From Arthrobacter globiformis (lineage in GTDB: Bacteria; Actinomycetota; Actinomycetes; Actinomycetales; Micrococcaceae), in the NCBI RefSeq assembly GCF_030818015.1, contig NZ_JAUSZX010000001.1:2418001-2482000 (forward strand): a stretch of DNA of 64,000 nucleotides. Reading direction: 5' to 3'. Position numbers and translations under genes: made by a program. The notes under the pieces were generated by a model, which did no database searches, was not told the DNA's origin, and worked only from the letters and a program-made list of their open reading frames with translations. This document shows, in pieces, positions 1 to 64,000 of this stretch (its first letter is position 1; the number at the start of each line of letters is the position of its first letter).

Positions 1-2
1 TC

Positions 3-134
3 GCGTTGGTCAAAGGGATGTTTCTCAGCGTTCTTGATGATCAGCGTATGGACTTGCTCGCGGAGACTTTCGAGATGGTTTATGAGGAATTGATACGCTC
101 CGGGACACTCCCGCGTCCTGTCGATCATCCCTAG
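3..134 (+). CDS. C-terminal end of a TetR-family regulator (partial)
   Basis: The open frame enters from the left edge (first full codon at 3) and stops with TAG at 132-134, leaving 44 codons. The peptide is helical and ends LIRSGTLPRPVDHP, with a stretch like the last helix of TetR/AcrR ligand-binding domains (VYEELIRSG). The DNA-binding domain lies outside the window. It reads toward the esterase at 264, so it may regulate it. Assignment rests on one helix only. Confidence 0.4.
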   Translation, partial: ALVKGMFLSVLDDQRMDLLAETFEMVYEELIRSGTLPRPVDHP

Positions 135-263
135 GGTCGAAGCGTGATCGACGGTGGTTTCAGCACGGATACGTCAGTTGACGGATGCACGGCCACAAGT
201 GTTCGGCAAAGGTGGAAGGGAGATAAGGATCCCTCACCCCCCCTTTCCTAGCAAGGAGCCGTC

Positions 264-1220
264 ATGCCCGGAAACCCGAAAGCTTATGCGCTGGAACCTG
301 CGGCGCAGGACTTTGTGGAAGCGACGTCCAACCCTCCCTTCCTGTACGAGCTGCCGGCGGCCGAGGGGCGGAAGGCTGTCGATGGAGTCCAGGATTCGCC
401 CATCGCGAAGCCGGATGTCGATGAGGAGTGGATAGAGGTCCAGGGCGGGCCGACAGGATTAGTGAAGGCCCGTATCGTCAAGCCTCTGAACAGCACCGGG
501 AATTTGCCGGTGATCCTGTATATCCATGGCGCAGGGTGGGTATTTGGCAATGCCCATACCCACGACCGGCTCGTCCGTGACCTCGCTATCGGGACGCATG
601 CGGCCGTGGTGTTCCCCGAGTACGACCGCTCACCGGAAGTTAGATACCCGGTTGCGATCGAACAGAGCTACGCAGTGGCGCAGTGGGTTGCGGCGAACGG
701 CAGCGAAAAAGGTCTGGATGCCAGCAGGCTGGCAATCGCCGGCGACTCCGTCGGCGGCAACATGACCATCGCGGTATCGCTCCTGGCCAAGGAACGCGGC
801 GACCTGAAGTTCGCGAAGCAAATCCTGTTCTACCCCGTAACAGATGCTTCCTTCGATACCGGCTCGTACATCGAGTTTGCCGAGGGCTACTTCCTGACCC
901 GCGATGGCATGAAGTGGTACTGGGACCAATACACCCAGGACGGAGAGCGCACCAAGTCAACGGCCTCGCCATTGCGGGCCTCCCTCCAGGAGCTGGCGGG
1001 CCTGCCCGAGACCCTGATCATCACCGCTGAGGCCGACGTTCTGCGTGACGAGGGCGAGGTTTTCGCAGCCCGGCTGCGTCAGGCTGGAGTCAAGGCAACC
1101 AACGCCCGGTTTGGCGGCATCGTCCATGACTTCGTCATGCTCAACTCGCTTCACGACACCGAGGCCGCGAAACACGCCATCCTGCTCGCTGTTGCGTCAC
1201 TGAAAGCAGCACTGGCCTGA
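264..1220 (+). CDS. alpha/beta hydrolase, hormone-sensitive-lipase type esterase
   Basis: This 318-residue protein is probably a cytoplasmic carboxylesterase for short acyl esters. It carries the HSL-family oxyanion motif HGAGW at residues 88-92, the nucleophile elbow GDSVGG at 160-165 (Ser162), and candidate acid and base residues Asp258 and His288 in the usual order. Length is normal for the family and there is no signal peptide. The ATG at 264 is preceded by AAGGAG at good spacing. A TetR tail lies upstream and a SnoaL-like protein downstream on the same strand. The substrate cannot be told from the sequence. Confidence 0.88.
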   Translation: MPGNPKAYALEPAAQDFVEATSNPPFLYELPAAEGRKAVDGVQDSPIAKPDVDEEWIEVQGGPTGLVKARIVKPLNSTGNLPVILYIHGAGWVFGNAHTHDRLVRDLAIGTHAAVVFPEYDRSPEVRYPVAIEQSYAVAQWVAANGSEKGLDASRLAIAGDSVGGNMTIAVSLLAKERGDLKFAKQILFYPVTDASFDTGSYIEFAEGYFLTRDGMKWYWDQYTQDGERTKSTASPLRASLQELAGLPETLIITAEADVLRDEGEVFAARLRQAGVKATNARFGGIVHDFVMLNSLHDTEAAKHAILLAVASLKAALA

Positions 1221-1323
1221 TCACGGAGCGGGACAGGAATGCAAAGGTGCGTGCAGTCCCATCACTTTTTCACCCTGTCCATCCCGCCACTGCGTACCTT
1301 ACCGACGTCAAAAGGAGAAAGAC

Positions 1324-1698
1324 ATGGCCGAATCCATCGCTGCCATCGCCGCTGAACACCTGAGAATATGGAACTCCCAACCGGGCCCGGAACGCACATC
1401 GGCGGTGGCTGGAACTTATGCATCGGACGCTGTCGTAGCCGAGTCAGAGGCCACCTACCGTGGACGATCGGGAGTGGAGCAAGCCATCGACGGTCTGCAC
1501 GCTGCCCTTCCCGGCATGCAGCTGAAGCTCACCGGTCCAATCCAGACCGCACAGGAACTCACCACATACACGTGGACCCTCGGTCCTAAGGGCCAACCTG
1601 CAGTCGTGACAGGCCGGGACGCCCTGACGATTAAAGACGGCGCTATCACCGCTGTGTATGTGTTCATCGATGCTCCGAGTGAACCAGCGGTGAACTGA
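1324..1698 (+). CDS. SnoaL-like / NTF2-fold small protein
   Basis: The product is 124 residues, the size of a single NTF2-like (SnoaL) domain. It starts with a helix (IAAIAAEHLRIWNS) and continues with Tyr- and Thr-rich strands, ending TIKDGAITAVYVFID, a pattern typical of the fold. Such proteins bind or isomerise small polar molecules, or act as accessory domains. A clear AAAAGGAGA ribosome site precedes the ATG. It follows the esterase by about 100 bases and may share its transcript. No catalytic residues can be named. Confidence 0.7.
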   Translation: MAESIAAIAAEHLRIWNSQPGPERTSAVAGTYASDAVVAESEATYRGRSGVEQAIDGLHAALPGMQLKLTGPIQTAQELTTYTWTLGPKGQPAVVTGRDALTIKDGAITAVYVFIDAPSEPAVN

Positions 1699-1911
1699 TT
1701 CCTGAGACGGTAACGCAATCGGTGCTGTGGGTGGCCGCGGTACCGATTGCTGTCCGCACCGTCTACACATACGGCGGATTATTGAGTTAGGGGCGGCAGT
1801 CGTTGCTGGCAACAGCCTTCATGAGGCCTTTTGAAGTGCCGGGAGTCGATCAGGCAGCGCATCTCCTCCCGGTCAGCAGCGCACAGTGCACGGAGGCGAA
1901 AAGGAGCCAAC

Positions 1912-2271
1912 ATGGGAATTGACAGCGGGATCAACGAATCGGTCCCTCCGAGCGGGGAAGGATGTGTCGAATGCGATGCCATTGGTAGTTGGTGGGTGCA
2001 TTTACGCCGTTGCGCGGCGTGCGGGCACGTTGGATGTTGTGATGATTCCCTGAACAAGCACGCCACTGCTCACTACAGGCAAACGGGCCATCCCTACGTC
2101 CAAAGTTTCGAACCCGGAGAAACCTGGTTTTGGAGCTACCCGGAGCAACAGGTGGTTGCAGGAGCCCAGCTGGCGCCACCTACCAGCCACCCTGAATCCC
2201 AGGGTGTACCAGGACCTCGGGGCAGGGTGCCGGGGGAGTGGAGGAGCATCTTGTTGGGACCTCGCGCATGA
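1912..2271 (+). CDS. UBP-type zinc-finger protein
   Basis: The 119-residue protein has the spaced Cys/His pattern of UBP (ubiquitin-hydrolase type) zinc fingers: CVEC, then CAACGHVGCC, then two His in NKHATAHYRQTGHP, followed by the aromatic run FEPGETWFWSY. In bacteria these are small stand-alone proteins of unknown role, found by experience next to flavoprotein disulfide-reductase homologues. The ATG at 1912 follows AAGGAG; an upstream in-frame start at 1831 has no such site. Its stop overlaps the start of the next gene (ATGA, 2268-2271), so the two are translationally coupled. Confidence 0.82.
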   Translation: MGIDSGINESVPPSGEGCVECDAIGSWWVHLRRCAACGHVGCCDDSLNKHATAHYRQTGHPYVQSFEPGETWFWSYPEQQVVAGAQLAPPTSHPESQGVPGPRGRVPGEWRSILLGPRA

Positions 2272-3503
2272 ACGATGCACACAAACCAGGGCTTGTGCGG
2301 GTGCTGGGGCTCGGGGGAAGCCCGGAAGCTTTCGCCATCCGCGACTTTCTCACCCGAAGCGGAGTCAGCTACGCCTGGGAAGACGTTACTTCCACTGACC
2401 TTTCCCGCTCACCACTGCTGCCCATTGTGGAGTTCCCCGAGGGCAGGCGTGTCACCAATGCCATCGTATCGACCGTGGCTGGCGCGCTTGGCTGGTTATC
2501 GCAACCCAAGCTTCATGAATACGACCTGTCGATCTATGGTGCTGGTCCTGCAGGTCTATCTGCCGCTGTCTACGCAGCTTCCGAAGGACTACGGGTTGTC
2601 GTTCTCGAACGTGACGCCGTGGGAGGCCAGGCCGGGTCCAGCAGTTTGATTGAAAACTACCTGGGATTCCCCCAGGGAATCGCAGGCGCCCAGCTCGCCG
2701 AGCGTGCCCGCCAGCAAGCCCTCGACTTCGGAGCAGAAATCCTCATTATGAGAGAGGGAATTAAGGGGAACTTCCGCGACGGCCTGATGTACGCGACCCT
2801 CGCCGACGGTTCGACGATGGTGTCCCGATCGAATGTCTGTGCAACAGGGGTCCGATGGCGCCGCCTTGGCCTGCCACACGAGGAGGAGCTCATCGGGCGA
2901 GGCGTCTACTACGGTGCCGGAACGAGCGAGGCAGGAAACTGCGTCGACACAGAGGTCGTGGTGGTGGGCGGAGGCAATTCAGCCGGCCAAGCCGTCATGA
3001 ATCTCGCGGCCTATGCAACGCGCGTAATTATGGTTGTGCGGGGTGATTCCCTTGCAGCCACACTCTCAAGCTACTTGTCAGAGCGCATCGCGACCCAGCC
3101 GAACGTCGAAGTCAGGCTCAACACCCGGGTCTCGCACCTGCAGGCCCACGATGGAATCCTTGCTGGCGTCACTCTCGTGGACGCAACCGACGTGCACGAG
3201 ACCCATAACGCGAGCAGCCTCTTCATCTGCATTGGAGGGGAACCGGAAACCGAATGGGCGGCCGGAACCCCAATTATCCGGGACCAGCTGGGCTACCTGG
3301 TGACAGGCCCGGACCTGCAGAACAAGGACCTCGACGGCGTTTGGCCTTTGGAGCGACCCCCGTTTTACTTGGAGACGAGCGTGCCTGGATCATTCGCGGC
3401 CGGAGACGTGCGGCACAACTCCATCAAAAGAGTGGCCTCAGCGGTAGGAGAGGGAGCGATGGCCGTGACTTTCGCCCACCGCTTCCTTGCCGAGTCCTTC
3501 TGA
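2268..3503 (+). CDS. thioredoxin-reductase-like FAD/NAD(P) oxidoreductase lacking the CxxC pair
   Basis: This 411-residue flavoprotein has an N-terminal glutaredoxin-like segment (about residues 8-75), an FAD-binding GAGPAG at 91-96, the TrxR-type GGQAG region near 119-123, and an NAD(P)-binding VVGGGNSAG near 232-240. Where thioredoxin reductases carry the redox Cys-x-x-Cys, this protein reads YGAGTSEA (about 215-222), so it cannot reduce thioredoxin by the usual route. The C-terminal FAAGDVRHNSIKRVASAVGEG is the family's second FAD motif. The ATG at 2268 is chosen because it overlaps the zinc-finger stop as ATGA; a GTG at 2238 is the alternative. The electron acceptor is unknown; the coupled zinc-finger protein is the obvious candidate partner. 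Confidence 0.85.
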   Translation: MNDAHKPGLVRVLGLGGSPEAFAIRDFLTRSGVSYAWEDVTSTDLSRSPLLPIVEFPEGRRVTNAIVSTVAGALGWLSQPKLHEYDLSIYGAGPAGLSAAVYAASEGLRVVVLERDAVGGQAGSSSLIENYLGFPQGIAGAQLAERARQQALDFGAEILIMREGIKGNFRDGLMYATLADGSTMVSRSNVCATGVRWRRLGLPHEEELIGRGVYYGAGTSEAGNCVDTEVVVVGGGNSAGQAVMNLAAYATRVIMVVRGDSLAATLSSYLSERIATQPNVEVRLNTRVSHLQAHDGILAGVTLVDATDVHETHNASSLFICIGGEPETEWAAGTPIIRDQLGYLVTGPDLQNKDLDGVWPLERPPFYLETSVPGSFAAGDVRHNSIKRVASAVGEGAMAVTFAHRFLAESF

Positions 3504-3753
3504 ATCTAAAACAAATACCCTGCGGTCAAGGACACCGCCGCGAACGTAGGAGTGGGCATCTGGTTGCGCTGTGAGCTGGGCAATTCGAACATTGCAACGC
3601 CGGAGGATCAATCAAGTGCTCCGCCAAGTCCGGCGCACTTCCGTGGTTTTGCCCCTGGTTGGTGTAAGTGGGGGCGGCAAGGAATAGCGACACGCTACGC
3701 CCAGTTGAACAAACGGAACGAATGTCCAACGCAGATCCATAGAGGGGATACCG

Positions 3754-3876
3754 GTGAAGGTCCGTAATTCGCTCCGCGCTTTCAAGACCAATCCAGGCAG
3801 CCAAGTGGTCCGCCGTAAAGGTCGGACGCTCGTGCTCAACAAGAAAAACCCAAGGAGCAAGGCACGTCAAGGGTGA
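3754..3876 (+). CDS. rpmJ: 50S ribosomal protein L36, zinc-independent (type B) paralogue
   Basis: A 40-residue, very basic protein starting at GTG 3754 (AGAGGGG upstream) and ending [11 protein letters not shown]. It matches alternative L36: [10 protein letters not shown] at the start, then [17 protein letters not shown]. It lacks the Cys/Cys/Cys/His zinc site of standard L36, which marks the paralogue induced in zinc limitation (usually Zur-controlled) so that ribosomes can free zinc. No other zinc-free ribosomal paralogue or metallochaperone lies beside it, and I see no clear Zur box. The length is exact for the family. Confidence 0.88.
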
Positions 3877-4438
3877 AGTTTTTCGATACCCGGATTACCC
3901 CTTCGGCGTGTCGGGGGCGCCGGGAGCCAAGACGGCGCCCCAAAAGCGCTTCATAATGCCCACATATGGTTGCGGTCCGCCTAGGCAGGCGCGGAATGGT
4001 GGCGACCAACGCTAAGAAGGCGTTATTTGACGTACCGCTAAGAAAACTGAGCGGCACTGTCTTACCTCCAGGTGCGCCGGCGGGTGTGCAGGAATACTCA
4101 CCAGTGGTTGTGTGTCGCGAGCCTTCGAGTTCTTCTTCCAGCGACTCGGCGTCCAGATGCTCACCGGCCTTCGGGGTACGGAACAGGGTTTCAGTTAGGC
4201 GATCTCGCTGACTATGAGCGGCGAGTTCGGCATCAGGATGGTCGCCGCTTGTTTCCAGGAAAACATCGACATCGATATCGCGATCAGCGGGATTTGTTGA
4301 TGCGCGCCGGGCCAGGGGAGAAGTGGGCTCGAAAGCTGACATGCGGCTATTATGGCAGCCCGGATCCGGTTCCACTCGCCCGTCGGTAGAGACCCGGAAT
4401 TTCCAGCAAGGTGATCTCTGGCCTTTATCCTTTGTGTC
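3877..4438. other. gene-poor stretch
   Basis: No recognisable gene. The longest antisense frame (3836-4375, minus) has a piece rich in acidic residues (GEHLDAESLEEELEG) that faintly recalls small antitoxins, but it lacks a ribosome site and its ends are low in coding character, so it is not called. Confidence 0.4.
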
Positions 4439-5577
4439 ATGCGAAGCCAGCGCCGAACACTTCCCACAGTACGCGTATCCGACGAGTCACATCGCGTCAC
4501 CACGTTTGAGCTCTTCTTCGACCTGGTCTTCGTCTTTGCGTTTACCCAGGTAACGGGGTTCATGACGCACGAGCACTCATTCTTCGGTGTCTTTCAAGGC
4601 CTGATCATCCTCTCGATGCTGTGGTGGTCCTGGGTTTGCTACTCCTGGCTGGCTAACCAGACCCACGCGGACGAAGGCCTGATGCGACTCGGACTGGCGC
4701 CGCCATGATCTCAATGTTTATCGCCGCACTTGCCATCCCCGAATCATTCACTGATCTCGAGGGAGGGCTCAACGGACCGCTCGTTCTGGCGTTGGCCTAC
4801 GTTGTCGTCCGCGTCCTGCACCTCAGTCTTTACGCCTATGCAGCAGGTGATGCATTGATTGTCACAGGGGCACTGGTTGAAGGGTTGGCACAAACGTGGT
4901 TCTGGGCGGCAGGGGTCGCCACCGATGCCGGCATCACCTACGTCACCTCCGCACGCGGCAACTGGCGTGTCCACTCAGCAGCACACTGGACTGAGCGCTA
5001 CGGCCTCGTTGTGATCCTGGCACTTGGCGAATCCATCGTCGCTATCGGCGTGGGTGCCTCGGCTGAACCCGTCAGCGTACCCATCCTCCTGGGAGCCTTC
5101 GCGGGCGTCGCTCTGTCCATCTGCCTATGGTGGCTCCACTTCGACGTCACAGCCATAGCCGCCGAACACCGATTTGCCGCACTGCGCGGAAGCGCACGAA
5201 CAGCAATGGCTGTCGATGCTTACACCTACCTGCACCTGCCCCTCGTTGCCGGTATCGTGCTCTCAGCGTTCGGCGTGGAAGACGTCCTCGCCCACGCCGC
5301 CGAGACCGAGGGCTTCGGCACACTCGGGGCGTCCGTACTGTTCGGCGGTACGGCCCTCTACCTGCTCGGCAGCGCGGCATTCTGGCGGCGCGTAGGAGGT
5401 GGTTGGAAGAAGTGGCGGCTCGGTGGCAGCGCCGTGTTGCTCCTGCTCATTCCGGTAGCGGCTCCGCTGGCACCGCTGGCGGCACTCGTCCTCGTGGCCG
5501 TCGTCACCGGCCTGCTCGTGGCCGCTGAAAGCACCCTGTACGCCGAAACAAGGGCCGCGGTCCGCGCTCACCTATAA
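4439..5577 (+). pseudogene. ltrA: low-temperature-requirement A (LtrA) family membrane protein, frameshifted
   Basis: Two overlapping frames together make one complete LtrA-family protein of about 380 residues. The first (4439-4708) opens with the family signature FELFFDLVFVFAFTQVT; the second (4705-5577) holds the remaining membrane segments, including the conserved HWTERYGLVVILALGESIVA. The frame breaks at about 4695-4705 in CTGGCGCCGCCATG; one extra G (CTGGCGGCC) would restore LAAAMIS. LtrA proteins are polytopic membrane proteins of unclear function. A single-base loss with otherwise good coding on both sides means either a very recent mutation or a sequencing error. Confidence 0.85.
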
Positions 5578-5822
5578 CATCATGGAACAAGACCACCGCG
5601 CTACTACTTCCTGGCAGAAGCCAGCAGCCCGGTAGTGCCCGGCCTTGACGTTTTCGGCAATGCCGAAGGCTCGACGCCTACCCGACTGTCGCAGCAGAAA
5701 GACCACACCCCGCCGCAGGACAATCGGCTGGCCAATCTGCTCCCGGGAGTCTTGACTAGGTGCTTATCAACCAAGGTCTCCTCAAGCCAAAGGCACATGC
5801 GGGCGTCGCCACCTTGAGGTTC

Positions 5823-6698
5823 CTAGCCGCGGATTAGGGCGCCTGCCCGGAAAATCGCGGCCGATTCCGCAGCGAAGTGTGCAAAGTCGAGCGGATCCCG
5901 GTGCAGCAATTTCTGCACATCGCTGGAAACAGCACCCGCGTAGCCCGCGCGAATGACTTGGTCGTACAGGATCGTCATATCCCGTGCGTACTGCTCGTCA
6001 TTGCCTGCAGCGAGCATTTGAGCAAAATACGCATCCGGGTCACCGTCTATGTAACGGATTTGCCTCCCACTGGCCAGACTGATGGCTGTCGCGGCCTGAG
6101 CCATGGTTAGAGGGGCGCCACCTGTAACGCTCACTTCGTAAGCAGGCGGTTCAGAGTGCACAACTGAGGCGATTACCTGTGCCACGTCATTGGCGTGAAC
6201 CATCGCAATCGGGGATTCTCCCATCGGGAGGCGCCATGCGCCGTCCGCTTCAATCCACGAAGCGTACTGCAGCAAGTTCTGCATGAAGAATCCCGGACGG
6301 ACGATTGTGAAAGGCACCGCGCTCTCTTGTAGTTGCATCTCAGCGGCCCAGTGTGCGCGCGCCAGAGCCAACCCCGCATCAGGGCTGGCCCCACCTACCG
6401 ATAGCTTAACCAGATGCTCTACGCCTACTCGACGAGCAGCCTCAATCACATTGCCTTCCTGCTCAGCCTGTCTAGGTGAGTTGGCGGCGATAAGAACCAC
6501 ACGATCAATGCCCTCCATTGCCTTGTTGACCGCGCTGGCATCATCTAGGTCAGCAATCGCTGGTTTTACTCCCACCGGAAGGGCTGTCACCCGTGAGGCG
6601 TCCCGAACGGTCCCGCGAACACCGTCCCCCTGTTCGAGCAGCTCTTGAGCTACACGGCTTGCAATAGTGCCGGTGGCACCGATAACTAAGACTGCCAT
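5823..6698 (-). CDS. NmrA/NAD(P)H-binding family oxidoreductase
   Basis: The 291-residue protein begins MAVLVIGATGTIASRV, a Rossmann nucleotide-binding motif of atypical SDRs (NmrA / QOR2 / ergot AgaR type). Later segments (VRPGFFMQNLLQYA, VTGGAPLTMAQAATAI, then a C-terminal half with FAHFAAESAAIF) follow the usual NmrA-like order. Such proteins act as NADPH sensors or quinone reductases. The ATG at 6698 follows GAGGAG; an upstream in-frame start at 6725 is not supported. It is isolated, with no operon partner. Confidence 0.82.
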   Translation of the reverse strand: MAVLVIGATGTIASRVAQELLEQGDGVRGTVRDASRVTALPVGVKPAIADLDDASAVNKAMEGIDRVVLIAANSPRQAEQEGNVIEAARRVGVEHLVKLSVGGASPDAGLALARAHWAAEMQLQESAVPFTIVRPGFFMQNLLQYASWIEADGAWRLPMGESPIAMVHANDVAQVIASVVHSEPPAYEVSVTGGAPLTMAQAATAISLASGRQIRYIDGDPDAYFAQMLAAGNDEQYARDMTILYDQVIRAGYAGAVSSDVQKLLHRDPLDFAHFAAESAAIFRAGALIRG

Positions 6699-6893
6699 TT
6701 GTTTTCTCCTCGTCTTGAGCATCACTCTTCCAGTGACCGGCTATCCGAGCCGTGACTTCTGAAGCTCCGCTTGGAGCACTATGTTGAGCAATACCAACTC
6801 ACTCTAAGTGCGTGATACGTCACGTTATTCCCCTGAGTTGAACTTGCCTGCTGGCGCGTATCTTTCGTGCTGATCGTCTGGCCAGCCCCACGC

Positions 6894-7261
6894 CTAGCCA
6901 CAGCCACTAGGCGTACTCTCTTCTGTGGACCGCTTGACGCTTTCAGGGTCGTTGAGGCTGCCGAGCATCACGAATACTTGGCCCGGGAATCCTGAGAGCT
7001 TGTCGGTATAGACCCGGGCACCGCAATCAGGACAGAAGCTGCGCTCCAGCGTGTTTCCGCTGTCGACCACATAGGGATAGGAACGCGGGCTGCCACGAGG
7101 AGCTTGAAGTCGTCCTGGGCCACACTGAAATAGGTAGCCATTACGCCCCCGGACGATCGCTGACAATCCTTGCAATAACAGTTCGCAATGACGTCGGGTG
7201 TGTTGCTGAACTCGTACGTGAGGGCGCCGCACTCACAACGACCCGTGAACTTCTCCGACAT
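6894..7261 (-). pseudogene. GFA/CENP-V family zinc protein, frameshifted
   Basis: The first frame starts at ATG 7261 (GGAG upstream) and contains the GFA zinc ligands CECGALTYE and CYCKDCQRSSGG. After DFKLL it runs out of frame, and the rest (GSPRSYPYVVDSG, then CPDCGARVY) continues in another frame to the stop at 6894. One base is missing near 7098-7101. The family, named after glutathione-dependent formaldehyde-activating enzyme, is about 110-150 residues, so the restored product would be full length. All zinc ligands survive. It is either freshly broken or a read error. Confidence 0.82.
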
Positions 7262-7479
7262 GTCTTACTCCTATTCGTATATGCCGATGCCACCCATGGG
7301 CCACCCGGGCCGGCCTCCGCCCGCTGCGAGCAGGGCTCAGGCCCCCGGATTGGACTTGTCCATCATGACCGTGCAGCAAGGCCCGGACATCCGTCATCTG
7401 ACTGAGCTCTTCCTTGTACGCCACCAACTATGCGGCCGCGCTCAAGGTACCCGACGACCAGGACGCGGCTGTGATCGCA

Positions 7480-8215
7480 CCTCATCCTCCCGCGTTTCAC
7501 CAAGGCCGTCCCGTCACCGCTGGTGGCGATAGTCGTCGTCACGGCGATCATCATCATCGCCCACCTCGTTGTTCCGAACGTCGCCGACGAGGGTCCCCTG
7601 ACCGGGAAGATGCCCGGGATCACCCCGTTCCTCGTTCCGTTGGACCTGGCAACCTTCCAACTGATTTTGCCAACTGCGCTGAGCGTGGCGTTCGTCGGTC
7701 TCATGGAAACCCTCCTTACCGCGAAACTCGTCGACGACATCACCGAAACCCCCTCACACAAGGGCCGCGAGTCCTGGGCGCTGGGCGTCTCGAACATCCT
7801 CGCCGGCTTCTACGGCGGCATTGCCGGCTGCGCAATGATCGGCGAGACCGTCCTTAACGTGAAGACCGGCCAGGCCCGCACCCGCATTTCGACGATCGTG
7901 GCCGGGCTGCGATGGTGCTTTTCGCACGGCGAGTGGCCCACGTCATCAGCGTCGACCGGACCCTCGCCGGCGACGGCGAGAGTGTCCGCTACGAGGTAGC
8001 GGACCGCTGTTCTTCGGGAGCAGCAATGACCTCGTCGAGCATTTCGCTTACACCGACGACCCGACCTCCGTGACCATTGATCTCAGCCGCGCCCAGATCT
8101 GGGACGCCTCAACCGTTGCCGCCCTCGACTCCATCGAAACGAAATACGGCGACCACGGCGCCACCGTGACGATTCAAGGTCTCGACGAGCGCAGCACCGG
8201 CTTCCCCGTGCCAGT
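7480..8215 (+). pseudogene. SulP-family anion transporter remnant with STAS domain
   Basis: Pieces of a SulP transporter lie in order but in different frames. They are a membrane stretch (PRFTKAVPSPLVAIVVV, about 7490), the conserved core from 7523 (LPTALSVAFVGLMETLLTA, then CAMIGETVLNVKTGQ), and a STAS domain near 7930-8200 (GPLFFGSSNDLVEHF, TIDLSRAQIWDASTVAALD). The N-terminal half and the membrane helices between the core and STAS are missing, and there are at least two frameshifts. In the intact family the protein carries sulfate, bicarbonate or similar anions. Confidence 0.75.
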
Positions 8216-8322
8216 CCCCCACCTGCTCCGTCGTCGAGCCTTACAACCCGCTGTTGACCCTCGTGTCTGGTATGCGGCGGCTACGCTGCGGAATACACGC
8301 TCGCGTCTCGTAACCAAAGTGT

Positions 8323-8348
8323 GTCTCAAAAGTCTAGGGTTATGAGAC
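8323..8348. repeat. 26-bp imperfect palindrome, copy A
   Basis: Outer half-sites GTCTCA and TGAGAC are separated by 14 bases. Two related palindromes of exactly the same length occur at 42959-42984 and 51787-51812. An extra half-site (GTCTCGTAACC) starts 18 bases upstream. It lies directly after the SulP remnant. Size and symmetry suit a dimeric recombinase or regulator site. Confidence 0.5.
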
Positions 8349-8736
8349 GGCCGCTGTGCTCCAGTCGGGCATCATCAGATGAGAGATCGGGCCGAGCATG
8401 CGGGCATCCCAACACCGGCCCTTTGAGCTTTGGACGGGCGTATAGGTTGTTAGACGTCTGACTGTTTACAGTAGGCGTGTAGCCTGGAACGGCCCCCAAT
8501 GTCCCGGGCTACATCCTTTTAACCCGGAAGGGCGCCGGGATGAGCGTGCGCATGGCGCAACCGCCAGGTTTGCGTTACATCAAGCGGCAGCGGTGAAGCC
8601 CAGGTGAGACGCTGAGCGCCACCCATCTGGGCGGTGCCGGGCACGAAGGCCTGTTGCCGTTCAGAATTTTTCCATGCTTCCCGCTTACGCTTACGTCGGA
8701 GCTGTTCCACCGGTCTGATGAGCAGCGGGCAAGGAT
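8349..8736. other. gene-poor stretch between remnants
   Basis: About 390 bases without a convincing frame or ribosome site; only the 26-bp palindrome at its left edge stands out. Confidence 0.4.
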
Positions 8737-9384
8737 TCAGGCTGCGGTGACGGTGACGGTCTTAGTGGCGAGGACCTCCGAGGTGATCCAGTGCAGGAAT
8801 TGGATGCTGATGGTGTACTTTCCGGGTGTCAGCGGCCGCAGCAAGAAGTCGAACTTCTCGGCGGCCTTAGCCCTGCACAGCGGGCTTCGTGACCAACGTG
8901 GCCCTGCTCCTGGATTACGCAGATAGGATGCTTAAATCCCAACTTGCTGAGTTTGGAGCCGACTGCCTGCCCGGCTAGCTGTTCATTGGACCCGAAGTGG
9001 GTAAAGGCGCCAAGCTGTGCGGAGACTGATTCACCGGCGTTGATGCTGACTACCGGTATGCCCGCGTCCACTGCTTTTTTCAAAGCGCCCTTGACGGCGT
9101 CCGGCTTAGCAAGCGTGACGGCAATCCCATCAACCTTCTGGTCCACCGCTTGCTGGATGAGCTGTGCCTGCCGGCCTCCCTGCGGGTCTGAAGTGCAGAG
9201 AACCTCGACGTTATCCTTTGCTGCGGCTTCGTCAGATGTCCCGTCGCCGGGTGCCGCATGGGTGATTAGGGCGACCTTCATACGCGGCGTGGCGGCAACC
9301 TGCCCACCCCCTCCGCCATTTACGACGCTGTCCGGCCTGCCATGCTGCTGTGGCGGCGATCCGCCGCAGAGACGCTTTCTTCAA
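8737..9384 (-). pseudogene. sugar ABC transporter binding-protein remnant joined to a foreign tail
   Basis: A TTG at 9384 after AAGGAG opens a signal-peptide-like start (KKASLRRIAATAA), which goes out of frame. The periplasmic sugar-binding core (Peripla_BP_4 type) resumes at about 9330-9281 (MKVALITHAAPGD, then AQLIQQAVDQKVDGIAVTLA, VVSINAGESVSAQLG, CVIQEQGHVGHEARCAG). A short internal piece after APGD is also missing. After CAG the family homology ends, and another frame runs to a stop at 8737 with an unrelated beta-rich end (LLRPLTPGKYTISIQFLHW). It is therefore a chimera of two truncated genes. It lies downstream of the sugar porter. Confidence 0.72.
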
Positions 9385-9481
9385 AATGAAATCTCCTTCG
9401 GTTCCAGTGGGGTCGGGAACCTGATGCTTCCGACTTGATTGAGGATGGCTGGCCGTTCATGGCCGGATGAGCGGTACCTGC

Positions 9482-10903
9482 CTAGCTAGTGAAGCGACGC
9501 TGAAGTTCCTCCTCTACCTTTTCCAAGCTGCGGCCTTTGGTTTCGGGAATTGATCGGATGTAGAAGATGAGTGTTCCGATATTGATCACGGCGAAGAGGA
9601 AGAATGTAGAGCCTTGGATCGAGTCGATAAGGATGGGGAAGACCAAGGATACGATCGTGTTGGCGATCCAGACGAAGGAGATCGCGAGTCCGGTAGCGAA
9701 TCCACGGATCCTCAACGGGAAGATCTCGGCCAGCAGGAGCCAGAAGATCGGCCCGATGCAGGCCTGCATGAACAGGAGGAATAGCAACATGCCTGCCAGG
9801 ACGAGGTAGGAGCGAAGTGAAGACTCCGGCAAAAGGAAGAAGATGCCGATGAGAGCCAGTGCCGCGGTCAGTCCGGCTTGGCCAGTAATGATGATTGGAC
9901 GCCGGCCAACTCCACGATGCAGCAGATAGATGCCCAGCAGGGTTGCGAGCACGGACACCACGCCGTTGCAGATGGTTGCCACCAGGGACGCTTGCGTATC
10001 CAGCCCCGTTGAAATCAGGACCGAAGGCGCGAAATACATGATGCTGTTGACGCCTGTTGTCTGTGAAAGGAATGCAATAGCAATCCCGAGGAAGACAAGT
10101 TTACGAATCCATGGTGTTTTGAGGTCCAGGATGCTGCCCGTTCTGCTCCCGGCGTCTTTTGCCGCCGATGCCTGCATCTCCTGAAGTTCGTCGTCGATAA
10201 TGTCCGCCGGTCGCGTCCGGAGCAACGACTTTCGAGCTTCCTCAATGCGTCCTTTGCTGACCAGCCACCGCGCGGATTCCGGGACGAACAGCATGCCCAG
10301 CCAGAGGAGTACCGCGGGGACGGATGCCAGCATCAGCATTCCGCGCCAGATGTGTCCGTCGTCGGATATCGAACCGAGATATGCGTTCGAGCTGTAAGCG
10401 ATGAGCTGGCCGGTAACGATCATCAGTTCGTTCACCGTGACAATCTGCCCGCGTCGTGAGGCTGGGGCGAGCTCGGCGAGGAAGACCGGCACAGTAGCCG
10501 AGGCTCCGCCCACGGCCAGACCGAGAATGAAGCGGGCAACTATGATTATGGCAGTGTTCGGAGCGATGGCACACCCGATGGCACCAATGAAGAAGATCAC
10601 CGCGAGCAACATGATGTTGCGTTTGCGGCCCTGTCGATCCGAGAGGCGTCCGCCAAACAGCGCCCCAAACGCCGCCCCGAAAACGAGGGAAGCGGTCACA
10701 ACGCCTTCTTGGGCGGCGGTGAGCTCCAGCCCGCCTGCGCTTCCAGGTAGTGTCATGAATGGGAGGGCGCCGCTGATGACGCCGGTGTCATAGCCGAACA
10801 GCAAGCCGCCAAGGGTCGCGATCGCAGTGATCAATCCCAGCTTCGGGCCAGTGGATTCGGTAATGCGGGGTTTTCCAAGTACAGGAGACGTCTGCGTCTG
10901 CAT
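9482..10903 (-). CDS. MFS sugar porter (sugar/inositol:H+ symporter)
   Basis: A 473-residue, 12-helix transporter of the sugar porter family: GGLLFGYDTGVISGALPF in helix 1, GRLSDRQGRKRN between helices 2 and 3, PESARWLVSKGR after helix 6, and PETKGRSLE at the C-terminus, all diagnostic. The ATG at 10903 (AAAGGA upstream) is preferred; the upstream in-frame start at 10960 would overlap the isomerase gene. It follows the isomerase on the same strand by about 20 bases, so the two form an operon for uptake and isomerisation of a sugar or polyol, probably controlled by the divergent LacI at 12384. Confidence 0.92.
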   Translation of the reverse strand: MQTQTSPVLGKPRITESTGPKLGLITAIATLGGLLFGYDTGVISGALPFMTLPGSAGGLELTAAQEGVVTASLVFGAAFGALFGGRLSDRQGRKRNIMLLAVIFFIGAIGCAIAPNTAIIIVARFILGLAVGGASATVPVFLAELAPASRRGQIVTVNELMIVTGQLIAYSSNAYLGSISDDGHIWRGMLMLASVPAVLLWLGMLFVPESARWLVSKGRIEEARKSLLRTRPADIIDDELQEMQASAAKDAGSRTGSILDLKTPWIRKLVFLGIAIAFLSQTTGVNSIMYFAPSVLISTGLDTQASLVATICNGVVSVLATLLGIYLLHRGVGRRPIIITGQAGLTAALALIGIFFLLPESSLRSYLVLAGMLLFLLFMQACIGPIFWLLLAEIFPLRIRGFATGLAISFVWIANTIVSLVFPILIDSIQGSTFFLFAVINIGTLIFYIRSIPETKGRSLEKVEEELQRRFTS

Positions 10904-10925
10904 ATTGGTCCTTTGTTTGGGAGGG

Positions 10926-11891
10926 TCAGATGCGGGCGGGAGCCCAGTCCGGGGCATCACGGAGCAGCACGGAACTCAGGAGTTCGGCAGACTTGCGGAC
11001 GCCTTCGCCGGAGTTCACAAGGACGTCCTCGTGCTCGATGTTAAGCGGGCCGTTGTAGCCGACTGACCGCAGGCTGTAGACGAAGTCTGCCCAGAATGCG
11101 GCACCGCCGGGATGGCCTAGACCAAGGGTCACGTAGTTCCAGGATCGGTCCGTGGCACGGGCCGGGGGCAACGTGTCGAGAATGCCGTTGACTGCCGTGT
11201 TGGGCGTCTCAACGCGGGCGTCTTTGGCATGTACGTGGAAAATTGAGGAGCCCAGCGCGCGTATGACCGCAAGAATGTCCGCGCCCATCCACATGAGATG
11301 GGACGGATCGAGGTTTGCACCAACGACGTCGTCACCGACAATGCCCTGCAGCCGCTTCATTGTGGCCACATTGAAGACGAGTTGCCGCCCGTGCATTTCA
11401 ACCGCCAGGCGAACGTTATGGCTTCTTGCGAATTCAGCGAGCTGAACCCAGTAGGGCTCTGCTACTTCTGACCATTGGTATTCGAGGATCTCAAGCGTCT
11501 CCGGCGGCCACGATGTAGTGATCCAGTTAGGCGCCTTCTCACCCCGCGCGCCGGGAAGCCCGGACATCAGAACAACCGTGGGCACGCCCATCTCGGAGGC
11601 CACCCTAATGGTGTCGCGCACGACCCTGTCGTGGGCAGGTCCGGTCACGGGATGGAGCTGATTTCCATTCGCGTTCAGTGCGCTGAGGGTGAGCCCGCGG
11701 GAGCGGATGGCTTCAGCTAGTGCCTTGCGTGCTGAGGTGCTGGAAACGAGCTGGTCGAGGTTTGCATGGGGGGAATCGGACCAGTTGCCGGTGGCGATCT
11801 CCACAGTGTCCATGCCAAGTTCGGCTGCAATATCGAGCACCTGCTCGAGCGGACGCGAACCCAGCGAGTCGGTAATTAGTCCGAGCTGCAT
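10926..11891 (-). CDS. sugar phosphate isomerase/epimerase (TIM barrel, AP-endonuclease 2 fold)
   Basis: The 321-residue protein has the features of xylose-isomerase-like TIM barrels. These include a start with QLGLITDSLG, metal-ligand positions in VEIATG, AVEMHGRQLVF, GANLDPSHLMWMG and HVHAKD, and a C-terminal LNIEHEDVLV. This group includes IolE/IolH-type inositol enzymes and 3-keto sugar isomerases. It is first in a two-gene operon with the sugar porter and is transcribed away from the LacI gene. The exact sugar is not identifiable. Confidence 0.86.
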   Translation of the reverse strand: MQLGLITDSLGSRPLEQVLDIAAELGMDTVEIATGNWSDSPHANLDQLVSSTSARKALAEAIRSRGLTLSALNANGNQLHPVTGPAHDRVVRDTIRVASEMGVPTVVLMSGLPGARGEKAPNWITTSWPPETLEILEYQWSEVAEPYWVQLAEFARSHNVRLAVEMHGRQLVFNVATMKRLQGIVGDDVVGANLDPSHLMWMGADILAVIRALGSSIFHVHAKDARVETPNTAVNGILDTLPPARATDRSWNYVTLGLGHPGGAAFWADFVYSLRSVGYNGPLNIEHEDVLVNSGEGVRKSAELLSSVLLRDAPDWAPARI

Positions 11892-11939
11892 GAGTGTTCC
11901 TTTCGTACGTCTTTGTGCGGAAATGAGGACGACCAGGCT

Positions 11940-11955
11940 ATCTAAAGCTTTAGAT
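11940..11955. promoter_or_regulatory. perfect 16-bp palindrome, probable LacI-family operator
   Basis: ATCTAAAGCTTTAGAT is a perfect palindrome about 50 bases upstream of the isomerase start, in the region between it and the divergent LacI gene. LacI-family operators are palindromes of this size. It is the best candidate site for the regulator at 12384. Confidence 0.6.
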
Positions 11956-12009
11956 CCCGATGTTAGTCTTAATGTCCTTACATATCAATAGCCTTGGAGC
12001 GTGGTACTC

Positions 12010-12301
12010 AGAGCATGGGGGAGGGGTCCGGGGGGAGGACGATGTCCTGTTCGTCGCCCCTTAGATGTCGAGGCGATGCCTGTCACGGTGCTGCCGATGA
12101 CGTCCGATTGCGGCTCAACGTAGGCAGTGAGGCCTTTCGGTCACCCGCGCGGATCCTGTTGAAACCGCGAAGGGCTATGCCGTCGGGAACGCGGATACTG
12201 GCAGGCTGCAGTTCGAAAGCCACGCTCACGGTGTTGGACGTATCGGACCCGTGTGGGCTGAATGCCGCCAATGGCGGCGGGTTGCCTATGCGGGCGTTCA
12301 T
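12010..12301 (-). pseudogene. C-terminal ghost of a LacI-family regulator
   Basis: On the minus strand a decayed frame reads AFELQPASIRVPDGIALRGF, which matches LFELQRAGIRVPEDIAICGF of the intact LacI gene next door. In other frames follow GSTVTGIAS and RGDEQDIVLPPD, matching its RQGEHQDIVLPVEF. So this is the last quarter of a close paralogue, antisense to the intact gene, with at least two frameshifts and no N-terminus. Confidence 0.7.
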
Positions 12302-12383
12302 AGAACCAGGCGAGCCAAAGACCGGAGAACTTAGTTCCCATGTCCGCGCTGTCAGAAGCGGGAGGCGCTAGGATCATTCCATA

Positions 12384-13385
12384 GTGCCTAGTCATCATAA
12401 GAACGCCAGGCGAGTCGGAATCATTGACGTCGCGCGCGAAGCAGGCGTGTCAACGGCAACAGTCAGCTTCGTTCTCGCAGGAAAGGCGCCGGTGGCGGAC
12501 GCCACGCGTGAACGGGTCCTGGAAGTGGTTCGCCAACTGGGCTACCAGCGCAACCGGCACGCCCGCGCACTGCGCCGCGGCGCGCCGAAGTCGCTATCAG
12601 CCGTGGTGCCGGACGTCACCAACCCTTTCTATGCGGAGCTCATCGCCGCCATCGAGAATGCGGCGAGCGGCAGGGGTTTCCTGCTCTCACTTATGAACTG
12701 CCAGCTGGATCGCGCCCGCGAGGTGTCTTATTTAGGCGCCGTATTCGACGAGGTGCCGGATGGGATTATCTATGTCCCCATGACAAGCGACGCTGTGCAT
12801 GAAGTAGAGTCCCGCTTCAATTCCGGTCCGCCGATTGTCATCGTGGATGAGATAACGTCCCATGCGGGCGCCGGCGCGGTGTCCGTTGACAACGAAGCGG
12901 GGGCCCGCATGGTGGCGCGCCATTTTCGTTCACTCGGACGCCGGCGCGCGCTGGTAACCGGCCCGCCGCGGGGACTGCCGACGTCGGCAAGCCGAGCCGC
13001 AGGATTCATCGACGAAGCCGCGAAGGTAGGCCTTGAGGTAGCGCAGGCGGCGTTCGGTCAGGTCCGTACGTCCGACGCTGGTACCGTCGCAGCCGACATA
13101 CTTATCGGTGATCGAACCATCGACGCCTACTTTGCCGGCAACGACGTCCTCGCCATCCAGGTTCTCTTCGAACTGCAGCGAGCCGGCATACGCGTGCCCG
13201 AGGATATCGCCATTTGCGGCTTCGACGGCATCGGCTGGGGGCAAATGATTACACCGCGGCTAACTACCGTGCGGCAACCGATCGAACAGATCGCGAATGC
13301 TGTCATGGATCTCATCTCAATACGGCAAGGCGAACACCAAGACATCGTCCTGCCCGTCGAGTTCATGCGTGGCCAGACAACGTAG
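12384..13385 (+). CDS. LacI-family transcriptional regulator of the sugar-porter operon
   Basis: The 333-residue protein has an N-terminal LacI helix-turn-helix with hinge (IIDVAREAGVSTATVSFVL, about residues 13-31, then the QLGYQRNRHARALR region) and a periplasmic-binding-protein-like effector domain ending with the usual FDGIGWGQMITPRLTTVRQP. GTG at 12384 is the likely start; AGGA lies about 10 bases upstream. It is divergent from the isomerase/porter pair, and the 16-bp palindrome lies between them, so it most likely represses that operon until a sugar effector binds. Confidence 0.9.
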   Translation: MPSHHKNARRVGIIDVAREAGVSTATVSFVLAGKAPVADATRERVLEVVRQLGYQRNRHARALRRGAPKSLSAVVPDVTNPFYAELIAAIENAASGRGFLLSLMNCQLDRAREVSYLGAVFDEVPDGIIYVPMTSDAVHEVESRFNSGPPIVIVDEITSHAGAGAVSVDNEAGARMVARHFRSLGRRRALVTGPPRGLPTSASRAAGFIDEAAKVGLEVAQAAFGQVRTSDAGTVAADILIGDRTIDAYFAGNDVLAIQVLFELQRAGIRVPEDIAICGFDGIGWGQMITPRLTTVRQPIEQIANAVMDLISIRQGEHQDIVLPVEFMRGQTT

Positions 13386-13813
13386 CCTGGCGGTTTCGCT
13401 GTCGGCAGGATGACGATCGAACACCCACGTCAGAAATCAGCTCCCTCTTAAGCGAGTTCGCCGCAGCCAAGACCCCGTGGAATCATCGCAGAACCCGAGA
13501 ACCCCGCCCGTATCTCGGGTAACCAAGGCCTGAACCGGCGCCTCCCGGGGCTCCGCCTGACTGCAGGGGCACTATGGCGGGCTGCGTAGCGCCTCTTCTG
13601 ATTACGCACTGGTAACTGGCTGTAACCGAGCATTTCTGCCACGATCTGCGGGAACTTCGGTGACGGGTGCGCGGAGGGTTACGTTCCGTGGTCCCAGACA
13701 GTCTGGCGCCATGACCGAGTTGGGGTGGTGTGCCGCTTGTTGCGGCAGACGGGGAATAGCCTTTCCCTGTCGGAGCGGCCTGGCGGTTGCCGATTTGATC
13801 GTGAGCTTCTTGC
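13386..13813. other. gene-poor stretch
   Basis: Only short, overlapping frames with no ribosome site or recognisable domain. It separates LacI from a transposon-endonuclease remnant. Confidence 0.4.
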
Positions 13814-14056
13814 GCAGGATACCTCCAAGCCCTCGCAAGCTACCAGCCCGGTATCACTCAGCCGCACAAAGAAGTCCGGCACATGTCCGCGGGCACGCTC
13901 GGTCCCTTTAGGCCACAGCACAGCAAAGGGCCGGGACGCGATGCCGACAACGTCCCTGTCGTGATCGGCAAGCATCGGGAAATCCCGCTCCAGCAAACTC
14001 TCAAAGCCCACATGCGAGCACGGCGTGTTGGACCACCACGAACCCCCATAATTACG
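13814..14056 (-). pseudogene. TnsA-like transposon endonuclease fragment
   Basis: The minus-strand frame encodes an 80-residue piece like the TnsA N-terminal endonuclease domain of actinobacterial elements: HVGFESLLERDF (catalytic Glu region), then DVVGIASRPFAVLWP, then HVPDFFVRLSD (catalytic Asp region). The third catalytic element (usually a VDVK-type strand) is not preserved and the frame decays afterwards. No TnsB/TnsC/TniQ partner is seen. This is a relic of a Tn7-like or related element. Confidence 0.6.
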
Positions 14057-14404
14057 CTTGCCAAGCCAAGGAAAAGAAGGAACGGACAGGCAGCGCAGAC
14101 TCCAACCGCAGCGACGCCAAAGCCGAGAACACCGGCTCATCCAGCACGCGCCCTGACATCTGGACTGAAAACGGACAAACAAAGAAGTCAACCTCCCCTA
14201 TCCCCCTGTGCTTTGAAGGCCGATATCCGGCCTTCCGTCGACCTAAGTGGTTTCCGCTGTCAGCTTGGGGTGTATTTCAACCTGATATGAGGATCCGCCC
14301 CACTACGCCTGTTCCCGGTGTCGCGACGCTTAAAGGCGGCCGCCGACTCGCTTGTGCTTGTCTACAAGGACATCCAGCCCATTGCTGGCCTTGGGCCGCA
14401 AAGA
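14057..14404. other. gene-poor stretch
   Basis: About 350 bases between the TnsA fragment and the terminator hairpin. I see no supported gene. Confidence 0.35.
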
Positions 14405-14441
14405 GGATCGCCCTCGACCGAGCCTCGGTCGAGGGCGATCC
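14405..14441. terminator. strong hairpin downstream of the MHS transporter
   Basis: A perfect 17-bp stem (GGATCGCCCTCGACCGA and its complement) with a 3-base loop, about 110 bases past the stop of the minus-strand MHS gene. There is no long T-run, so it may act with Rho or in both directions. Confidence 0.7.
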
Positions 14442-14551
14442 CCGAAGTGCGGGGCGTTACGCCAGCAGAGCAGCAGTGCCGTCGGAGAGCAGCCTCTAAC
14501 GCTTATTGAGGCAGTTCCAGAGAACCGGTCCTCCGCCGAGGAGAAGGACCC

Positions 14552-15969
14552 CTACGGCTTGGAACCCTTCGCCTGGATCCCGCCGGGTGCAGTCCCGGAG
14601 AGCAGGTGCTCACCCTCCAGTACCTCGGGGTCGGCCGGAGCTACGGTGACACGCCCGGCCCGGCTGCCAGTCTCCGGGAGCGTGAAGTAGACGATGAGAC
14701 TGAGGGAGACAATGGCGATCATGTAGACCGCGACGTACATGGGTTGTCCCGCGCCGACGAATGCGGCGGCGATCAGTGGTGCGGTGCCACCGAAGACGGC
14801 GATCACAATCTGATGCGCGAAACCAATGCCGGATACCCGGACTGAGGCCGGAAACAGCTCGGCCTGAATGGTCGGGTAAACGGACTGCCAGATACCGAGA
14901 ACCACCCATCCGGATGCCGAAACCAGAACGTACGCCGAAGCCCGGCTGGTTCAGCAGCAGGAGCAAGGGGTAGAAGAGCACGATCATGCCGATGGCACCG
15001 ATGATGGGGAAGATCTTGCGGCGGCCGAGTCGATCTGACAGCGCGCCGCAGACTGGCACGATGACGACGAGCAAGGCCAGCCCGATGACGCTCCCGGCCA
15101 GGGTGGAGGACAGGTCCCGGCCGGTGGTCAGCTTGGCGTAGGTGGGGAGGAAGGTGGCCCAGGTGTAGTAGGCCACTGCCGGGGCAGAGAGCGCCGCTGC
15201 CTGCAGCAGCGCCTTCGGGTGTTCGCGGAGCAGGTCCATCAGGCGCGCCCAGGCGGACTTTTGATCGACGAGGGTACTTGCCTCAAACTCAGGGGTCTCG
15301 TCTGCGCGGGCCCGCAGGATGAGACCGACGACGCCGAGGACGCCACCTACGAGGAAGGGAATGCGCCAGCCAAAGGAGGCGAGGTCGGCGGGAGCAAAGG
15401 ATGAGGTCACCATCGCCGCGCCGCCGGTCGCTGCAAGGGTCGCGAGGCCGCTTGCCATGTTGGAGAACGAGCCGAACAGGCCCCTCCGGTTCGCGGGAGC
15501 GTGTTCGACCATGAACGCGATGGCGCTCTGCTGCTCAGTGCCGGCCGAGATTCCCTGGAGGATGCGTGCAACCAGAAAGAGCACCGGTGCTGCGTAGCCG
15601 ATCGTCGCAAAAGGAGGTGTGAGGCCGATGATCAGAGCGCCGAGGGCCATCCCGGAGATGGACAGCGTCAGGATCAGCCGTCGGCCGAAGCGGTCGGCCA
15701 GGGGAGATGATAATGCCGCTGAGTGGGCGTACAACAAACCCGACAGCGTAAGTGAGCAGTGCTGCGACAAGGGATGCGAAGGGGGACTCGCTGGGGAAAA
15801 TCTGTGTCGAGAACACCGCGGCCAGCAGCCCGTAGATGTACCAGTCGTACCATTCCACGAAGTGGCCGATGGTGCCTGCCACCATGTTGACGGGGCGGTG
15901 AGGGCGTTCGGACACTTCGGGAAGCTCCGAAGGGTCCGGGCTGCCGAAGGCTTCTTTTGAGGTCTTCAT
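14552..15969 (-). pseudogene. MHS-family metabolite:H+ symporter (MFS), two frameshifts
   Basis: Three frames together give a complete MHS transporter like KgtP/ProP. The first starts at ATG 15969 (GGAGAG upstream; 15981 is the alternative) and includes GHFVEWYDWYIYGLLAAVFS, the family's hallmark. The second begins at SPLADRFGRRL after a break in the G-run at 15701-15704. The third begins near 14940 (VVLGIWQSVYPTIQAELFP) and runs to the stop at 14552. Intact relatives import dicarboxylates, betaine or aromatic acids. Apart from the two indels the coding is good, so the damage is recent or artefactual. Confidence 0.83.
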
Positions 15970-16680
15970 TGAACTCTCCATATTTTCACGTTTGCTGGGG
16001 GAGGGGTATTGGAATTTTCGGGAGAACCGCAACGACGTGGTGGGTCGGTCTTGCCCGCCTGTACCTCGCTCATGGGTATTGCCGAGGGCAAACTCCAGGG
16101 AGCCTATGCATCTGGCTGGTAATGAGATCGGATGCAGTGATCGCGTCGCTGAGATCGGTTGCAAGAAACAATACGTAGGGTAGGCGGGTCTGTGAACGAA
16201 TTTTTTCGATTCGGAAACGAGGTCTCGATCTTGCGTCAGCGGCTGATAGGAGTACCTGCTGACGCCCTTGTTCGACGGCTCGGCGCGGACCGGGCTGGGC
16301 GAAGGGGCCGTGGCAAAGCCCGGGATGGCAGCCCGGGTGTTCGGTGTCAGGGGCTGCCTCTGGTGCTTAACGGCAAAGGCTATTCCGTCGAAGAGGAGAC
16401 GCTCCGGGTTGGATCGACCTAATGCGGTGGCCGGCCCCGACCCTCAGGGGCCAAGGTGCGCGACGCCATCGGAAGCCTGCCGATTAATCGACCGCTGTTG
16501 GCCGGGGGAGGTCAGCGACCGGGGCAGGAACGACGTGGAACGTGCCTTGGCAAGCTTTAGCGGCGCCGCGGTATCACGCTGCGGTGAAAGGGCCCGCCGG
16601 AAGCTCACGCGCTATGGAACTTGCCGTCGCGCTGAGAGCGGAGCACAGCCGGCTTGACCCGCACGCCCCGGACTGAGCCG
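15970..16680. other. gene-poor, possibly decayed stretch
   Basis: No frame here resembles a known family. A plus-strand frame at 16268-16657 is long because of G+C content but lacks a ribosome site and has an atypical, Arg/Cys-rich composition. It probably contains unrecognisable remnants, as both neighbours are broken genes. Confidence 0.4.
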
Positions 16681-17064
16681 TTATCCCTCAATTGGCAGGG
16701 GCTTTTCGTTGTTGAGATCAAGGAATTGGACGCCGGACCAGGCGCAGTCCAGGCTGCCGTGCGCTGCCCAGTACTCGTCCCAATGCGCAAGTTTCCATCG
16801 GTCTCTTTCCAGGCCCCTTCGAATAAGTCGTTCCCGGAGAACGTCCTGGGGGACCTGTACCCGCACCACCGTGGTCTGCGAGGGGGGCCAGTGGAACTCT
16901 TCTGCGGCGCGCGCCAGGTAGTCCGGTACGGCGAAGTAAGCGCCGAAGGGTGCGTCAAGTACGACGGATCTTCCCAGCCGCAGGTTCACTCCTGCGACAT
17001 CCATGAGTGTCTGGTACTCCAGGGGCAGCAGGTTTTCCCTCCGGGAGATTGCCCACCCGGCCAT
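16681..17064 (-). pseudogene. C-terminal half of an AAA/P-loop ATPase
   Basis: The frame reads LPLEYQTLMDVAGVNLRLG, VVLDAPFGAYFA, VVRVQVPQDVLRERL and GLERDRWKLAHWDEYW in order. This is typical of the C-terminal part of small P-loop kinase-like AAA proteins of actinobacteria. The Walker A region is missing: at about 17050-17064 the sequence switches to part of an isomerase gene on the other strand. It is therefore a 5'-truncated remnant made by rearrangement. Confidence 0.7.
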
Positions 17065-17455
17065 TCGTGTTCTCTACGACCAGGCCAACCTCACGTTCAC
17101 CCACGACGAGACGTTCGAGGAGGCCTTTGCCGTCCAGGGCGACCTGATCGGTCACGTCCACGTGAAAGATCTCGTGTTCACCGATCCCAACGCGGCCTTC
17201 CGCGCCACGGAAACGGCCCGCGTCGACGCGTCCGAGCGCGCCGTCCGGTCACGTGTCATCGGCACCGGCGTCCTTCCCTGGCCCCAGATCCTCGCGGCGC
17301 TGCTGCGCCACGGCTACGATGACCTGCTGAGCATCGAGTACGAGTACCGCTGGCACCCGCAAGACCTCCCCACCCCCGAGGACGGATTCCGGGAATCCGC
17401 GACCACACTGCGCGGAATGCTCACTGATCTCGCTGAGATGGAGAACGCCCGATGA
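17054..17455 (+). pseudogene. C-terminal part of a sugar phosphate isomerase/epimerase
   Basis: From His at 17054 the frame has the second half of a TIM-barrel isomerase: VLYDQANLTFTHDETFEEAF (metal-site Asp region), LIGHVHVKDLVF, GVLPWPQILAALLRHGYDD, LLSIEYEYRWHP. About 150 N-terminal residues are lost at the junction with the ATPase remnant. Its stop overlaps the start of the Gfo/Idh/MocA gene (17452-17455, ATGA), so the two were once a coupled pair in a sugar or inositol pathway. Confidence 0.78.
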
Positions 17456-18451
17456 ACGCCCAGCGTCTCCGCGTCGGCGTCATCGGCGCAGGCAATATCG
17501 CCACCATCGCCCAACTGCCCACACTCGTACAGCGCGACGATGTCGAGTTGGCAGCCCTGGTATCCTGCCGCGAGGACCCGGGAAACCTGGTCCGGCGCTG
17601 GGGCTTCGGCGCCGCCTACCGGTCCGTCGAGGACATGCTGGACGCGCAGGACCTGGACGCCGTCTTCGTCCTCACACCCCGGTCCGAACACGCCCACGCC
17701 GTCCAGCTGTGCCTTAACAATGACGTCGACGTGTTCTGCGAAAAACCCCTGGCGCCGGCCACCGAGGAGGCAGAACGTCTGGCGGACCTCGCCGACGAGC
17801 GCGGCCGCATCCTGATGGTCGACTTCAACCGCCGCTACGCACCTGTCTACACGGCAGGGCGTGAGGCGTTCGGTGAGAAAGGCGCTACCTTCTGCGTCGC
17901 GCAAAAGAACCGCCCCGGATCGGAATACCGCGCCACGTTCGAGAACGCCATCCACATGGTCGACCTGCTCCGCTGGTACTGCGGCGGCGAACCCGTGGAC
18001 GTGGCCGCACACGCAGCCGGCGACGACCCCTGGGAAGAAGACGGCGTCGCAGCCATGATGCGATTCAGCACCGGCAACACCGGAGTGCTCATGGCAGCCC
18101 GAACAGCAGGTGCCTGGAACGAGAAACTCGACGCCTACGGCGACGGAAAGACCGTCGAAGTCAGGGCACCGGAAACCGTCTCGACCACCGTCTAGGGAGT
18201 CACCACCTCACGGGAGCTCAGCGCCGAGGCCTACGGCTGGGCCACAGCGACCGATACGCTCGGATTCTCCGCCGCCGTCCACCATTTCCTGGACCGGGTC
18301 GCCGACCGGGGCCCAGCCACTGACCTCCGGCCGCGAAGCCGTCCATACCCAGCGGCTGCTCGACCGGATCCTCGCCGCCTCCGGACTGCCCACAGAAGGA
18401 CAAGAAGGCCGGCAATGGGCCAGCCACGCCACCAGCGCGAACAACAGCTAG
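17452..18451 (+). pseudogene. Gfo/Idh/MocA family oxidoreductase with in-frame stop and frameshift
   Basis: The first 247 codons encode a normal Gfo/Idh/MocA N-terminal Rossmann domain (VGVIGAGNIATIAQLP) and the catalytic EKPLAPATEEAE. TAG at 18193-18195 then interrupts the frame. The same frame continues with family-like sequence (TSRELSAEAYGWATATDTLG, then FLDRVADRG) and shifts near 18320 into the true C-terminus (SGREAVHTQRLLDRILAAS, stop at 18451). Both lesions fall in the C-terminal third. Translation would give a truncated protein, probably inactive. It is coupled to the isomerase half upstream. Confidence 0.82.
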
Positions 18452-19111
18452 TCAGCACGGGCACGTACGCCACCCTGGACCGGGGATGGCAGACAACAGG
18501 GCGTCAACAGTGCAGCAGAAGGTCAGGGCACGGAGCGACGCCCACTGAAGCAGCCGCGCCCGGAGCGATGGCACACTCTTTGAAAACACCTCAAGTAAGG
18601 ACCTGGAAAGATGAAACGAGCAGCCCACCAGCCAGCCGCTGGGCAGCAACGGACAAGCGTCACGGACGGACGAGATCCTAGATTGAGCGCGCCGTCAGCG
18701 CAAATAATCCAGCCAGCGCAACTGAGGCAAAGTTCACGCCCCGGCGTAAGTGTTTGCACCGCGAGGACGCGCAGGGGAATTATGAGCGGTCTGGATGTTT
18801 CCTTTAGCCCCTTTTGAGCCACTCCCCCCAGCCGTTTTCGAACGCCGATAATGGAGATTCCGTCAAGCTAGCACGGGTCCAGTTGGTGCGTAGCGGCTTC
18901 CCGATATGGGCTTCAGGAGTGTGGTCGGGCCCAGGTGCTAGTACAGGGTTTCCCGGCTGATGCCGTAGTCACGGACAGGGCGGTTCCAGAACATCCCCGA
19001 GGGGTGCGCTGGAGCATCTGGCGGTGGCCCTTCCGGAGGCCTCGTCAGTGAAGGCCCGGAAAATCGAAGGTTAAGGGCGGGGAATGTGACCGCCGTGACG
19101 TGGTGCGCTGG
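18452..19111. other. gene-poor stretch with a possible resolvase tail
   Basis: No intact gene. On the minus strand near 18945-18985 a 12-residue piece, PVRDYGISRETLY followed by a stop, looks like the recognition helix of a serine resolvase/invertase C-terminus. It is too short to call firmly. The rest shows nothing recognisable. Confidence 0.35.
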
Positions 19112-20203
19112 TTAGCTCTTAGGCGGAGCCACCGAACCGCGGACTTGAAGCCGCGCTTCCAGGACATTGTGTTTCGGGACGGAAGTATCGCCTGCGATCC
19201 TCGCAAGGAGAAGCTCTGCGGCCATGGAGCCAATTCGGTGTACGGGTTGGTGGATCGTTGTGATGGCCGGTCGGGTGAACGTCATCCAGTCGAGGTCGTC
19301 GAAGCAGATGAGTGAGAGTTGGTCCGGGATTTGGAAGGTTGAATCGGCTATTGCCTGCATTGCTCCGATGGACATCGTTCCGTCGGCGGTGAATAGAGCC
19401 GTTGGTCGGTCGGCGGCTTGGAGCAGGAGAGCGGCCTCTTGGCGTGCGGCTTCAGAGGAGTAGGATCCGGCACGGCGGATAAGGCTTGGGTCGACAGGTA
19501 TGCCGAAGTCTCGGTGGGCATCGAGGTATCCCTGGAGGCGCTGCCAGCTCGGATAGAGGGTTTCTCCGCTGGCTGAGAAGTGGGAAGCCTGTCGGATGAA
19601 TTCGTCAAGGCTCCCGTTGTGACGTTGTTCGAGTTCGGCGATGATCGCTATTCGGCGATGTCCGGCGTTCAGCAGGTGGTTGACTGCTTCCCGGGCGGAT
19701 CCCCTGTTGTCGACGGTCACTGAGTCGGCCGCCAGATTGTACGCCGCACGGTCAATCTGTACCGTGGGACAACCACCGGCTATGAGGTTGTGGAGGTGCT
19801 CGGAGCCTTGAACATCGCTTGGGGCAACAATGAGGCCATCTACGCGTTTTTCGAGCAGGAGTTGTACAGCTTCTCTTTCACGCTCAAGATCTTCATCGCT
19901 GTTGGTCAAGATAACGCCGAACCCGCGTGACCGTGCGACGTCGCCGATGCCGCGCAGGACCCTGGCGTAGAAGGCGTTATCGATGTCCGCGGCCACTACT
20001 CCTATGGTGTGGCTCTTGCCGGTGACGAGGCTGCGGGCAAGCGAGTTGGGCTTGTAGCCGAGTTTCTGGGCTGCAGTTCGTACCTTTGCCGCGACGTCGT
20101 CGCTGGTGTAGCCATAGTTGCCGAGAACCCGCCCCGCAGTGGCTGTGCTGACCCCGGCTTCAGCTGCGACCTGGGTGATGGTGATTCTCGCGGAGGTGGG
20201 CAT
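19112..20203 (-). CDS. LacI-family regulator of the Amadori-product operon
   Basis: The 363-residue regulator has the LacI helix-turn-helix (ITITQVAAEAGVSTATAGRV, about residues 7-26), hinge KLGYKPNSLARSL and an effector-binding core (IGVVAADIDNAFYARVLRG; C-terminal CFDDLDWMTFTRPAITTIHQ). It is transcribed away from the transporter/kinase/deglycase operon at 20546. Two similar 14-bp near-palindromes in the intervening region are probable binding sites. By context it should release the operon when a fructosyl-amino acid or its phosphate is present. Confidence 0.9.
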   Translation of the reverse strand: MPTSARITITQVAAEAGVSTATAGRVLGNYGYTSDDVAAKVRTAAQKLGYKPNSLARSLVTGKSHTIGVVAADIDNAFYARVLRGIGDVARSRGFGVILTNSDEDLEREREAVQLLLEKRVDGLIVAPSDVQGSEHLHNLIAGGCPTVQIDRAAYNLAADSVTVDNRGSAREAVNHLLNAGHRRIAIIAELEQRHNGSLDEFIRQASHFSASGETLYPSWQRLQGYLDAHRDFGIPVDPSLIRRAGSYSSEAARQEAALLLQAADRPTALFTADGTMSIGAMQAIADSTFQIPDQLSLICFDDLDWMTFTRPAITTIHQPVHRIGSMAAELLLARIAGDTSVPKHNVLEARLQVRGSVAPPKS

Positions 20204-20308
20204 TGGTATCTTTCCGTGGCTGTTTCGGCGTCGGGTTGTGGAAGTCTTGTCGCAAGCCGCAGGTCAGTAGCTTACCTGCCACATGCAGCAACGGCACGCT
20301 CCATTGTA

Positions 20309-20322
20309 TGAGAACGTTCGCA
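20309..20322. promoter_or_regulatory. operator-like site 1 between LacI and the Amadori operon
   Basis: TGAGAACGTTCGCA, with the perfect inner palindrome GAACGTTC, has the central CG of LacI-family operators. It is 107 bases upstream of the regulator's own start, suggesting autoregulation. Confidence 0.5.
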
Positions 20323-20488
20323 CATTTTCCAGTATCTTCCTGACGGTCTTTCTGCACCTACCCGCGCGCAGACAGCAGCGTCACGGTGCCCGCAAATGCA
20401 GGGCTCTGCGCCGTTGTCGCGGCTTGTCAAGGCGGATGAGGAAGCTCCTTGACGCGTGCCGAGAAAGAGATGTAGCTTACACATGACC

Positions 20489-20502
20489 TGATAACGCTCT
20501 CA
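20489..20502. promoter_or_regulatory. operator-like site 2 upstream of the Amadori operon
   Basis: TGATAACGCTCTCA matches site 1 at 11 of 14 positions and lies 44 bases before the binding-protein start, where a repressor would block transcription. Confidence 0.5.
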
Positions 20503-20545
20503 GCTCAAAGGTGAGCAAGTAACCCCCTCTACAGATTGGAATGGA

Positions 20546-21418
20546 ATGCGTATCCCTATTTCCCGGACGTTTCGCTTTGGCGCGATTGCGGCCTCCGCCG
20601 CCTTGGCGGTGAGCGTGCTGTCGGCGTGCGGCGGAGCTCCTGCATCCTCGTCAACGCAAGAGAATCCGTACGGCCTGATAGAGAAGGGCACGGTACGTGT
20701 TGCCAGCGTGGGGGACCTTAAGCCCTATACGTTCGCGGACGCGCAGGGTAATTTCACCGGCTTCGACGTCGAACTGTTCAAGGACGTGGCCCACCGCGCC
20801 GGCGTGGACAACGTGGTCTTCACCGGCCAGGACTTCTCCGCCATTCTTCCGGCCGTCGCCAACGGCCAGTTCGACGTCGGCGTAGCCGCCATCGGCATAA
20901 CGGACAAGCGCAAGGAAACGGTGGACTTCTCCAACGGCTACCTGGCCGGCTACCTGACGGTCATCACCACCAAGGCCTCGGGCATCAAGAATGTGGACGG
21001 CCTTGCCGGCAAGCGCTTGGGCGTGGTTCAAGGGACGCTGCAGGAAGCGTATGCCGTGAAGAACTTTCCCTCCGCGAACCTGGTGCGCTTCCCGGACAAC
21101 AACTCTGCCGTCGCTGCTGTGAACAGTGGCACCGCCGACGCCCACTTCCTGGACTATGAGTCTGCCAAGGCCTACGAGAAGCAGCACGGCCTGGTCAGCG
21201 CGGCGGACATCCCCTCCTTCGACGCCCCCGCAGGGTTCGCAGTCGCCAAGGACAAGCCCGCCTTCAAGGAAGCGCTGAACAAGGGCCTGGCCGAGGCGAT
21301 GGAGGACGGCACCTGGAAGAAGCTCTACCAGAAGTGGTTCCCGGGCTCGCCGATGCCTGAGCAGTACCTGCCCAAGACAGAGCAGACTGCCATCCCGGCT
21401 CCGACCGCAAGCAAGTAA
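20546..21418 (+). CDS. ABC transporter substrate-binding lipoprotein, polar amino acid (family 3) type
   Basis: The 290-residue protein has a lipoprotein signal ([13 protein letters not shown]; lipid on the Cys) and then an SBP_bac_3 domain: [45 protein letters not shown] and [14 protein letters not shown]. It should catch the substrate outside the membrane for the permease and ATPase that follow. In Agrobacterium similar family-3 transporters carry opines and Amadori compounds; the kinase and deglycase downstream point the same way here. ATG 20546 is the start that yields a full signal peptide. A GC-rich hairpin follows the stop. Confidence 0.9.
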
Positions 21419-21451
21419 GCGGCGGCCGGACCGGCATAGCGCCGTTCCGGT

Positions 21452-21478
21452 CGGGCGGGCCGCACCCCGGCCCGCCCG
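21452..21478 (+). promoter_or_regulatory. intercistronic stem-loop after the binding-protein gene
   Basis: A perfect 10-bp stem (CGGGCGGGCC and complement) with a 7-base loop and no T-run, between the binding-protein and permease genes. Such hairpins commonly stabilise the upstream message or attenuate readthrough, so that binding protein is made in excess. Confidence 0.55.
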
Positions 21479-21534
21479 GCACGGGAACCACTCGCCTGGC
21501 ATCCGAATAGAACACTAACGTCTGAGAGCAATCA

Positions 21535-22323
21535 ATGGACTGGTTCAACACCATCATCCGTACTTTCTTTGATTTCGGCGCAATGGCCGAAGTCCTGCCC
21601 CAACTCCTCGGAGTCGGGCTCCTGAACACCCTTATCATTTCCGTCGCCGCCACCATCATCGGCGTCGCGCTCGGCATGGTCGTCGCGGTCATGGGCATCT
21701 CACCGTCCAAATGGCTGCGGGTCCCTGCCCGGATCTACACAGACCTCTTCCGCGGCCTGCCCGCGATCCTCACCATCCTGCTGATTGGCCAGGGCTTCGC
21801 CCGGTTCAGCCAGTCGGTCTTCGGTCCCTCTCCATACCCGCTGGGGATCATCGCGCTGAGCCTGATCGCCAGTGCCTACATCGGCGAAATCTTCCGCGCC
21901 GGCATCCAAAGCGTCGACAAGGGCCAGGGTGAAGCCTGCCGTGCCCTGGGTATGAGCTACGCCAAATCGATGCGGCTCGTGGTGGTGCCGCAGGGTGTCC
22001 GCCGCGTCCTGCCGGCCCTGGTGAACCAGTTCATCGCCATCGTCAAGGACTCCTCCCTGGTCTACTTCCTGGGCCTGCTGGTCAGCGAACGCGAACTCTT
22101 CCGGGTAGGTCAGGACGCCGCCGTGCTCTCCGGGAACCTCTCGCCCCTGGTCATGGCCGGCATCTTCTACCTCGTCATCACCGTGCCCCTCACGCACCTG
22201 GTGAATTACTTTGACAGCCGCTTCCGCACCGGACGCCGCCGCCCCACCGCGCCCACGTCCGGCCTGAAGGAAGTCACCGAACTCGACGCGGCCTCGCCGC
22301 TGATCACCGGGAGCAACACATGA
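21535..22323 (+). CDS. ABC transporter permease, HisM/GlnP (polar amino acid) family
   Basis: The 262-residue membrane protein has five to six hydrophobic segments and the permease signature: TDLFRGLPAILTILLIGQG, then AYIGEIFRAGIQSVDKGQGE with the EAA-type loop EACRALGMSYAKSMRLVVVP. It forms the membrane channel, probably as a homodimer because only one permease gene is present. Its stop overlaps the next start by ATGA (22320-22323). Confidence 0.92.
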   Translation: MDWFNTIIRTFFDFGAMAEVLPQLLGVGLLNTLIISVAATIIGVALGMVVAVMGISPSKWLRVPARIYTDLFRGLPAILTILLIGQGFARFSQSVFGPSPYPLGIIALSLIASAYIGEIFRAGIQSVDKGQGEACRALGMSYAKSMRLVVVPQGVRRVLPALVNQFIAIVKDSSLVYFLGLLVSERELFRVGQDAAVLSGNLSPLVMAGIFYLVITVPLTHLVNYFDSRFRTGRRRPTAPTSGLKEVTELDAASPLITGSNT

Positions 22324-23126
22324 ACCTCACAAGCGCCAGCACCAGCAAGCCGACCCCAAATAAGACGCCCGCACACAAAGCCCCGGACATCGAGACGTTC
22401 CACGGCTCCAGCCTGGAGCTGAAGAACCTGACCATGGCCTACGGGGACGTCGAAGTCCTCCGGAACGTCAGCCTCACGGTCGCCCCGGGCACCACCACCT
22501 GCATCATCGGCCCCTCGGGCTCGGGCAAGTCCACCCTGCTGCGGGGGGTCAACCGGCTGCATGAACCCAAGAGCGGCGACGTGCTGCTCGCCGGCGAAAG
22601 CGCACTGCAGGTCAAACCCGACATCCTGCGCGCCCGGATCGGCATGGTCTTCCAGCACTTCAACCTCTTCCCTGACCACACCGCACTCGAGAACGTGGCA
22701 CTGGCCCTCTGGAGCGTCAAGGGCATGCCCAAGGCCGAGGCCAGGGAACGCGCCCGCCGCCGCCTCGCCGAAGTGGGCCTGGCCGAACGGGCCGACCACC
22801 GCCCCAGAGACCTCTCCGGCGGCCAGCAGCAGCGCGTCGCGATCGCCCGCGCACTGGCCATGGAACCGGAAGTGATGCTCTTCGATGAAGCCACTAGCGC
22901 CCTGGACCCGGAACTGGTCAAAGGCGTCCTGAACCTCATGGCAGGACTGGGCAAACGCGGCATGACCATGCTGGTGGTCACGCACGAGATGGGCTTCGCC
23001 CGCAAGGTCGCCGACCAGGTGGTCTTCATGGACGAAGGTGAAGTCGTTGAAGCCGGAACACCGTCCCAACTCTTCGACTACCCGCGCAGCGAACGCCTCC
23101 AGCGCTTCCTCTCCGAGGTGCTGTGA
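22320..23126 (+). CDS. ABC transporter ATPase, GlnQ/HisP family
   Basis: The 268-residue ATPase carries Walker A GPSGSGKST (about residue 61), the Q-loop in VFQHFNLFP, signature LSGGQQQRVAIARALAM, Walker B VMLFDEATSALDPE and switch His in VVTHEMGFARKVAD. It energises uptake with the upstream permease. Residues 1-30 are a Pro/Thr/Lys-rich extension before the usual start, so a shorter start near EIETFHGSS is possible but none has a better ribosome site. Its stop overlaps the kinase start. Confidence 0.94.
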   Translation: MNLTSASTSKPTPNKTPAHKAPDIETFHGSSLELKNLTMAYGDVEVLRNVSLTVAPGTTTCIIGPSGSGKSTLLRGVNRLHEPKSGDVLLAGESALQVKPDILRARIGMVFQHFNLFPDHTALENVALALWSVKGMPKAEARERARRRLAEVGLAERADHRPRDLSGGQQQRVAIARALAMEPEVMLFDEATSALDPELVKGVLNLMAGLGKRGMTMLVVTHEMGFARKVADQVVFMDEGEVVEAGTPSQLFDYPRSERLQRFLSEVL

Positions 23127-23971
23127 TGGTGCAGCCCCGCATCGCTGCCGCCGGGGACAATGTTGTCGACTGCTATCGGGAACTGGGCACGATGTTCCCG
23201 GGAGGAAACACTCTCAATGTCTCAGTCTTCGCCGCCCGCTTCGGCGCTTCCTCGGCCTACCTGGGCCAAATAGCCGCTGACGCCGCTGGAGACGCCATAG
23301 CCACAGCTCTGCAGGATGAGGGAGTGGACACCTCCGGTCTGCGGCGCGTCCGGGGCTCCACGGCACACTGCGTGATTGGACATGATGCCCAGGGCGACAG
23401 GGTTTTTGTCTCCTCAGACTTGGGGGTATCCGTCTTCACTCCGTCAGCGGAGGACCTAGCACGCCTGAAGTCGTTCGACGCCATTCACGTGGGAGCTACC
23501 AGTGGACTGGACCCTTGGGTTCCAGCGTTTGCGGCAGAGACACGGCTCTCGTATGACTTGGGAACCCGCCATGACGCAGACCACATCAAACGTGTCGGCC
23601 GTTCGTGTTACCTCATCATCTTGTCCGGTGGGGGACTGGACGACGCCGCTTTCGAATCTCTCCTGGAGCAGGGCGAAGGCTCCGGAGCCACCTGGACACT
23701 GGTGACCCGTGGAACCGAAGGAGCGACACTCAGCAACGGCGGGCGACGCCGCTGGAAGAGCCAGGCGCACCGCGCGGATGGGGTCATCGACACCCTCGGC
23801 GCCGGTGACACGTTCTGCGCGCGGGTCCTGGTGGGCCTCCTTCGGAACGAAGATCCCAGCCACTTCCTACCCAAGGCAGCAGCTGCAGCTGCCCTGACGT
23901 GCACGCAATTTGGCGCCTTCGGCCACGGCGTACCCATCGCCTCCGAAATCGGAGCATCTACGACCTGCTGA
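23126..23971 (+). CDS. frlD: PfkB-family kinase, fructoselysine 6-kinase-like
   Basis: The 281-residue sugar kinase has the short form typical of FrlD: GDNVVDCYRELGTMFPGGN at the N-terminus (substrate region; Asp and GGN motif), then the PfkB C-terminal signature DTLGAGDTFCARVL, with Asp in GAGD as catalytic base. It should phosphorylate the 6-position of a fructosyl-amino acid (fructoselysine-like) after uptake. The start ATG at 23126 overlaps the ATPase stop (TGATG); a GTG three bases earlier is possible. The deglycase gene follows, so the pathway order transporter-kinase-deglycase is complete. Confidence 0.85.
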   Translation: MVQPRIAAAGDNVVDCYRELGTMFPGGNTLNVSVFAARFGASSAYLGQIAADAAGDAIATALQDEGVDTSGLRRVRGSTAHCVIGHDAQGDRVFVSSDLGVSVFTPSAEDLARLKSFDAIHVGATSGLDPWVPAFAAETRLSYDLGTRHDADHIKRVGRSCYLIILSGGGLDDAAFESLLEQGEGSGATWTLVTRGTEGATLSNGGRRRWKSQAHRADGVIDTLGAGDTFCARVLVGLLRNEDPSHFLPKAAAAAALTCTQFGAFGHGVPIASEIGASTTC

Positions 23972-24029
23972 CCACTCAGCGTTCCAGGGCGAATGCCCAT
24001 TCATCGAATCAGGAAAAGTAAGGAATAAC

Positions 24030-25046
24030 ATGACCGACGGCACCTTTATCGGAGTACAACCTGTCAAGGAAATCCCCGACAACCTGCGCAGCTCGCAGGA
24101 ACATGCGCTCACCCTATGGCCCGAGATCGAATCCTTTGTAGCGGGGATCCCCGACCTTAAGCGCGTGTATCTCGTCGGAGCCGGAGGCTCCCTCTCCGGG
24201 CTGAACGCTGTGCAGTACCTCCTCGACAGGCGGAGCAAAATCCCTGCGACCTCCGTAAACTCCGGTGAGTTCTACCACCGCGGGTCTCCAGGAGTGGGTT
24301 CTGGCGCGTTCGTCATGGCGCTTTCCGCGGCTGGCACGACCCCTGAGACTGTTCGGGCAGCGTCTTGGGCCCAGGAGCGGGGGGCCGCTGTGGCAGCAGT
24401 GACATTGAATGCCGAGGGTGACCTGGCCAAGGCGGTCAACACCGCCTTCGTCGCGGAGACCGGGGACGGCAACCAGCTCCTCCTTCAGCTGGTGGCTCTT
24501 GCCATCCTGAAGCGTGAGGGCCAGGACGTGGCCGATGAACTTTCCGCACTTTCCGCGCTTCCTGCCGCCGCCGAAAAGGCCGTGCGGGCATTCGAACCCT
24601 TCGCCGCCAAGATCGCCGAAAACATGAAGGACGTTCCTGTCACCTACCTCATTGCTTCAGGGTCGCTGCAGGGGATGGGAACTACGTTTACGAGCTGCTT
24701 CCTTCAGGAAATGCAGTGGATGCACGCTGCAACCATCAACGCGAACGAGTTCTTCCAGGGCCCGTTTGAGGTCTTTGATAAGGAAACGAAGAGCATCCTG
24801 TACCTAAGCGAGGACGAAACGCGGCCCATGGCTGAGCGTGCGGAGCGCTTCCTCCAGAAGTACAGCGGAGAGACCTTCGTCATCGACAGCCGGGACCTGG
24901 AGCTGCCAGGCATCCCCGAAAACCAGCGCTCTTTCATAGCCCCGCTGGTCTTCTACACAATCGCCTTCCGCCTAGCGGCCCACTACGCGGCAGTGCGCGG
25001 ATACTCCTTGGAAGGCCGCCGCTACATGTGGCAGTTCGCCTACTAA
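24030..25046 (+). CDS. frlB: SIS-domain deglycase, fructoselysine-6-phosphate deglycase-like
   Basis: The 338-residue protein has two sugar-isomerase (SIS) domains. The first has VYLVGAGGSLSGLNAVQYLL and ALSAAGTTPETVRAA; the second has ASGSLQGMGTTFTSCFLQEM, NANEFFQGPFEVFDKET and a C-terminal AHYAAVRGYSLEGRRYMWQF. This organisation and length match FrlB, which splits fructosyl-amino-acid 6-phosphate into glucose 6-phosphate and the amino acid. ATG 24030 follows AAGGAATA; the frame is open further upstream but overlaps the kinase. A 16-bp hairpin closes the operon. Substrate specificity within the Amadori group is inferred. Confidence 0.87.
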   Translation: MTDGTFIGVQPVKEIPDNLRSSQEHALTLWPEIESFVAGIPDLKRVYLVGAGGSLSGLNAVQYLLDRRSKIPATSVNSGEFYHRGSPGVGSGAFVMALSAAGTTPETVRAASWAQERGAAVAAVTLNAEGDLAKAVNTAFVAETGDGNQLLLQLVALAILKREGQDVADELSALSALPAAAEKAVRAFEPFAAKIAENMKDVPVTYLIASGSLQGMGTTFTSCFLQEMQWMHAATINANEFFQGPFEVFDKETKSILYLSEDETRPMAERAERFLQKYSGETFVIDSRDLELPGIPENQRSFIAPLVFYTIAFRLAAHYAAVRGYSLEGRRYMWQFAY

Positions 25047-25049
25047 CAA

Positions 25050-25094
25050 CTTCGCGGACACCGAACAGAATACGCGAATTCGGTGTCCGCGAAG
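25050..25094. terminator. hairpin terminator of the Amadori operon
   Basis: A perfect 16-bp stem (CTTCGCGGACACCGAA and its complement) with a 13-base loop starts 4 bases after the deglycase stop. The T-run is weak. Confidence 0.75.
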
Positions 25095-25447
25095 AAGCGC
25101 TTGGCCGTTCGTCAATCTAGGCCGCTGGGGGCGGGGATGTCCTATTCGTCCTTACAACGTAGGCCGAGCATTCCAAAGGCGCGCGTGATCTCATCCCGTG
25201 CCGCGTCCTCAACGTTTCCTTCGCGCAGCAGCCGCGCCGGCGGCACGTCTTCCAACTGATGCCCTGGAACCAGGCCTGGACGGGAGTCTGTGGAGAAAAC
25301 GCTGCGACATAGACGCAGAAAGCAGCCCTTCTGGAGGCACTCCCCTGCCGATTTTCGAACGCGATAACCGGTGTTTCGTCAACCTAGGGGAGTTGGCCGG
25401 ACGAGTCCTTCTCCACCTGCAGGCGATGCTGAGTACAGGAGCCCTGG
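25095..25447. other. gene-poor stretch
   Basis: About 350 bases between the terminator and a decayed DNA-binding gene, with no supported frame. Confidence 0.35.
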
Positions 25448-25739
25448 CTAGTCTTCCTTGGCTTCTTCCAAGACCGCCCGCGCGGCTGCCGCGTCGTGAA
25501 GGTCCGGCAGGTACTTCTCCTGTTCTTCAATCTTGCGGCGGTAGAAGTCATAGGCGGCTTGTTTCGTGATCCCAGTGCTTCGCCGATCTGGGCCCACGTC
25601 GCGCCGGCCTCACACGCGGATTTCATGACGTACCAGCGCCTGCCCGTGAGCAGCTCGCGGCCTTTTTGCGTTCGCCAGCAGCGCCTCGAGGGCTGCGACT
25701 TCCGATACCTCCGCAAGGAAGTGTGCTGCGGCGGATTAA
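25448..25739 (-). pseudogene. small helix-turn-helix DNA-binding protein, frameshifted
   Basis: Three frames in order give one small protein: VAALEALLANA, then RRWYVMKSACEAGATWAQIG (helix-turn-helix core), then ITKQAAYDFYRRKIEEQEKY with a charged tail ending VLEEAKED and a stop at 25448. Frame breaks lie at the A-run near 25665 and near 25570. The restored protein of about 95 residues resembles short actinobacterial DNA-binding proteins. It points left toward the Amadori operon terminator. Confidence 0.6.
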
Positions 25740-25805
25740 AGTAGGCACAATTCCAGAGTAAGCTGCGAAAGAACCAAACTATTGTTACCTCTGTTGCCTT
25801 CTGAT

Positions 25806-26648
25806 ATGTTCATCGCTGTGAAAACGATGATGTTTGGCACTGGTAACGATGTTCAACTCGAAATGCTTGCCGCGGCTCCTGCTGGCGTAGCCGGGCCCCG
25901 TCCTGCGCTGCTCTTTGTGCATGGGCTCGGCCATGACGCCGCATGCTGGCGCAACTGGATGCGAGCAGCTTCCGCTGACGGCCATGCGGCGTACTCTATC
26001 TCCCTCAGGGGCCACGGCGCGAGTGGTGGAAGCCTGCGCTCGGCGTGGCTGAAGGACTATGTTGCTGATGTCCTTCGTGCAGTCGAAGCTGTCGATGCTG
26101 ATGAGCTCGTCCTGGTTGGGCACTCACTTGGTGGCTTGGTTGTGCAGCGGGTGTTGGCATTGCGGCCGGCGAAGGTGAGCGCGGGCGTGCTCGTTGGCTC
26201 CATCACTTCCGGTCCGGCCTTCGGGACGGTTATTTCGGTGCTGCGAAACCATCCCTGGCAGGCGATGCGGTTTCTTGCGGGTCGAAGCCTTCGGCTGCCC
26301 CCGGACATGCTGTTCGAGCGGATGGGCACCGAGGAGGCGGCGGAGATTTCTCGATCTCTTTGTGGCGAGTCACCCTGGGTCCAGTACCAGCTGCTTTTCC
26401 ACCTCCCGTCGAAGGTGAAGTCTGCATATCCGCTGCTGTCCGTCTATAGCACGCACGACCGAATGGTGCCCGTGCGGTCGGCGCGCGCAACCGCACGGCG
26501 CTATGGCGCCGATGTGCGGGAGCTCGCCGGGATCGGGCATGACATGATGCTCGACGGCGGCTGGGAACAGCCCTGGAGCGTGATCAGTGACTGGTTGAAG
26601 GCGCTGCGGGTCGAGGCGATCTCCCATAAAGGGAGGCAAAGTGGTTGA
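25806..26648 (+). CDS. alpha/beta hydrolase
   Basis: The protein of about 280 residues has a typical lipase/esterase-type hydrolase layout: LLFVHGLGHDAACWRNWM (oxyanion His-Gly), LRGHGASGGS, VGHSLGGLVVQRVLAL (Ser nucleophile), a cap region, YSTHDRMVPV (acid Asp) and GIGHDMMLDGGW (base His). It probably acts in the cytoplasm on an ester or lactone. Start candidates are ATG 25806, GTG 25818 and ATG 25827; 25806 is used, but without a decisive ribosome site. A truncated second hydrolase gene overlaps its end. Confidence 0.84.
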   Translation: MFIAVKTMMFGTGNDVQLEMLAAAPAGVAGPRPALLFVHGLGHDAACWRNWMRAASADGHAAYSISLRGHGASGGSLRSAWLKDYVADVLRAVEAVDADELVLVGHSLGGLVVQRVLALRPAKVSAGVLVGSITSGPAFGTVISVLRNHPWQAMRFLAGRSLRLPPDMLFERMGTEEAAEISRSLCGESPWVQYQLLFHLPSKVKSAYPLLSVYSTHDRMVPVRSARATARRYGADVRELAGIGHDMMLDGGWEQPWSVISDWLKALRVEAISHKGRQSG

Positions 26649-26709
26649 GTGCCAAGACATCGGATTCTCGGTCTACGGGGGAGCGGTGTTGCGTGGCGGG
26701 CTGTACGTT
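26641..26709 (+). pseudogene. 5' stub of a second alpha/beta hydrolase gene
   Basis: A GTG at 26641, preceded by GGAGG and overlapping the previous stop by 8 bases, opens a frame reading DIGFSVYGGAVLRGGLYV. This resembles the start of the hydrolase at 32309 (LDVEFTAEGGIKLRAWLYI). After about 23 codons the similarity ends, so only the head of a coupled gene remains. Confidence 0.5.
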
Positions 26710-27025
26710 CGACCGCCGTTAGTTAGTTACATCAGGGATTCCCTGGCCGTGCGCATACTATGTCTCATCTGGTAGCGGGGGCCTAATTGGATACGCCGAA
26801 AACCATTGCTTGAAAGAGCTGTATGGCCTATGCTTCTTTCAATCGCAGAGTTCACCTTTGTGTCCCCGAACACACTTGAGGGTTCGGTTGTCATGAGCAA
26901 GGCGCTGGGGAACAACCTAGACGGCAACCGCTCACAGAAGGCTGCGTGCCCCGATCCAAGAGCACTACGAGCTTCGAATCAGCTCAAGCACGCCAACGAC
27001 GGCGTGCATCAGAAAGGCGAACAAC
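26710..27025. other. upstream region of the MFS gene
   Basis: About 315 bases without a gene I can support. It should hold the promoter of the MFS transporter. Confidence 0.35.
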
Positions 27026-28411
27026 ATGGCAATAGGCAACGAGGCGTCAAAGACGACCGACCTCCGGACCTCGGCGTCCTCCCGCTTGACCGTTCAGGAA
27101 TTACTCAACCAAGCGCCGCTGGGCAACAGGCGCCGCGCGATCATCCTTCTCGGGTTCCTGACCATGACCCTCGAAGGAGTTGAAATCGGCCTGTGGGGAT
27201 TTATCTACCCCCAAATAGTCACCCAGTGGGGTACCTCGCTGGCAACAGTTACCACCATGGTGACACTGGGAGTTGTGGGGCTTACTGTCGGTTCGATGGT
27301 TGCCGGCCCGCTGTCCGACCAAATTGGGCGAAGGCTCCCCATCATCGTGGGTACGGCAGGATTCGGGCTCGCCACCCTAGGGGGCGCGCTGGCACAAAAC
27401 GACCAGACGTTAGGAATCTTCCGGGTGGTGGCATGCCTGTTCCTCGGAGCGGTTATGCCCCTGGTCATCACGCTCGTGGCTGAGTTCGCGCCTGAAAAGC
27501 GGAAGGCCGCCATTGTGGCCATCACGTTCACCGGCTTCCCACTGGGAACAATAGTCACTGGCCTCCTGGCATCAACCATCATTCCCACCCTGGGCTGGCA
27601 GTGGCTGCTCGGGACCGGAACACTCCTCGCCTTGATCCTTCTGCCAGCACTGCTGTGGGGCCTGCCGGAATCCACCGTATTCATGATTCGACGGGGAGGC
27701 CGGACAGAAAACGTGACGAAGGTGCTGAGTGCCATCATTCCCGGTTTCGACATGAAGAGGGTGGATCTGACAGGCGCAGTCCGCAGCGGCGGTGCCAAGC
27801 CGGTTGGCGGCGTCAGGGCGGTACTGTCCAAGAAACTTGTGCTGGTATCGCTGCTAATCTGGCTTTGCTACTTCATCTGCGCCGCAGTGGTTTATATGTT
27901 CCTGAACTACCTGCCGCTAATCGTCAAGCAACTTAATATCGACGCCGCCGGCACAGGCAATGTGGTGTCGCTGTTCGGCCTCGGCGGTGTGATCGGAGCT
28001 TTGGCCATTGGTTTTGCCATGGAGAAGCTGGGCAAATATGTATCCCTCGGTGCGGCCTTCACGCTGGCCGCCGGAGCGGCCTGGATCCTTGCGTCAGTCA
28101 ACCTGACCTTGCCCCTGCTGCTGGTTCTGGGCTTCACCATCGGCGTTGTGCTGGTGGGTGCCAACAGCGGCATGAACGCCCTGAGCACATCGGTTTTCCC
28201 CACTGAAGCCCGCGCAACCGGTGTGTCATGGATGCACAGCTTCGGCAAGGCCGGTTCCATCGTCAGCGGTCTGCTGGGTGGCGTGATGCTGGGCGCAGGA
28301 TGGGGCGTGGACCAGATCTTCTTCGCCCTGGCCATTCCGCTGCTGGCGGGAGCTGGGGCCGTGGGTGCAGTCAGGGCGATGACCACACGCCGTTCACGTG
28401 CAGACTCGTAA
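27026..28411 (+). CDS. MFS transporter, aromatic-acid/organic-acid symporter type
   Basis: The 461-residue, 12-helix protein has the MFS loop GPLSDQIGRRLPIIVG between helices 2 and 3, a second-half repeat (GFAMEKLGKYVSLG) and the helix 5 PxG-like FTGFPLGTIVTG. The order and length fit AAHS-type symporters (aromatic or other carboxylates). ATG 27026 follows AAAGGCGAA. It is a single-gene unit: a gene-poor stretch lies upstream and a hairpin terminator follows. The substrate cannot be read from the sequence; the catabolic genes downstream at 30-38 kb may be functionally linked. Confidence 0.88.
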   Translation: MAIGNEASKTTDLRTSASSRLTVQELLNQAPLGNRRRAIILLGFLTMTLEGVEIGLWGFIYPQIVTQWGTSLATVTTMVTLGVVGLTVGSMVAGPLSDQIGRRLPIIVGTAGFGLATLGGALAQNDQTLGIFRVVACLFLGAVMPLVITLVAEFAPEKRKAAIVAITFTGFPLGTIVTGLLASTIIPTLGWQWLLGTGTLLALILLPALLWGLPESTVFMIRRGGRTENVTKVLSAIIPGFDMKRVDLTGAVRSGGAKPVGGVRAVLSKKLVLVSLLIWLCYFICAAVVYMFLNYLPLIVKQLNIDAAGTGNVVSLFGLGGVIGALAIGFAMEKLGKYVSLGAAFTLAAGAAWILASVNLTLPLLLVLGFTIGVVLVGANSGMNALSTSVFPTEARATGVSWMHSFGKAGSIVSGLLGGVMLGAGWGVDQIFFALAIPLLAGAGAVGAVRAMTTRRSRADS

Positions 28412-28479
28412 GGCGGCCTGCATTTACCGACCCTGATCGTCGCATGGTCACCGGACCGCAGCGATACAGAGTCCAATTC

Positions 28480-28515
28480 GAGCCACCTTGCTCCTGCTCC
28501 AGAGCAAGGTGGCTC
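28480..28515. terminator. hairpin after the MFS gene
   Basis: A perfect 14-bp stem (GAGCCACCTTGCTC and complement) with an 8-base loop, about 70 bases past the MFS stop. Confidence 0.75.
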
Positions 28516-28654
28516 GGCTGTTTGCGGAGCCAGCCGGAGAGCAGTTTCGGTGAACACAAACTTCCGGACGGGATACCGGCGGGCATGCAAGCTGAGTTTT
28601 AGGGGCGGTGAACCGTCTGGGGAACCCTTCTTCTCCTGCCTCATCTTGTTTGCC

Positions 28655-29335
28655 TTAGGCTGACGTGATGGGCACGAGCATGTGGGTGAGCCTCTCGGGG
28701 ATGGAGGCGGCCAGGGGCGCAGGTCCTTCGTGGAGCTGGGATCTGACTGTGAGGTTCTCCGGCAGCCAGGTAGTGCCTGCAGGAAGGGATTCACGGATCT
28801 GTTCCTCCAGTACCGGGGTCTCGCTGAAGCTGTGCAGGATGCCGGTGGTATATTCCTGGATCTGGCCGGTCAGGTGAGGTCGGACTACGTCCTTGTAGTG
28901 GGCTGAGAACCGTGTCCACCATGCCGCCCGCCCGGGCAGCCCCAGCCATTTTCCGGAACTGGCCTTTTGGTAATAAGCGGGGTCCCAAGAACGCTTGGGC
29001 GATGCTATTGCCTTTCGACCGTTCCATACGTAGCCTCTTCGTCCGCCACTCCAGCCGTAGTTCGCTGGCAGCGCCTCCGGCAGGTGCCGGCGGGAGAGGC
29101 GAGTGGCGTCCCGCACCGATGATTCCGTAGTGTCATGAACGACGACCTGGAACAAGGACCCCAGGCTGGAGTTCACAGCCGGGACCTCATCGGGGAGATC
29201 CTCCGGATCAAGAGGCTGTGGACCTTCCACCGTATAGCTGCTCCGGGCTCGCTTACCCCGTGAGACCAATCCCCGGGCAGCCCGCAGTACCTTGCGCCTG
29301 CCCCGCTCGGCGAGAACAGCGTTAGGCAGACACAA
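28655..29335 (-). CDS. hypothetical protein
   Basis: An open frame of up to 226 codons of unknown family. The C-terminal half (from about YKDVVRPHLTGQIQEYTTG to the end) has strong G/C bias at third positions, as real genes here do, while the middle is less biased. No domain, signal peptide or membrane segment is visible, and no good ribosome site supports the first ATG, so the true start may lie further in. It could be a decayed gene. It is flanked by hairpins on both sides. Confidence 0.4.
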   Translation of the reverse strand: MCLPNAVLAERGRRKVLRAARGLVSRGKRARSSYTVEGPQPLDPEDLPDEVPAVNSSLGSLFQVVVHDTTESSVRDATRLSRRHLPEALPANYGWSGGRRGYVWNGRKAIASPKRSWDPAYYQKASSGKWLGLPGRAAWWTRFSAHYKDVVRPHLTGQIQEYTTGILHSFSETPVLEEQIRESLPAGTTWLPENLTVRSQLHEGPAPLAASIPERLTHMLVPITSA

Positions 29336-29390
29336 GGACCTCCGAGTGGAGTTGGACTCTCAGCAAGTCCCGCTCCACCCGGAGGTCCTT
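29334..29390. terminator. hairpin after the TDT transporter gene
   Basis: An 18-bp stem (AAGGACCTCCGAGTGGAG against its complement, one mismatch) with a 21-base loop, between the TDT stop at 29503 and the hypothetical gene. Confidence 0.65.
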
Positions 29391-29502
29391 CTTTGTCACT
29401 CCTGCACGCTCCAACTGTTTCCCACAACTCAAGCCCCGACGTCGGACATCGAGTTAGGCGCCTCCGCGCGGACTTTGCTTTGGTTACGGGTGCGCCGAAG
29501 CG

Positions 29503-30510
29503 TCAGCGCCGTGTCTTGGCCGGCGAACCCTGGACGAGCGTCTGTATTCCGATACCAAGGACAAAAGCCGTGGCAAGGCCTAAGAGGGCCCAGGAGATGA
29601 GTTCCGAGCCGGCGACGCCGAGGGTTCCGAGCCATCTGATGCCGTAGTTCGCCGACGTTGACACCGGGAAGGTGAAGATCCAGAACGTCAGCGAAAACGG
29701 CAGGCTGGCGTAGTGGGGGAGGAGAACCACCTGCATCAGAATCATCATGAGGAGGATTCCCGTGAGTCCTAACTGGATGATTCCGGAGCCCTCCGGGCGG
29801 ATGACTATCCAGGCAACGCAGGCCGTTGCGGGGGCGGCCAGGTACCCGGCCAAGACGGGCTTCAAGTCGTCCGGCATTTCAATCCCCGCCATGAAGCGCA
29901 CCGTCACCACCGTTCCGATCATCAGCCAGAAAAAACCACCGGTTCCCCAGGCAGCGATCGCCGCTTGAGTCCAACCCATGGTGCAGAAGCCGATGCTGGC
30001 GATGAAGGGACCTGCAGCGACGGGAAGCAGGTAACCCGGGTGAACCCATTCCAGGGTCACTCCGCCGGTCACCCAGTGGACCAGAAGTCTTGCTCCGAGG
30101 AGCGTGAGAGCGATGATGAAGAACAGGCACAGCGCGGACCAGAACACCTTGTTGTATTCGATGTAGTGACTGCTCAGGAGGATGCCCACCAGGGGAATGA
30201 AGGACGCCGACGGGCCGTTTCCGGGGTGTCTCAGTTCTTTGTCGAAGTGTCCCTTGGACGTGTACCGGAAACTTTTCGCCAGGTACCAGACAAGCAGGAC
30301 GGACCAGATACCGGCACTGATCCCGTAGAAGACTTCCGCTGGCCACGCGGGGGCATGAAGTGTCAGACGGGCTGCCTGCCAGGCGCCTCCCAACCCGGTG
30401 ATGCCCAGGGGAACGGCAAACACGTTGAAGGGGTGCGTCGCAGGCTTTGGCGGAGGTTCCGTGAGGAGATCGGGCTCCCGTGCTTCCGAAGCCGTCGCAA
30501 CGGGCCCCAT
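29503..30510 (-). CDS. TDT / SLAC1-family transporter (TehA-like anion or sulfite exporter)
   Basis: The integral membrane protein of about 335 residues has roughly ten helices, with the TDT pattern: FNVFAVPLGITGLGGAW at the start, HPGNGPSASFIPLVGILLSS, VHPGYLLPVAAGPFIASIGF, and MQVVLLPHYASLPFSLTFWI. The family includes tellurite-resistance TehA, plant SLAC1 anion channels and fungal sulfite pump Ssu1. ATG 30510 is used; GTG 30561 or TTG 30536 would overlap the upstream gene. It ends a three-gene minus-strand operon behind the MBL-fold hydrolase. A damaged second copy lies at 38.7-39.6 kb. Confidence 0.85.
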   Translation of the reverse strand: MGPVATASEAREPDLLTEPPPKPATHPFNVFAVPLGITGLGGAWQAARLTLHAPAWPAEVFYGISAGIWSVLLVWYLAKSFRYTSKGHFDKELRHPGNGPSASFIPLVGILLSSHYIEYNKVFWSALCLFFIIALTLLGARLLVHWVTGGVTLEWVHPGYLLPVAAGPFIASIGFCTMGWTQAAIAAWGTGGFFWLMIGTVVTVRFMAGIEMPDDLKPVLAGYLAAPATACVAWIVIRPEGSGIIQLGLTGILLMMILMQVVLLPHYASLPFSLTFWIFTFPVSTSANYGIRWLGTLGVAGSELISWALLGLATAFVLGIGIQTLVQGSPAKTRR

Positions 30511-30530
30511 CGTGGGCACCTGGCTGCTGG

Positions 30531-31382
30531 TCAACTGAGCAGTTTCAGGGCCGCACCCCACAACGCGCCGGGGTTTATCCGGTCAGGATGAAGCGCAAGC
30601 ATTGCCGAGAAGAACTCCTCCGGCGCTGGTTCCTCTGCCAGGAGCTTTGATGCGTCCAATAGGTACCCGCGGGTCTCTTGGATCTGTCCGGGCAGATCGG
30701 GCAATGCGGGGTTCTTGTGCCCGGCCACCACGAACTTTGGCTCGAGGCTCTCCGCGATATCAAGCGCTCCCAGCCAGGCTTCGAGACCCCCGTCCTGCGA
30801 CTCGGTCAGGTAGGGGTGGACCCCGTTATAGACGGCGTCCCCGGCTACCAGGAGCCCGATGGATGGAACGAACAGCATGGTGGTGTTGTCAGTGTCGGTG
30901 TGGCCCACTTCAATGATCTGCAGTTCATGACCCTCAAGTTCAAAGGACCCACTGTCGATTTGCTGGGTGACTGTGGTTGTGGGCGGAATCTGGTCCGGGA
31001 AAATCGAGTCCCAGAAGGAGGAGCGGAACCCGGGGGAGCCGTGCATGGCCATCTCCTGGAGCGTGCCCGGGGTTGCCAGTACTATGACGCCCGGAAACCG
31101 CTCTGCGAGGGGACCTGCACCGAACCAGTGGTCACCGTGGCCGTGGGTGATGTAGATGTGGCTGAGTGTCTTTCCCGATGCCTCGATCCAGTCCCCGACC
31201 TTCGTTGTCTGTTCCACCGTCATGGGCGGGTCAACCAGCACCGCGTTCTCCCGTCCGGAAATCAGTGTGGAGGACAGCGGGGACCAGATGCGCGGATCCC
31301 CGTTCGGGAGTGTTCCTCTACCCGTTTGAGGCAGGGTGCCGGAGACGAAGACGTCGTAAGCGAGTTCGGTTGTGGGTGCCAT
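30531..31382 (-). CDS. metallo-beta-lactamase-fold hydrolase
   Basis: The 283-residue protein has the MBL metal-site motif HGHGDHW (near residue 81), a further ligand His in VGHTDTDNTTM, GDAVYNGVHPY (bridging Asp) and AGHKNP (last His). So both metal sites look complete. The fold covers hydrolases of thioesters, lactones and persulfide-type substrates; this protein cannot be assigned to one. ATG 31382 is chosen; GTG 31394 is four codons upstream. It lies between a hydrolase gene and the TDT exporter on the same strand. Confidence 0.87.
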   Translation of the reverse strand: MAPTTELAYDVFVSGTLPQTGRGTLPNGDPRIWSPLSSTLISGRENAVLVDPPMTVEQTTKVGDWIEASGKTLSHIYITHGHGDHWFGAGPLAERFPGVIVLATPGTLQEMAMHGSPGFRSSFWDSIFPDQIPPTTTVTQQIDSGSFELEGHELQIIEVGHTDTDNTTMLFVPSIGLLVAGDAVYNGVHPYLTESQDGGLEAWLGALDIAESLEPKFVVAGHKNPALPDLPGQIQETRGYLLDASKLLAEEPAPEEFFSAMLALHPDRINPGALWGAALKLLS

Positions 31383-31415
31383 AGTATGTGTCACTTTCCC
31401 TGAAGTTCGTGGTGT

Positions 31416-32309
31416 TTAGAGATGCTGCAGAAACCAGTCGAGGGCGGCGGAACTTGAGTCTTCGAAGTTCTCGACGTAGGGCTCGAAGTGGCCGCCCGGA
31501 AGCATCACCAGGGATTTGGGCTCCTGGGCCTGTTCGTAGGCTTCCAGGGCCAGGTCCGTGCCTGTCAGTTCATCGTCAGCGGCCACGATGAAGAGCAGCG
31601 GCTTCGGCGAGACCCGTGAGGCCCAGACCCCGGGTTCGTAGAGGCGCGCTGCGCGGGTGGACTGCAACGTGACGGTGTTGTCCCAGCCGTATTCTTCCGG
31701 GCCGGGCTGCGTGTAGAAGCGCAGGGCGGAGGGTAGCCGGTATGCAGCAGGCTGGCTTGGATCACTGCTCACCACTGCGATCATCCTGGGTGCCTTACCA
31801 GCGGCCTGGTCCCTTTCGTCGTCGACGAAGGACTGTTCCAGCGCCGTCTTGGCGTCGCCTACCGTGCGCCGGGAACCAGCCACATAGCCGTTGATGGCGG
31901 GCACTTGGGACACGACTGCTTTGAGCCGCTGTTCCGTTGCTCCAAGAACCAGGGCGTGCCCGCCAGAGTAGCTGGAGCCCCACAGGCCTATGCGGGAGGC
32001 GTCTACCTCGGGCCTGTCCTCCAGATAGGTCACCGCGCGGCGCCAGTCCTTGATCTGCTGCCAGGGATTGATGTCGTGGCGAAGTTCCCCCTCGCTGGCG
32101 CCGAAATTCCGGTGGTCGTGGACCAGGACCACGAATCCGTTGTCGGCAAAGCGGGAGGCATAGGCGGCGAGCCCGTGGGCGCGTGTGCCGGCATAGCCGT
32201 GGGCCATGGTGATGGCGGGATGGGGTCCCGGGCCATCCGGAATGTAGAGCCAAGCGCGGAGCTTGATGCCACCCTCGGCGGTAAATTCAACATCCAGTCG
32301 TTCTGCCAT
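31416..32309 (-). CDS. alpha/beta hydrolase, dienelactone-hydrolase/peptidase-like
   Basis: The 297-residue enzyme begins with the strand pattern LDVEFTAEGGIKLRAWLYI and has MAHGYAGTRAHGL (oxyanion), a nucleophile elbow GLWGSSYSGGHALVLGA (Ser), FIVAADDELTGTDL (Asp) and LPGGHFEPY (His), the complete triad. This arrangement is typical of acetyl-xylan/CocE-like and DLH-like hydrolases. It is the first gene of the minus-strand operon and is divergent from the thiolase operon, sharing a 284-base promoter region with it. The start follows AGAGAGA-type purine-rich sequence. Confidence 0.86.
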   Translation of the reverse strand: MAERLDVEFTAEGGIKLRAWLYIPDGPGPHPAITMAHGYAGTRAHGLAAYASRFADNGFVVLVHDHRNFGASEGELRHDINPWQQIKDWRRAVTYLEDRPEVDASRIGLWGSSYSGGHALVLGATEQRLKAVVSQVPAINGYVAGSRRTVGDAKTALEQSFVDDERDQAAGKAPRMIAVVSSDPSQPAAYRLPSALRFYTQPGPEEYGWDNTVTLQSTRAARLYEPGVWASRVSPKPLLFIVAADDELTGTDLALEAYEQAQEPKSLVMLPGGHFEPYVENFEDSSSAALDWFLQHL

Positions 32310-32593
32310 GAGTCTCTCTTTTCTCTCCGGCGCTCGTGGCCGGGTGGACGTGAAAACCCGCGGGAGCCACGCCGCCCGCCGTGGGGAATCTTGGAACGAA
32401 TCAGTTGCGTGGTGGTTAAGGGCCTGAGCCCCGGTTTCAGCGGGAAGCTTCAGCCGTACGGGTGCAAGACGTGAAATAAGCGTACAGGATTAGGCTATGT
32501 CCTGCAACGATATTTTGGCGTATGCTCCTTTCACGGCCGCGGGCCGGCCCCCATTCCAGATTTCTTCACCTATGCACGGCGAAAGGCAGAACG

Positions 32594-33763
32594 ATGGCAG
32601 GCAGCTTCATTTACGACGGGATCCGGACCCCCTTCGGAAAATTCGGGAAGTCGTTGGCGGGCATCCGCCCCGACGATCTGGCCTCCCATGTCATCCGCGA
32701 GGTGGTGGACAGGCAGCCGGGGCTGGAAACGCAAAGGATTGATGAGGTGATTCTGGGCAACGCGAACGGCGCGGGAGAAGATAACCGCAACGTGGCGCGC
32801 ATGTCTGCGCTGCTCGCCGGGCTTCCGACGTCGGTGCCTGGCGTTACGGTCAATCGGCTGTGCGGTTCCGGCCTCGAGGCTGCCATCCAGGCCAGCCGAG
32901 CGGTGGAAATCGGCGATGCCGACCTGGTTGTCGCCGGGGGCGTCGAATCCATGAGCAGGGCGCCCTGGATCCTTGCAAAACCCGAGCGGGCCTTTCCTGC
33001 CGGCCCGGAAACTCTCCACAGTTCAACGCTGGGCTGGCGCATGGTCAACCCCAGGATGAACCAGGCCTGGACCATCTCCAATGGAGAAACGGCAGAAAAC
33101 CTCGCCGACAAGTTCGACATCTCAAGGACAGAACAGGACCAGTTTGCCGTTCGCAGCCACCGGCTGGCCGCGAAGGCCTGGTCCGAGGGCATCTACGACG
33201 ACGAGGTGGTGCCCCATCCGGATTCACAGCTCCTCACCGACGAGGGTGTCCGGCCCACTACCTCTGAGGAGGCCTTGGCCGGTCTGGCTCCGGCATTCCG
33301 CGACGGCGGTTCAGTCACTGCAGGCAATTCATCTCCGCTCAATGACGGGGCAGCAGCCATGCTTATCGGCCGCGAGGGCGCCCTGGAAACGGAACCCCTG
33401 GCACGCATCGTTTCACGCGGGGTGGCCGGCAACGATCCAGACATCTTCGGCATTGCGCCCGTGGAGGCCGCCAACCAGGCCCTGGCCCGGGCAGGGAAGA
33501 CCTGGGCCGACGTCGATGTCGTGGAGCTCAATGAAGCCTTCGCGGCCCAAAGCCTGGCATGCCTGCGGCTGTGGCCTGACCTGGATCCGGAGAAGGTGAA
33601 CATTCACGGTGGCGCGCTGGCCGTGGGGCACCCGCTGGGCGCGTCCGGCTCCCGCGTCCTGATCCACCTGGCGCGGGAGCTGAAACGCCGCGGGGGAGGG
33701 GTTGGAGTTGCCGCCATTTGCATCGGGGTGGGGCAAGGCCTCGCCGTTGTGCTGGAGCGCTAA
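32594..33763 (+). CDS. acetyl-CoA acyltransferase (thiolase)
   Basis: The 389-residue thiolase has the acylated Cys90 in NRLCGSGLEAAIQA, His346 in GGALAVGHPLGASGSR and the second Cys376 in CIGVGQG, so both half-reactions are possible. The opening FIYDGIRTPFGKFGKSL and length match beta-ketoadipyl-CoA / 3-ketoacyl-CoA thiolases. It should cleave a 3-ketoacyl-CoA to acetyl-CoA and a shorter acyl-CoA. ATG 32594 follows AAAGGCAGAACG; an earlier in-frame ATG at 32522 is not supported. It opens the plus-strand catabolic block. Confidence 0.93.
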   Translation: MAGSFIYDGIRTPFGKFGKSLAGIRPDDLASHVIREVVDRQPGLETQRIDEVILGNANGAGEDNRNVARMSALLAGLPTSVPGVTVNRLCGSGLEAAIQASRAVEIGDADLVVAGGVESMSRAPWILAKPERAFPAGPETLHSSTLGWRMVNPRMNQAWTISNGETAENLADKFDISRTEQDQFAVRSHRLAAKAWSEGIYDDEVVPHPDSQLLTDEGVRPTTSEEALAGLAPAFRDGGSVTAGNSSPLNDGAAAMLIGREGALETEPLARIVSRGVAGNDPDIFGIAPVEAANQALARAGKTWADVDVVELNEAFAAQSLACLRLWPDLDPEKVNIHGGALAVGHPLGASGSRVLIHLARELKRRGGGVGVAAICIGVGQGLAVVLER

Positions 33764-33976
33764 GCTGCGGTCCTGCCCTGCCTGCGGCCCTCCTTGAGGC
33801 TTTTTCGGATTCTGTACCCATAGTCTTGAATGACATAGGTAAAATAGGTACGCTTACTTCAGACTGATTCCACAGAAGCTCCAACACTTCCTTCGCCGGC
33901 TGCGCCGATGCAGCCTCAGGTCGCATTTCCTCTTGGGAACGCCAACACACACTCACAGGGAAAGATACAGGCCTCC

Positions 33977-34699
33977 ATGATCATCAACAGCGCTGACCTC
34001 GACGCCACACACTCCTACAAACTCCTCATCGGGAGCATCATTCCCCGGGCGATCGCTTGGGTGAGCACCATCTCTGAAGAGGGTGTGGCCAATCTTGCGC
34101 CCATCTCCTTCTTCACCGCGGTGGGACGAAAGCCGCCCATGGTGTCCATCTCGCTGCAGCCACGCTCAGACGGCACGACACTCAAGGACACGTTCGTCAA
34201 CATTCGCGAAACGGGCAACTTTGTGGTCAACGTGGCCACACTTCCGCAGGCTCACGCCCTGCACTCCTCCGCCTTCGAATTCCCCTCGGGAATCGACGAG
34301 TTTGAGGCGGTGGGGCTCGAAAAAGAGGCTTCGCAGGCCGTGACAGCACCCAGGATCAAAGATGCCCCTATTGCGATGGAATGCATCGTTAACCGCATCA
34401 TTCCCGTGGGCGACATGAACGACCACGTCGTCTGGGGCGAAGTGGTCCGTTTCCACATCAAGGACGAGCTGTACCTGGAACGGGGCCGGATTGACACTGC
34501 GGCGGTCACGGCTGTGGGCCGGCTGGCGGCTGAATACACCCTGGTGGAAAACGTGTTCACCACACCCCTTGAGGACGACCTCCTCAAGTCCAAACACAAG
34601 CAGCGCATGGCACGCCTGGACGGTCAGCCGGATGACTGGTCGCCAATTAATACAGCAGCCTGGTCGGCGTCCGGGTCCACCCTCGCCAAGGAGCAGTAA
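33977..34699 (+). CDS. flavin reductase family protein (DIM6/NTAB-like)
   Basis: The 240-residue protein shows the flavin-reductase split-barrel pattern: SYKLLIGSIIPRAIAWVSTI, GVANLAPISFFTAVGRKPPM, TLKDTFVNIRETGNFVVNVA, EFPSGIDEFEAVGLE and MECIVNRIIPVGDM. It is the form with an N-terminal HSYKLL and may bind FMN as prosthetic group. It could supply reduced flavin to a monooxygenase, but no monooxygenase gene is seen in the window. The next gene's GTG follows its TAA directly. Confidence 0.86.
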   Translation: MIINSADLDATHSYKLLIGSIIPRAIAWVSTISEEGVANLAPISFFTAVGRKPPMVSISLQPRSDGTTLKDTFVNIRETGNFVVNVATLPQAHALHSSAFEFPSGIDEFEAVGLEKEASQAVTAPRIKDAPIAMECIVNRIIPVGDMNDHVVWGEVVRFHIKDELYLERGRIDTAAVTAVGRLAAEYTLVENVFTTPLEDDLLKSKHKQRMARLDGQPDDWSPINTAAWSASGSTLAKEQ

Positions 34700-35914
34700 G
34701 TGACTACCGTAATGGAGCAGTTGCAGGAGCAGGATCCCTCCCTAACGGTGACTGGCAGCGGCGATGTGGCCGTGCTTTTCATCCACGGTTTCCTGGACGA
34801 TCAGAGTGTCTGGGACGACGTCGTCTCCGAACTCGCCACCGCGGACGCCCAACTGCTGAGGCTGGACTTGGCAGGGATGGGGGACCGGAGCGGGGATGAG
34901 GGCCCCTACAGTCTGCAGCGGTATGCCGACGACGTCGCCCGCGTCGTGGATGGGCTGGACAAGCCCGTAGTGATCGTCGCGCAAAGCATGGGAACGCTCG
35001 TGGCCGAGCTCGTGGGTGTCCGCCACCCGGACAAGGTGGTGGGCGCAGTATTCGTTACGCCCGTGCCGTTGGCGGGGACGCACCTTCCCGAGGAAGCTGT
35101 TGGTTCCTTCCGGCAGCTCGGTGGGGATGTAGAAGCGCAGCGCGGGGTTCGGATGTACCTGGGCGGCGGGTTGAACGAATTCGGCTTGGACAAGCTCACC
35201 TATATAGGCAGCCGCATCCGCCCGGAAGTGGTGACCCACCTTGTTGACTGCTGGAACGAGGGGATCCCGGACGCCCCTGAGAAGAGTGAATTTAGCTCAC
35301 CTGTATTAATAATCCGCGGTGAAGCCGACGGTTTCGCCACCGCTGAGCTGGTGTCTTCAGCGGTCGCCCCACGATTCCAGTACGTGAAGGAGGAAATACT
35401 CAGCGGGGCGGGCCACTGGCCTCACGTTCAGCAGCCCCAGAACGTGGCCGGACTCATCGGCCGCTTCCTCAAAGAAATTTCTGAAGGATCTGCCACTGCG
35501 CCCGGCGGGGCCGGCGCTCAAGGCTGGATCAACGCCTTTGCCAGCAAGTCCGCGGACGACTTTGGCGAGGCCTTCCACCGCGACGTTGTCCTTGAGGCTT
35601 CTGTCATCCGGTCTCCGATCACCGGCCGGGAGAACGTCAAAACGGTGATGAGCTCAGCCAGCTCCATTTACGAGTCCCTCGAGTTCACGCAGCAAACCGT
35701 TAATGGTCCGCGCACCTATCTTGAGTGGCAGGCGACGGCGTTCGGCGGGCTCAAGCTCTACGGAGTCACCGTCCTCACCAAGGACGAAGCCGGTCAGATC
35801 ATCTCCGCCGCCATCCACCACCGTCCGCTTGACGCAGCACTCCGCTTTTCGGCTGAACTCGGCAAGCGGATCGGGAAGGCCGTGGGTGAATCCCGGTTCT
35901 ACTCCGCCGACTGA
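34700..35914 (+). CDS. alpha/beta hydrolase fused to a C-terminal NTF2/SnoaL-like domain
   Basis: The 404-residue protein joins two domains. Residues about 15-255 are an alpha/beta hydrolase: VAVLFIHGFLDDQSVWDDV, LAGMGDRSG, VIVAQSMGTLVAELVGV (Ser in QSMG), LIIRGEADGFAT (Asp), LSGAGHWPHVQQP (His). Residues about 270-400 (INAFASKSADDFGEAFHRD, VLEASVIRSPITGRENVKTV, then YLEWQATAFGGLKLYGVTVL) have the NTF2-like pattern. The GTG start follows the previous stop with no gap, with AAGGAG just before it, so the genes are coupled. The fused domain may bind or position the substrate. Confidence 0.85.
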   Translation: MTTVMEQLQEQDPSLTVTGSGDVAVLFIHGFLDDQSVWDDVVSELATADAQLLRLDLAGMGDRSGDEGPYSLQRYADDVARVVDGLDKPVVIVAQSMGTLVAELVGVRHPDKVVGAVFVTPVPLAGTHLPEEAVGSFRQLGGDVEAQRGVRMYLGGGLNEFGLDKLTYIGSRIRPEVVTHLVDCWNEGIPDAPEKSEFSSPVLIIRGEADGFATAELVSSAVAPRFQYVKEEILSGAGHWPHVQQPQNVAGLIGRFLKEISEGSATAPGGAGAQGWINAFASKSADDFGEAFHRDVVLEASVIRSPITGRENVKTVMSSASSIYESLEFTQQTVNGPRTYLEWQATAFGGLKLYGVTVLTKDEAGQIISAAIHHRPLDAALRFSAELGKRIGKAVGESRFYSAD

Positions 35915-35971
35915 ATCGTGCGGCCCTCAGCCGGTTTGCAAACCACTTCCTCAACGAAAGGGCCTAAGCCA

Positions 35972-36760
35972 ATGACCCACCTTACGTTCACTGTCCAGGA
36001 CCAGATTGCCACCATCGTCCTGGACAATCCGCCCCAGAACCGAATCGACCTGCAGATGGCCGACGAGCTTTCCGAAGCCATCACCGCCATCGGCAGCAGT
36101 GACGCCCGTGCGGTCATCATCCGGTCGGAAGGCCCGGACTTCAGCTTCGGAGGTGACATCATGACGTGGCCGGGCGCCGAAACCCGGGAACTGCGTGCCC
36201 TGTTTGAGCGCTACATGTCAGTCTTCAACCAGCTCGAATTGCTGCCCATGCCGGTCATTGCCGAAGTCCAGGGTCTTTGCTTCGGAGGTGGATTTGAACT
36301 CGCCCTGCGGGCCGACCTCATCTTTGCGGCCGAGTCAGCGGAGTTCGGGCATCCGGAGCAAACTCTTGGCATCGTTACCCTCCTGGGCGGCATCTACCGG
36401 GTCGCAGAAAGGGCAGGCAAGGCACGGGCAGCAGAATGGGCCATGACCTCGGAAAAAGTACCGGCGTCGGAAATGAGCCGCGCCGGAGTAGTGAACCGCG
36501 TCGTTTCCGACGACAAGCTCCGGGAGGAAGTCTTGGCGTTTGCGCAGCGAATCGCTACCGGAGCCACGCGGGCATACGCCGCGCACAAGGCACTGCTGAG
36601 GACCTGGTCGCTGGGCGGTGTCGCTGCGGCCGACCAGGCCATGTTTGACATCGCCATGCCCTTGTTTGAACGCGAAGACACCCAAGTGGGGCTGAACTCG
36701 GCAGTGGAAGCCCTCAAAGCTGGACGGCCGCGGCCTGTATTGGAATTTCAAGGCCGCTGA
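35972..36760 (+). CDS. enoyl-CoA hydratase/isomerase family protein
   Basis: The 262-residue crotonase-fold protein has IATIVLDNPPQNRIDLQM, the oxyanion loop FSFGGDIMTW (in place of FSAGxD) and LCFGGGFELALRADLIFA, with Glu in the EFGHPEQTLGIVTLLGG segment. It should hydrate or isomerise an enoyl-CoA made in the same pathway as the thiolase. ATG 35972 lies about 10 bases after GAAAGGG. Spacing to its neighbours (57 bases from the hydrolase, 55 to the regulator) fits one operon. Confidence 0.9.
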   Translation: MTHLTFTVQDQIATIVLDNPPQNRIDLQMADELSEAITAIGSSDARAVIIRSEGPDFSFGGDIMTWPGAETRELRALFERYMSVFNQLELLPMPVIAEVQGLCFGGGFELALRADLIFAAESAEFGHPEQTLGIVTLLGGIYRVAERAGKARAAEWAMTSEKVPASEMSRAGVVNRVVSDDKLREEVLAFAQRIATGATRAYAAHKALLRTWSLGGVAAADQAMFDIAMPLFEREDTQVGLNSAVEALKAGRPRPVLEFQGR

Positions 36761-36815
36761 GGCCTTTAAGCTAGTGGTTGGCCAAGTGCCCTAGAAGTTG
36801 GCGAAAGAGGATGCA

Positions 36816-37433
36816 GTGAGCGACTGGAACGCGACGCAGCGCTATGACATGGAAAGTGCTCCTGGCGGGCTCGGTTTTGTGCATGACCTGCTCAACACGA
36901 AATCCGCTGGAAAGCCGCGAAGGTCCGACTTATTGCTTGACCTTGGGCTCGCCCAAGTCTGGGTGGATGCGGGGCTGAAACAGTGGGCCCTGGCCACCGG
37001 CAGGCGCTATGTCGAAGTCAAGCTTACGGAACGCGACCTGGAACATCTGCGGTACTTTCGCGACGAACTTGCCAGCACGCTCAACGCCGAAGGGGACCCT
37101 GACGCCGTCGTGCGTTCCGACGTCGACGCCCTGCCCACAGTCTGGACAACCGCCACGTCCCTGAAGCTCAAATCCAATGGAATAGTCCAGGCAGAACCGC
37201 AGGGAGCGGGAGCCGGGCACATTGAATCCCTGGCCATGACGGAGATTTTCCAGGCCCAGCTCGCGGGAACCTGGCACCGGCTCAAACTATGCCGCAGCGA
37301 AAAATGCAGGGTTGCGTTCTTTGACCGTTCACGCAACAACAGCGGCGTTTGGCATGACGTGAAAATCTGCGGAAACCCGGCGAATCTTCGAGCTCACCGG
37401 GCGCGAAAACATGAATCAAAGCTCGTGGATTGA
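36816..37433 (+). CDS. CGNR zinc-finger (ABATE-domain) transcriptional regulator
   Basis: The 205-residue protein has an N-terminal ABATE domain (GGLGFVHDLLNTK, then LTERDLEHLRYFRDEL) and a C-terminal CGNR zinc finger: CRSEKCRVAFFDRSRNN, then VKICGNPANLRAHRARK. Such proteins are thought to be stress- or substrate-responsive DNA-binding regulators. GTG 36816 is chosen because AGAGGA lies six bases upstream; TTG 36798 is the other option. It lies within the catabolic operon and probably controls it and the divergent operon starting at 32309. Confidence 0.88.
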   Translation: MSDWNATQRYDMESAPGGLGFVHDLLNTKSAGKPRRSDLLLDLGLAQVWVDAGLKQWALATGRRYVEVKLTERDLEHLRYFRDELASTLNAEGDPDAVVRSDVDALPTVWTTATSLKLKSNGIVQAEPQGAGAGHIESLAMTEIFQAQLAGTWHRLKLCRSEKCRVAFFDRSRNNSGVWHDVKICGNPANLRAHRARKHESKLVD

Positions 37434-37515
37434 GTCCTGTCCCTGTTCCTGGCTGAACAAAGTGAGCAGGGGAGGCCTTTTTCGCTGACGGGCTATCAAT
37501 CCATTAAGGACCCCA

Positions 37516-38397
37516 ATGCAAGCCTTACCTCCGGACACTTCTGACCGAATCGCAGAATACGCACATCCCGACAGGCTGGTCACCGCCGAATGGCTGGTGC
37601 AGCACATGGCTGACCGCAGGCTGGTCATCGTGGAGTCTGACGAGGATCCGCTGCTGTATGACGTGGGCCATATACCGTCGGCCGTGAAAATTGATTGGAA
37701 TAAAGACCTGAACAACCAGGTGATGCGCGACTACTTGACGGGGCAGGAATTTGCCAACCTGATGACCTCCCGCGGTATTTCACGGGACAGCACCGTTGTC
37801 ATTTATGGTGACAAGCACAACTGGTGGGCGGCCTATACCCTCTGGGTGTTCAGTCTGTTTGGCCATCCTGACGTCCGCTTGCTAGACGGCGGACGTGAAA
37901 AGTGGATTGCCGAAGGGCGTCCTCTCGAGATGTCGCCTGCGCTGGCCAGGAGCGCGCCACCGTATCCGGTGATCACACGGGACGACGCGTCCATCCGGGC
38001 GTTTAAGAATGACGTCCAGGAACACATCGGCCTACCCCTGATAGACATCCGCAGCCCTGAGGAATACACGGGTGAGCGCACGTCAATTCCCGATTACCCG
38101 CAGGAGGGGGTCCTCCGCGGCGGGCATATCCCCGGGGCGCGCAATGTCCCGTGGGCGCAGGCTGTTTCCGACGACGGGACGTTCCGGCCGCGGAGGGACC
38201 TCGAGGAGATCTACTTCAACGAAGTAGGCCTGCGAGCCGGCGATGAAGTCATCACCTACTGCCGCATTGGCGAGCGTTCAAGCCATTCGTGGTTCGCCCT
38301 GACTTTCCTGCTGGGCATGGACAGGGTGAGGAACTACGACGGCTCATGGACCGAATGGGGCAACGCTGTTCGGGCTCCCATAGCGGTAGGTAATTGA
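37516..38397 (+). CDS. sulfurtransferase with two rhodanese domains
   Basis: The 293-residue protein has an inactive N-terminal rhodanese domain ([32 protein letters not shown] with no Cys at the active position) and an active C-terminal one, with Cys249 in [14 protein letters not shown]. The loop CRIGERS is typical of actinobacterial thiosulfate sulfurtransferases (CysA type). It would move a sulfane sulfur from thiosulfate or a persulfide to cyanide or another thiophile. It ends the plus-strand block; together with a possible sulfite exporter in the divergent operon it hints at sulfur-containing substrates. Confidence 0.92.
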
Positions 38398-38709
38398 AGT
38401 TCCTGTTTGGGTGAGTAGTCCGGCTAGTGTCTCTCCGGAGCCATAGATGGCCGGTCTACCCCGGCACCTCGAGCCTCGGCACCGTAACTGGCTAAGTAGT
38501 CTGGTGCACGATAAGGGTGTGTTGGCCGGTCGGTCCCGGCATGATTTCTGTCCCCAGCCGTTCGTGATCCGGGGGTGTTGTCACCGGACCGGCTTTGCGG
38601 CAGTTGATCGCTGATGGAGCACGACGATTGGTCCTTCGTAACGTCGATGCCGACACCTTCCGCCGTTGACCAGCCAGCACAGACAGTGACGTGCGAACAA
38701 GAGAGCGAG
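38398..38709. other. gene-poor stretch
   Basis: About 310 bases after the sulfurtransferase with no supported gene. One short inverted element is not distinctive enough to call. Confidence 0.35.
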
Positions 38710-39562
38710 TGTGGCTGTGGCTTGCAACAACCGGCCTCCCCGGCCGGGAAATTTACGCGTGGACGATTCTCGGCCTCGCAACGGCCTTCACGTTGGTCAT
38801 TGCCGCTCGCACCGTCCCAACAGCCATCGCCCCAAAGTCAGCGAGACTCGACGCACCACAGAGCACGGAATGCGCGAAGCTCCTGCTTCCTGAAACCCCG
38901 CGCTTTTGAAACGGGCAGATGGACCGAAAGTTTCGGGGCCGGCGCAGATCTGTTGTGAGCGGATGGGATAGTTCGCGGTGGCACCAACCGGAAAGGTGAA
39001 CACCCAAAACATCTGCGTGAAGGGAAGCTTGCGGTACTCGGGGAGGAGCATGACCTGCGTCAGTGCCATGATCACCAGCACGCCTGTTAGACCAAGCTGG
39101 ACGGCCGCCAATGCCAAACGCGGCCATGGCTGCATCTCGGGCGTGGATGCTTGAGAATCCGATGCTGGCAACGAAGAATCCGGGCACGACGGGCAGCAGG
39201 TAGCCGGGATGGATGGACTGGATGGAGACCCCGCTCGTGACCCAGTGGGCGAGGAGCTGGGCGGCGACGATGGCAAGGGCGGCAATGAAACCCATGCACA
39301 GCCAGGCGCCCCATGGCGGAAGATACCGGCTGTAGTGGGACGAAAGCAGGATCGCCACTAGCAGGATAAAGGACGCGAAAGGCCCGCCACTTCGTGTCGC
39401 AGGTCGGCCCGGAATGCTCTTTTCCGGCGAAGGTCCCGAAACACGTAGACAGCGGTCAGGATCAGCCACAGCGAGCTGGCTGCCCCGTAGTGAATTTCCT
39501 CCGGCCACTCGGGGACCCGAGAGAGCTCCTCGCGGCGGACCAGCCGCCGCCAAGGCCGGCAA
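38710..39562 (-). pseudogene. second TDT/SLAC1 transporter, broken and internally inverted
   Basis: On the minus strand frames read FASFILLVAILLSSHYSRY, VTSGVSIQSIHPGYLLPVV, FFVASIGFSSIHARDAAMAA, then with a gap and shift VQLGLTGVLVIMALTQVML and FWVFTFPVGATANYPIR. These match the TDT gene at 29503-30510. The expected C-terminal helix is absent there, but appears on the plus strand at about 38720-38810 (TTGLPGREIYAWTILGLATA), matching the other gene's LGVAGSELISWALLGLATAF. The last part of the gene has thus been inverted. N-terminal sequence is also lost or shifted. Confidence 0.78.
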
Positions 39563-39672
39563 GCCTCAAGGGCATGCCGAAGCGGCTCAACGCGGGCATT
39601 CCCGAACGCGGGGCGGAGGCAAGGCGCGATCCTGAGCGGCAGGCGTTAGGGCACCGGCGGTGCCGGTATCAG

Positions 39673-40197
39673 TCATGTTGTCAGAGCGCCCGGTTGATGG
39701 GGGAAGATGAGCAGCGTGCTCGTGGCGGTGGCGAGGAGTTCTCCTGCGGCGGTGCTGAGGCGGCCTTCGGTGAAGATCACCCGCGGGCCGGTTTTCACGA
39801 CTGACCCCTCTGCGCGCAGAGCACCCTTCTGAAGCGTGATGGGTCGCAGGTACTTTACCGCCAGGTCGATAGAGGTGTAGCCGATCCCTGCTTCCAAGGT
39901 ACTGTGTGCTGCGCAGCCGAGCACCGTGTCGAGGAGCGTGCAGGCCAGGCCGCCGTGCACCATTCCGAGGGGGTTGTAGTGTGCTTCTCCCGGCCAGCAC
40001 TGGAACTCGACGTGTCCGTACCTCGCATCGACGACATCGAAATTCATAAGGGAAGCGATCGGCGGCGGCGCAATGCTGCCGTCGCGGAGGCCGGAAAAGT
40101 ACTCCAGACCCGACAGCCGTGGCAGCTGTTCGAGCGCGACTGCCGGATCAATCCAGGTGAAGGTTTCCGAGCGTTGCGCCGAGCTGTTGGTTGACAC
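39673..40197 (-). CDS. PaaI-family (hotdog) thioesterase
   Basis: The 174-residue protein has a hotdog-fold acyl-CoA thioesterase core: FQCWPGEAHYNPLGMVHGGL (the conserved Asn/Gly-His region), LACTLLDTVLGCAAHSTL, YTSIDLAVKYLRPI and GPRVIFTEGRLS. It should hydrolyse an acyl-CoA, often an aromatic one. GTG 40197 is chosen because AAGGAGG lies 8 bases upstream; ATG 40248, which overlaps the SDR stop as ATGA, would add 17 residues. It follows the SDR gene in one operon. Confidence 0.87.
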   Translation of the reverse strand: MSTNSSAQRSETFTWIDPAVALEQLPRLSGLEYFSGLRDGSIAPPPIASLMNFDVVDARYGHVEFQCWPGEAHYNPLGMVHGGLACTLLDTVLGCAAHSTLEAGIGYTSIDLAVKYLRPITLQKGALRAEGSVVKTGPRVIFTEGRLSTAAGELLATATSTLLIFPHQPGALTT

Positions 40198-40244
40198 CGG
40201 GGTTTCCTCCTTAGAGCTCTGCAGGTCTTCAGGGTTTGTCGCGG

Positions 40245-40961
40245 TCATACCGGGGTGTTGGCTGCCAGTACAGGGTACAGATCCGAGATCGAGCCAGACA
40301 GGCCGCGCTTCACTCCGGCGCTGATTTCGTCCACGATGACCTCGTAATCGCCCTGTTCGAGCCCATCGAACGACTTCCGCGCGACTTCCTCGGGGGAGGT
40401 CTTCGGGGCATTCACGCCCTTGGCCATGGCTGTGTCCATGTAGCCGACGTGAACACCCGTGACCTGCGTGCCTTGGGGGGCCAGTTCCACGCGGAAGGAG
40501 TTGGTCGCCGACCACAGCCCGGCCTTTGATGCACTGTAGGCGCCGGTGAGTGCGATCCAGCTGAGCGCCGAGTGGATGTTGAGGACCGCTGATGTCCCGC
40601 TGGCGGCGAGCACCGGTGCGAATGCCCTGGTTAAGGCGACCGGTCCGAAGAAGTTGGTCTCCATGACCTCGCGGATCTTCTCGTCGGGGAGTGCCAAGAA
40701 CGTGTCCGATTCGACGCTCATGCCGGCGTTGTTGATCAGAACGGTGACGTCCTGGGCCTGGGTAACGGCGGCCCGGATCGAGTCAGGGTTGGTGACATCG
40801 AGGGCGAGGGCGACCACCCGGGAGTCGTTCCACTTTTGCGGGCGGCGGGCCGTCGCGTACACCTTCGCAGCACCCCGGGCGAGGGCCTGTTCCACGAGCT
40901 CGCGGCCCAGGCCTCCATTTGCACCGGTAACGAGGACGACGGCGCCAGATAGCAGTGGCAT
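40245..40961 (-). CDS. short-chain dehydrogenase/reductase
   Basis: The 238-residue SDR has the TGANGGLG cofactor motif (about residues 13-20), NNAG (VLINNAGMS), Ser in the SALSW strand and the YSASK catalytic Tyr-x-x-x-Lys. Arg residues after the first strand (ATARRPQKW) favour NADP(H). It is divergent from the HxlR regulator at 41088, a common pairing in which HxlR controls an oxidoreductase. The thioesterase follows with overlapping or near-overlapping start. Confidence 0.9.
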   Translation of the reverse strand: MPLLSGAVVLVTGANGGLGRELVEQALARGAAKVYATARRPQKWNDSRVVALALDVTNPDSIRAAVTQAQDVTVLINNAGMSVESDTFLALPDEKIREVMETNFFGPVALTRAFAPVLAASGTSAVLNIHSALSWIALTGAYSASKAGLWSATNSFRVELAPQGTQVTGVHVGYMDTAMAKGVNAPKTSPEEVARKSFDGLEQGDYEVIVDEISAGVKRGLSGSISDLYPVLAANTPV

Positions 40962-41087
40962 GGATTCTCCTGATCTCAGAAAGGCGACGATGCGGTTGTC
41001 GTGACCTCAGAGCATCAGAATAGCCGAGTGAGTTTGATTTTCCAACTGACTTGTATACTTGAAGAAAGGACCGAAAGCAGGTGAACG

Positions 41088-41570
41088 ATGAATCGGCCGA
41101 CCGACAAGGCAGTAGATGCGCCCAGGGCGTGTTTCATCGCGGCGGGGCTCGACGTGCTCGGGGAGCGGTGGGCGCTGCTGGCGCTTCGCGAGATGTCCTT
41201 GGGCGTTCACCGGTTCGATCAGATCGCGCGTAATACCGGCGCGTCCCGCGACATCCTGGTGGGCCGACTGCGCACACTCGAAAGCCAAGGCGTGATCGAG
41301 CGCGTCCAGTACTCCGAGCGCCCCCCGCGCTACGAGTACCACCTCACAACTTCCGGGGCCGAAGTCGCGCCCATCCTCATTTCACTCGCAGCGTGGAGCA
41401 GTACATGGATGCGCGACGAGACACCCCGTGCCTCCTTCCGGCACAGTTGCGGGGCCGACCTGAAACCGGTCGTGTCGTGTGCGGAATGCGGTGAGGAGTT
41501 CACCCCAGGAAGTCTGATGCTGGGACCGCTTGTGTCAGCGGCCGGTACGGACCCGGCGCCCGACCAGTGA
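41088..41570 (+). CDS. HxlR-family transcriptional regulator
   Basis: The 160-residue protein has the HxlR winged helix: CFIAAGLDVLGERWALLALR, LSLGVHRFDQIARNTGASRD-type segment, ILVGRLRTLESQGVIERV, and YSERPPRYEYHLTTSG. A Cys of the first helix (CFIAAG) is the position that senses aldehydes or oxidants in some relatives. The C-terminus carries three more Cys (SCGADLKPVVSCAECGEEF), a small zinc-ribbon-like extension. It is divergent from the SDR/thioesterase pair and probably regulates it. Confidence 0.9.
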   Translation: MNRPTDKAVDAPRACFIAAGLDVLGERWALLALREMSLGVHRFDQIARNTGASRDILVGRLRTLESQGVIERVQYSERPPRYEYHLTTSGAEVAPILISLAAWSSTWMRDETPRASFRHSCGADLKPVVSCAECGEEFTPGSLMLGPLVSAAGTDPAPDQ

Positions 41571-42111
41571 GAACAACTGGCATAACCTGGGGGCGCGCAA
41601 CGTGTGTCTGAGTCCGGCATTTCAGCCATTCCTTGCTGCCCGGGGCATTGCATGCGCTTCTTCTTCCGTAGTGAGCGCCGATATTTGACCTTTCGTCGTT
41701 TGGAAGGTGCCGGGCCTTGTGGCAATCCGGTGCTCGATAGGACGAGGTCGGGTCATGTCTTCTTCTGTGGTCTCCACCCATGAGATGTTCGAAGGAGGTC
41801 GCAACCCCCATGACGCTCGTTGAACCCCAGCCCTCGGCTTGCTCCGCACACCACTGCTCCGCCGTTATCGTGGGTCGGATTCCGGCTGAGCCCGTAAGCG
41901 TCGTCACAGTGGGCGGCGCGGCGGCCGGTGCCGGCGAGGGACTCCAAGTCCAGAAGAGCAGTCACATGCGGATGGGTTGTGGGCCTCAAAATGCTCACAA
42001 AAGAGGGTGTGGACAGTGTCCACGCCCTGGGCTTCGGATTCGGTGGTTCCGGCCTCGGAGTGGGCCGGACCGAGGATGTTTTCGAAAGAGTGGCGGATTT
42101 TCAGGGGGAGC
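41571..42111. other. gene-poor stretch leading to the tRNA remnant
   Basis: No gene supported. A frame at 41810 has an AAGGAGG site, but its product is low-complexity and runs into the tRNA remnant. A 15-base palindrome (GTGGACAGTGTCCAC) lies at 42009-42023. Confidence 0.35.
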
Positions 42112-42138
42112 GGCTGGTTCGAGTCCCGCCTCGGGCAC
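42112..42138 (+). pseudogene. 3' end of a tRNA (T-arm and acceptor), probably tRNA-Leu
   Basis: The sequence contains GGTTCGAGTCCCGCC followed by CTCGGGCACA, i.e. a TψC loop (TTCGAGT), flanking T-stem halves with one mismatch, and an acceptor 3' strand. CTCGGGC pairs with the GCCCGAG typical at the 5' end of leucine tRNAs. A trace of the 5' side (GAGTGGCGGAT) occurs at 42088-42098, but D-loop, anticodon and variable regions are absent. It is therefore either a tRNA deletion product or an attachment-site remnant of an integrated element. A good terminator follows. Confidence 0.5.
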
Positions 42139-42200
42139 AGTGTTTTCCCTGTTCAGGGGCGTTTTTTAGCCTCTGCGTGTGCACAATTTGTGTTGTGAAG

Positions 42201-42221
42201 GGCCCCTCCGGGGGCCTTTTT
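42201..42221 (+). terminator. intrinsic terminator after the tRNA remnant
   Basis: GGCCCC, loop TCCG, GGGGCC followed directly by TTTTT: a textbook Rho-independent terminator, placed as after a tRNA gene. Confidence 0.85.
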
Positions 42222-42288
42222 CATTGGCGGCCGGTGCTGTGGCCCGGTGCCTCCTTCGTTCCCTGGTCGGTGGTTTTGATGCTTGTTA

Positions 42289-42729
42289 CCTGTTCATGGA
42301 CGTGACTGGCTGGGGCAACATGACCTGAGAAAATTTCTGGCCGCGCTTCTTTTCTTGGCCGTTGGGTCACAGGCTTCTCCTTCTCAATTCGCGGTGGCTG
42401 TTCTGCCTGTTCATGGTGGGTCTGGGGGAGTGCGACATGACTTGTGCCCAGCTGTTCGAGAATCGGTTCCGCCGGACTCCCGACACTGCTCTGACACCGG
42501 TTACGTGCCCGACTTGGAGCCGGTATCGCCGTACATTTGGCCCATGAAAGTCACACCGCCTTTCATCCTGCACCCTGTGTTTTGGGGACTTTACCTGTTC
42601 ATGGCTACGTTTGGCGTCTACTGCATGACGTCTGCACTCTCTTTGCGCGACGTCCAGTCTTTGGTCTGCTGCTGGATGGATGCGCTTTTCATATCCGTTC
42701 ATGGCCAGCCTGCTAAGTGACTACCTGAC
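42289..42729 (+). repeat. four copies of a fixed-spacing motif (GTTCATGG - 19 bases - CATGAC)
   Basis: GTTCATGG begins at 42292, 42409, 42597 and 42697. Exactly 27 bases later, the first three copies have CATGAC and the fourth CCTGAC. The first three also share CCT in front. The 19 bases between are not conserved, and the distances between copies vary. Translated in one phase, the four read Y/C-L/P-F-M ... M/L-T (for example YLFMATFGVYCMT). The ends are inversely related (GTTCATG against GTCATG). I cannot tell whether this is a DNA site or a peptide. It lies just downstream of the tRNA remnant and its terminator. Confidence 0.55.
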
Positions 42730-42958
42730 GGCGGTGAACTGTTGCCGCACCGAGGCGCGTGGGTAAGCCGATTAGCTTCGTCATGGCGCTCTAACGTGTC
42801 TCACAACTACCGATGAATACGCCGATTCAAGCAGAAGGTTTCGATGCGGCAGAAGGTTTCGATACATAGTTACGAGAATCGGCTGGTCGCGGGCGAACGC
42901 TTATGATTCCACGAAAATTGAACCGCCGCAGTCGAGGTGACTGCTCGGTCGGTGAGAC

Positions 42959-42984
42959 GTCTCGTATCCCAAGGGGTATGAGAC
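42959..42984. repeat. 26-bp imperfect palindrome, copy C
   Basis: Half-sites GTCTCG and TGAGAC around a 14-base centre (TATCCCAAGGGGTA); same length and layout as the copies at 8323 and 51787. The flanking GAGACGTCTC makes an overlapping second palindrome. Confidence 0.5.
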
Positions 42985-43339
42985 TTCGATCTGTAGCGTT
43001 TCTCCCTGTAGCGTGACAGCGTCCCCCGGCTTCACCGGTGACTCCAATAGCGAAGGGGGAACGACCGCAGTGGGCTACGCGAGCAAGAGCGAATGGATGT
43101 GCAATGGCGCCCGATATACATAGACCTGCCGGACGGGACAGTAGCCGTTGATGCTCTGCAAGATCGGTGAAGCGCAACCTATTCTCCGGCCGGACGAAGA
43201 TGCCGTATCCACGTCCAAAAGTTTCTGCGGAGGCACCAGGGATCGACTGCCAGAAGGCGATTCCGCTAGGAACGCCACTGGCCCCGAGATGGAGACGGCC
43301 CGCGTCCCCGAGTGTCCTGTCCCCACCCTACAAAGCAAG
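42985..43339. other. gene-poor stretch
   Basis: About 350 bases with no supported gene between the palindrome and the terminator of the minus-strand MFS gene. Confidence 0.35.
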
Positions 43340-43369
43340 GCGGCACGGACCGTGTGGAGTCCGTGCCGC
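43340..43369. terminator. hairpin after the MFS gene
   Basis: A perfect 11-bp stem (GCGGCACGGAC and complement) with an 8-base loop, 30 bases beyond the stop of the minus-strand MFS gene. Confidence 0.75.
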
Positions 43370-43399
43370 TGGCCCTTTCGGCTGTTTGTGCGCGCTTGC

Positions 43400-44794
43400 T
43401 TAGGGTGAGAGTTCTTCGAGGACGCGGCCCTTGGTCTCGATGGCGAAGAAGATGGTGATAAGGCCTCCGATAAGGGCGACGGCTGCGAACACGGTGAAGA
43501 CAACGCTGACGCCGTAGCTGTCGACGATCCATCCGACGAGGAGCGGCCCGATCGCGGATCCTGCCCGGAGCCAGGCACTGCCGAATCCGGTACCGATGGC
43601 GCGCAGCCGGGTTGGGTAGAGCTCTGCAGAGTAGAGGTAAAGCGAGAACGAGATGGTTTGCAGGATGGCGTACGCGACGCTGGCGAACACGACGACTTGT
43701 GTCGCGGAGACCGCGCCGAGTGCTGTGAGGATGACGAGAGGAACCGTAGAGGCAAGGAAGGCTACTGAATACCAGCGCTTGCGACCGACCCGGTCGATGA
43801 GCAGGGCGCAGAGGATGGACGCGATCACGCCGACGGCGGATGTCACCCAGCCGTAGGCGAGGCTGGTCTGCAGGGGAAGGTTGAAGGCCTGCTTATACAG
43901 GGTCGGCAACCAGGTGATGAGGCCGTTGTTGACCATGTAGACGCAGATCCACAGGAACCAGATGGTGAAGGTGCGTTTGCGGTAGATGCCCTTGAAGAGT
44001 TCGCGCCAGTCGGACCGGGCCGTGGCCTTGGAGTCCACTGGCCGTACGACGGGTTCGGAAAGTGTGGCCCCGGCTTTGACTGCTTCGTTTTCGAGCATGC
44101 TGACGACTGCGTCGGCTTTTTTGACGCGTCCGGTAGAGGCGAGCCACCGTGGTGACTCGGGCATCAGTGCCCGCATGGGGATGGTGAGTACCGCGGGGAT
44201 GAGTCCGACGATGAACATGGCTTTCCAGCCGAAGACCGGGACCAGGAAGTAGCCGGCGATGCCTGCGAACATGAGGCCGACGGGGAAGATCACTTCGTAG
44301 AGGAGGAAGAAGCGTCCGCGTTTTTTGGCCCCGATGAATTCGTTGATGTAGGCGCTGGCGACCGGGACTTCGCCGCCGGTGCCGATGCCTTGAAGGAAGC
44401 GGAGGATGATCATGGACCAGGCTCCCCAGGCGAACAGGCAGCCGATGTCCATGGACACGAATAGCAGGATGGTGATGAGCAGGACGGGCAGCCGGCCGAT
44501 CCTCTCCGCTAGGTGTCCGAAGAAGAGCGCCCCGAAGATTTGTCCGACGTAGCCGGCGGAAAGGATCATTCCGATCTCGCCTGCGCTCAGGTGCCATTCC
44601 GTTACCAGTTGGGGCATCGCGAAGGCGATGGCCAGGACGGTGTAGGCGTCGAAAAAGGTTGCGGATCCGATGATGATGCGGATGAGGCTCAGACGTCGGG
44701 TGACCGGGAGCCGTTCGAGCCTGGCTACCAGCTCGGCGTTGATTCTGGCGGCCTCGGGGCCACTGGCCATTGTTGCGGTGTTCGGCTCGCGCAT
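43400..44794 (-). CDS. MFS transporter, sugar-porter/organic-acid family
   Basis: The 464-residue, 12-helix transporter has GHLAERIGRLPVLLITI after helix 2, GIGTGGEVPVASAYINEFIG in helix 4, PESPRWLASTGR after helix 6, ALLIDRVGRKRWYS after helix 8 and a final IETKGRVLEEL. This pattern is shared by SV2/AAHS-like and sugar-porter-like carriers for acids or sugar acids. ATG 44794 is preceded by GGAGGA. It lies downstream of the aldolase gene on the same strand and probably imports its precursor, under the divergent LacI at 46023. Confidence 0.9.
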   Translation of the reverse strand: MREPNTATMASGPEAARINAELVARLERLPVTRRLSLIRIIIGSATFFDAYTVLAIAFAMPQLVTEWHLSAGEIGMILSAGYVGQIFGALFFGHLAERIGRLPVLLITILLFVSMDIGCLFAWGAWSMIILRFLQGIGTGGEVPVASAYINEFIGAKKRGRFFLLYEVIFPVGLMFAGIAGYFLVPVFGWKAMFIVGLIPAVLTIPMRALMPESPRWLASTGRVKKADAVVSMLENEAVKAGATLSEPVVRPVDSKATARSDWRELFKGIYRKRTFTIWFLWICVYMVNNGLITWLPTLYKQAFNLPLQTSLAYGWVTSAVGVIASILCALLIDRVGRKRWYSVAFLASTVPLVILTALGAVSATQVVVFASVAYAILQTISFSLYLYSAELYPTRLRAIGTGFGSAWLRAGSAIGPLLVGWIVDSYGVSVVFTVFAAVALIGGLITIFFAIETKGRVLEELSP

Positions 44795-44868
44795 TGCGAG
44801 TCCTCCTTCTCCAGCGTTGATGCTGGGGTCCTCATTGACCAAGAGTGGAGTGTTAAAGGCTTTTTGGG

Positions 44869-44900
44869 GAGGGTGGCAGGTAATTTTACCTGCCACCCTC
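44869..44900. terminator. hairpin between aldolase and MFS genes
   Basis: A perfect 15-bp stem (GAGGGTGGCAGGTAA and complement) with a 2-base loop, 20 bases past the aldolase stop. A partial terminator here would lower MFS expression relative to the aldolase. Confidence 0.7.
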
Positions 44901-44919
44901 GGATCCAGGGAGTTGTGGA

Positions 44920-45855
44920 TCAGACGGTAGCGGTGACGCTGCCCAGGTTCGCGGACTTCAGTGCCAGGGCGATTTCCTGGTCGGCTCCTTCGGCCAGGGG
45001 AAGCAGTGGCGGGCGGACGGTGGCGTGCTCGAGGATGCCGCGGGCGACGAGGCCTTCCTTGAGGGCGACGGTGCCTTCCATGTGGGAGCCGCGGTGGTAG
45101 ACGTTCTTGGTGACCGGCAGGAGGCGGTCGTGGATGGCGCGTGCGGCGGTGTAGTCCTTGGCCTTGCCGGCGGCGATCAGTTCCACCAGCGGCTCGGGGG
45201 CGAGTCCGCCGTAGCCGACCAGTGCGCCGTCGACGTCGAACATGGTGTGCAGCAGGTACTCGTCGTGGCAGGTCAGGATCTGCAGGTCCGGGTAGGTTGC
45301 GCGCAGGACGGGGATTTCGGTGTCCCAGCGCTTCATGTTCCGGACGCCGTTCTTGGTGGCGAACACGCCTTCCTGGCCTGCGATTTCGAGCTGTGTTTCC
45401 AGGTCGTAGGTGGCCTTGGTGGCGTCGGGGTACTGGAAGAGGATCAGCGGCAGGCCGGAGGTTTCGTAGATTTCCTTGTAGCGGGTCTGCGGGGCGCCCT
45501 TCTGGTACCCGAACCGGAGCCAGCCGTGGGAGGGGTAGACCAGTCCGGCCGATGCGCCGGCTTCAACGGCCCGCTTGGCTTCCAGGGCCGCGACGGTGTT
45601 TCCTTCACCGGTGATGCCGGCGATGATCGGGATCTCGCCGTTGACGGCGTTCTTGAACTCGCGGATGACCAGGGCTTGCTCGTCCTGGGTGAGGAAGGTG
45701 CCTTCGCCTGCATGGCCGAGGACCACCAGGCCCTTGACGCCTTCGACGCTGGCCAGCCAGCCGCCGAGCCGGTGGATCGCGTCGACGTCGACGCTGCCGT
45801 CGCGGTTGAAGGGGGTGACGGGGGCGGGAACGAGTCCGCGGAGATCGATGGTCAT
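44920..45855 (-). CDS. dihydrodipicolinate synthase / N-acetylneuraminate lyase family aldolase
   Basis: The 311-residue class I aldolase of the DapA/NanA superfamily starts LVPAPVTPFNRDGSVDVDAI and has VLGHAGEGTFLTQDE, IIAGITGEGNTVAALEAKRA, ILFQYPDATKATYDLE with the catalytic Tyr, and FATKNGVRNM with the Schiff-base Lys. GxxGE is present as GHAGEG. As it pairs with an organic-acid or sugar transporter and LacI, it is more likely catabolic (keto-sugar-acid aldolase or dehydratase) than lysine-biosynthetic. Three operator-like sites lie between it and the LacI start. Confidence 0.88.
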   Translation of the reverse strand: MTIDLRGLVPAPVTPFNRDGSVDVDAIHRLGGWLASVEGVKGLVVLGHAGEGTFLTQDEQALVIREFKNAVNGEIPIIAGITGEGNTVAALEAKRAVEAGASAGLVYPSHGWLRFGYQKGAPQTRYKEIYETSGLPLILFQYPDATKATYDLETQLEIAGQEGVFATKNGVRNMKRWDTEIPVLRATYPDLQILTCHDEYLLHTMFDVDGALVGYGGLAPEPLVELIAAGKAKDYTAARAIHDRLLPVTKNVYHRGSHMEGTVALKEGLVARGILEHATVRPPLLPLAEGADQEIALALKSANLGSVTATV

Positions 45856-45902
45856 TTTCAGCTACCTCATGTCTTCTTTGATGGTCGGCAGTCCCGCTAT
45901 GA

Positions 45903-45971
45903 TGAGAACGTTTGCGGGAACGTTTTCAAGTTTGCACGTGTCTCAACTCACTGTCAAGAGAACGTTTGCAA
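45903..45971. promoter_or_regulatory. three LacI-type operator-like sites
   Basis: The core GAACGTTT appears three times, as TGAGAACGTTTGCG (45903-45916), GGGAACGTTTTCA (45916-45928) and AGAGAACGTTTGCAA (about 45957-45971), between the divergent aldolase and LacI genes. The central CG and flanking A/T match LacI-family operators; the sites resemble those of the Amadori operon. Confidence 0.62.
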
Positions 45972-46022
45972 GTTGGAGGAATAGAGTGTCTGTTACAACC
46001 CCTGCTGAAGAGGAGAACCGCC

Positions 46023-47060
46023 ATGGAACCGGCAGCACCGGGCACTATCGTCACGCTGAAGGACGTCGCCGCGGCCAGCGGCGTGAGCATCTCGACTGCC
46101 AGCCGTGCCCTGGATGAACGGACGACGTCACGTTCCGCTGCCGCCGCGCACGTCAGGAAAATAGCCGAGGAACTGGGCTACCGCCGCAACTCCTTCGCAT
46201 CCAGCCTCCGACGGGGCGAAACCAGGACCCTAGGCGTGTTGGTGCCTCGTCTCAGTGACACCGTGATGGCGCTGATGTTCGAGGCGGTCGAACGGGCCGC
46301 TTCCGGCAGGGGCTACTTTGCCATGGTCGCCAGCAGCGGGGACGACCCCGAAGACGAGCGTCGGGCGGCCGAAACACTCCTGGACAGAAACGTGGACGGC
46401 CTGATCCTCGCCACCGCCCGGCTCGACGATGAACTGCCCCGGCTCCTCCGCCAACGCGGAGTAGCCCACGCGCTGGTTCTGCGTACCGACGGCGAGAGCC
46501 CCTCCGCTATAGGGGATGACGAGGTCGGTGGATATCTCGCCGTACGCCACCTCATCGATCTGGGACACCGCGAGATCGCGGTCGTCACCGGGCCGAACTT
46601 CACCTCCACCGGAACCGCACGTCTGGCAGGAGCCCGCAGAGCTCTGGACGAAGCAGGAATCAAATCGCGGGAAGAGTGGCTGATCGCCGCCGGCTATGGC
46701 ATCGAAAACGGCTTCACTGCAGGCGAAACACTCTTCGCTGGAAAACCACGGGTGCGTCCCACAGCCATCTTTGCCGCCAACGACAACATCGCCATGGGTG
46801 TCATGGCAGCGGCCCACCGCAACGGCATCACCATCCCTGATGATCTCGCGCTGGTCGGATACAACGACATCCCCCTCGCTGCACGGCTTCCCACCCCATT
46901 GAGCTCCGTGCGAGTTCCGCTGGACCAGATTGCGGCCACCGCCATCGACCTCATTATTAACCCAGGCGCGGAGCCCCATATTCGGCGGTCCATGCCGACC
47001 CTCATCCCGCGCCAGTCCAGCGGAGCACCCAAGCACTTTGCTAGTCAGGCCGATACGTAG
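46023..47060 (+). CDS. LacI-family regulator of the aldolase/MFS operon
   Basis: The 345-residue protein has the LacI helix-turn-helix VTLKDVAAASGVSISTASRA (about residues 10-29), the hinge ELGYRRNSFASSLRRG and the effector core VLVPRLSDTVMALMFEAVE through GYNDIPLAARLPTPLSSVRV. ATG 46023 follows GAGGAGAACC; the frame is open upstream but that part crosses the operators. It is divergent from the aldolase and MFS genes, which it likely represses, and its own promoter overlaps the operator cluster. Confidence 0.91.
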   Translation: MEPAAPGTIVTLKDVAAASGVSISTASRALDERTTSRSAAAAHVRKIAEELGYRRNSFASSLRRGETRTLGVLVPRLSDTVMALMFEAVERAASGRGYFAMVASSGDDPEDERRAAETLLDRNVDGLILATARLDDELPRLLRQRGVAHALVLRTDGESPSAIGDDEVGGYLAVRHLIDLGHREIAVVTGPNFTSTGTARLAGARRALDEAGIKSREEWLIAAGYGIENGFTAGETLFAGKPRVRPTAIFAANDNIAMGVMAAAHRNGITIPDDLALVGYNDIPLAARLPTPLSSVRVPLDQIAATAIDLIINPGAEPHIRRSMPTLIPRQSSGAPKHFASQADT

Positions 47061-47328
47061 ACGAACACGATCACGCCCTCCCTGACGAGGCACGTCGAAT
47101 CGCGAACGCGCTGTCGGACGGGTGACTCCTTCTCCTAATCCGACTCGCTGTCCCGAAACCTCCGCGTGTCCAAACGCTAGAGTTCAGAGACATAGGTGCT
47201 CGCCCCTGTGGCAAACCGCCATTTTAAACTGCGACTTAAACGCCATTCTGGGCTAACAGTCGCACGCATGGCGCCCCTGCGCGGCCGCTCGGGCAGGCAC
47301 AACGATTCTCGAATCACCTGTTCTTGGA
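47061..47328. other. gene-poor stretch before the inverted repeat
   Basis: No supported gene in these 270 bases. Confidence 0.35.
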
Positions 47329-47423
47329 TTCCTTCGTTATTGAGAAGCGGCTGGGGATGCAGGGGTTTCGGCGGCTCCCTGCGACTTGCATGACCCTTCT
47401 CCATCACCCAGGGCGGTGGGACG

Positions 47424-47660
47424 ATGAATTCCATGAACGAGAGCCAGCTACCGGGTGCGCCGCCGGCGTCTCCTAGCGGGGCAGGAAATCACGAGCACCC
47501 GGCGCATGCAGGGAATCACGGAATACTGTCCACACAACAACTGCCTGCCGTGGGCCGAAGGCGACGGGACGCTGAAGAGAAACTCGAGCAGCACCAGCAA
47601 GACGCCCGGCATAAAACCGGACCGGAAAACGGCGCCGACGACGCGACGGCCCAGCAGTGA
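47424..47660 (+). CDS. small hydrophilic hypothetical protein (left-arm copy)
   Basis: A 78-residue frame rich in Pro, Gly, Gln, His and charged residues (for example DAEEKLEQHQQDARHKTG), with no domain or membrane segment, probably disordered. The ATG at 47424 has the purine-rich GGTGGGACG before it. It is present unchanged in the right arm. It may be a real small gene preceding the 250-residue gene. Confidence 0.45.
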   Translation: MNSMNESQLPGAPPASPSGAGNHEHPAHAGNHGILSTQQLPAVGRRRRDAEEKLEQHQQDARHKTGPENGADDATAQQ

Positions 47661-47707
47661 CAATTGCGGCAGGTTCCCGCCGTGTGACCGGTGGGTAGAA
47701 TCGCTGG

Positions 47708-48460
47708 ATGCCTGTCACACGCAATGTCGCCTGGGACGGGCGTCTGGAGTCCTTCAAGGGCAGGGATGCGACGCATTATGTGACCACGGCGGCAGCGATC
47801 GCCACCACATGCGCTGTATGCCGCCGGCCGCTGCAGCCCGACGAACCTCTGTCATTGAGCGTGGATATCATCGAGAGCACGGCCCCGGACGGGACGGAGT
47901 ACGTCACGTTCGTTGACTATGTCTGCCACCGGCAGTGCAGCGAACCTGGCTTGACCGTGCGCAGGGCACCGTGGAAGCCGGCAGATCTGACCCCTCTCGC
48001 CGCCCGGATGCTACTCACCCAGCAGCCCGATCCCGGCAATCCCGGGATCGTCGTCCCGGTGCTGGCTTACACGCTGGTCCCGGTCGTCGCCTTCCGCGAA
48101 CACGACGGGGAACTGACCTCAGCCCTGGTCTCGATTCTGCTCTCCCACGGCTTCCAGCTGGCCATGAACCCGGACTACACCGACGTCCTGGACCAGGCCA
48201 CCGAGGTAGCCGGCAGCTGCAGCCTGACCGTGACGGGCGGCAACCTTGTCACCCTCAACATCGACGGGGAAACCGTCTACGCGGAGCAGCTTGACCCGGC
48301 GGAGCCGGACGACGCTGAGTGGTTGGAGCAGGCGACAGGAGAGGGCAGCGTCCTGGTCATCGGCGGTGACAACCTGGTCATCACCGAAACCGTGCTGGAC
48401 GTTGATGCCGCCGCATCGCTGGGGACGCTGGTCATCGGAAAAGTCACCGTCCGGTTCTGA
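47708..48460 (+). CDS. uncharacterised zinc-ribbon-like protein, family copy 1
   Basis: A 250-residue protein of no family I recognise. The N-terminus MPVTRNVAWDGRLESFKGRD is shared with two other copies in this window. It has a CAVC pair (about residue 37) and a CHRQC group (about residue 76), likely four zinc ligands. A beta-rich C-terminus follows, with repeated acidic ITETVLDVDAAASLGTLV-like strands. No signal peptide or membrane segment. Strong G/C third-position bias shows it is coding. It lies in the inverted-repeat arm. The role is unknown; neighbours are stress-type genes. Confidence 0.8.
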   Translation: MPVTRNVAWDGRLESFKGRDATHYVTTAAAIATTCAVCRRPLQPDEPLSLSVDIIESTAPDGTEYVTFVDYVCHRQCSEPGLTVRRAPWKPADLTPLAARMLLTQQPDPGNPGIVVPVLAYTLVPVVAFREHDGELTSALVSILLSHGFQLAMNPDYTDVLDQATEVAGSCSLTVTGGNLVTLNIDGETVYAEQLDPAEPDDAEWLEQATGEGSVLVIGGDNLVITETVLDVDAAASLGTLVIGKVTVRF

Positions 48461-48520
48461 CAGGAGCCGTGCCACCATCCCGGCCAGTCAATGGGGTTGA
48501 CCGTGAGCCTGCGTGGGCGG

Positions 48521-48713
48521 TTACAACGGACGGATGTTCTCCGCCTGGGGACCCCTTGGGCCCTGGGTTACCTCGAACTGGACTTTCTGGTTCTCTTCCA
48601 GCGAGCGGTAGCCGCTGGAAGCGATCGCTGAGTAATGGGCAAAGACGTCTTTGGATCCGTCGTCAGGGGCTATGAAGCCAAAGCCTGAACCATTTCACTG
48701 TGCCTGTTGCCAT
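48521..48713 (-). pseudogene. CspA-type cold-shock protein gene with 11-base deletion
   Basis: The start ATGGCAACAGGC encodes MATGTVKWF, but then about 11 bases (NSEK region) are missing and the frame changes. In the other frame the full cold-shock sequence continues: [20 protein letters not shown], then [17 protein letters not shown] and a stop at 48521. Total length is 193 bases against the usual 204. RNA-binding motif RNP1 is therefore disrupted. A second, differently damaged copy is at 54496. Confidence 0.82.
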
Positions 48714-49307
48714 GCCGGCTGCCCCTAGTAACTCTGCCTCACCGGGGGCTGTGCTTTACCCGCGGAGCGGGAGCCTTCTCCCGCTGGTCCCATAACTACG
48801 GTTCCCTGCCTGCGGGCACAAGGGCGGGCACAGCGGAGTGCAGGGATTTTTGGATCGGCGGCCTGCTGGGCCCACTGCCATGGGGAAACCAGCGGCGTTT
48901 CCGGCGTCGGCCTGTACCAGGCCTGGGCCGGTGAGGATTGACCGCTCCAGCAGGCTTCACGGTTGTCCCGGCTCTGGCCGTTATGGATGGTCATGCGATG
49001 AAAATGCGACCGGTCCCGGCGTCAAAGGGGGTGCGTTTTGCCGGAACCGGTGGTCTGGCCGACGGTATCGGCGGGGTACCTGCCGACCAGATACCCCATA
49101 GCCTGACAAGGGTGTCCTGCAAAAAACATGGACGAGCCCACGGCCCCAAGACCCCCACTCCCGCAGGTGCAGGCCCCCATTTCCCGTGCTCTTGAAACCC
49201 CCCGCTCACTTGGGTCCCCCCGCATCCTCGCCGGTTCCTGCCGGTCCCGGCTGACTGCAACGTCGCCAAAAGACAATGCTGACAGCCGACGAAGGAGTGC
49301 GAGGAAC
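48714..49307. other. stretch shared in part with the other cold-shock locus
   Basis: No firm gene. A plus-strand frame (48707-48934) resembles the minus-strand frame at 54266-54520 ([11 protein letters not shown] against FSRWSHNYGSL), both starting beside a cold-shock gene and pointing away from it. This could be a conserved upstream region or a decayed small gene. Confidence 0.4.
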
Positions 49308-49709
49308 ATGCTGGACCATGAATTCCCGGCAACGATGCCGGCAGACGGCGACACCACGCCCAGCAACAGCGGTGCCGAAGCGATTCCGGTAACACCGCGT
49401 GAACCGCCCCCGAACCTCTGGCCTGACCACTTGGGCGGACAAGTCCCTGCACGGCTACCCGCGGCCCGGACACCGGTCGGCAGTACTGCAGGCGGAGAGA
49501 TTATCCGCTGCCAGGTCCATCACCTCATCCGCGAGATCCTGAACGACAGTACGGTCAAGGAGGATGTCCGCCTCGGATTGCTCCGGAACCTGGCGGAGCA
49601 TCCTGGAAATCCCGAACAGACACGTGAAGGACTGGGAAGGGCGAGAGGACGCAGAGGACCGGGAACCGGATGGACTGGAGTCCATCCGCCCTCGGACGCA
49701 GGACTTTGA
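49308..49709 (+). CDS. hypothetical protein with a short helical C-terminal region
   Basis: A frame of 133 residues starting at ATG 49308, preceded by GAGGAAC. The first 75 residues are Pro/Ala-rich and probably disordered. Then comes a helical part (HHLIREILNDSTVKEDVRLG, LLRNLAEHPGN) and an Arg/Gly-rich tail. No family recognised. It faces the response regulator gene tail to tail. The long upstream extension to 49128 has no ribosome site. Confidence 0.45.
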   Translation: MLDHEFPATMPADGDTTPSNSGAEAIPVTPREPPPNLWPDHLGGQVPARLPAARTPVGSTAGGEIIRCQVHHLIREILNDSTVKEDVRLGLLRNLAEHPGNPEQTREGLGRARGRRGPGTGWTGVHPPSDAGL

Positions 49710-49739
49710 CCCCGGACGGGACTTTGGACAGCGGGCCGG

Positions 49740-50141
49740 CTAGGTGTGCTGATCCTGGAAATGGGCGGTCAGGGGGCCTGTGGGGCAGAGCCGGTTCACT
49801 GCCTCGATGAGCTGCCGGGGGCGGAAGGGCTTAGTCAGATAGGCCGCCGCTCCCGAGGCCATGCCTGCCATTTCGTCGTCAACCTCTGCCCGGGCAGTAA
49901 TGAACAGCAAGGGCGCCTCGGACCTTTTCCGGATATACCCGGCAACGTCCAAGCCGTCCATGTCCGGCAGATTCAGGTCCACCGTCACCAGGACGGGATG
50001 GTGTTCCCACGCCGCGGCGACACCCTCAATGCCGTTGGCGACCGCATGAACATCAAAGCCAACCCGCGTCAGGATCAGCGTCAGCAGATCACGAATATCC
50101 TGGTCGTCCTCGATGACCAGGCAAAGCCCGCGTGAACCCAC
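49740..50141 (-). CDS. single-domain response regulator (CheY-like receiver)
   Basis: The 133-residue protein is one receiver domain with acidic pair Glu11/Asp12 (LVIEDDQDIRDLL), phospho-acceptor Asp55 in VTVDLNLPDMDGLDV, Thr82 in LLFITARA and Lys104 in AYLTKPFRPRQL. All phosphorylation residues are intact. There is no output domain, so it probably acts through protein contacts. No histidine kinase lies nearby. It sits in the 4-kb segment between the inverted repeats. Confidence 0.9.
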   Translation of the reverse strand: MGSRGLCLVIEDDQDIRDLLTLILTRVGFDVHAVANGIEGVAAAWEHHPVLVTVDLNLPDMDGLDVAGYIRKRSEAPLLFITARAEVDDEMAGMASGAAAYLTKPFRPRQLIEAVNRLCPTGPLTAHFQDQHT

Positions 50142-50717
50142 AGTAGCCCCCCGACCGTAGTGCCTGCTGCATAGTCTACGACCGCAACCTCAAGGGACCG
50201 GCCAATCATTGGTGCAGACGACTGTGGACAGGTGAATGACTGGCAGGATCGCGAGGAACGGAAGGCCGGCGCAACTGCGGGAAGCCTGATGGGATGCAGT
50301 GTGACGCTGCGCTGGGCATTTACGGCTGAGCGTATTCGGCGATCGGGAGGTGGGGCGGGGAGGCCCGGCCCGGGCCACACGGCAACAGGTAGGGGACTCC
50401 CCGGATAGGGCAGCTCTTGGTGGAAAGCCGCACCGCCAGCGATAAACCTACCGTGCATGACAGGACGTCGTTTGCTCCAGACAGGGGTTTCCAGTCATTC
50501 TTGAGCCAATCTTGAGCGCGGAAACCGTCGCTGCCCGGGCCTCCGGGCCGGCCCGGATATCCGACCCCGCCATTGGTCGGTGGCTCGTGCATGGCAGCGG
50601 AGCCGTACTGAGAGTCTTTTACCGGACACCATGAGGCCAACAGCCCGCCCAGCCGGGACACGATAAAACCCCTCCCGCCCCTTATCACCTCCAGAGTCTC
50701 GCGGTCGGGTGGTTTTC
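50142..50717. other. gene-poor stretch
   Basis: About 575 bases between the response regulator and the CBS protein. Long frames here lack ribosome sites and resemble composition artefacts of G+C-rich DNA. Confidence 0.4.
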
Positions 50718-51131
50718 TTAGTAGGAGATGAAGGCGACGAGTTCCCCGACGCGGTCCTCGGGGTAATTCCGGGCGATGTCGGCCTGGCTGAGCATCCCCA
50801 CCAGATCGTGTCCGTCAATCACGGGCAGCCGGCGCACCTTATGGTCCTGCATCGTCTTGATCGCCTCTTCGATCAAGTCGTCAGCGCCGATGGTCACCGG
50901 CTTGCCCTGGCCAAATTCCCCGGCGGTGGCGGTGCGCGGGTCTCCGCCGTCGGCCAGGCAGCGGATGACAATGTCCCGGTCGGTCAGCATGCCCTTGAGC
51001 CGGTTGTCTTCCCCGCAGATCGGCAGGGATCCGACGTCCAGGTCTTTCATTTTCCGTGCGGCCTGTTCCAGGGTTTCGTTTTCGCCGACGCACTCAGCGC
51101 CGCCGGTCATGATCTCGCGTGCGGTGGTCAT
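50718..51131 (-). CDS. two-CBS-domain protein (Hrp1-like)
   Basis: The 137-residue protein consists of two CBS motifs: AREIMTGGAECVGENETLEQ with VGSLPICGEDNRLKGMLTDR, then EFGQGKPVTIGADDLIEEAI with VRRLPVIDGHDLVGMLSQAD. Such stand-alone pairs bind adenine nucleotides. Mycobacterial Hrp1, a dormancy-regulon protein, is the well-known relative. The next upstream gene (SRPBCC protein) is on the same strand 34 bases away, so the two are likely co-transcribed. Confidence 0.92.
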   Translation of the reverse strand: MTTAREIMTGGAECVGENETLEQAARKMKDLDVGSLPICGEDNRLKGMLTDRDIVIRCLADGGDPRTATAGEFGQGKPVTIGADDLIEEAIKTMQDHKVRRLPVIDGHDLVGMLSQADIARNYPEDRVGELVAFISY

Positions 51132-51165
51132 CGTATGCTCCTCTGTCCTGTTGGGTGGGTTGGTT

Positions 51166-51615
51166 CTAGTAGACCTCTCCGCGCCAGGTGCCGGTTTCGG
51201 TGCCTCTGGCTTCGATGAAGTCCTTGAAGCGGCGCAGGTCCGCCCTGACCTGCATGTTGTCGAACCCCAGCGCGGCCCCGGCCTTCTCGGTGAAGGTGTC
51301 GGGTGCCCATTCCAACCGGACCCACACCCGTGTCATCCCGGTCTTTAGCGGTGTGAAGGCCACGGCGCCGGCGTGCGACTCACCGTCAGTGCTGCGCCAG
51401 GCAATCCGCTCATAGGGGCGTTGTTCGATGATTTCGGTATCGAATTCCCGCTTCACCCCGCCGATGTTCACCACCCAGTGATTCGTCCGGTCGGTGAGCT
51501 GGGTGACCGAGTCCACTCCGGACATGAAATTGGGGAAAGACTCGAACTGGGTCCACTGGTCATACGCGGTGCGCACCGGGACCTCGACGTCAATGGTTTC
51601 TTCGACTGTTTGCAT
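51166..51615 (-). CDS. SRPBCC-fold (polyketide cyclase/coenzyme Q-binding-like) protein
   Basis: The 149-residue protein has the SRPBCC (START-like) pattern: VEETIDVEVPVRTAYDQWTQ, FESFPNFMSGV, VTQLTDRTNHWVV, EIIEQRPYERIAWRSTDG and a long C-terminal helix ending LRRFKDFIEARGTE. These proteins bind hydrophobic ligands. In actinobacteria this subfamily is often found with stress or osmotic genes. The ATG has AGGAGGAGAGC upstream. It precedes the CBS gene in one operon. Confidence 0.88.
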   Translation of the reverse strand: MQTVEETIDVEVPVRTAYDQWTQFESFPNFMSGVDSVTQLTDRTNHWVVNIGGVKREFDTEIIEQRPYERIAWRSTDGESHAGAVAFTPLKTGMTRVWVRLEWAPDTFTEKAGAALGFDNMQVRADLRRFKDFIEARGTETGTWRGEVY

Positions 51616-51786
51616 GCTCTCCTCCTGATGAAGGGGCGGGCTGCCAGAAGCGGACGGCGGCAGCCCCTAACGCAAGAGTCCGGTTGCCACCGTTTCTACC
51701 GACGGTAGGCCCGCGGATTACCTATGTCCATACCTGCTCGGCCAGGACCAGGTCTCAGGCTTGGCGCAGTGTCTACTAGCCCTTGT
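51616..51786. other. upstream region of the SRPBCC/CBS operon
   Basis: Probable promoter region of the minus-strand operon; nothing else recognised. The 26-bp palindrome lies at its far end. Confidence 0.35.
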
Positions 51787-51812
51787 GTCCCGAATCCCTT
51801 AGGTTGCGAGAC
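51787..51812. repeat. 26-bp imperfect palindrome, copy B
   Basis: Half-sites GTCCCG and CGAGAC around AATCCCTTAGGTTG; the same length and spacing as the copies at 8323 and 42959. An extra half-site (GTCTACTAGC) begins 16 bases upstream. Confidence 0.5.
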
Positions 51813-51969
51813 GGCCTAGCGCTCAAGTTGGGGGACCGACAGTCGTCGCCTGCCTTGACGGGATCTTGACCGAGCAGAGTTAGATTGCGATGGTTGCCGT
51901 TTAGAAGCGCGATGTTCGGATTGGTACATGCTCAGGGGGCATGGGGACCGCGTGGAAGGGTCGGTAGAC

Positions 51970-52113
51970 ATGGGTGGGTTACTCATTCGGCAGGGCGACG
52001 GGTCTTGGCTGGAGCCAGCCGATGCCGGCTACGCGTTAGAGTCTGAGCTGCAGGAGATCTTGGCATCACATCCAGAGCTCATTCCCGGAGGTCGAAGGCT
52101 CCTTGAAACGTGA
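51970..52113 (+). pseudogene. 5' stub of a gene of unknown function (nuclease-like start)
   Basis: From ATG 51970 the frame reads MGGLLIRQGDGSWLEP, then ALESELQEILASHPELIPGG. The latter resembles the opening of actinobacterial restriction-endonuclease-like proteins of unknown function (ELQxLLAxHPELIPG). The homology stops at the Gly-Gly and the frame ends soon after, inside sigma-factor sequence. So only the head of a gene remains. Confidence 0.45.
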
Positions 52114-52303
52114 CCTGATCGAGGAAGCGCTGACGAGGCTGGACCGGGAACAGCGTGAGGTACTGGTGGCGCTGCATTATCGCAAGATCCCGGTAAGCGA
52201 ACTGGCCGTGCACCTGAACATCCCAACCGACACGGTAAATACCTGTGCGCTCTCCGCGCTGAGGGCCATCCACAAATTCCTCAAGGACAGCCCCCAGCAA
52301 TAG
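52103..52303 (+). pseudogene. region 4 of an ECF sigma-70 factor (3' fragment)
   Basis: The frame reads LKRDLIEEALTRLDREQREV, LVALHYRKIPVSELAVHLNI (recognition helix-turn-helix region), PTDTVNTCALSALRAIHKFL and a stop at 52303. This is sigma region 4 of an ECF factor of the SigK/SigL kind; region 2 is missing, replaced by the stub above. The usual VKSR of the recognition helix is altered to VNTC. It is adjacent to the right arm of the inverted repeat. Confidence 0.7.
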
Positions 52304-52418
52304 CTGGCCGGGGGCATGCAGCTGGTCAGCTGCTGCTTCGGCTTTGATGGCCCGGACCCTGTAGTTGCTCTTGTCGTGCCCGCCGGGCCCGCTGAACGAG
52401 CTGGCGGGCAGACTCCGG

Positions 52419-53171
52419 TCAGAACCGGACGGTGACTTTTCCGATGACCAGCGTCCCCAGCGATGCGGCGGCATCAACGTCCAGCACGGTTTCGGTGATG
52501 ACCAGGTTGTCACCGCCGATGACCAGGACGCTGCCCTCTCCTGTCGCCTGCTCCAACCACTCAGCGTCGTCCGGCTCCGCCGGGTCAAGCTGCTCCGCGT
52601 AGACGGTTTCCCCGTCGATGTTGAGGGTGACAAGGTTGCCGCCCGTCACGGTCAGGCTGCAGCTGCCGGCTACCTCGGTGGCCTGGTCCAGGACGTCGGT
52701 GTAGTCCGGGTTCATGGCCAGCTGGAAGCCGTGGGAGAGCAGAATCGAGACCAGGGCTGAGGTCAGTTCCCCGTCGTGTTCGCGGAAGGCGACGACCGGG
52801 ACCAGCGTGTAAGCCAGCACCGGGACGACGATCCCGGGATTGCCGGGATCGGGCTGCTGGGTGAGTAGCATCCGGGCGGCGAGAGGGGTCAGATCTGCCG
52901 GCTTCCACGGTGCCCTGCGCACGGTCAAGCCAGGTTCGCTGCACTGCCGGTGGCAGACATAGTCAACGAACGTGACGTACTCCGTCCCGTCCGGGGCCGT
53001 GCTCTCGATGATATCCACGCTCAATGACAGAGGTTCGTCGGGCTGCAGCGGCCGGCGGCATACAGCGCATGTGGTGGCGATCGCTGCCGCCGTGGTCACA
53101 TAATGCGTCGCATCCCTGCCCTTGAAGGACTCCAGACGCCCGTCCCAGGCGACATTGCGTGTGACAGGCAT
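52419..53171 (-). CDS. uncharacterised zinc-ribbon-like protein, family copy 2
   Basis: Identical in protein sequence to the product of 47708-48460, in the opposite orientation. It carries the same CAVC and CHRQC Cys groups and beta-rich C-terminus. Because the arms are identical it is a recent duplicate, and both copies should be functional if one is. Confidence 0.8.
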   Translation of the reverse strand: MPVTRNVAWDGRLESFKGRDATHYVTTAAAIATTCAVCRRPLQPDEPLSLSVDIIESTAPDGTEYVTFVDYVCHRQCSEPGLTVRRAPWKPADLTPLAARMLLTQQPDPGNPGIVVPVLAYTLVPVVAFREHDGELTSALVSILLSHGFQLAMNPDYTDVLDQATEVAGSCSLTVTGGNLVTLNIDGETVYAEQLDPAEPDDAEWLEQATGEGSVLVIGGDNLVITETVLDVDAAASLGTLVIGKVTVRF

Positions 53172-53218
53172 CCAGCGATTCTACCCACCGGTCACACGGC
53201 GGGAACCTGCCGCAATTG

Positions 53219-53455
53219 TCACTGCTGGGCCGTCGCGTCGTCGGCGCCGTTTTCCGGTCCGGTTTTATGCCGGGCGTCTTGCTGGTGCTGCTCGAGTTTC
53301 TCTTCAGCGTCCCGTCGCCTTCGGCCCACGGCAGGCAGTTGTTGTGTGGACAGTATTCCGTGATTCCCTGCATGCGCCGGGTGCTCGTGATTTCCTGCCC
53401 CGCTAGGAGACGCCGGCGGCGCACCCGGTAGCTGGCTCTCGTTCATGGAATTCAT
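53219..53455 (-). CDS. small hydrophilic hypothetical protein (right-arm copy)
   Basis: Identical to the 78-residue frame at 47424-47660. It lies upstream of the family copy 2 gene on the same strand. Same reservations on coding status. Confidence 0.45.
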   Translation of the reverse strand: MNSMNESQLPGAPPASPSGAGNHEHPAHAGNHGILSTQQLPAVGRRRRDAEEKLEQHQQDARHKTGPENGADDATAQQ

Positions 53456-53686
53456 CGTCCCACCGCCCTGGGTGATGGAGAAGGGTCATGCAAGTCGCAG
53501 GGAGCCGCCGAAACCCCTGCATCCCCAGCCGCTTCTCAATAACGAAGGAACTGAGACGAGGCCCGCCGTGGTTCGATCCGGGCATTCAGAGGTATCCAGA
53601 CGCCCTGAATTGCCGGCCGGTGGCGCGTCTCCTAGCTCCATCGAACCTCTGCCGCAAGAGGCCGATATGGGAGTGCTTCCGCGATG

Positions 53687-53976
53687 TCATGTCGGCTCTC
53701 CGGACCTGTCCTGTGGGCCGAGGCCGCTGAGGAACAAGTGAGCACCTGCAACCATCAGGAGGAAGGCGATGGCTCCGATGGCCGTGAGCTGCGTGTTAAT
53801 TCCCGCGATGACCAGGGCGAAGCCGGCTAAGGCGCCAGGACACCGTAAACAATACGCGCCGTTGCTCTGTTGCGCCGTAATCCCGACTGAAGTATCCGGT
53901 TTAGATCCGGATCGGCGGCGGCCAGTTCCTGTTCGAGATTTTCAAGGTGCCTGCGTTCTTCATCTGACAGCGCCAT
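53687..53976 (-). pseudogene. DUF3040 membrane protein, frameshifted
   Basis: The first frame begins at ATG 53976 (GAAGG upstream) with ALSDEERRHLENLEQELAAA, the DUF3040 start, and runs to RIVYGVLAP then stop. In another frame follows LAGFALVIAGINTQLTAIGA (membrane helices) to a stop at 53687. One base is missing in CTGGCGCC near 53830; CTGGCGGCC would restore it. DUF3040 proteins are small, two-helix actinobacterial membrane proteins of unknown role. The lesion has the same local sequence as that in the LtrA gene. Confidence 0.83.
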
Positions 53977-54265
53977 GGGAACCTTCATATTCACGGACGT
54001 ACAACCGGGAAGGGACGGGTGGAACATTGCAAACCTGAGCGGGAGCTTTGGCTGATCTCGATCTTGCAGGCTTCCCCCTTGACAGGACCTGCCCACCCTC
54101 TGGGAACCCGCCTGCGCCTGAGAAGTCCGACGCCTCCTGGCCTCGGGGAACCGGGCGGCACCTCAAGCTAAGCATGCTTACTATTGCCCTTCAAGAGGGA
54201 GATCGGCACCTACAGGAATGGCAGACTGCGGGCCCCTTGGGGCTTCCTGTTCGCCGGCGCTGTAC

Positions 54266-54520
54266 CTAAACTGCATCCACTGAAGGTTGCGGGAGGGGCG
54301 GGCGCTTCCGTTGCCCATCTCCCCTGCCGGGCCCGGGCACAGGGCGGCCATCCCGGTGGACATCCAGCCCGCCGCCGGTTTCAAACTCGCTCAACTGCTC
54401 TGGCGCGTCGGGACGCAGGGAACCGTAGTTTTGGGACCAGCGGGAGAGTACTTCCGGTCCGCCGGTGCCGTAAAGCCCGCGGGTGAGATGAAGAGTTGCT
54501 AGGGGCAGCGGGCAGGGCAA
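54266..54520 (-). CDS. hypothetical small protein divergent from the cold-shock gene
   Basis: An 84-residue frame with good third-position G/C bias ([20 protein letters not shown] near the start, then [14 protein letters not shown]). A related frame lies at the other cold-shock locus (48707-48934). No domain recognised. The first codons overlap the cold-shock upstream region, so the match may reflect a conserved regulatory leader instead of a protein. Confidence 0.3.
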
Positions 54521-54717
54521 CAGGCACGGTTAAATGGTCCAACTCGGAAAAGGGCTTCAGTTTCATAGCCCCTGATGACGGCTCAGCCGACGTGTTCGCC
54601 CATTACTCCGCGATCGCTTCCAGCGGTTACCGTTCCCTGGAGGAGAACCAGAAAGTCCAGTTCGACGTTGTCGGCGGTCCGAAAGGCCGGCAGGCGGAGA
54701 ACATCCACCCGATGTGA
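54496..54717 (+). CDS. CspA-type cold-shock protein with altered start and RNP1 motif
   Basis: The frame encodes a full CspA fold: [40 protein letters not shown] and [17 protein letters not shown]. Compared with normal CspA (and with the copy at 48713) the ATG start has become AGG, so translation would have to start at an upstream TTG (54496), adding seven residues. RNP1 KGFGFI reads KGFSFI and WFN reads WSN, replacing a nucleic-acid-stacking Phe. It may be an inactive copy. Confidence 0.65.
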
Positions 54718-54738
54718 CCGCTTCCGGAGCGGAAGCGG

Positions 54739-55014
54739 CTAGGTGCCTTCCCCGGGCTGGACTGCGTCGAAGAACCGGTGCTCCGGTGGGGCTGTTTGGG
54801 TTCCGGTTCCTTCCGCCTTGGCCCGGATGAAATCCAGGTCCTTCTGGGAGAGCATCGCCTGGCCGTGCTCGTCACAGTCAAGCCTTACGCCGGTTTCCTG
54901 GCAGAGCTCTTCCGTCATGGTGCGCGGCAGGATCAGGCATCCGGGGTTGTTGGTTAGCCACTGCTGCGTGGCGGGGCTGAGCCGGTCCCAGTTGTCCTTT
55001 ATCTTCATCTCCAT
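54739..55014 (-). CDS. small conserved hypothetical protein
   Basis: A 91-residue acidic protein: IKDNWDRLSPATQQWLTNNP, CLILPRTMTEELCQETG, then SQKDLDFIRAKAEGTG. I recognise the general pattern from actinobacteria (NWDRLxPATxQWLxxNPG) but know no function. ATG 55014 has AAAGG about 8 bases upstream; ATG 55008 is also possible. It converges on the cold-shock gene. Confidence 0.65.
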   Translation of the reverse strand: MEMKIKDNWDRLSPATQQWLTNNPGCLILPRTMTEELCQETGVRLDCDEHGQAMLSQKDLDFIRAKAEGTGTQTAPPEHRFFDAVQPGEGT

Positions 55015-55294
55015 TGATGATGCCTTTCTGAGCTTCTGAGTGTTCCCGGATGGACGAGGGCGATCCCGGGTCCGGTACTCGGAGTTTGCTCAGGATATGC
55101 CAGACAAGCGGCGGGGTATTAGTCGAGGTTTTTCATAAGGTTCGCCGGTAACGCTGGGGGTGGCCGGCGATGGCTTGAGCCCTCTGAGACCTTTGCTTAT
55201 CCCCCCACCGTCGCCGGCACCCAAAGGTTCCGGTGCCGTGGGGTGTGACCGCCGCTAGGAACAGCCCGCGGCGCGGGGCGGTAGTCTGGCAAGC

Positions 55295-56041
55295 ATGCCG
55301 GTCACACGCAATGTCGCCTGGGACGGACGCCTGGAAGCCTTCAAGGGCAGGGACACGGGAGAGTTCGTGGCCCTGGTCGCGGCAGTAGCGAGTGCGTGCG
55401 CGGAGTGCGGGCTGCCCGTGCGGCCGGAGGAGCAACTTTCGCTGATCGTGGACATTACCGAGGGCGCGGACGGCGGCGGGATCGAGTTCCTGGCCTTTGA
55501 CACCTGCATCTGCCACCGGCGCTGCCGGGAACCGGACCTGACGCTGCGGACGGCTGCCGGTGCACCTGATGAGCTCAAGACCATCGGGGCGCGGCTCATC
55601 CTTGGACATCCGGACAGGTCAGGCATTCGGGCGGTTCCGGTGCTGGCCTACACGCTGGCCCCGGTCCTGACGTTCCGTGAGCCCGGCGGTGAACTCACCT
55701 CCGTTCTTGTCTCGGTGCTGATCTCCCACGGCTTCCGGCTGACCATGAGCAGCGACTACGCCGAGATGCTCCGGCATGCCCGGGATGTGCACACCAGTGT
55801 CAGCTGCACCGCCACGGAGGAGGGCCGGGTCTCCCTCCACATCAACGGGGAGCGGATACATTCCCAGCAACTCGATCCGGCGGCTGCGGGGGATGCCGCA
55901 TGGCTGGAAGCGGCCGGGCGTGAAGGCAAGATCCTGGTGATCAGCGGTGACTATCTGAAGATCACAAGCACCGGAGTGAACATCGACGCCGCGGCCCGGC
56001 TCGGCACCCTGGTCACCGGCAACGTCTCCACCGCGACCTGA
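55295..56041 (+). CDS. uncharacterised zinc-ribbon-like protein, diverged family copy 3
   Basis: The 248-residue protein is a clear paralogue of the inverted-repeat genes. The N-terminus is almost the same (MPVTRNVAWDGRLEAFKGRD), the Cys groups are conserved as CAEC and CHRRC, and the middle (AVPVLAYTLAPVLTFREPGG) and C-terminus (NIDAAARLGTLVTGN) align, but much of the rest differs. So an older duplication precedes the recent one. Ribosome site weak. Function unknown. Confidence 0.78.
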   Translation: MPVTRNVAWDGRLEAFKGRDTGEFVALVAAVASACAECGLPVRPEEQLSLIVDITEGADGGGIEFLAFDTCICHRRCREPDLTLRTAAGAPDELKTIGARLILGHPDRSGIRAVPVLAYTLAPVLTFREPGGELTSVLVSVLISHGFRLTMSSDYAEMLRHARDVHTSVSCTATEEGRVSLHINGERIHSQQLDPAAAGDAAWLEAAGREGKILVISGDYLKITSTGVNIDAAARLGTLVTGNVSTAT

Positions 56042-56309
56042 AACGGGAGTCTCATTTCCAGTTTTAAGCTGTGCGGGGCTCTACCTGCCCGCAAGCGGAC
56101 AGAACCCCTTAGCTCAAGCTCTGCGTTCCGCTGCGCTCCGTCGAGGAACCAGTGCTCCTGGCAGTGAAACGTCAGACACGAGACTGCCAGTTGCCCGATC
56201 TGCGACACTTGGTAAGTTTACTGATTATTACCAGATGCCACGGACTTTGGTCCTCGGCCAACCAGATCATCGAGACCAGCAATATCAGCAATGCTAAACA
56301 GGAGGAAGC
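56042..56309. other. upstream region of the acidic small protein
   Basis: No gene supported; it should contain the promoter for 56310. Confidence 0.35.
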
Positions 56310-56492
56310 ATGACACAGGAAAACCACGAGCAGGCTGAACCCGAGATGATTCTCGGCGGCGATTCCGAGGAGTCTGTGCCTGCTTCCTCGGGTTCCGGCC
56401 AGGAAGCCGCAGGCATCCCGAACGGCAGTGGCAACGACCTTCCTCAGGAGAAATCGCCCAATGACGAGGACGAAAGCTTCGACGCCGGATAA
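56310..56492 (+). CDS. small acidic disordered protein
   Basis: A 60-residue protein, starting MTQENHEQAEPEMILGGD, with about a quarter Asp/Glu and no basic cluster, helix or strand pattern; probably intrinsically disordered. The ribosome site AGGAGGAAGC before ATG 56310 is excellent, which supports it as real. Function unknown. It lies 14 bases upstream of the chimeric gene. Confidence 0.7.
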   Translation: MTQENHEQAEPEMILGGDSEESVPASSGSGQEAAGIPNGSGNDLPQEKSPNDEDESFDAG

Positions 56493-56506
56493 GGCGCATC
56501 ATCAGA

Positions 56507-57223
56507 GTGCCGCAACCAGGGAAGCAGCCGGGAACTTCCAATCCTGCGATCAACTCGACTCGGTCGCGAAGCTCTGACACAGCCCGCGGGCCTGCCCTAG
56601 TTACCAGAGCACGTGTCCTCAGTACCGCGTACGAACTGTTTTCCCGGCGGAGTATCCGGGATGTCGGCGTTAACGAGCTGATCGAGACCTCTGGGGTTGC
56701 GAAGTCGACCTTCTACCGGCACTTCCCGTCGAAGGACGACAGCGCGGTCCGCGTGTTCCAGGAATACGCATCTGGGGCTTTTCAAGCCAGGACCCGGTGG
56801 AAAGAATGCCTTGACTACCTGCAACCAGGCAATGTCCTGATGGTTGCAGATCTGACCAGATTGCGCCGCAGCACCGCAGACCTGGCTGACATCGTCACCG
56901 TACTGGGACAGCGGGGGATAGGTTTCCGTTCTCTCGCTGAACCCTGGCTAGACACGACCAGTGCGCACGGCAAATTCATCTTCGACATGTTCGCTTCCCT
57001 AGCAGAATATGAACGGTCCCGACTGTCTGAAAGGACGAAAGCCGGCCTGGCCGCAGCAAAGGCACGTGGGCGGCTCGGCGGCAGGCCACGGTCCATGACC
57101 CCAGGGAAGCTGGAAACCGCCCGGCAGTTGCGCAACGAGGGAAAGACTTTGAAGGAAACGGCTCAGCGGCTCAGCGTTAGCGTTTCATCGCAAACGCGGG
57201 CTCTCTCGCTGCCGGAGACTTAG
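56507..57223 (+). CDS. chimera of a TetR DNA-binding domain and a serine resolvase lacking its catalytic N-terminus
   Basis: The 238-residue product has a TetR-type helix-turn-helix at about 33-76 (ARVLSTAYELFSRRSIRDVG, then VAKSTFYRHFPSKDD). From residue 83 it continues as a resolvase/invertase: VFQEYASGAFQARTRW, VADLTRLRRSTADLADIVTV, FDMFASLAEYERSRLSERTK, AAAKARGRLGGRPRSM and a C-terminal helix-turn-helix. The first 45 resolvase residues, including the nucleophilic Ser, are replaced by TetR. Arg equivalents of R45, R68 and R71 remain. It therefore cannot recombine DNA but has two DNA-binding domains and the resolvase dimer helix. GTG 56507 has a weak ribosome site. Confidence 0.82.
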   Translation: MPQPGKQPGTSNPAINSTRSRSSDTARGPALVTRARVLSTAYELFSRRSIRDVGVNELIETSGVAKSTFYRHFPSKDDSAVRVFQEYASGAFQARTRWKECLDYLQPGNVLMVADLTRLRRSTADLADIVTVLGQRGIGFRSLAEPWLDTTSAHGKFIFDMFASLAEYERSRLSERTKAGLAAAKARGRLGGRPRSMTPGKLETARQLRNEGKTLKETAQRLSVSVSSQTRALSLPET

Positions 57224-57391
57224 GCGCTTCTGTGCACGCGTAGACCGTTCTGGACGGCTTGCGTACGGTTTCCGAACGGTTCCACGCCGTACGGCACTGG
57301 CGGGCGTACGATTCTGCTGCCTTCTCTAGCTAGGACAACTGCGTAGCTGCAACCACAACCAACGCTGGTCACCGAAGTTAGGCACCGGCTT

Positions 57392-57601
57392 CTAGTCGGT
57401 AGTTTCCAGCACGGCCAGCATTTGCCTGGCCACGTCCAGATTATGCACCACCAAGCCCACGGCATTACGTGCCGTTCCGTGCAACTGCTCAGCATCCCTT
57501 GCCAACTTCAGTCGGTCGTCTGCCACCAGCTCGTTGAGCTGGTCCTGGACGTCCAACAGCAGGCGGTAAAGCTCGTCAGCTGTAGCTCTCTCAATGTTCA
57601 T
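57392..57601 (-). CDS. small helical hypothetical protein
   Basis: A 69-residue, mostly helical protein: ERATADELYRLLLDVQDQLN, DRLKLARDAEQLHGTARN, LDVARQMLAVLETTD. The ATG at 57601 has GAAGGGAACC upstream, and composition is that of a real protein (Leu/Asp/Glu heptads, possible coiled coil). No family recognised. Confidence 0.6.
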   Translation of the reverse strand: MNIERATADELYRLLLDVQDQLNELVADDRLKLARDAEQLHGTARNAVGLVVHNLDVARQMLAVLETTD

Positions 57602-58498
57602 TGGTTCCCTTCAATTTCCCCCCGTGCGCCACCCTGGGACGACGCATCTCTCATCGCCATCTCACACCACCAGGCCCACTCTGCCCCGGAACTCAGGATC
57701 AGCCGTATCATCCACCACGGCATCGACACCGGCGAGGTACCGGTCGGACAGCGGAAAGGGACGGAGCCCTGCCCGTGGCCGGCGACCATTCGGCCTCACA
57801 CTTCCGCAATTTCTCAGTCAAAGGGCTTGCGGAATCTGAAACGCGCTGCGGGGACGTCGCCACAGGGTCGGCTATGTGTTCAGCAGCGTCTGGCTTAGGC
57901 ATAGTTGCTCGTTCTCAGGTGAGTTCAGTTCGGGGACCGCGCGGAATGCCGTTGTCCCACAACGGCACAGAACATTCCTCTTGCCTCTTTCGTCACAATA
58001 TTCACACCACAATGCGGAGAAGTTCCTTGTTCCGGCCAGAAACTTTCCCATAAAACTTGACGGTGCGATATGCTTTTCTCCACGGATTAAATGCCGAGGT
58101 GTTGCATGCAGATATCTGCCCAGTGGGCTTAAAGGAAATCCTGATATTTTCCATCGCGGAAGTAAGCCTCTCGGCTGATGGCGTAGTGGGAGTTCGCGAG
58201 GTCATCATGAGTAGGAATAAGTCATTTTTTGTTGGCGTGGATGACAGCGGGCTACAACGACGCAGCCGTTGTCCTCCCCCTCGGGGCCCAGCTGGATGAC
58301 TCGATTTTTCTGGCGGATGGTTTTACATTTCAGCTGGAGCCAGCTTTGGCAGTGCTTGGACGAGTGTCATTCTGTCCGTTGACGGCAAATGTCAAGCCTG
58401 TTAGACCTTCAGGCATGCCGTGGCGTATTGCGAGTTTACTAAGTGGACTCTTATTTGCTGCCAATGAAGGCCAATGTTCAAAGGCGCCACGGCCAGTA
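57602..58498. other. 900-base region without a clear gene, A+T-rich in its second half
   Basis: From about 57980 to 58480 base composition drops well below the surrounding G+C. Only short frames occur (for example 58057-58299 with no ribosome site). The region ends in a good terminator, so something on the plus strand may be transcribed, either a decayed gene or an RNA. Confidence 0.4.
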
Positions 58499-58526
58499 GA
58501 AGCCCTCCCCTTGGGGGTTTCTTTTG
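58499..58526 (+). terminator. intrinsic terminator at the end of the A+T-rich stretch
   Basis: GAAGCCC pairs with GGGTTTC (one G-U), with CCCC/GGGG inside the loop, followed by TTTTG. It faces the plus strand. Confidence 0.65.
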
Positions 58527-58721
58527 TAGTTCTTAGGACCTAGCTCTTGTCCCAGACGGACAATCCCGCGTTTAAGCGCATCCAACTGTCCGTGCGTCCC
58601 TGGTTGCTGGAGGCGCATGCTTGTCACCTGACTGCACAAGCAATACACCCCGTGTAGCGACCGCCCCTCCCGGGCGCGTGATACGTGGTCACGGCAGAGT
58701 GCAGGTCAGGAGGAGGAAATC

Positions 58722-59951
58722 ATGGAACTGGAAAAATACGCTCACTCGCTACCCCGTTGCGCGGTCGTGCTCGGGGCTGTGACGTTACTAGTTGCGGGCT
58801 GCCAGCAGGGAAGTTCCACGCCAAGCCAATCGTCCTCGCAGCCGGCTTCAACCTCGGCCAGCACATCGGAGGGCTCATCCGGGGCCTCCCATCATATGGA
58901 GGGCGGTATCTCACAGGCTGATCCACTGCCTCAAGGTGACCAGCATCCTGCTGAGTTGAGGCCCCAAGAGTTGTATGCACTTGGTGAAAAGTCGGTGTTC
59001 GCGATTGAGGGGCAGCGGCCGGATGACTTCGTAGTGTCTGCCACCGGTTTCCTGGTGGACAAGGAAGGGGGGATGGGTGTCACGAATGCCCATGTAGTGG
59101 AGGGTCTCTCGGCGATTTCTGGCCGATTCAACACCGGCGAGAAGGGGGCTCTTCACGTGATCGCATCGGATCCATGTACGGATCTTGCCGTCGTGCACTT
59201 CTCCTCCGCGCTGCCAAAGCAAACCGAGGCTCTCATCTTCGGCAATTCCGCTGACGTGAAGCCGGGCGATTCTGTGACTGTGCTCGGTTTCCCGGGTACC
59301 GCCACCCAGAACTCTGCGGAACAGAAATTGCTCATCACCTCGGGTCTGGTAAACGCGATAAAGGTGCCGGCCCGGGGTCCTGGCCTGCCTGAATATAAGG
59401 ACACAATCCAGCACGGGGCGACCGTCAATCCCGGGAACTCCGGGGGTCCCTTGCTGGATCACCATGGCCGTATCGTAGGGATAAATACCTTGACCTACTT
59501 GGGCTCGCAGAATGCGCCAGCTCAGGGTCAGTTCTATTCCATATCGAGCGATTCGGCCAAGCGCGAGATCGTCGACAAGCTCCTCAAAGGTGACTCGCCG
59601 AACAACATGGGGTGGGCAGTCGAGGAATATTACCCCGGCTATTTTGCGGCTTTGGACAGCACACGGGGTCCTGCTCTGGACGCCCAGCTGGCGCGGCAAG
59701 GGGTTAAAGGCGGGCTTTACGTCAAGGGGGTCACTGCAGGTGCGGGCGCCAGCAAAGCGGGGATCAAGCCGGGCATGCTGCTGACGCGGTTACAGAATAC
59801 GTCTGTGGCCACTATCGCAAAGATGTGTGACATCACCGAATCCATACTCCCCGGCGCGACTGCCGTGGTTGACGGGCTCAACCTCCTCTCAGACCCTGCC
59901 AAATTTGACCAGCAGTTCCATGTGGAGTTCGTGGTGCCCGGCAAGCACTGA
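58722..59951 (+). CDS. lipoprotein trypsin-like serine protease with PDZ domain (HtrA-like)
   Basis: The 409-residue protein has a lipoprotein signal (LLVAGC, lipid Cys27) and a Ser/Thr-rich linker to about residue 65. A trypsin-like domain follows with the full triad: His124 in TNAHVVEG, Asp154 in CTDLAVVHF, Ser240 in VNPGNSGGPLLD. A PDZ domain covers about 330-400 (VTAGAGASKAGIKPGMLL). It should be anchored outside the membrane and cleave misfolded or specific proteins. The ATG has AGGAGGA upstream. It converges with the Hsp70-like gene, 15 bases between stops. Confidence 0.9.
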   Translation: MELEKYAHSLPRCAVVLGAVTLLVAGCQQGSSTPSQSSSQPASTSASTSEGSSGASHHMEGGISQADPLPQGDQHPAELRPQELYALGEKSVFAIEGQRPDDFVVSATGFLVDKEGGMGVTNAHVVEGLSAISGRFNTGEKGALHVIASDPCTDLAVVHFSSALPKQTEALIFGNSADVKPGDSVTVLGFPGTATQNSAEQKLLITSGLVNAIKVPARGPGLPEYKDTIQHGATVNPGNSGGPLLDHHGRIVGINTLTYLGSQNAPAQGQFYSISSDSAKREIVDKLLKGDSPNNMGWAVEEYYPGYFAALDSTRGPALDAQLARQGVKGGLYVKGVTAGAGASKAGIKPGMLLTRLQNTSVATIAKMCDITESILPGATAVVDGLNLLSDPAKFDQQFHVEFVVPGKH

Positions 59952-59966
59952 TATCAGGCATCGTCC

Positions 59967-61850
59967 TTATTTGTGCCACCACGAGTACAGTTTGTCCACG
60001 TCAGCGGCATCGGATTCTGCCCTGATCATCATGAGTGACTCGTCTTCGGTCCAGACGAGGTAGTTGGTGCCGTTCTCTGATGCGCCGAGGACTCGTCCCC
60101 TAACCTTCTGCGATTGATCGTCCCGCAGGTGCCATGTTTCCCAACCGGGTGGCTTCGTCGCCGAGCGCGGGCTCGCGTTGAATCGTTTGATGCTGTCGTC
60201 AAAGGCACTGCTCAATGACTGGGCGGATGCGTAGCCGTAGACGTACACCGACGGCCGTTCAATTGAGCTGAAGTTGCTGGTAACGGACGGGCCGCAGATC
60301 AGTCCGCTGCTGGCTCCTGAAAGGTCGTTGTTGCCGACACAACTGTCCGGGGCGATCAGCCCGAGACTGTTGACGCTGGTCAACAGATAGCACTCGCCCT
60401 CCCTCAGGTCCGGTCGTTCCTTGCCTGCGCACTTGCCAGTCGATGCCTCTGTCCGCCCGAATGACGAGGCGTTTACGGCCGGGGGCGGTATCGGTGTCCC
60501 TCCGGAAGACAGCATGACCGCTGCAACAACCAAAGCGGCGGAAGCAGCTGCCCCGGCAGCTAGAAGCACCTTCTTAGGCAGGTGAGGCGTTCGCGGACGG
60601 CCCTTCGTTCCAGAGAAGCGGTGCTGGTACCGGGCTGACAGACGGTGGTGAAGCCTGAAGGGGCCCGTTCGGCCTGATTCCCGTGGTTGGCCTGGTCCCG
60701 TTGTCCCGGCTTCAGGCTCGGGGACCTGGCGGACTTCCGTGCCGGCGGGGTCTCCCCGGGAGGCGGGCGCTTCCAGCGCACCGATGCTGGTGACTTGTTT
60801 CGGATCGCCCATCAGTCCGAGTTTCAGCGGCAGGATTTCGCTGAGTTGGGCTTGCAGGGCCGGGATGTGGCTGGATCCCCCTGTGAGGTAAACACGGTGG
60901 AGTTGCTGCACGGACGGAAGCGCTTCCTCGATGACGTGCTGCACCAATTCCACGGCGCGGCGCAAATGCGGTTCGATGAGGTGCTCAAACTCCCCGCGCG
61001 TCACAGTGCAGACCCATTCGTGGTCCCCGGAATGTATTCCGATTGGGGCTGAACTGTGGAAGCTAAGAGCGTGTTTAGCCTCCCGGATCTGGTCCCGCAA
61101 CACCGCCCTGTCAGCCGCCGAACGCTCCGACTTCAGCCCTTCCAGCAGCTCGTTTTTGCTTTCAGCCGCGAGTTGGGAGTACACCCAGCCCTCTAGCAGG
61201 GCGTCGAAGTCATGGCCGCCCAGCGGGTCGATACCGTCTGCTTTTACGACATGGAAAGCAGGCCCTTCCGGTGTATGGGCAAGTTCCAGCACGGCAGCGT
61301 CACAGGTGCCGCCGCCGAAATCCAGTACGGCTACGTGGGCCCCGGGATCGACGTCGGACGTTGCGGCGTAATGCCATCCGGCCGCGACGGGTTCGGGCAT
61401 CAGAACAAGGCTCTCCTCCAAGATGCCGGCTTTGAGTGCTGCGGCAGTCAGACGTCGCTTCATGTATTCATCCCAAGCTTCGGGGTGGGTCAGGACAACG
61501 CGTGCCGGTGTCCCGCCGCCGACGTACCGCTTGGCTTGGCCGAAAACGTAAGTCAATACCGCAGCGACAAGCTCGACTGGGTCCCAAATTTGGCTGCCCA
61601 GGACCACCGCTTCCTCGGCCAGTCGGCGCTTTGGTGTCGGCTCGAAGGCCGCCGGATAGATACCCGCGATTCGGAGGGCGGCTTCACCCGTGACGATTTC
61701 GCCGTTGTAAGCCGCTACGCAGGAGGGAATGGCGTCCGAACGTGCTCCCAAACGCAGAACAACTACGCCTCCTCCGTCCTGGGCGACGGCGGCCGCTGTG
61801 TTTGAGGTGCCAAAGTCGATGGCCAAGCGCCAAGGGATTCCTTCCGTCAT
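59967..61850 (-). CDS. Hsp70/DnaK-like ATPase with a C-terminal transmembrane segment and extracellular domain
   Basis: The 627-residue protein has an actin/Hsp70 ATPase domain: phosphate-1 LAIDFGTSNTAAAVA (residues 9-23), phosphate-2 VLDFGGGTCDAAVLE (175-189) and adenosine YLTGGSSHIPALQ (321-333). The usual substrate-binding domain is absent. Instead there is a Pro/Gly-rich linker (360-425), one membrane helix (about 427-448) and an outer domain of about 175 residues with Cys pairs and no recognised fold. ATG 61850 is used (61865 is alternative). It is last in an operon with a GrpE-like protein and a dynamin-like GTPase. Confidence 0.88.
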   Translation of the reverse strand: MTEGIPWRLAIDFGTSNTAAAVAQDGGGVVVLRLGARSDAIPSCVAAYNGEIVTGEAALRIAGIYPAAFEPTPKRRLAEEAVVLGSQIWDPVELVAAVLTYVFGQAKRYVGGGTPARVVLTHPEAWDEYMKRRLTAAALKAGILEESLVLMPEPVAAGWHYAATSDVDPGAHVAVLDFGGGTCDAAVLELAHTPEGPAFHVVKADGIDPLGGHDFDALLEGWVYSQLAAESKNELLEGLKSERSAADRAVLRDQIREAKHALSFHSSAPIGIHSGDHEWVCTVTRGEFEHLIEPHLRRAVELVQHVIEEALPSVQQLHRVYLTGGSSHIPALQAQLSEILPLKLGLMGDPKQVTSIGALEAPASRGDPAGTEVRQVPEPEAGTTGPGQPRESGRTGPFRLHHRLSARYQHRFSGTKGRPRTPHLPKKVLLAAGAAASAALVVAAVMLSSGGTPIPPPAVNASSFGRTEASTGKCAGKERPDLREGECYLLTSVNSLGLIAPDSCVGNNDLSGASSGLICGPSVTSNFSSIERPSVYVYGYASAQSLSSAFDDSIKRFNASPRSATKPPGWETWHLRDDQSQKVRGRVLGASENGTNYLVWTEDESLMMIRAESDAADVDKLYSWWHK

Positions 61851-61896
61851 GGCTTCGTCCTTCACTCGTTGTCGGCAGGGATACGGGCTTCGGTGT

Positions 61897-62385
61897 CTAG
61901 GTCGTCTCCCGCTTGTAAACTTCGACGTCGGCCAAGCGCAGGACCGCGTCGTCGGTGCGCCATCCTGGCCGCAGGACCCGGGCTACCCGGAACACGAGGT
62001 ACGGGGACGGGGCCGTTACCCCGGCAACACCGTTATGCAGTTCGAGATCAAAAGGCTCCCCTAAGGTCGGAGTGATGGGTGTAACCCCGACCGTTCGGAG
62101 TGACTTTTGCACGTGTGCCCGGACGATTTCACTTGAGGACAGGTCATAGGTTCCCATAAGTGCCTGCAGCAGGACGTTGTACCGCTGCGTGCTCAGAACT
62201 TTGGCCCCGCAGTCCACGCCGGACGATGCTGGGGCTGGTATCGGGGCCGGATCCCCCCGCACTGCACCTCGCCTCAGTACCTTTGCCGCAGTGAAACCAA
62301 GGATGAGCGTTGCCAGCGCTGCAGCGGCGATTGCGGCCAGGACCCAGTAGGGAGGGCCGATGGCGAGTTCTGCGCGTGGGTCCAT
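61897..62385 (-). CDS. membrane-anchored GrpE-like nucleotide-exchange factor
   Basis: The 162-residue protein starts MDPRAELAIGPPYWV, has one membrane helix (about residues 15-36), then a GrpE-like C-terminal wing: LGEPFDLELHNGVAGV and VARVLRPGWRTDDAVLRLAD, matching the EPFDPxxHEAV and VxxVxRPGW patterns of GrpE. ATG 62385 follows AAGGAGG. It lies between the Hsp70-like and GTPase genes, so it probably exchanges nucleotide on that Hsp70 at the membrane. Confidence 0.76.
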   Translation of the reverse strand: MDPRAELAIGPPYWVLAAIAAAALATLILGFTAAKVLRRGAVRGDPAPIPAPASSGVDCGAKVLSTQRYNVLLQALMGTYDLSSSEIVRAHVQKSLRTVGVTPITPTLGEPFDLELHNGVAGVTAPSPYLVFRVARVLRPGWRTDDAVLRLADVEVYKRETT

Positions 62386-62440
62386 GTGTTCCTCCTTGAG
62401 CTGCAGGTGGCAGTGCGAAGCTTGTTGCAGAAGGACTTGT

Positions 62441-64000
62441 TCAGGGGTGCCGGAGCTTGGCCAGGCTCGCGTCGATGTCCTCGAGTTGCTTTTCAACGAC
62501 GGCTACCTCGTGCTTAAGGGCATCGATCCGCTGCTCGGACGCACGGGCAGAGAGCTGTTCCTGGGCCTGGCTCTCCTGGATCAGCTGCTGCAGCCGGGTG
62601 GAGGATTCCTGCAGCTGGGCGCGATAAGTCACGACAATTTCCGGTTTCAACCGGCGCAACCGCGAGTCCAAGTAGTCCCCTATGGTGGCGCGCTCCGCCT
62701 GCGCGAGTTTGGGAATTTCGGCCAAGAGGCGGCTCTTCTCCAGCATGTTCTGCCGGTAAAACCTGTTAACGGCGAACCATCCTCCCGCTCCCGCCACGGC
62801 AAACGGGACAGTTAAGGCAGCCACCGGCAAGCCAAGCACGGTGGCGCCCACGCCCAGAGCAGGAAGAATGCCGGCGACGGACCTTCCCATGGTCGATCCC
62901 ATGACAAAAGACATGGCTACTGTGGGGTCGAATCCCGTGTGATGCTTTTCGCTGCCCATATGGGGCGTGTCCGCGGGCCGCTCCCCACGGCTCAGGAGTT
63001 CGTTGAGTACGTCGGGCAGAGGGATTTCCCGGAACAACCCGTGCAGCAGCTGCCCAAGCTGTTCCTCGGCTTCATCGATAAGCTCTGCGCGGAGTACCAG
63101 GAGTTCGGCGAAGACGTCGCTTGTGAACTGTTGCGTGATCCTGCCCATCCGTAAAGTTCGCATCGCCTGGATACGGTTTCTCCATTGCGTGGCCCAGCCG
63201 TCAAGCTCTGAGGCTGCTTTGCGCATAACACCGGCCCGCAACTCCCCGAGGTCCCGCTCCAGATCCAAGGTCCACCGCTGCTGTTGTTCTTTCAGTTCGG
63301 AAAGCCTTTGACGTTGCGTCACCATTTCGGCCCGGGCCTCAGCAGGAGCATTGGCGATGGCGAGTCGGGTCAGTAAGGAGGTGCGGTGAGTGTCCAAGGC
63401 AGTGCGCGCGATACGGAGGGCGTTGGCCGTGGGGGCGGCACCAGCGCGGGCAAGGTCCTGTTTCAGGGATTTCAGCAACCCTGGCAGTCCGGAGGCACTC
63501 AGGAGTTCCTCGCGCTTGGACGGATCCGGCACGGAGTTCGCTGCATTGGCGATAACGGTCGAGACGCCGATGACAAATGATGGGGCCAACCTTGGAATAC
63601 GGGCACTGAGTAGTGCGGCGTTTCCTGCCACAACTTCCCGCCAGGAACTTGGGTATAGATCGGTTTTGGTGACGACCACCCCGATGGTTTCGACCCGGGT
63701 GGAGCACTGCTCCAGGTACTCAATCTCGGCGCTGGAGAGCAGCGCACCGGCATCGGTGACAAATGTGGCGATGGCTGCGGCTTCGAGAATCCTGAGGTTC
63801 AACACTGACGGGGGTGCCGTCAAGCCTCCTGGACTGGGGGCGTCAAGGAGTACCACGTCCGCCAGCAACCCCTGGCGTGTTTCTAATTCAACGCCTATGG
63901 GGTCTACCGCGTCCGTTCCTGATCCCGAACGTGAGCCATCAGGGTAGATCCATACGGGACCAGATTTAGTGCCTTCCTTCTTGGGTGGAACTACCCACCT
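62441..64000 (-). CDS. dynamin-like large GTPase (partial, 5' end outside window)
   Basis: The frame is open to the right edge; 519 codons are visible. LLDAPSPGGL fits the GTPase G3 motif (DxxG region), VVTKTDLYPSSW is the G4 motif (TKxD), and G1/P-loop lies beyond the window. Long helical stretches follow (RQRLSELKEQQQRWTLDLER), a hydrophobic hairpin typical of bacterial dynamin-like proteins (GILPALGVGATVLGLPVAAL), and a C-terminal coiled coil (QRIDALKHEVAVVEKQLEDI). This suggests membrane remodelling; IniA/IniC of mycobacteria are the best-known actinobacterial relatives. It is upstream of the GrpE-like gene. Confidence 0.84.
   Translation of the reverse strand, partial: RWVVPPKKEGTKSGPVWIYPDGSRSGSGTDAVDPIGVELETRQGLLADVVLLDAPSPGGLTAPPSVLNLRILEAAAIATFVTDAGALLSSAEIEYLEQCSTRVETIGVVVTKTDLYPSSWREVVAGNAALLSARIPRLAPSFVIGVSTVIANAANSVPDPSKREELLSASGLPGLLKSLKQDLARAGAAPTANALRIARTALDTHRTSLLTRLAIANAPAEARAEMVTQRQRLSELKEQQQRWTLDLERDLGELRAGVMRKAASELDGWATQWRNRIQAMRTLRMGRITQQFTSDVFAELLVLRAELIDEAEEQLGQLLHGLFREIPLPDVLNELLSRGERPADTPHMGSEKHHTGFDPTVAMSFVMGSTMGRSVAGILPALGVGATVLGLPVAALTVPFAVAGAGGWFAVNRFYRQNMLEKSRLLAEIPKLAQAERATIGDYLDSRLRRLKPEIVVTYRAQLQESSTRLQQLIQESQAQEQLSARASEQRIDALKHEVAVVEKQLEDIDASLAKLRHP

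Follow-up and report, generated by a model that had tools for sequence, protein, structure and literature searches.

A TetR-family regulator gene and a serine resolvase gene are joined in one open reading frame in Arthrobacter globiformis, within the window (the whole stretch of 64,000 nucleotides that was analysed). The fusion of the two halves is genuine and, as far as seen, singular. It very probably goes back to a single illegitimate join, a by-product of gene decay, and probably has no kept function.

Architecture of the fused frame

The first-pass annotation had described a TetR helix-turn-helix (HTH) that passes in frame into a serine resolvase, and Pfam agrees: TetR_N (PF00440) covers residues 38-78 of the fusion (E 1.5e-11, 44.3 bits versus a cut-off of 24), and is followed by a truncated Resolvase domain (PF00239) at residues 81-189 (E 5.8e-28, profile positions 35-144/145) and by HTH_7 at residues 192-227 (E 7.1e-8). 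The reported open frame of 238 codons was likewise confirmed from its GTG start to its stop codon (Table 1). It is free of stops and frameshifts, while the resolvase part meets a stop after 32 codons in one of its other two frames and after 23 in the other. On the opposite strand there are four stops in the one register compared; putative ORFs of 75 and 106 aa lie inside 56507-57223 and two more (120 and 91 aa) extend across its ends.

Table 1. Positions of the fused gene, its parts and related features. Plain coordinates are those of the window; coordinates with C1 or C3 are resolvase copies elsewhere in the same genome.
Feature	Position	Strand	Remarks
Fused ORF	56507..57223	+	238 codons; GTG start at 56507, stop codon ending at 57223
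TetR-family 5' part	56507..56740	+	78 codons; from Pfam and DNA identity to G021 and G128
Joint codon AGC (serine)	56741..56743	+	GGN here in the printed resolvase loci, TTG in both TetR relatives
Resolvase 3' part with HTH_7	56744..57223	+	from the equivalent of gamma-delta residue 30; T92F, G120R, L157F (fusion numbering)
Left part of TetR module	56078..56740	+	whole module about 1.1 kb in G021 and G128
Small acidic ORF	56310..56492	+	60 aa; no match in Pfam; precedes TetR and is common to the intact modules of G021 and G128
Resolvase copy L004	C1:2257737		open from its start; 90% identical over fusion residues 79-235
Resolvase copy L002	C3:55516		extra base near the start gives a frameshift; adjoins an IstB (IS21 helper) gene and a fragment of an IS21 transposase
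Resolvase copy L003	C3:67878 (about 67.8-68.5 kb)		frameshifted, 5' end cut

The joint is sharp, with TetR-like DNA ending at 56740 and resolvase-like DNA beginning at 56744. Of 33 resolvase rows (L033 and L038 being one place), 29 begin their homology at 56744, two at 56742, and one each at 56753 and 56796. The DNA identity of these rows to the fused part is 69-82%, or 75-82% without L036 and L037. By eye, no microhomology is seen at the joint beyond a base or two shared; the TetR gene of G021 reads on TTGATCAAGG where the resolvases have GGN. Three 15-nt direct repeats are found just past the fusion (57256-57313). The joint is known from one contig only (protein P0002), as an assembly or sequencing chimera would be. 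However, it lies inside a 4.94-Mb contig of a three-contig genome, and neither half is matched elsewhere in that genome at more than 92% protein identity, making such an artefact hardly credible.

In serine resolvases, the catalytic serine lies in an N-terminal YARVS-type segment. The fusion lacks this segment, as the first-pass annotation had noticed: the Pfam match begins at profile position 35, and in the alignment to gamma-delta resolvase, made against solved structures, the first aligned position is query residue 79, equivalent to residue 29. From what is known of the family, no recombinase activity is expected of a fusion protein that lacks the catalytic serine. The other resolvase features that had been named, the arginines, the dimerisation helix and the C-terminal HTH, are all retained: R95, R118 and R121 correspond to gamma-delta arginines 45, 68 and 71 (hand-counted on the alignment), which we take to have a role in the active site; a long helix at residues 155-186 is seen in one structure model; and HTH_7 is found by Pfam. 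The rest of the domain is thus present, but with a G120R change between R118 and R121, which the first-pass annotation does not mention, at a position that is Gly in 73 of 73 other rows. Further changes are G79S (G in 73/73 others), T92F (T in 68/73) and L157F (L in 68/73). P0007, a small serine resolvase/invertase (PF00239) of 197 aa from the Arthrobacter group, is about 90% identical to the fusion from residue 79-80 on; unlike the fusion, it carries an N-terminal GYARVSTRGQS segment and keeps the conserved Gly at position 120.

The TetR half is also incomplete. TetR/AcrR regulators have a C-terminal domain for ligand binding and dimerisation, and this domain is absent from the fusion, in which residues 79-216 of the intact relative P0113, a TetR/AcrR-family regulator of Arthrobacter globiformis with 216 aa, are replaced by resolvase sequence. 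The first 78 residues of the two proteins differ at four places, and both have a GTG start and a small ORF upstream, but P0113 runs on to its full 216 aa whereas the fusion departs after KDD. Binding of a TetR operator would be weak at most, because TetR's own dimer domain is gone.

Search for the same junction in other genomes

Independent homologues with the same junction would have pointed to a maintained architecture, and none was found in the protein, plasmid, genus, family, GTDB or viral results listed. Among the 120 proteins listed of 2045 relatives, the sole carrier of PF00440 plus PF00239 is the window's own P0002. In the genus (206 genomes searched, 173 with a match at E <= 1e-15) only the query's own row has the joint among the matches listed, in an order in which a similar fusion would rank near the top. 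The same is true of the matches listed for the family (395 genomes, 59 with a match at E <= 1e-30), the two genome sets being partly the same. None of 60 loci from GTDB genomes carries the joint, and the 13 pattern matches in viral contigs include no relative. Among the titles listed by a literature search, with subscription papers mostly out of its scope, none points to such a TetR-resolvase fusion.

Several matches appeared to span both halves. Sixteen foreign rows among the matches listed start no later than residue 75 and extend into the resolvase part, and all 16 were fetched. The plasmid search covered at least 5000 records, and in at least 13 of them the match spans 80% or more of the query; nine of these are listed, and the five other than H25-H28 were opened. 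H37 is a further plasmid match, over residues 54-233. All 21 opened rows (16 foreign and five plasmid) are resolvases whose N-terminal domain is complete, starting at profile position 1-5, with no TetR_N ahead of it. L102 has a sub-cut-off TetR_N match, placed in its C-terminal HTH. Four weak GTDB rows that extend past residue 84 (L090, L091, L092 and L096) have TetR_N and no Resolvase match in Pfam. The row from the same genome that spans residues 41-235, and so both halves, is a frameshifted resolvase copy. P0005, the plasmid copy of the same genome (L003), is not a further fusion, as the DNA upstream of its GAVRVF motif is resolvase in another frame; P0019 was judged, from the protein sequence alone, to be resolvase upstream too. 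P0053 and P0075 are likewise resolvases; they are truncated at a later point, have different N-termini and show no Pfam match to TetR.

Parental genes and probable route of origin

Intact counterparts of the TetR half are found in two other genomes. Positions 56093-56740 are 96% identical in DNA to a stretch of G021 that encodes a 216-aa TetR, and positions 56078-56740 are 88% identical to G128; both matches stop at 56740. The intact modules of G021 and G128 match one another over 1.1 kb, from a near-identical left edge to just beyond the TetR stop. The first-pass annotation had suggested a maintained two-headed DNA-binding protein or a dominant-negative recombinase partner, and neither the lack of a homologous junction in the results listed nor the full-length TetR in these modules agrees with that. 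Its own mark of a one-off deletion was an intact TetR and resolvase at the same site in related strains. The intact TetR does lie in the same upstream gene module in two genomes; this correspondence holds for the module and not for the chromosomal locus, as the G021 and G128 modules may lie at another chromosomal site.

In G021, the TetR gene (L038:5522-6172) is followed about 10 kb downstream, on the same strand, by a whole resolvase gene (L038:15872-16474) with an IS30 transposase gene directly before it. A deletion between two such same-strand genes would give the fusion. With no more than 78% identity to the fused part, this resolvase serves as a model of the arrangement and is not the donor; no donor resolvase was found among the fetched loci, where the best DNA match is 82%. 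The fusion probably arose by a deletion running from a TetR gene into a resolvase gene on the same strand, which would have placed the first 78 TetR codons ahead of the last 160 or so codons of a serine resolvase. With the joint in frame, as about one in three of any such joints would be, the outcome would have been a chimera with an open frame that follows the TetR leader and start.

The genome itself has four close resolvase copies: one open, two frameshifted (read by eye) and this fusion, which shows that its resolvase copies are decaying. In L003, about 50 bp of the copy's own 3' end appears, by eye, to be repeated upstream of the broken start. Since the open copy at C1:2257737 is so similar to the resolvase part, and the long helix (in the first structure model) and HTH_7 are retained, the fusion could in principle act as its dominant-negative partner, with the long helix pairing the two proteins in dead heterodimers. 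This is highly improbable, as such pairing would require a folded dimer interface in a domain that has lost its first part, the joint is not seen elsewhere in the results listed, and the two other copies in the genome are simply broken.

Partial or split matches to P0113-family TetR are found on C1 at 2272353, 2286718, 2287704 (with a TGA), 2391531, 2532654/2532745 and 2674658/2674899, all within about 0.4 Mb around the window (C1 2.27-2.68 Mb). The window also contains an inverted repeat of 1159 nt, the arms of which (47329-48487 and 52392-53550) are 99% complementary and 3.9 kb apart. Pfam has no match for either a 250-aa frame in one of the arms (52419-53171) or its diverged relative at 55295-56041. 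Genes for a cold-shock protein, a trypsin-like protease and Hsp70-like proteins are found near the fusion (54496-61865).

Selection and structure of the fused protein

The resolvase part has dN/dS values of 0.02-0.06 against its relatives (defined for 25 of 28 pairs), similar to those of intact pairs (median 0.034, 326 pairs). This low ratio is taken to stem for the most part from the period that preceded the join. Alignments A3 and A4 were excluded due to misplaced TetR rows. Of ten changes found in the fusion by comparison with the other rows, the six at residues 44-78 were set aside, as TetR is probably aligned there under the resolvase N-terminus. For the counts that follow, L021, L027, L035 and L036 (gaps) and L033 (a duplicate of L038) were dropped. 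In columns conserved in at least 95% of the 28 other copies, the fusion has three changes, compared with 14 in L037 and four in L025; L029, L024 and L034 also have three each, and the remaining copies 0-1. Private base changes, with L037 left out as well, are three non-synonymous (two of them in one codon) to one synonymous in the fusion and 30:38 in the 27 others (Fisher p 0.25). Relaxed selection on the fusion is therefore possible, but not proven by these alignments. In TetR codons 1-78 there are three synonymous and four non-synonymous base changes relative to G021, and 14 and nine, respectively, relative to G128.

Two AlphaFold2 models were made. In model 1 (mean pLDDT 75.4, pTM 0.56), most of the resolvase part is confident, with input rows that included the missing N-terminal segment. 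A strand at TetR residues 42-48 of this model was taken as an artefact, probably because MAFFT set TetR residues under the resolvase N-terminus in alignment A2. Model 2, made from 19 rows with the retained part only and no intact control, has a pTM of 0.29 and a mean pLDDT of 53.9, with block means of 38-54 over residues 81-190.

The open frame, the dN/dS shared with intact pairs, the two counts without a signal of relaxed selection and the missing donor are points against reading the fusion as a remnant. The open frame would also suit a working chimeric repressor, in which the TetR head sits on its operator while the dimer helix of the resolvase takes the place of TetR's dimer domain and the C-terminal HTH may or may not add a second contact. 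In its favour, too, the leader and start region are retained, and TetR residues 38-78 have no change private to the fusion when compared with both G021 and G128. Such a repressor is nevertheless very unlikely, given that the joint occurs in one genome only among the results listed and that the resolvase part begins only at gamma-delta residue 29. Model 2 may weigh weakly in the same direction, its low pTM coming from few rows, and the more confident model 1 comes from rows with the missing segment. The case for a dead gene is built on the missing serine segment, on G120R and on a joint seen only once, and from these we infer that the fusion has no kept function.

There is a very slight chance that the TetR leader drives expression of the chimera and that this is a new repressor with a recombinase-derived dimer arm, caught soon after its birth in a single lineage. 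An in-frame chimera of this kind would be listed by a domain search as a new architecture, though it most likely comes from genome decay. If the protein works, a repressor would have gained a recombinase dimer arm in one step; nothing here requires that.
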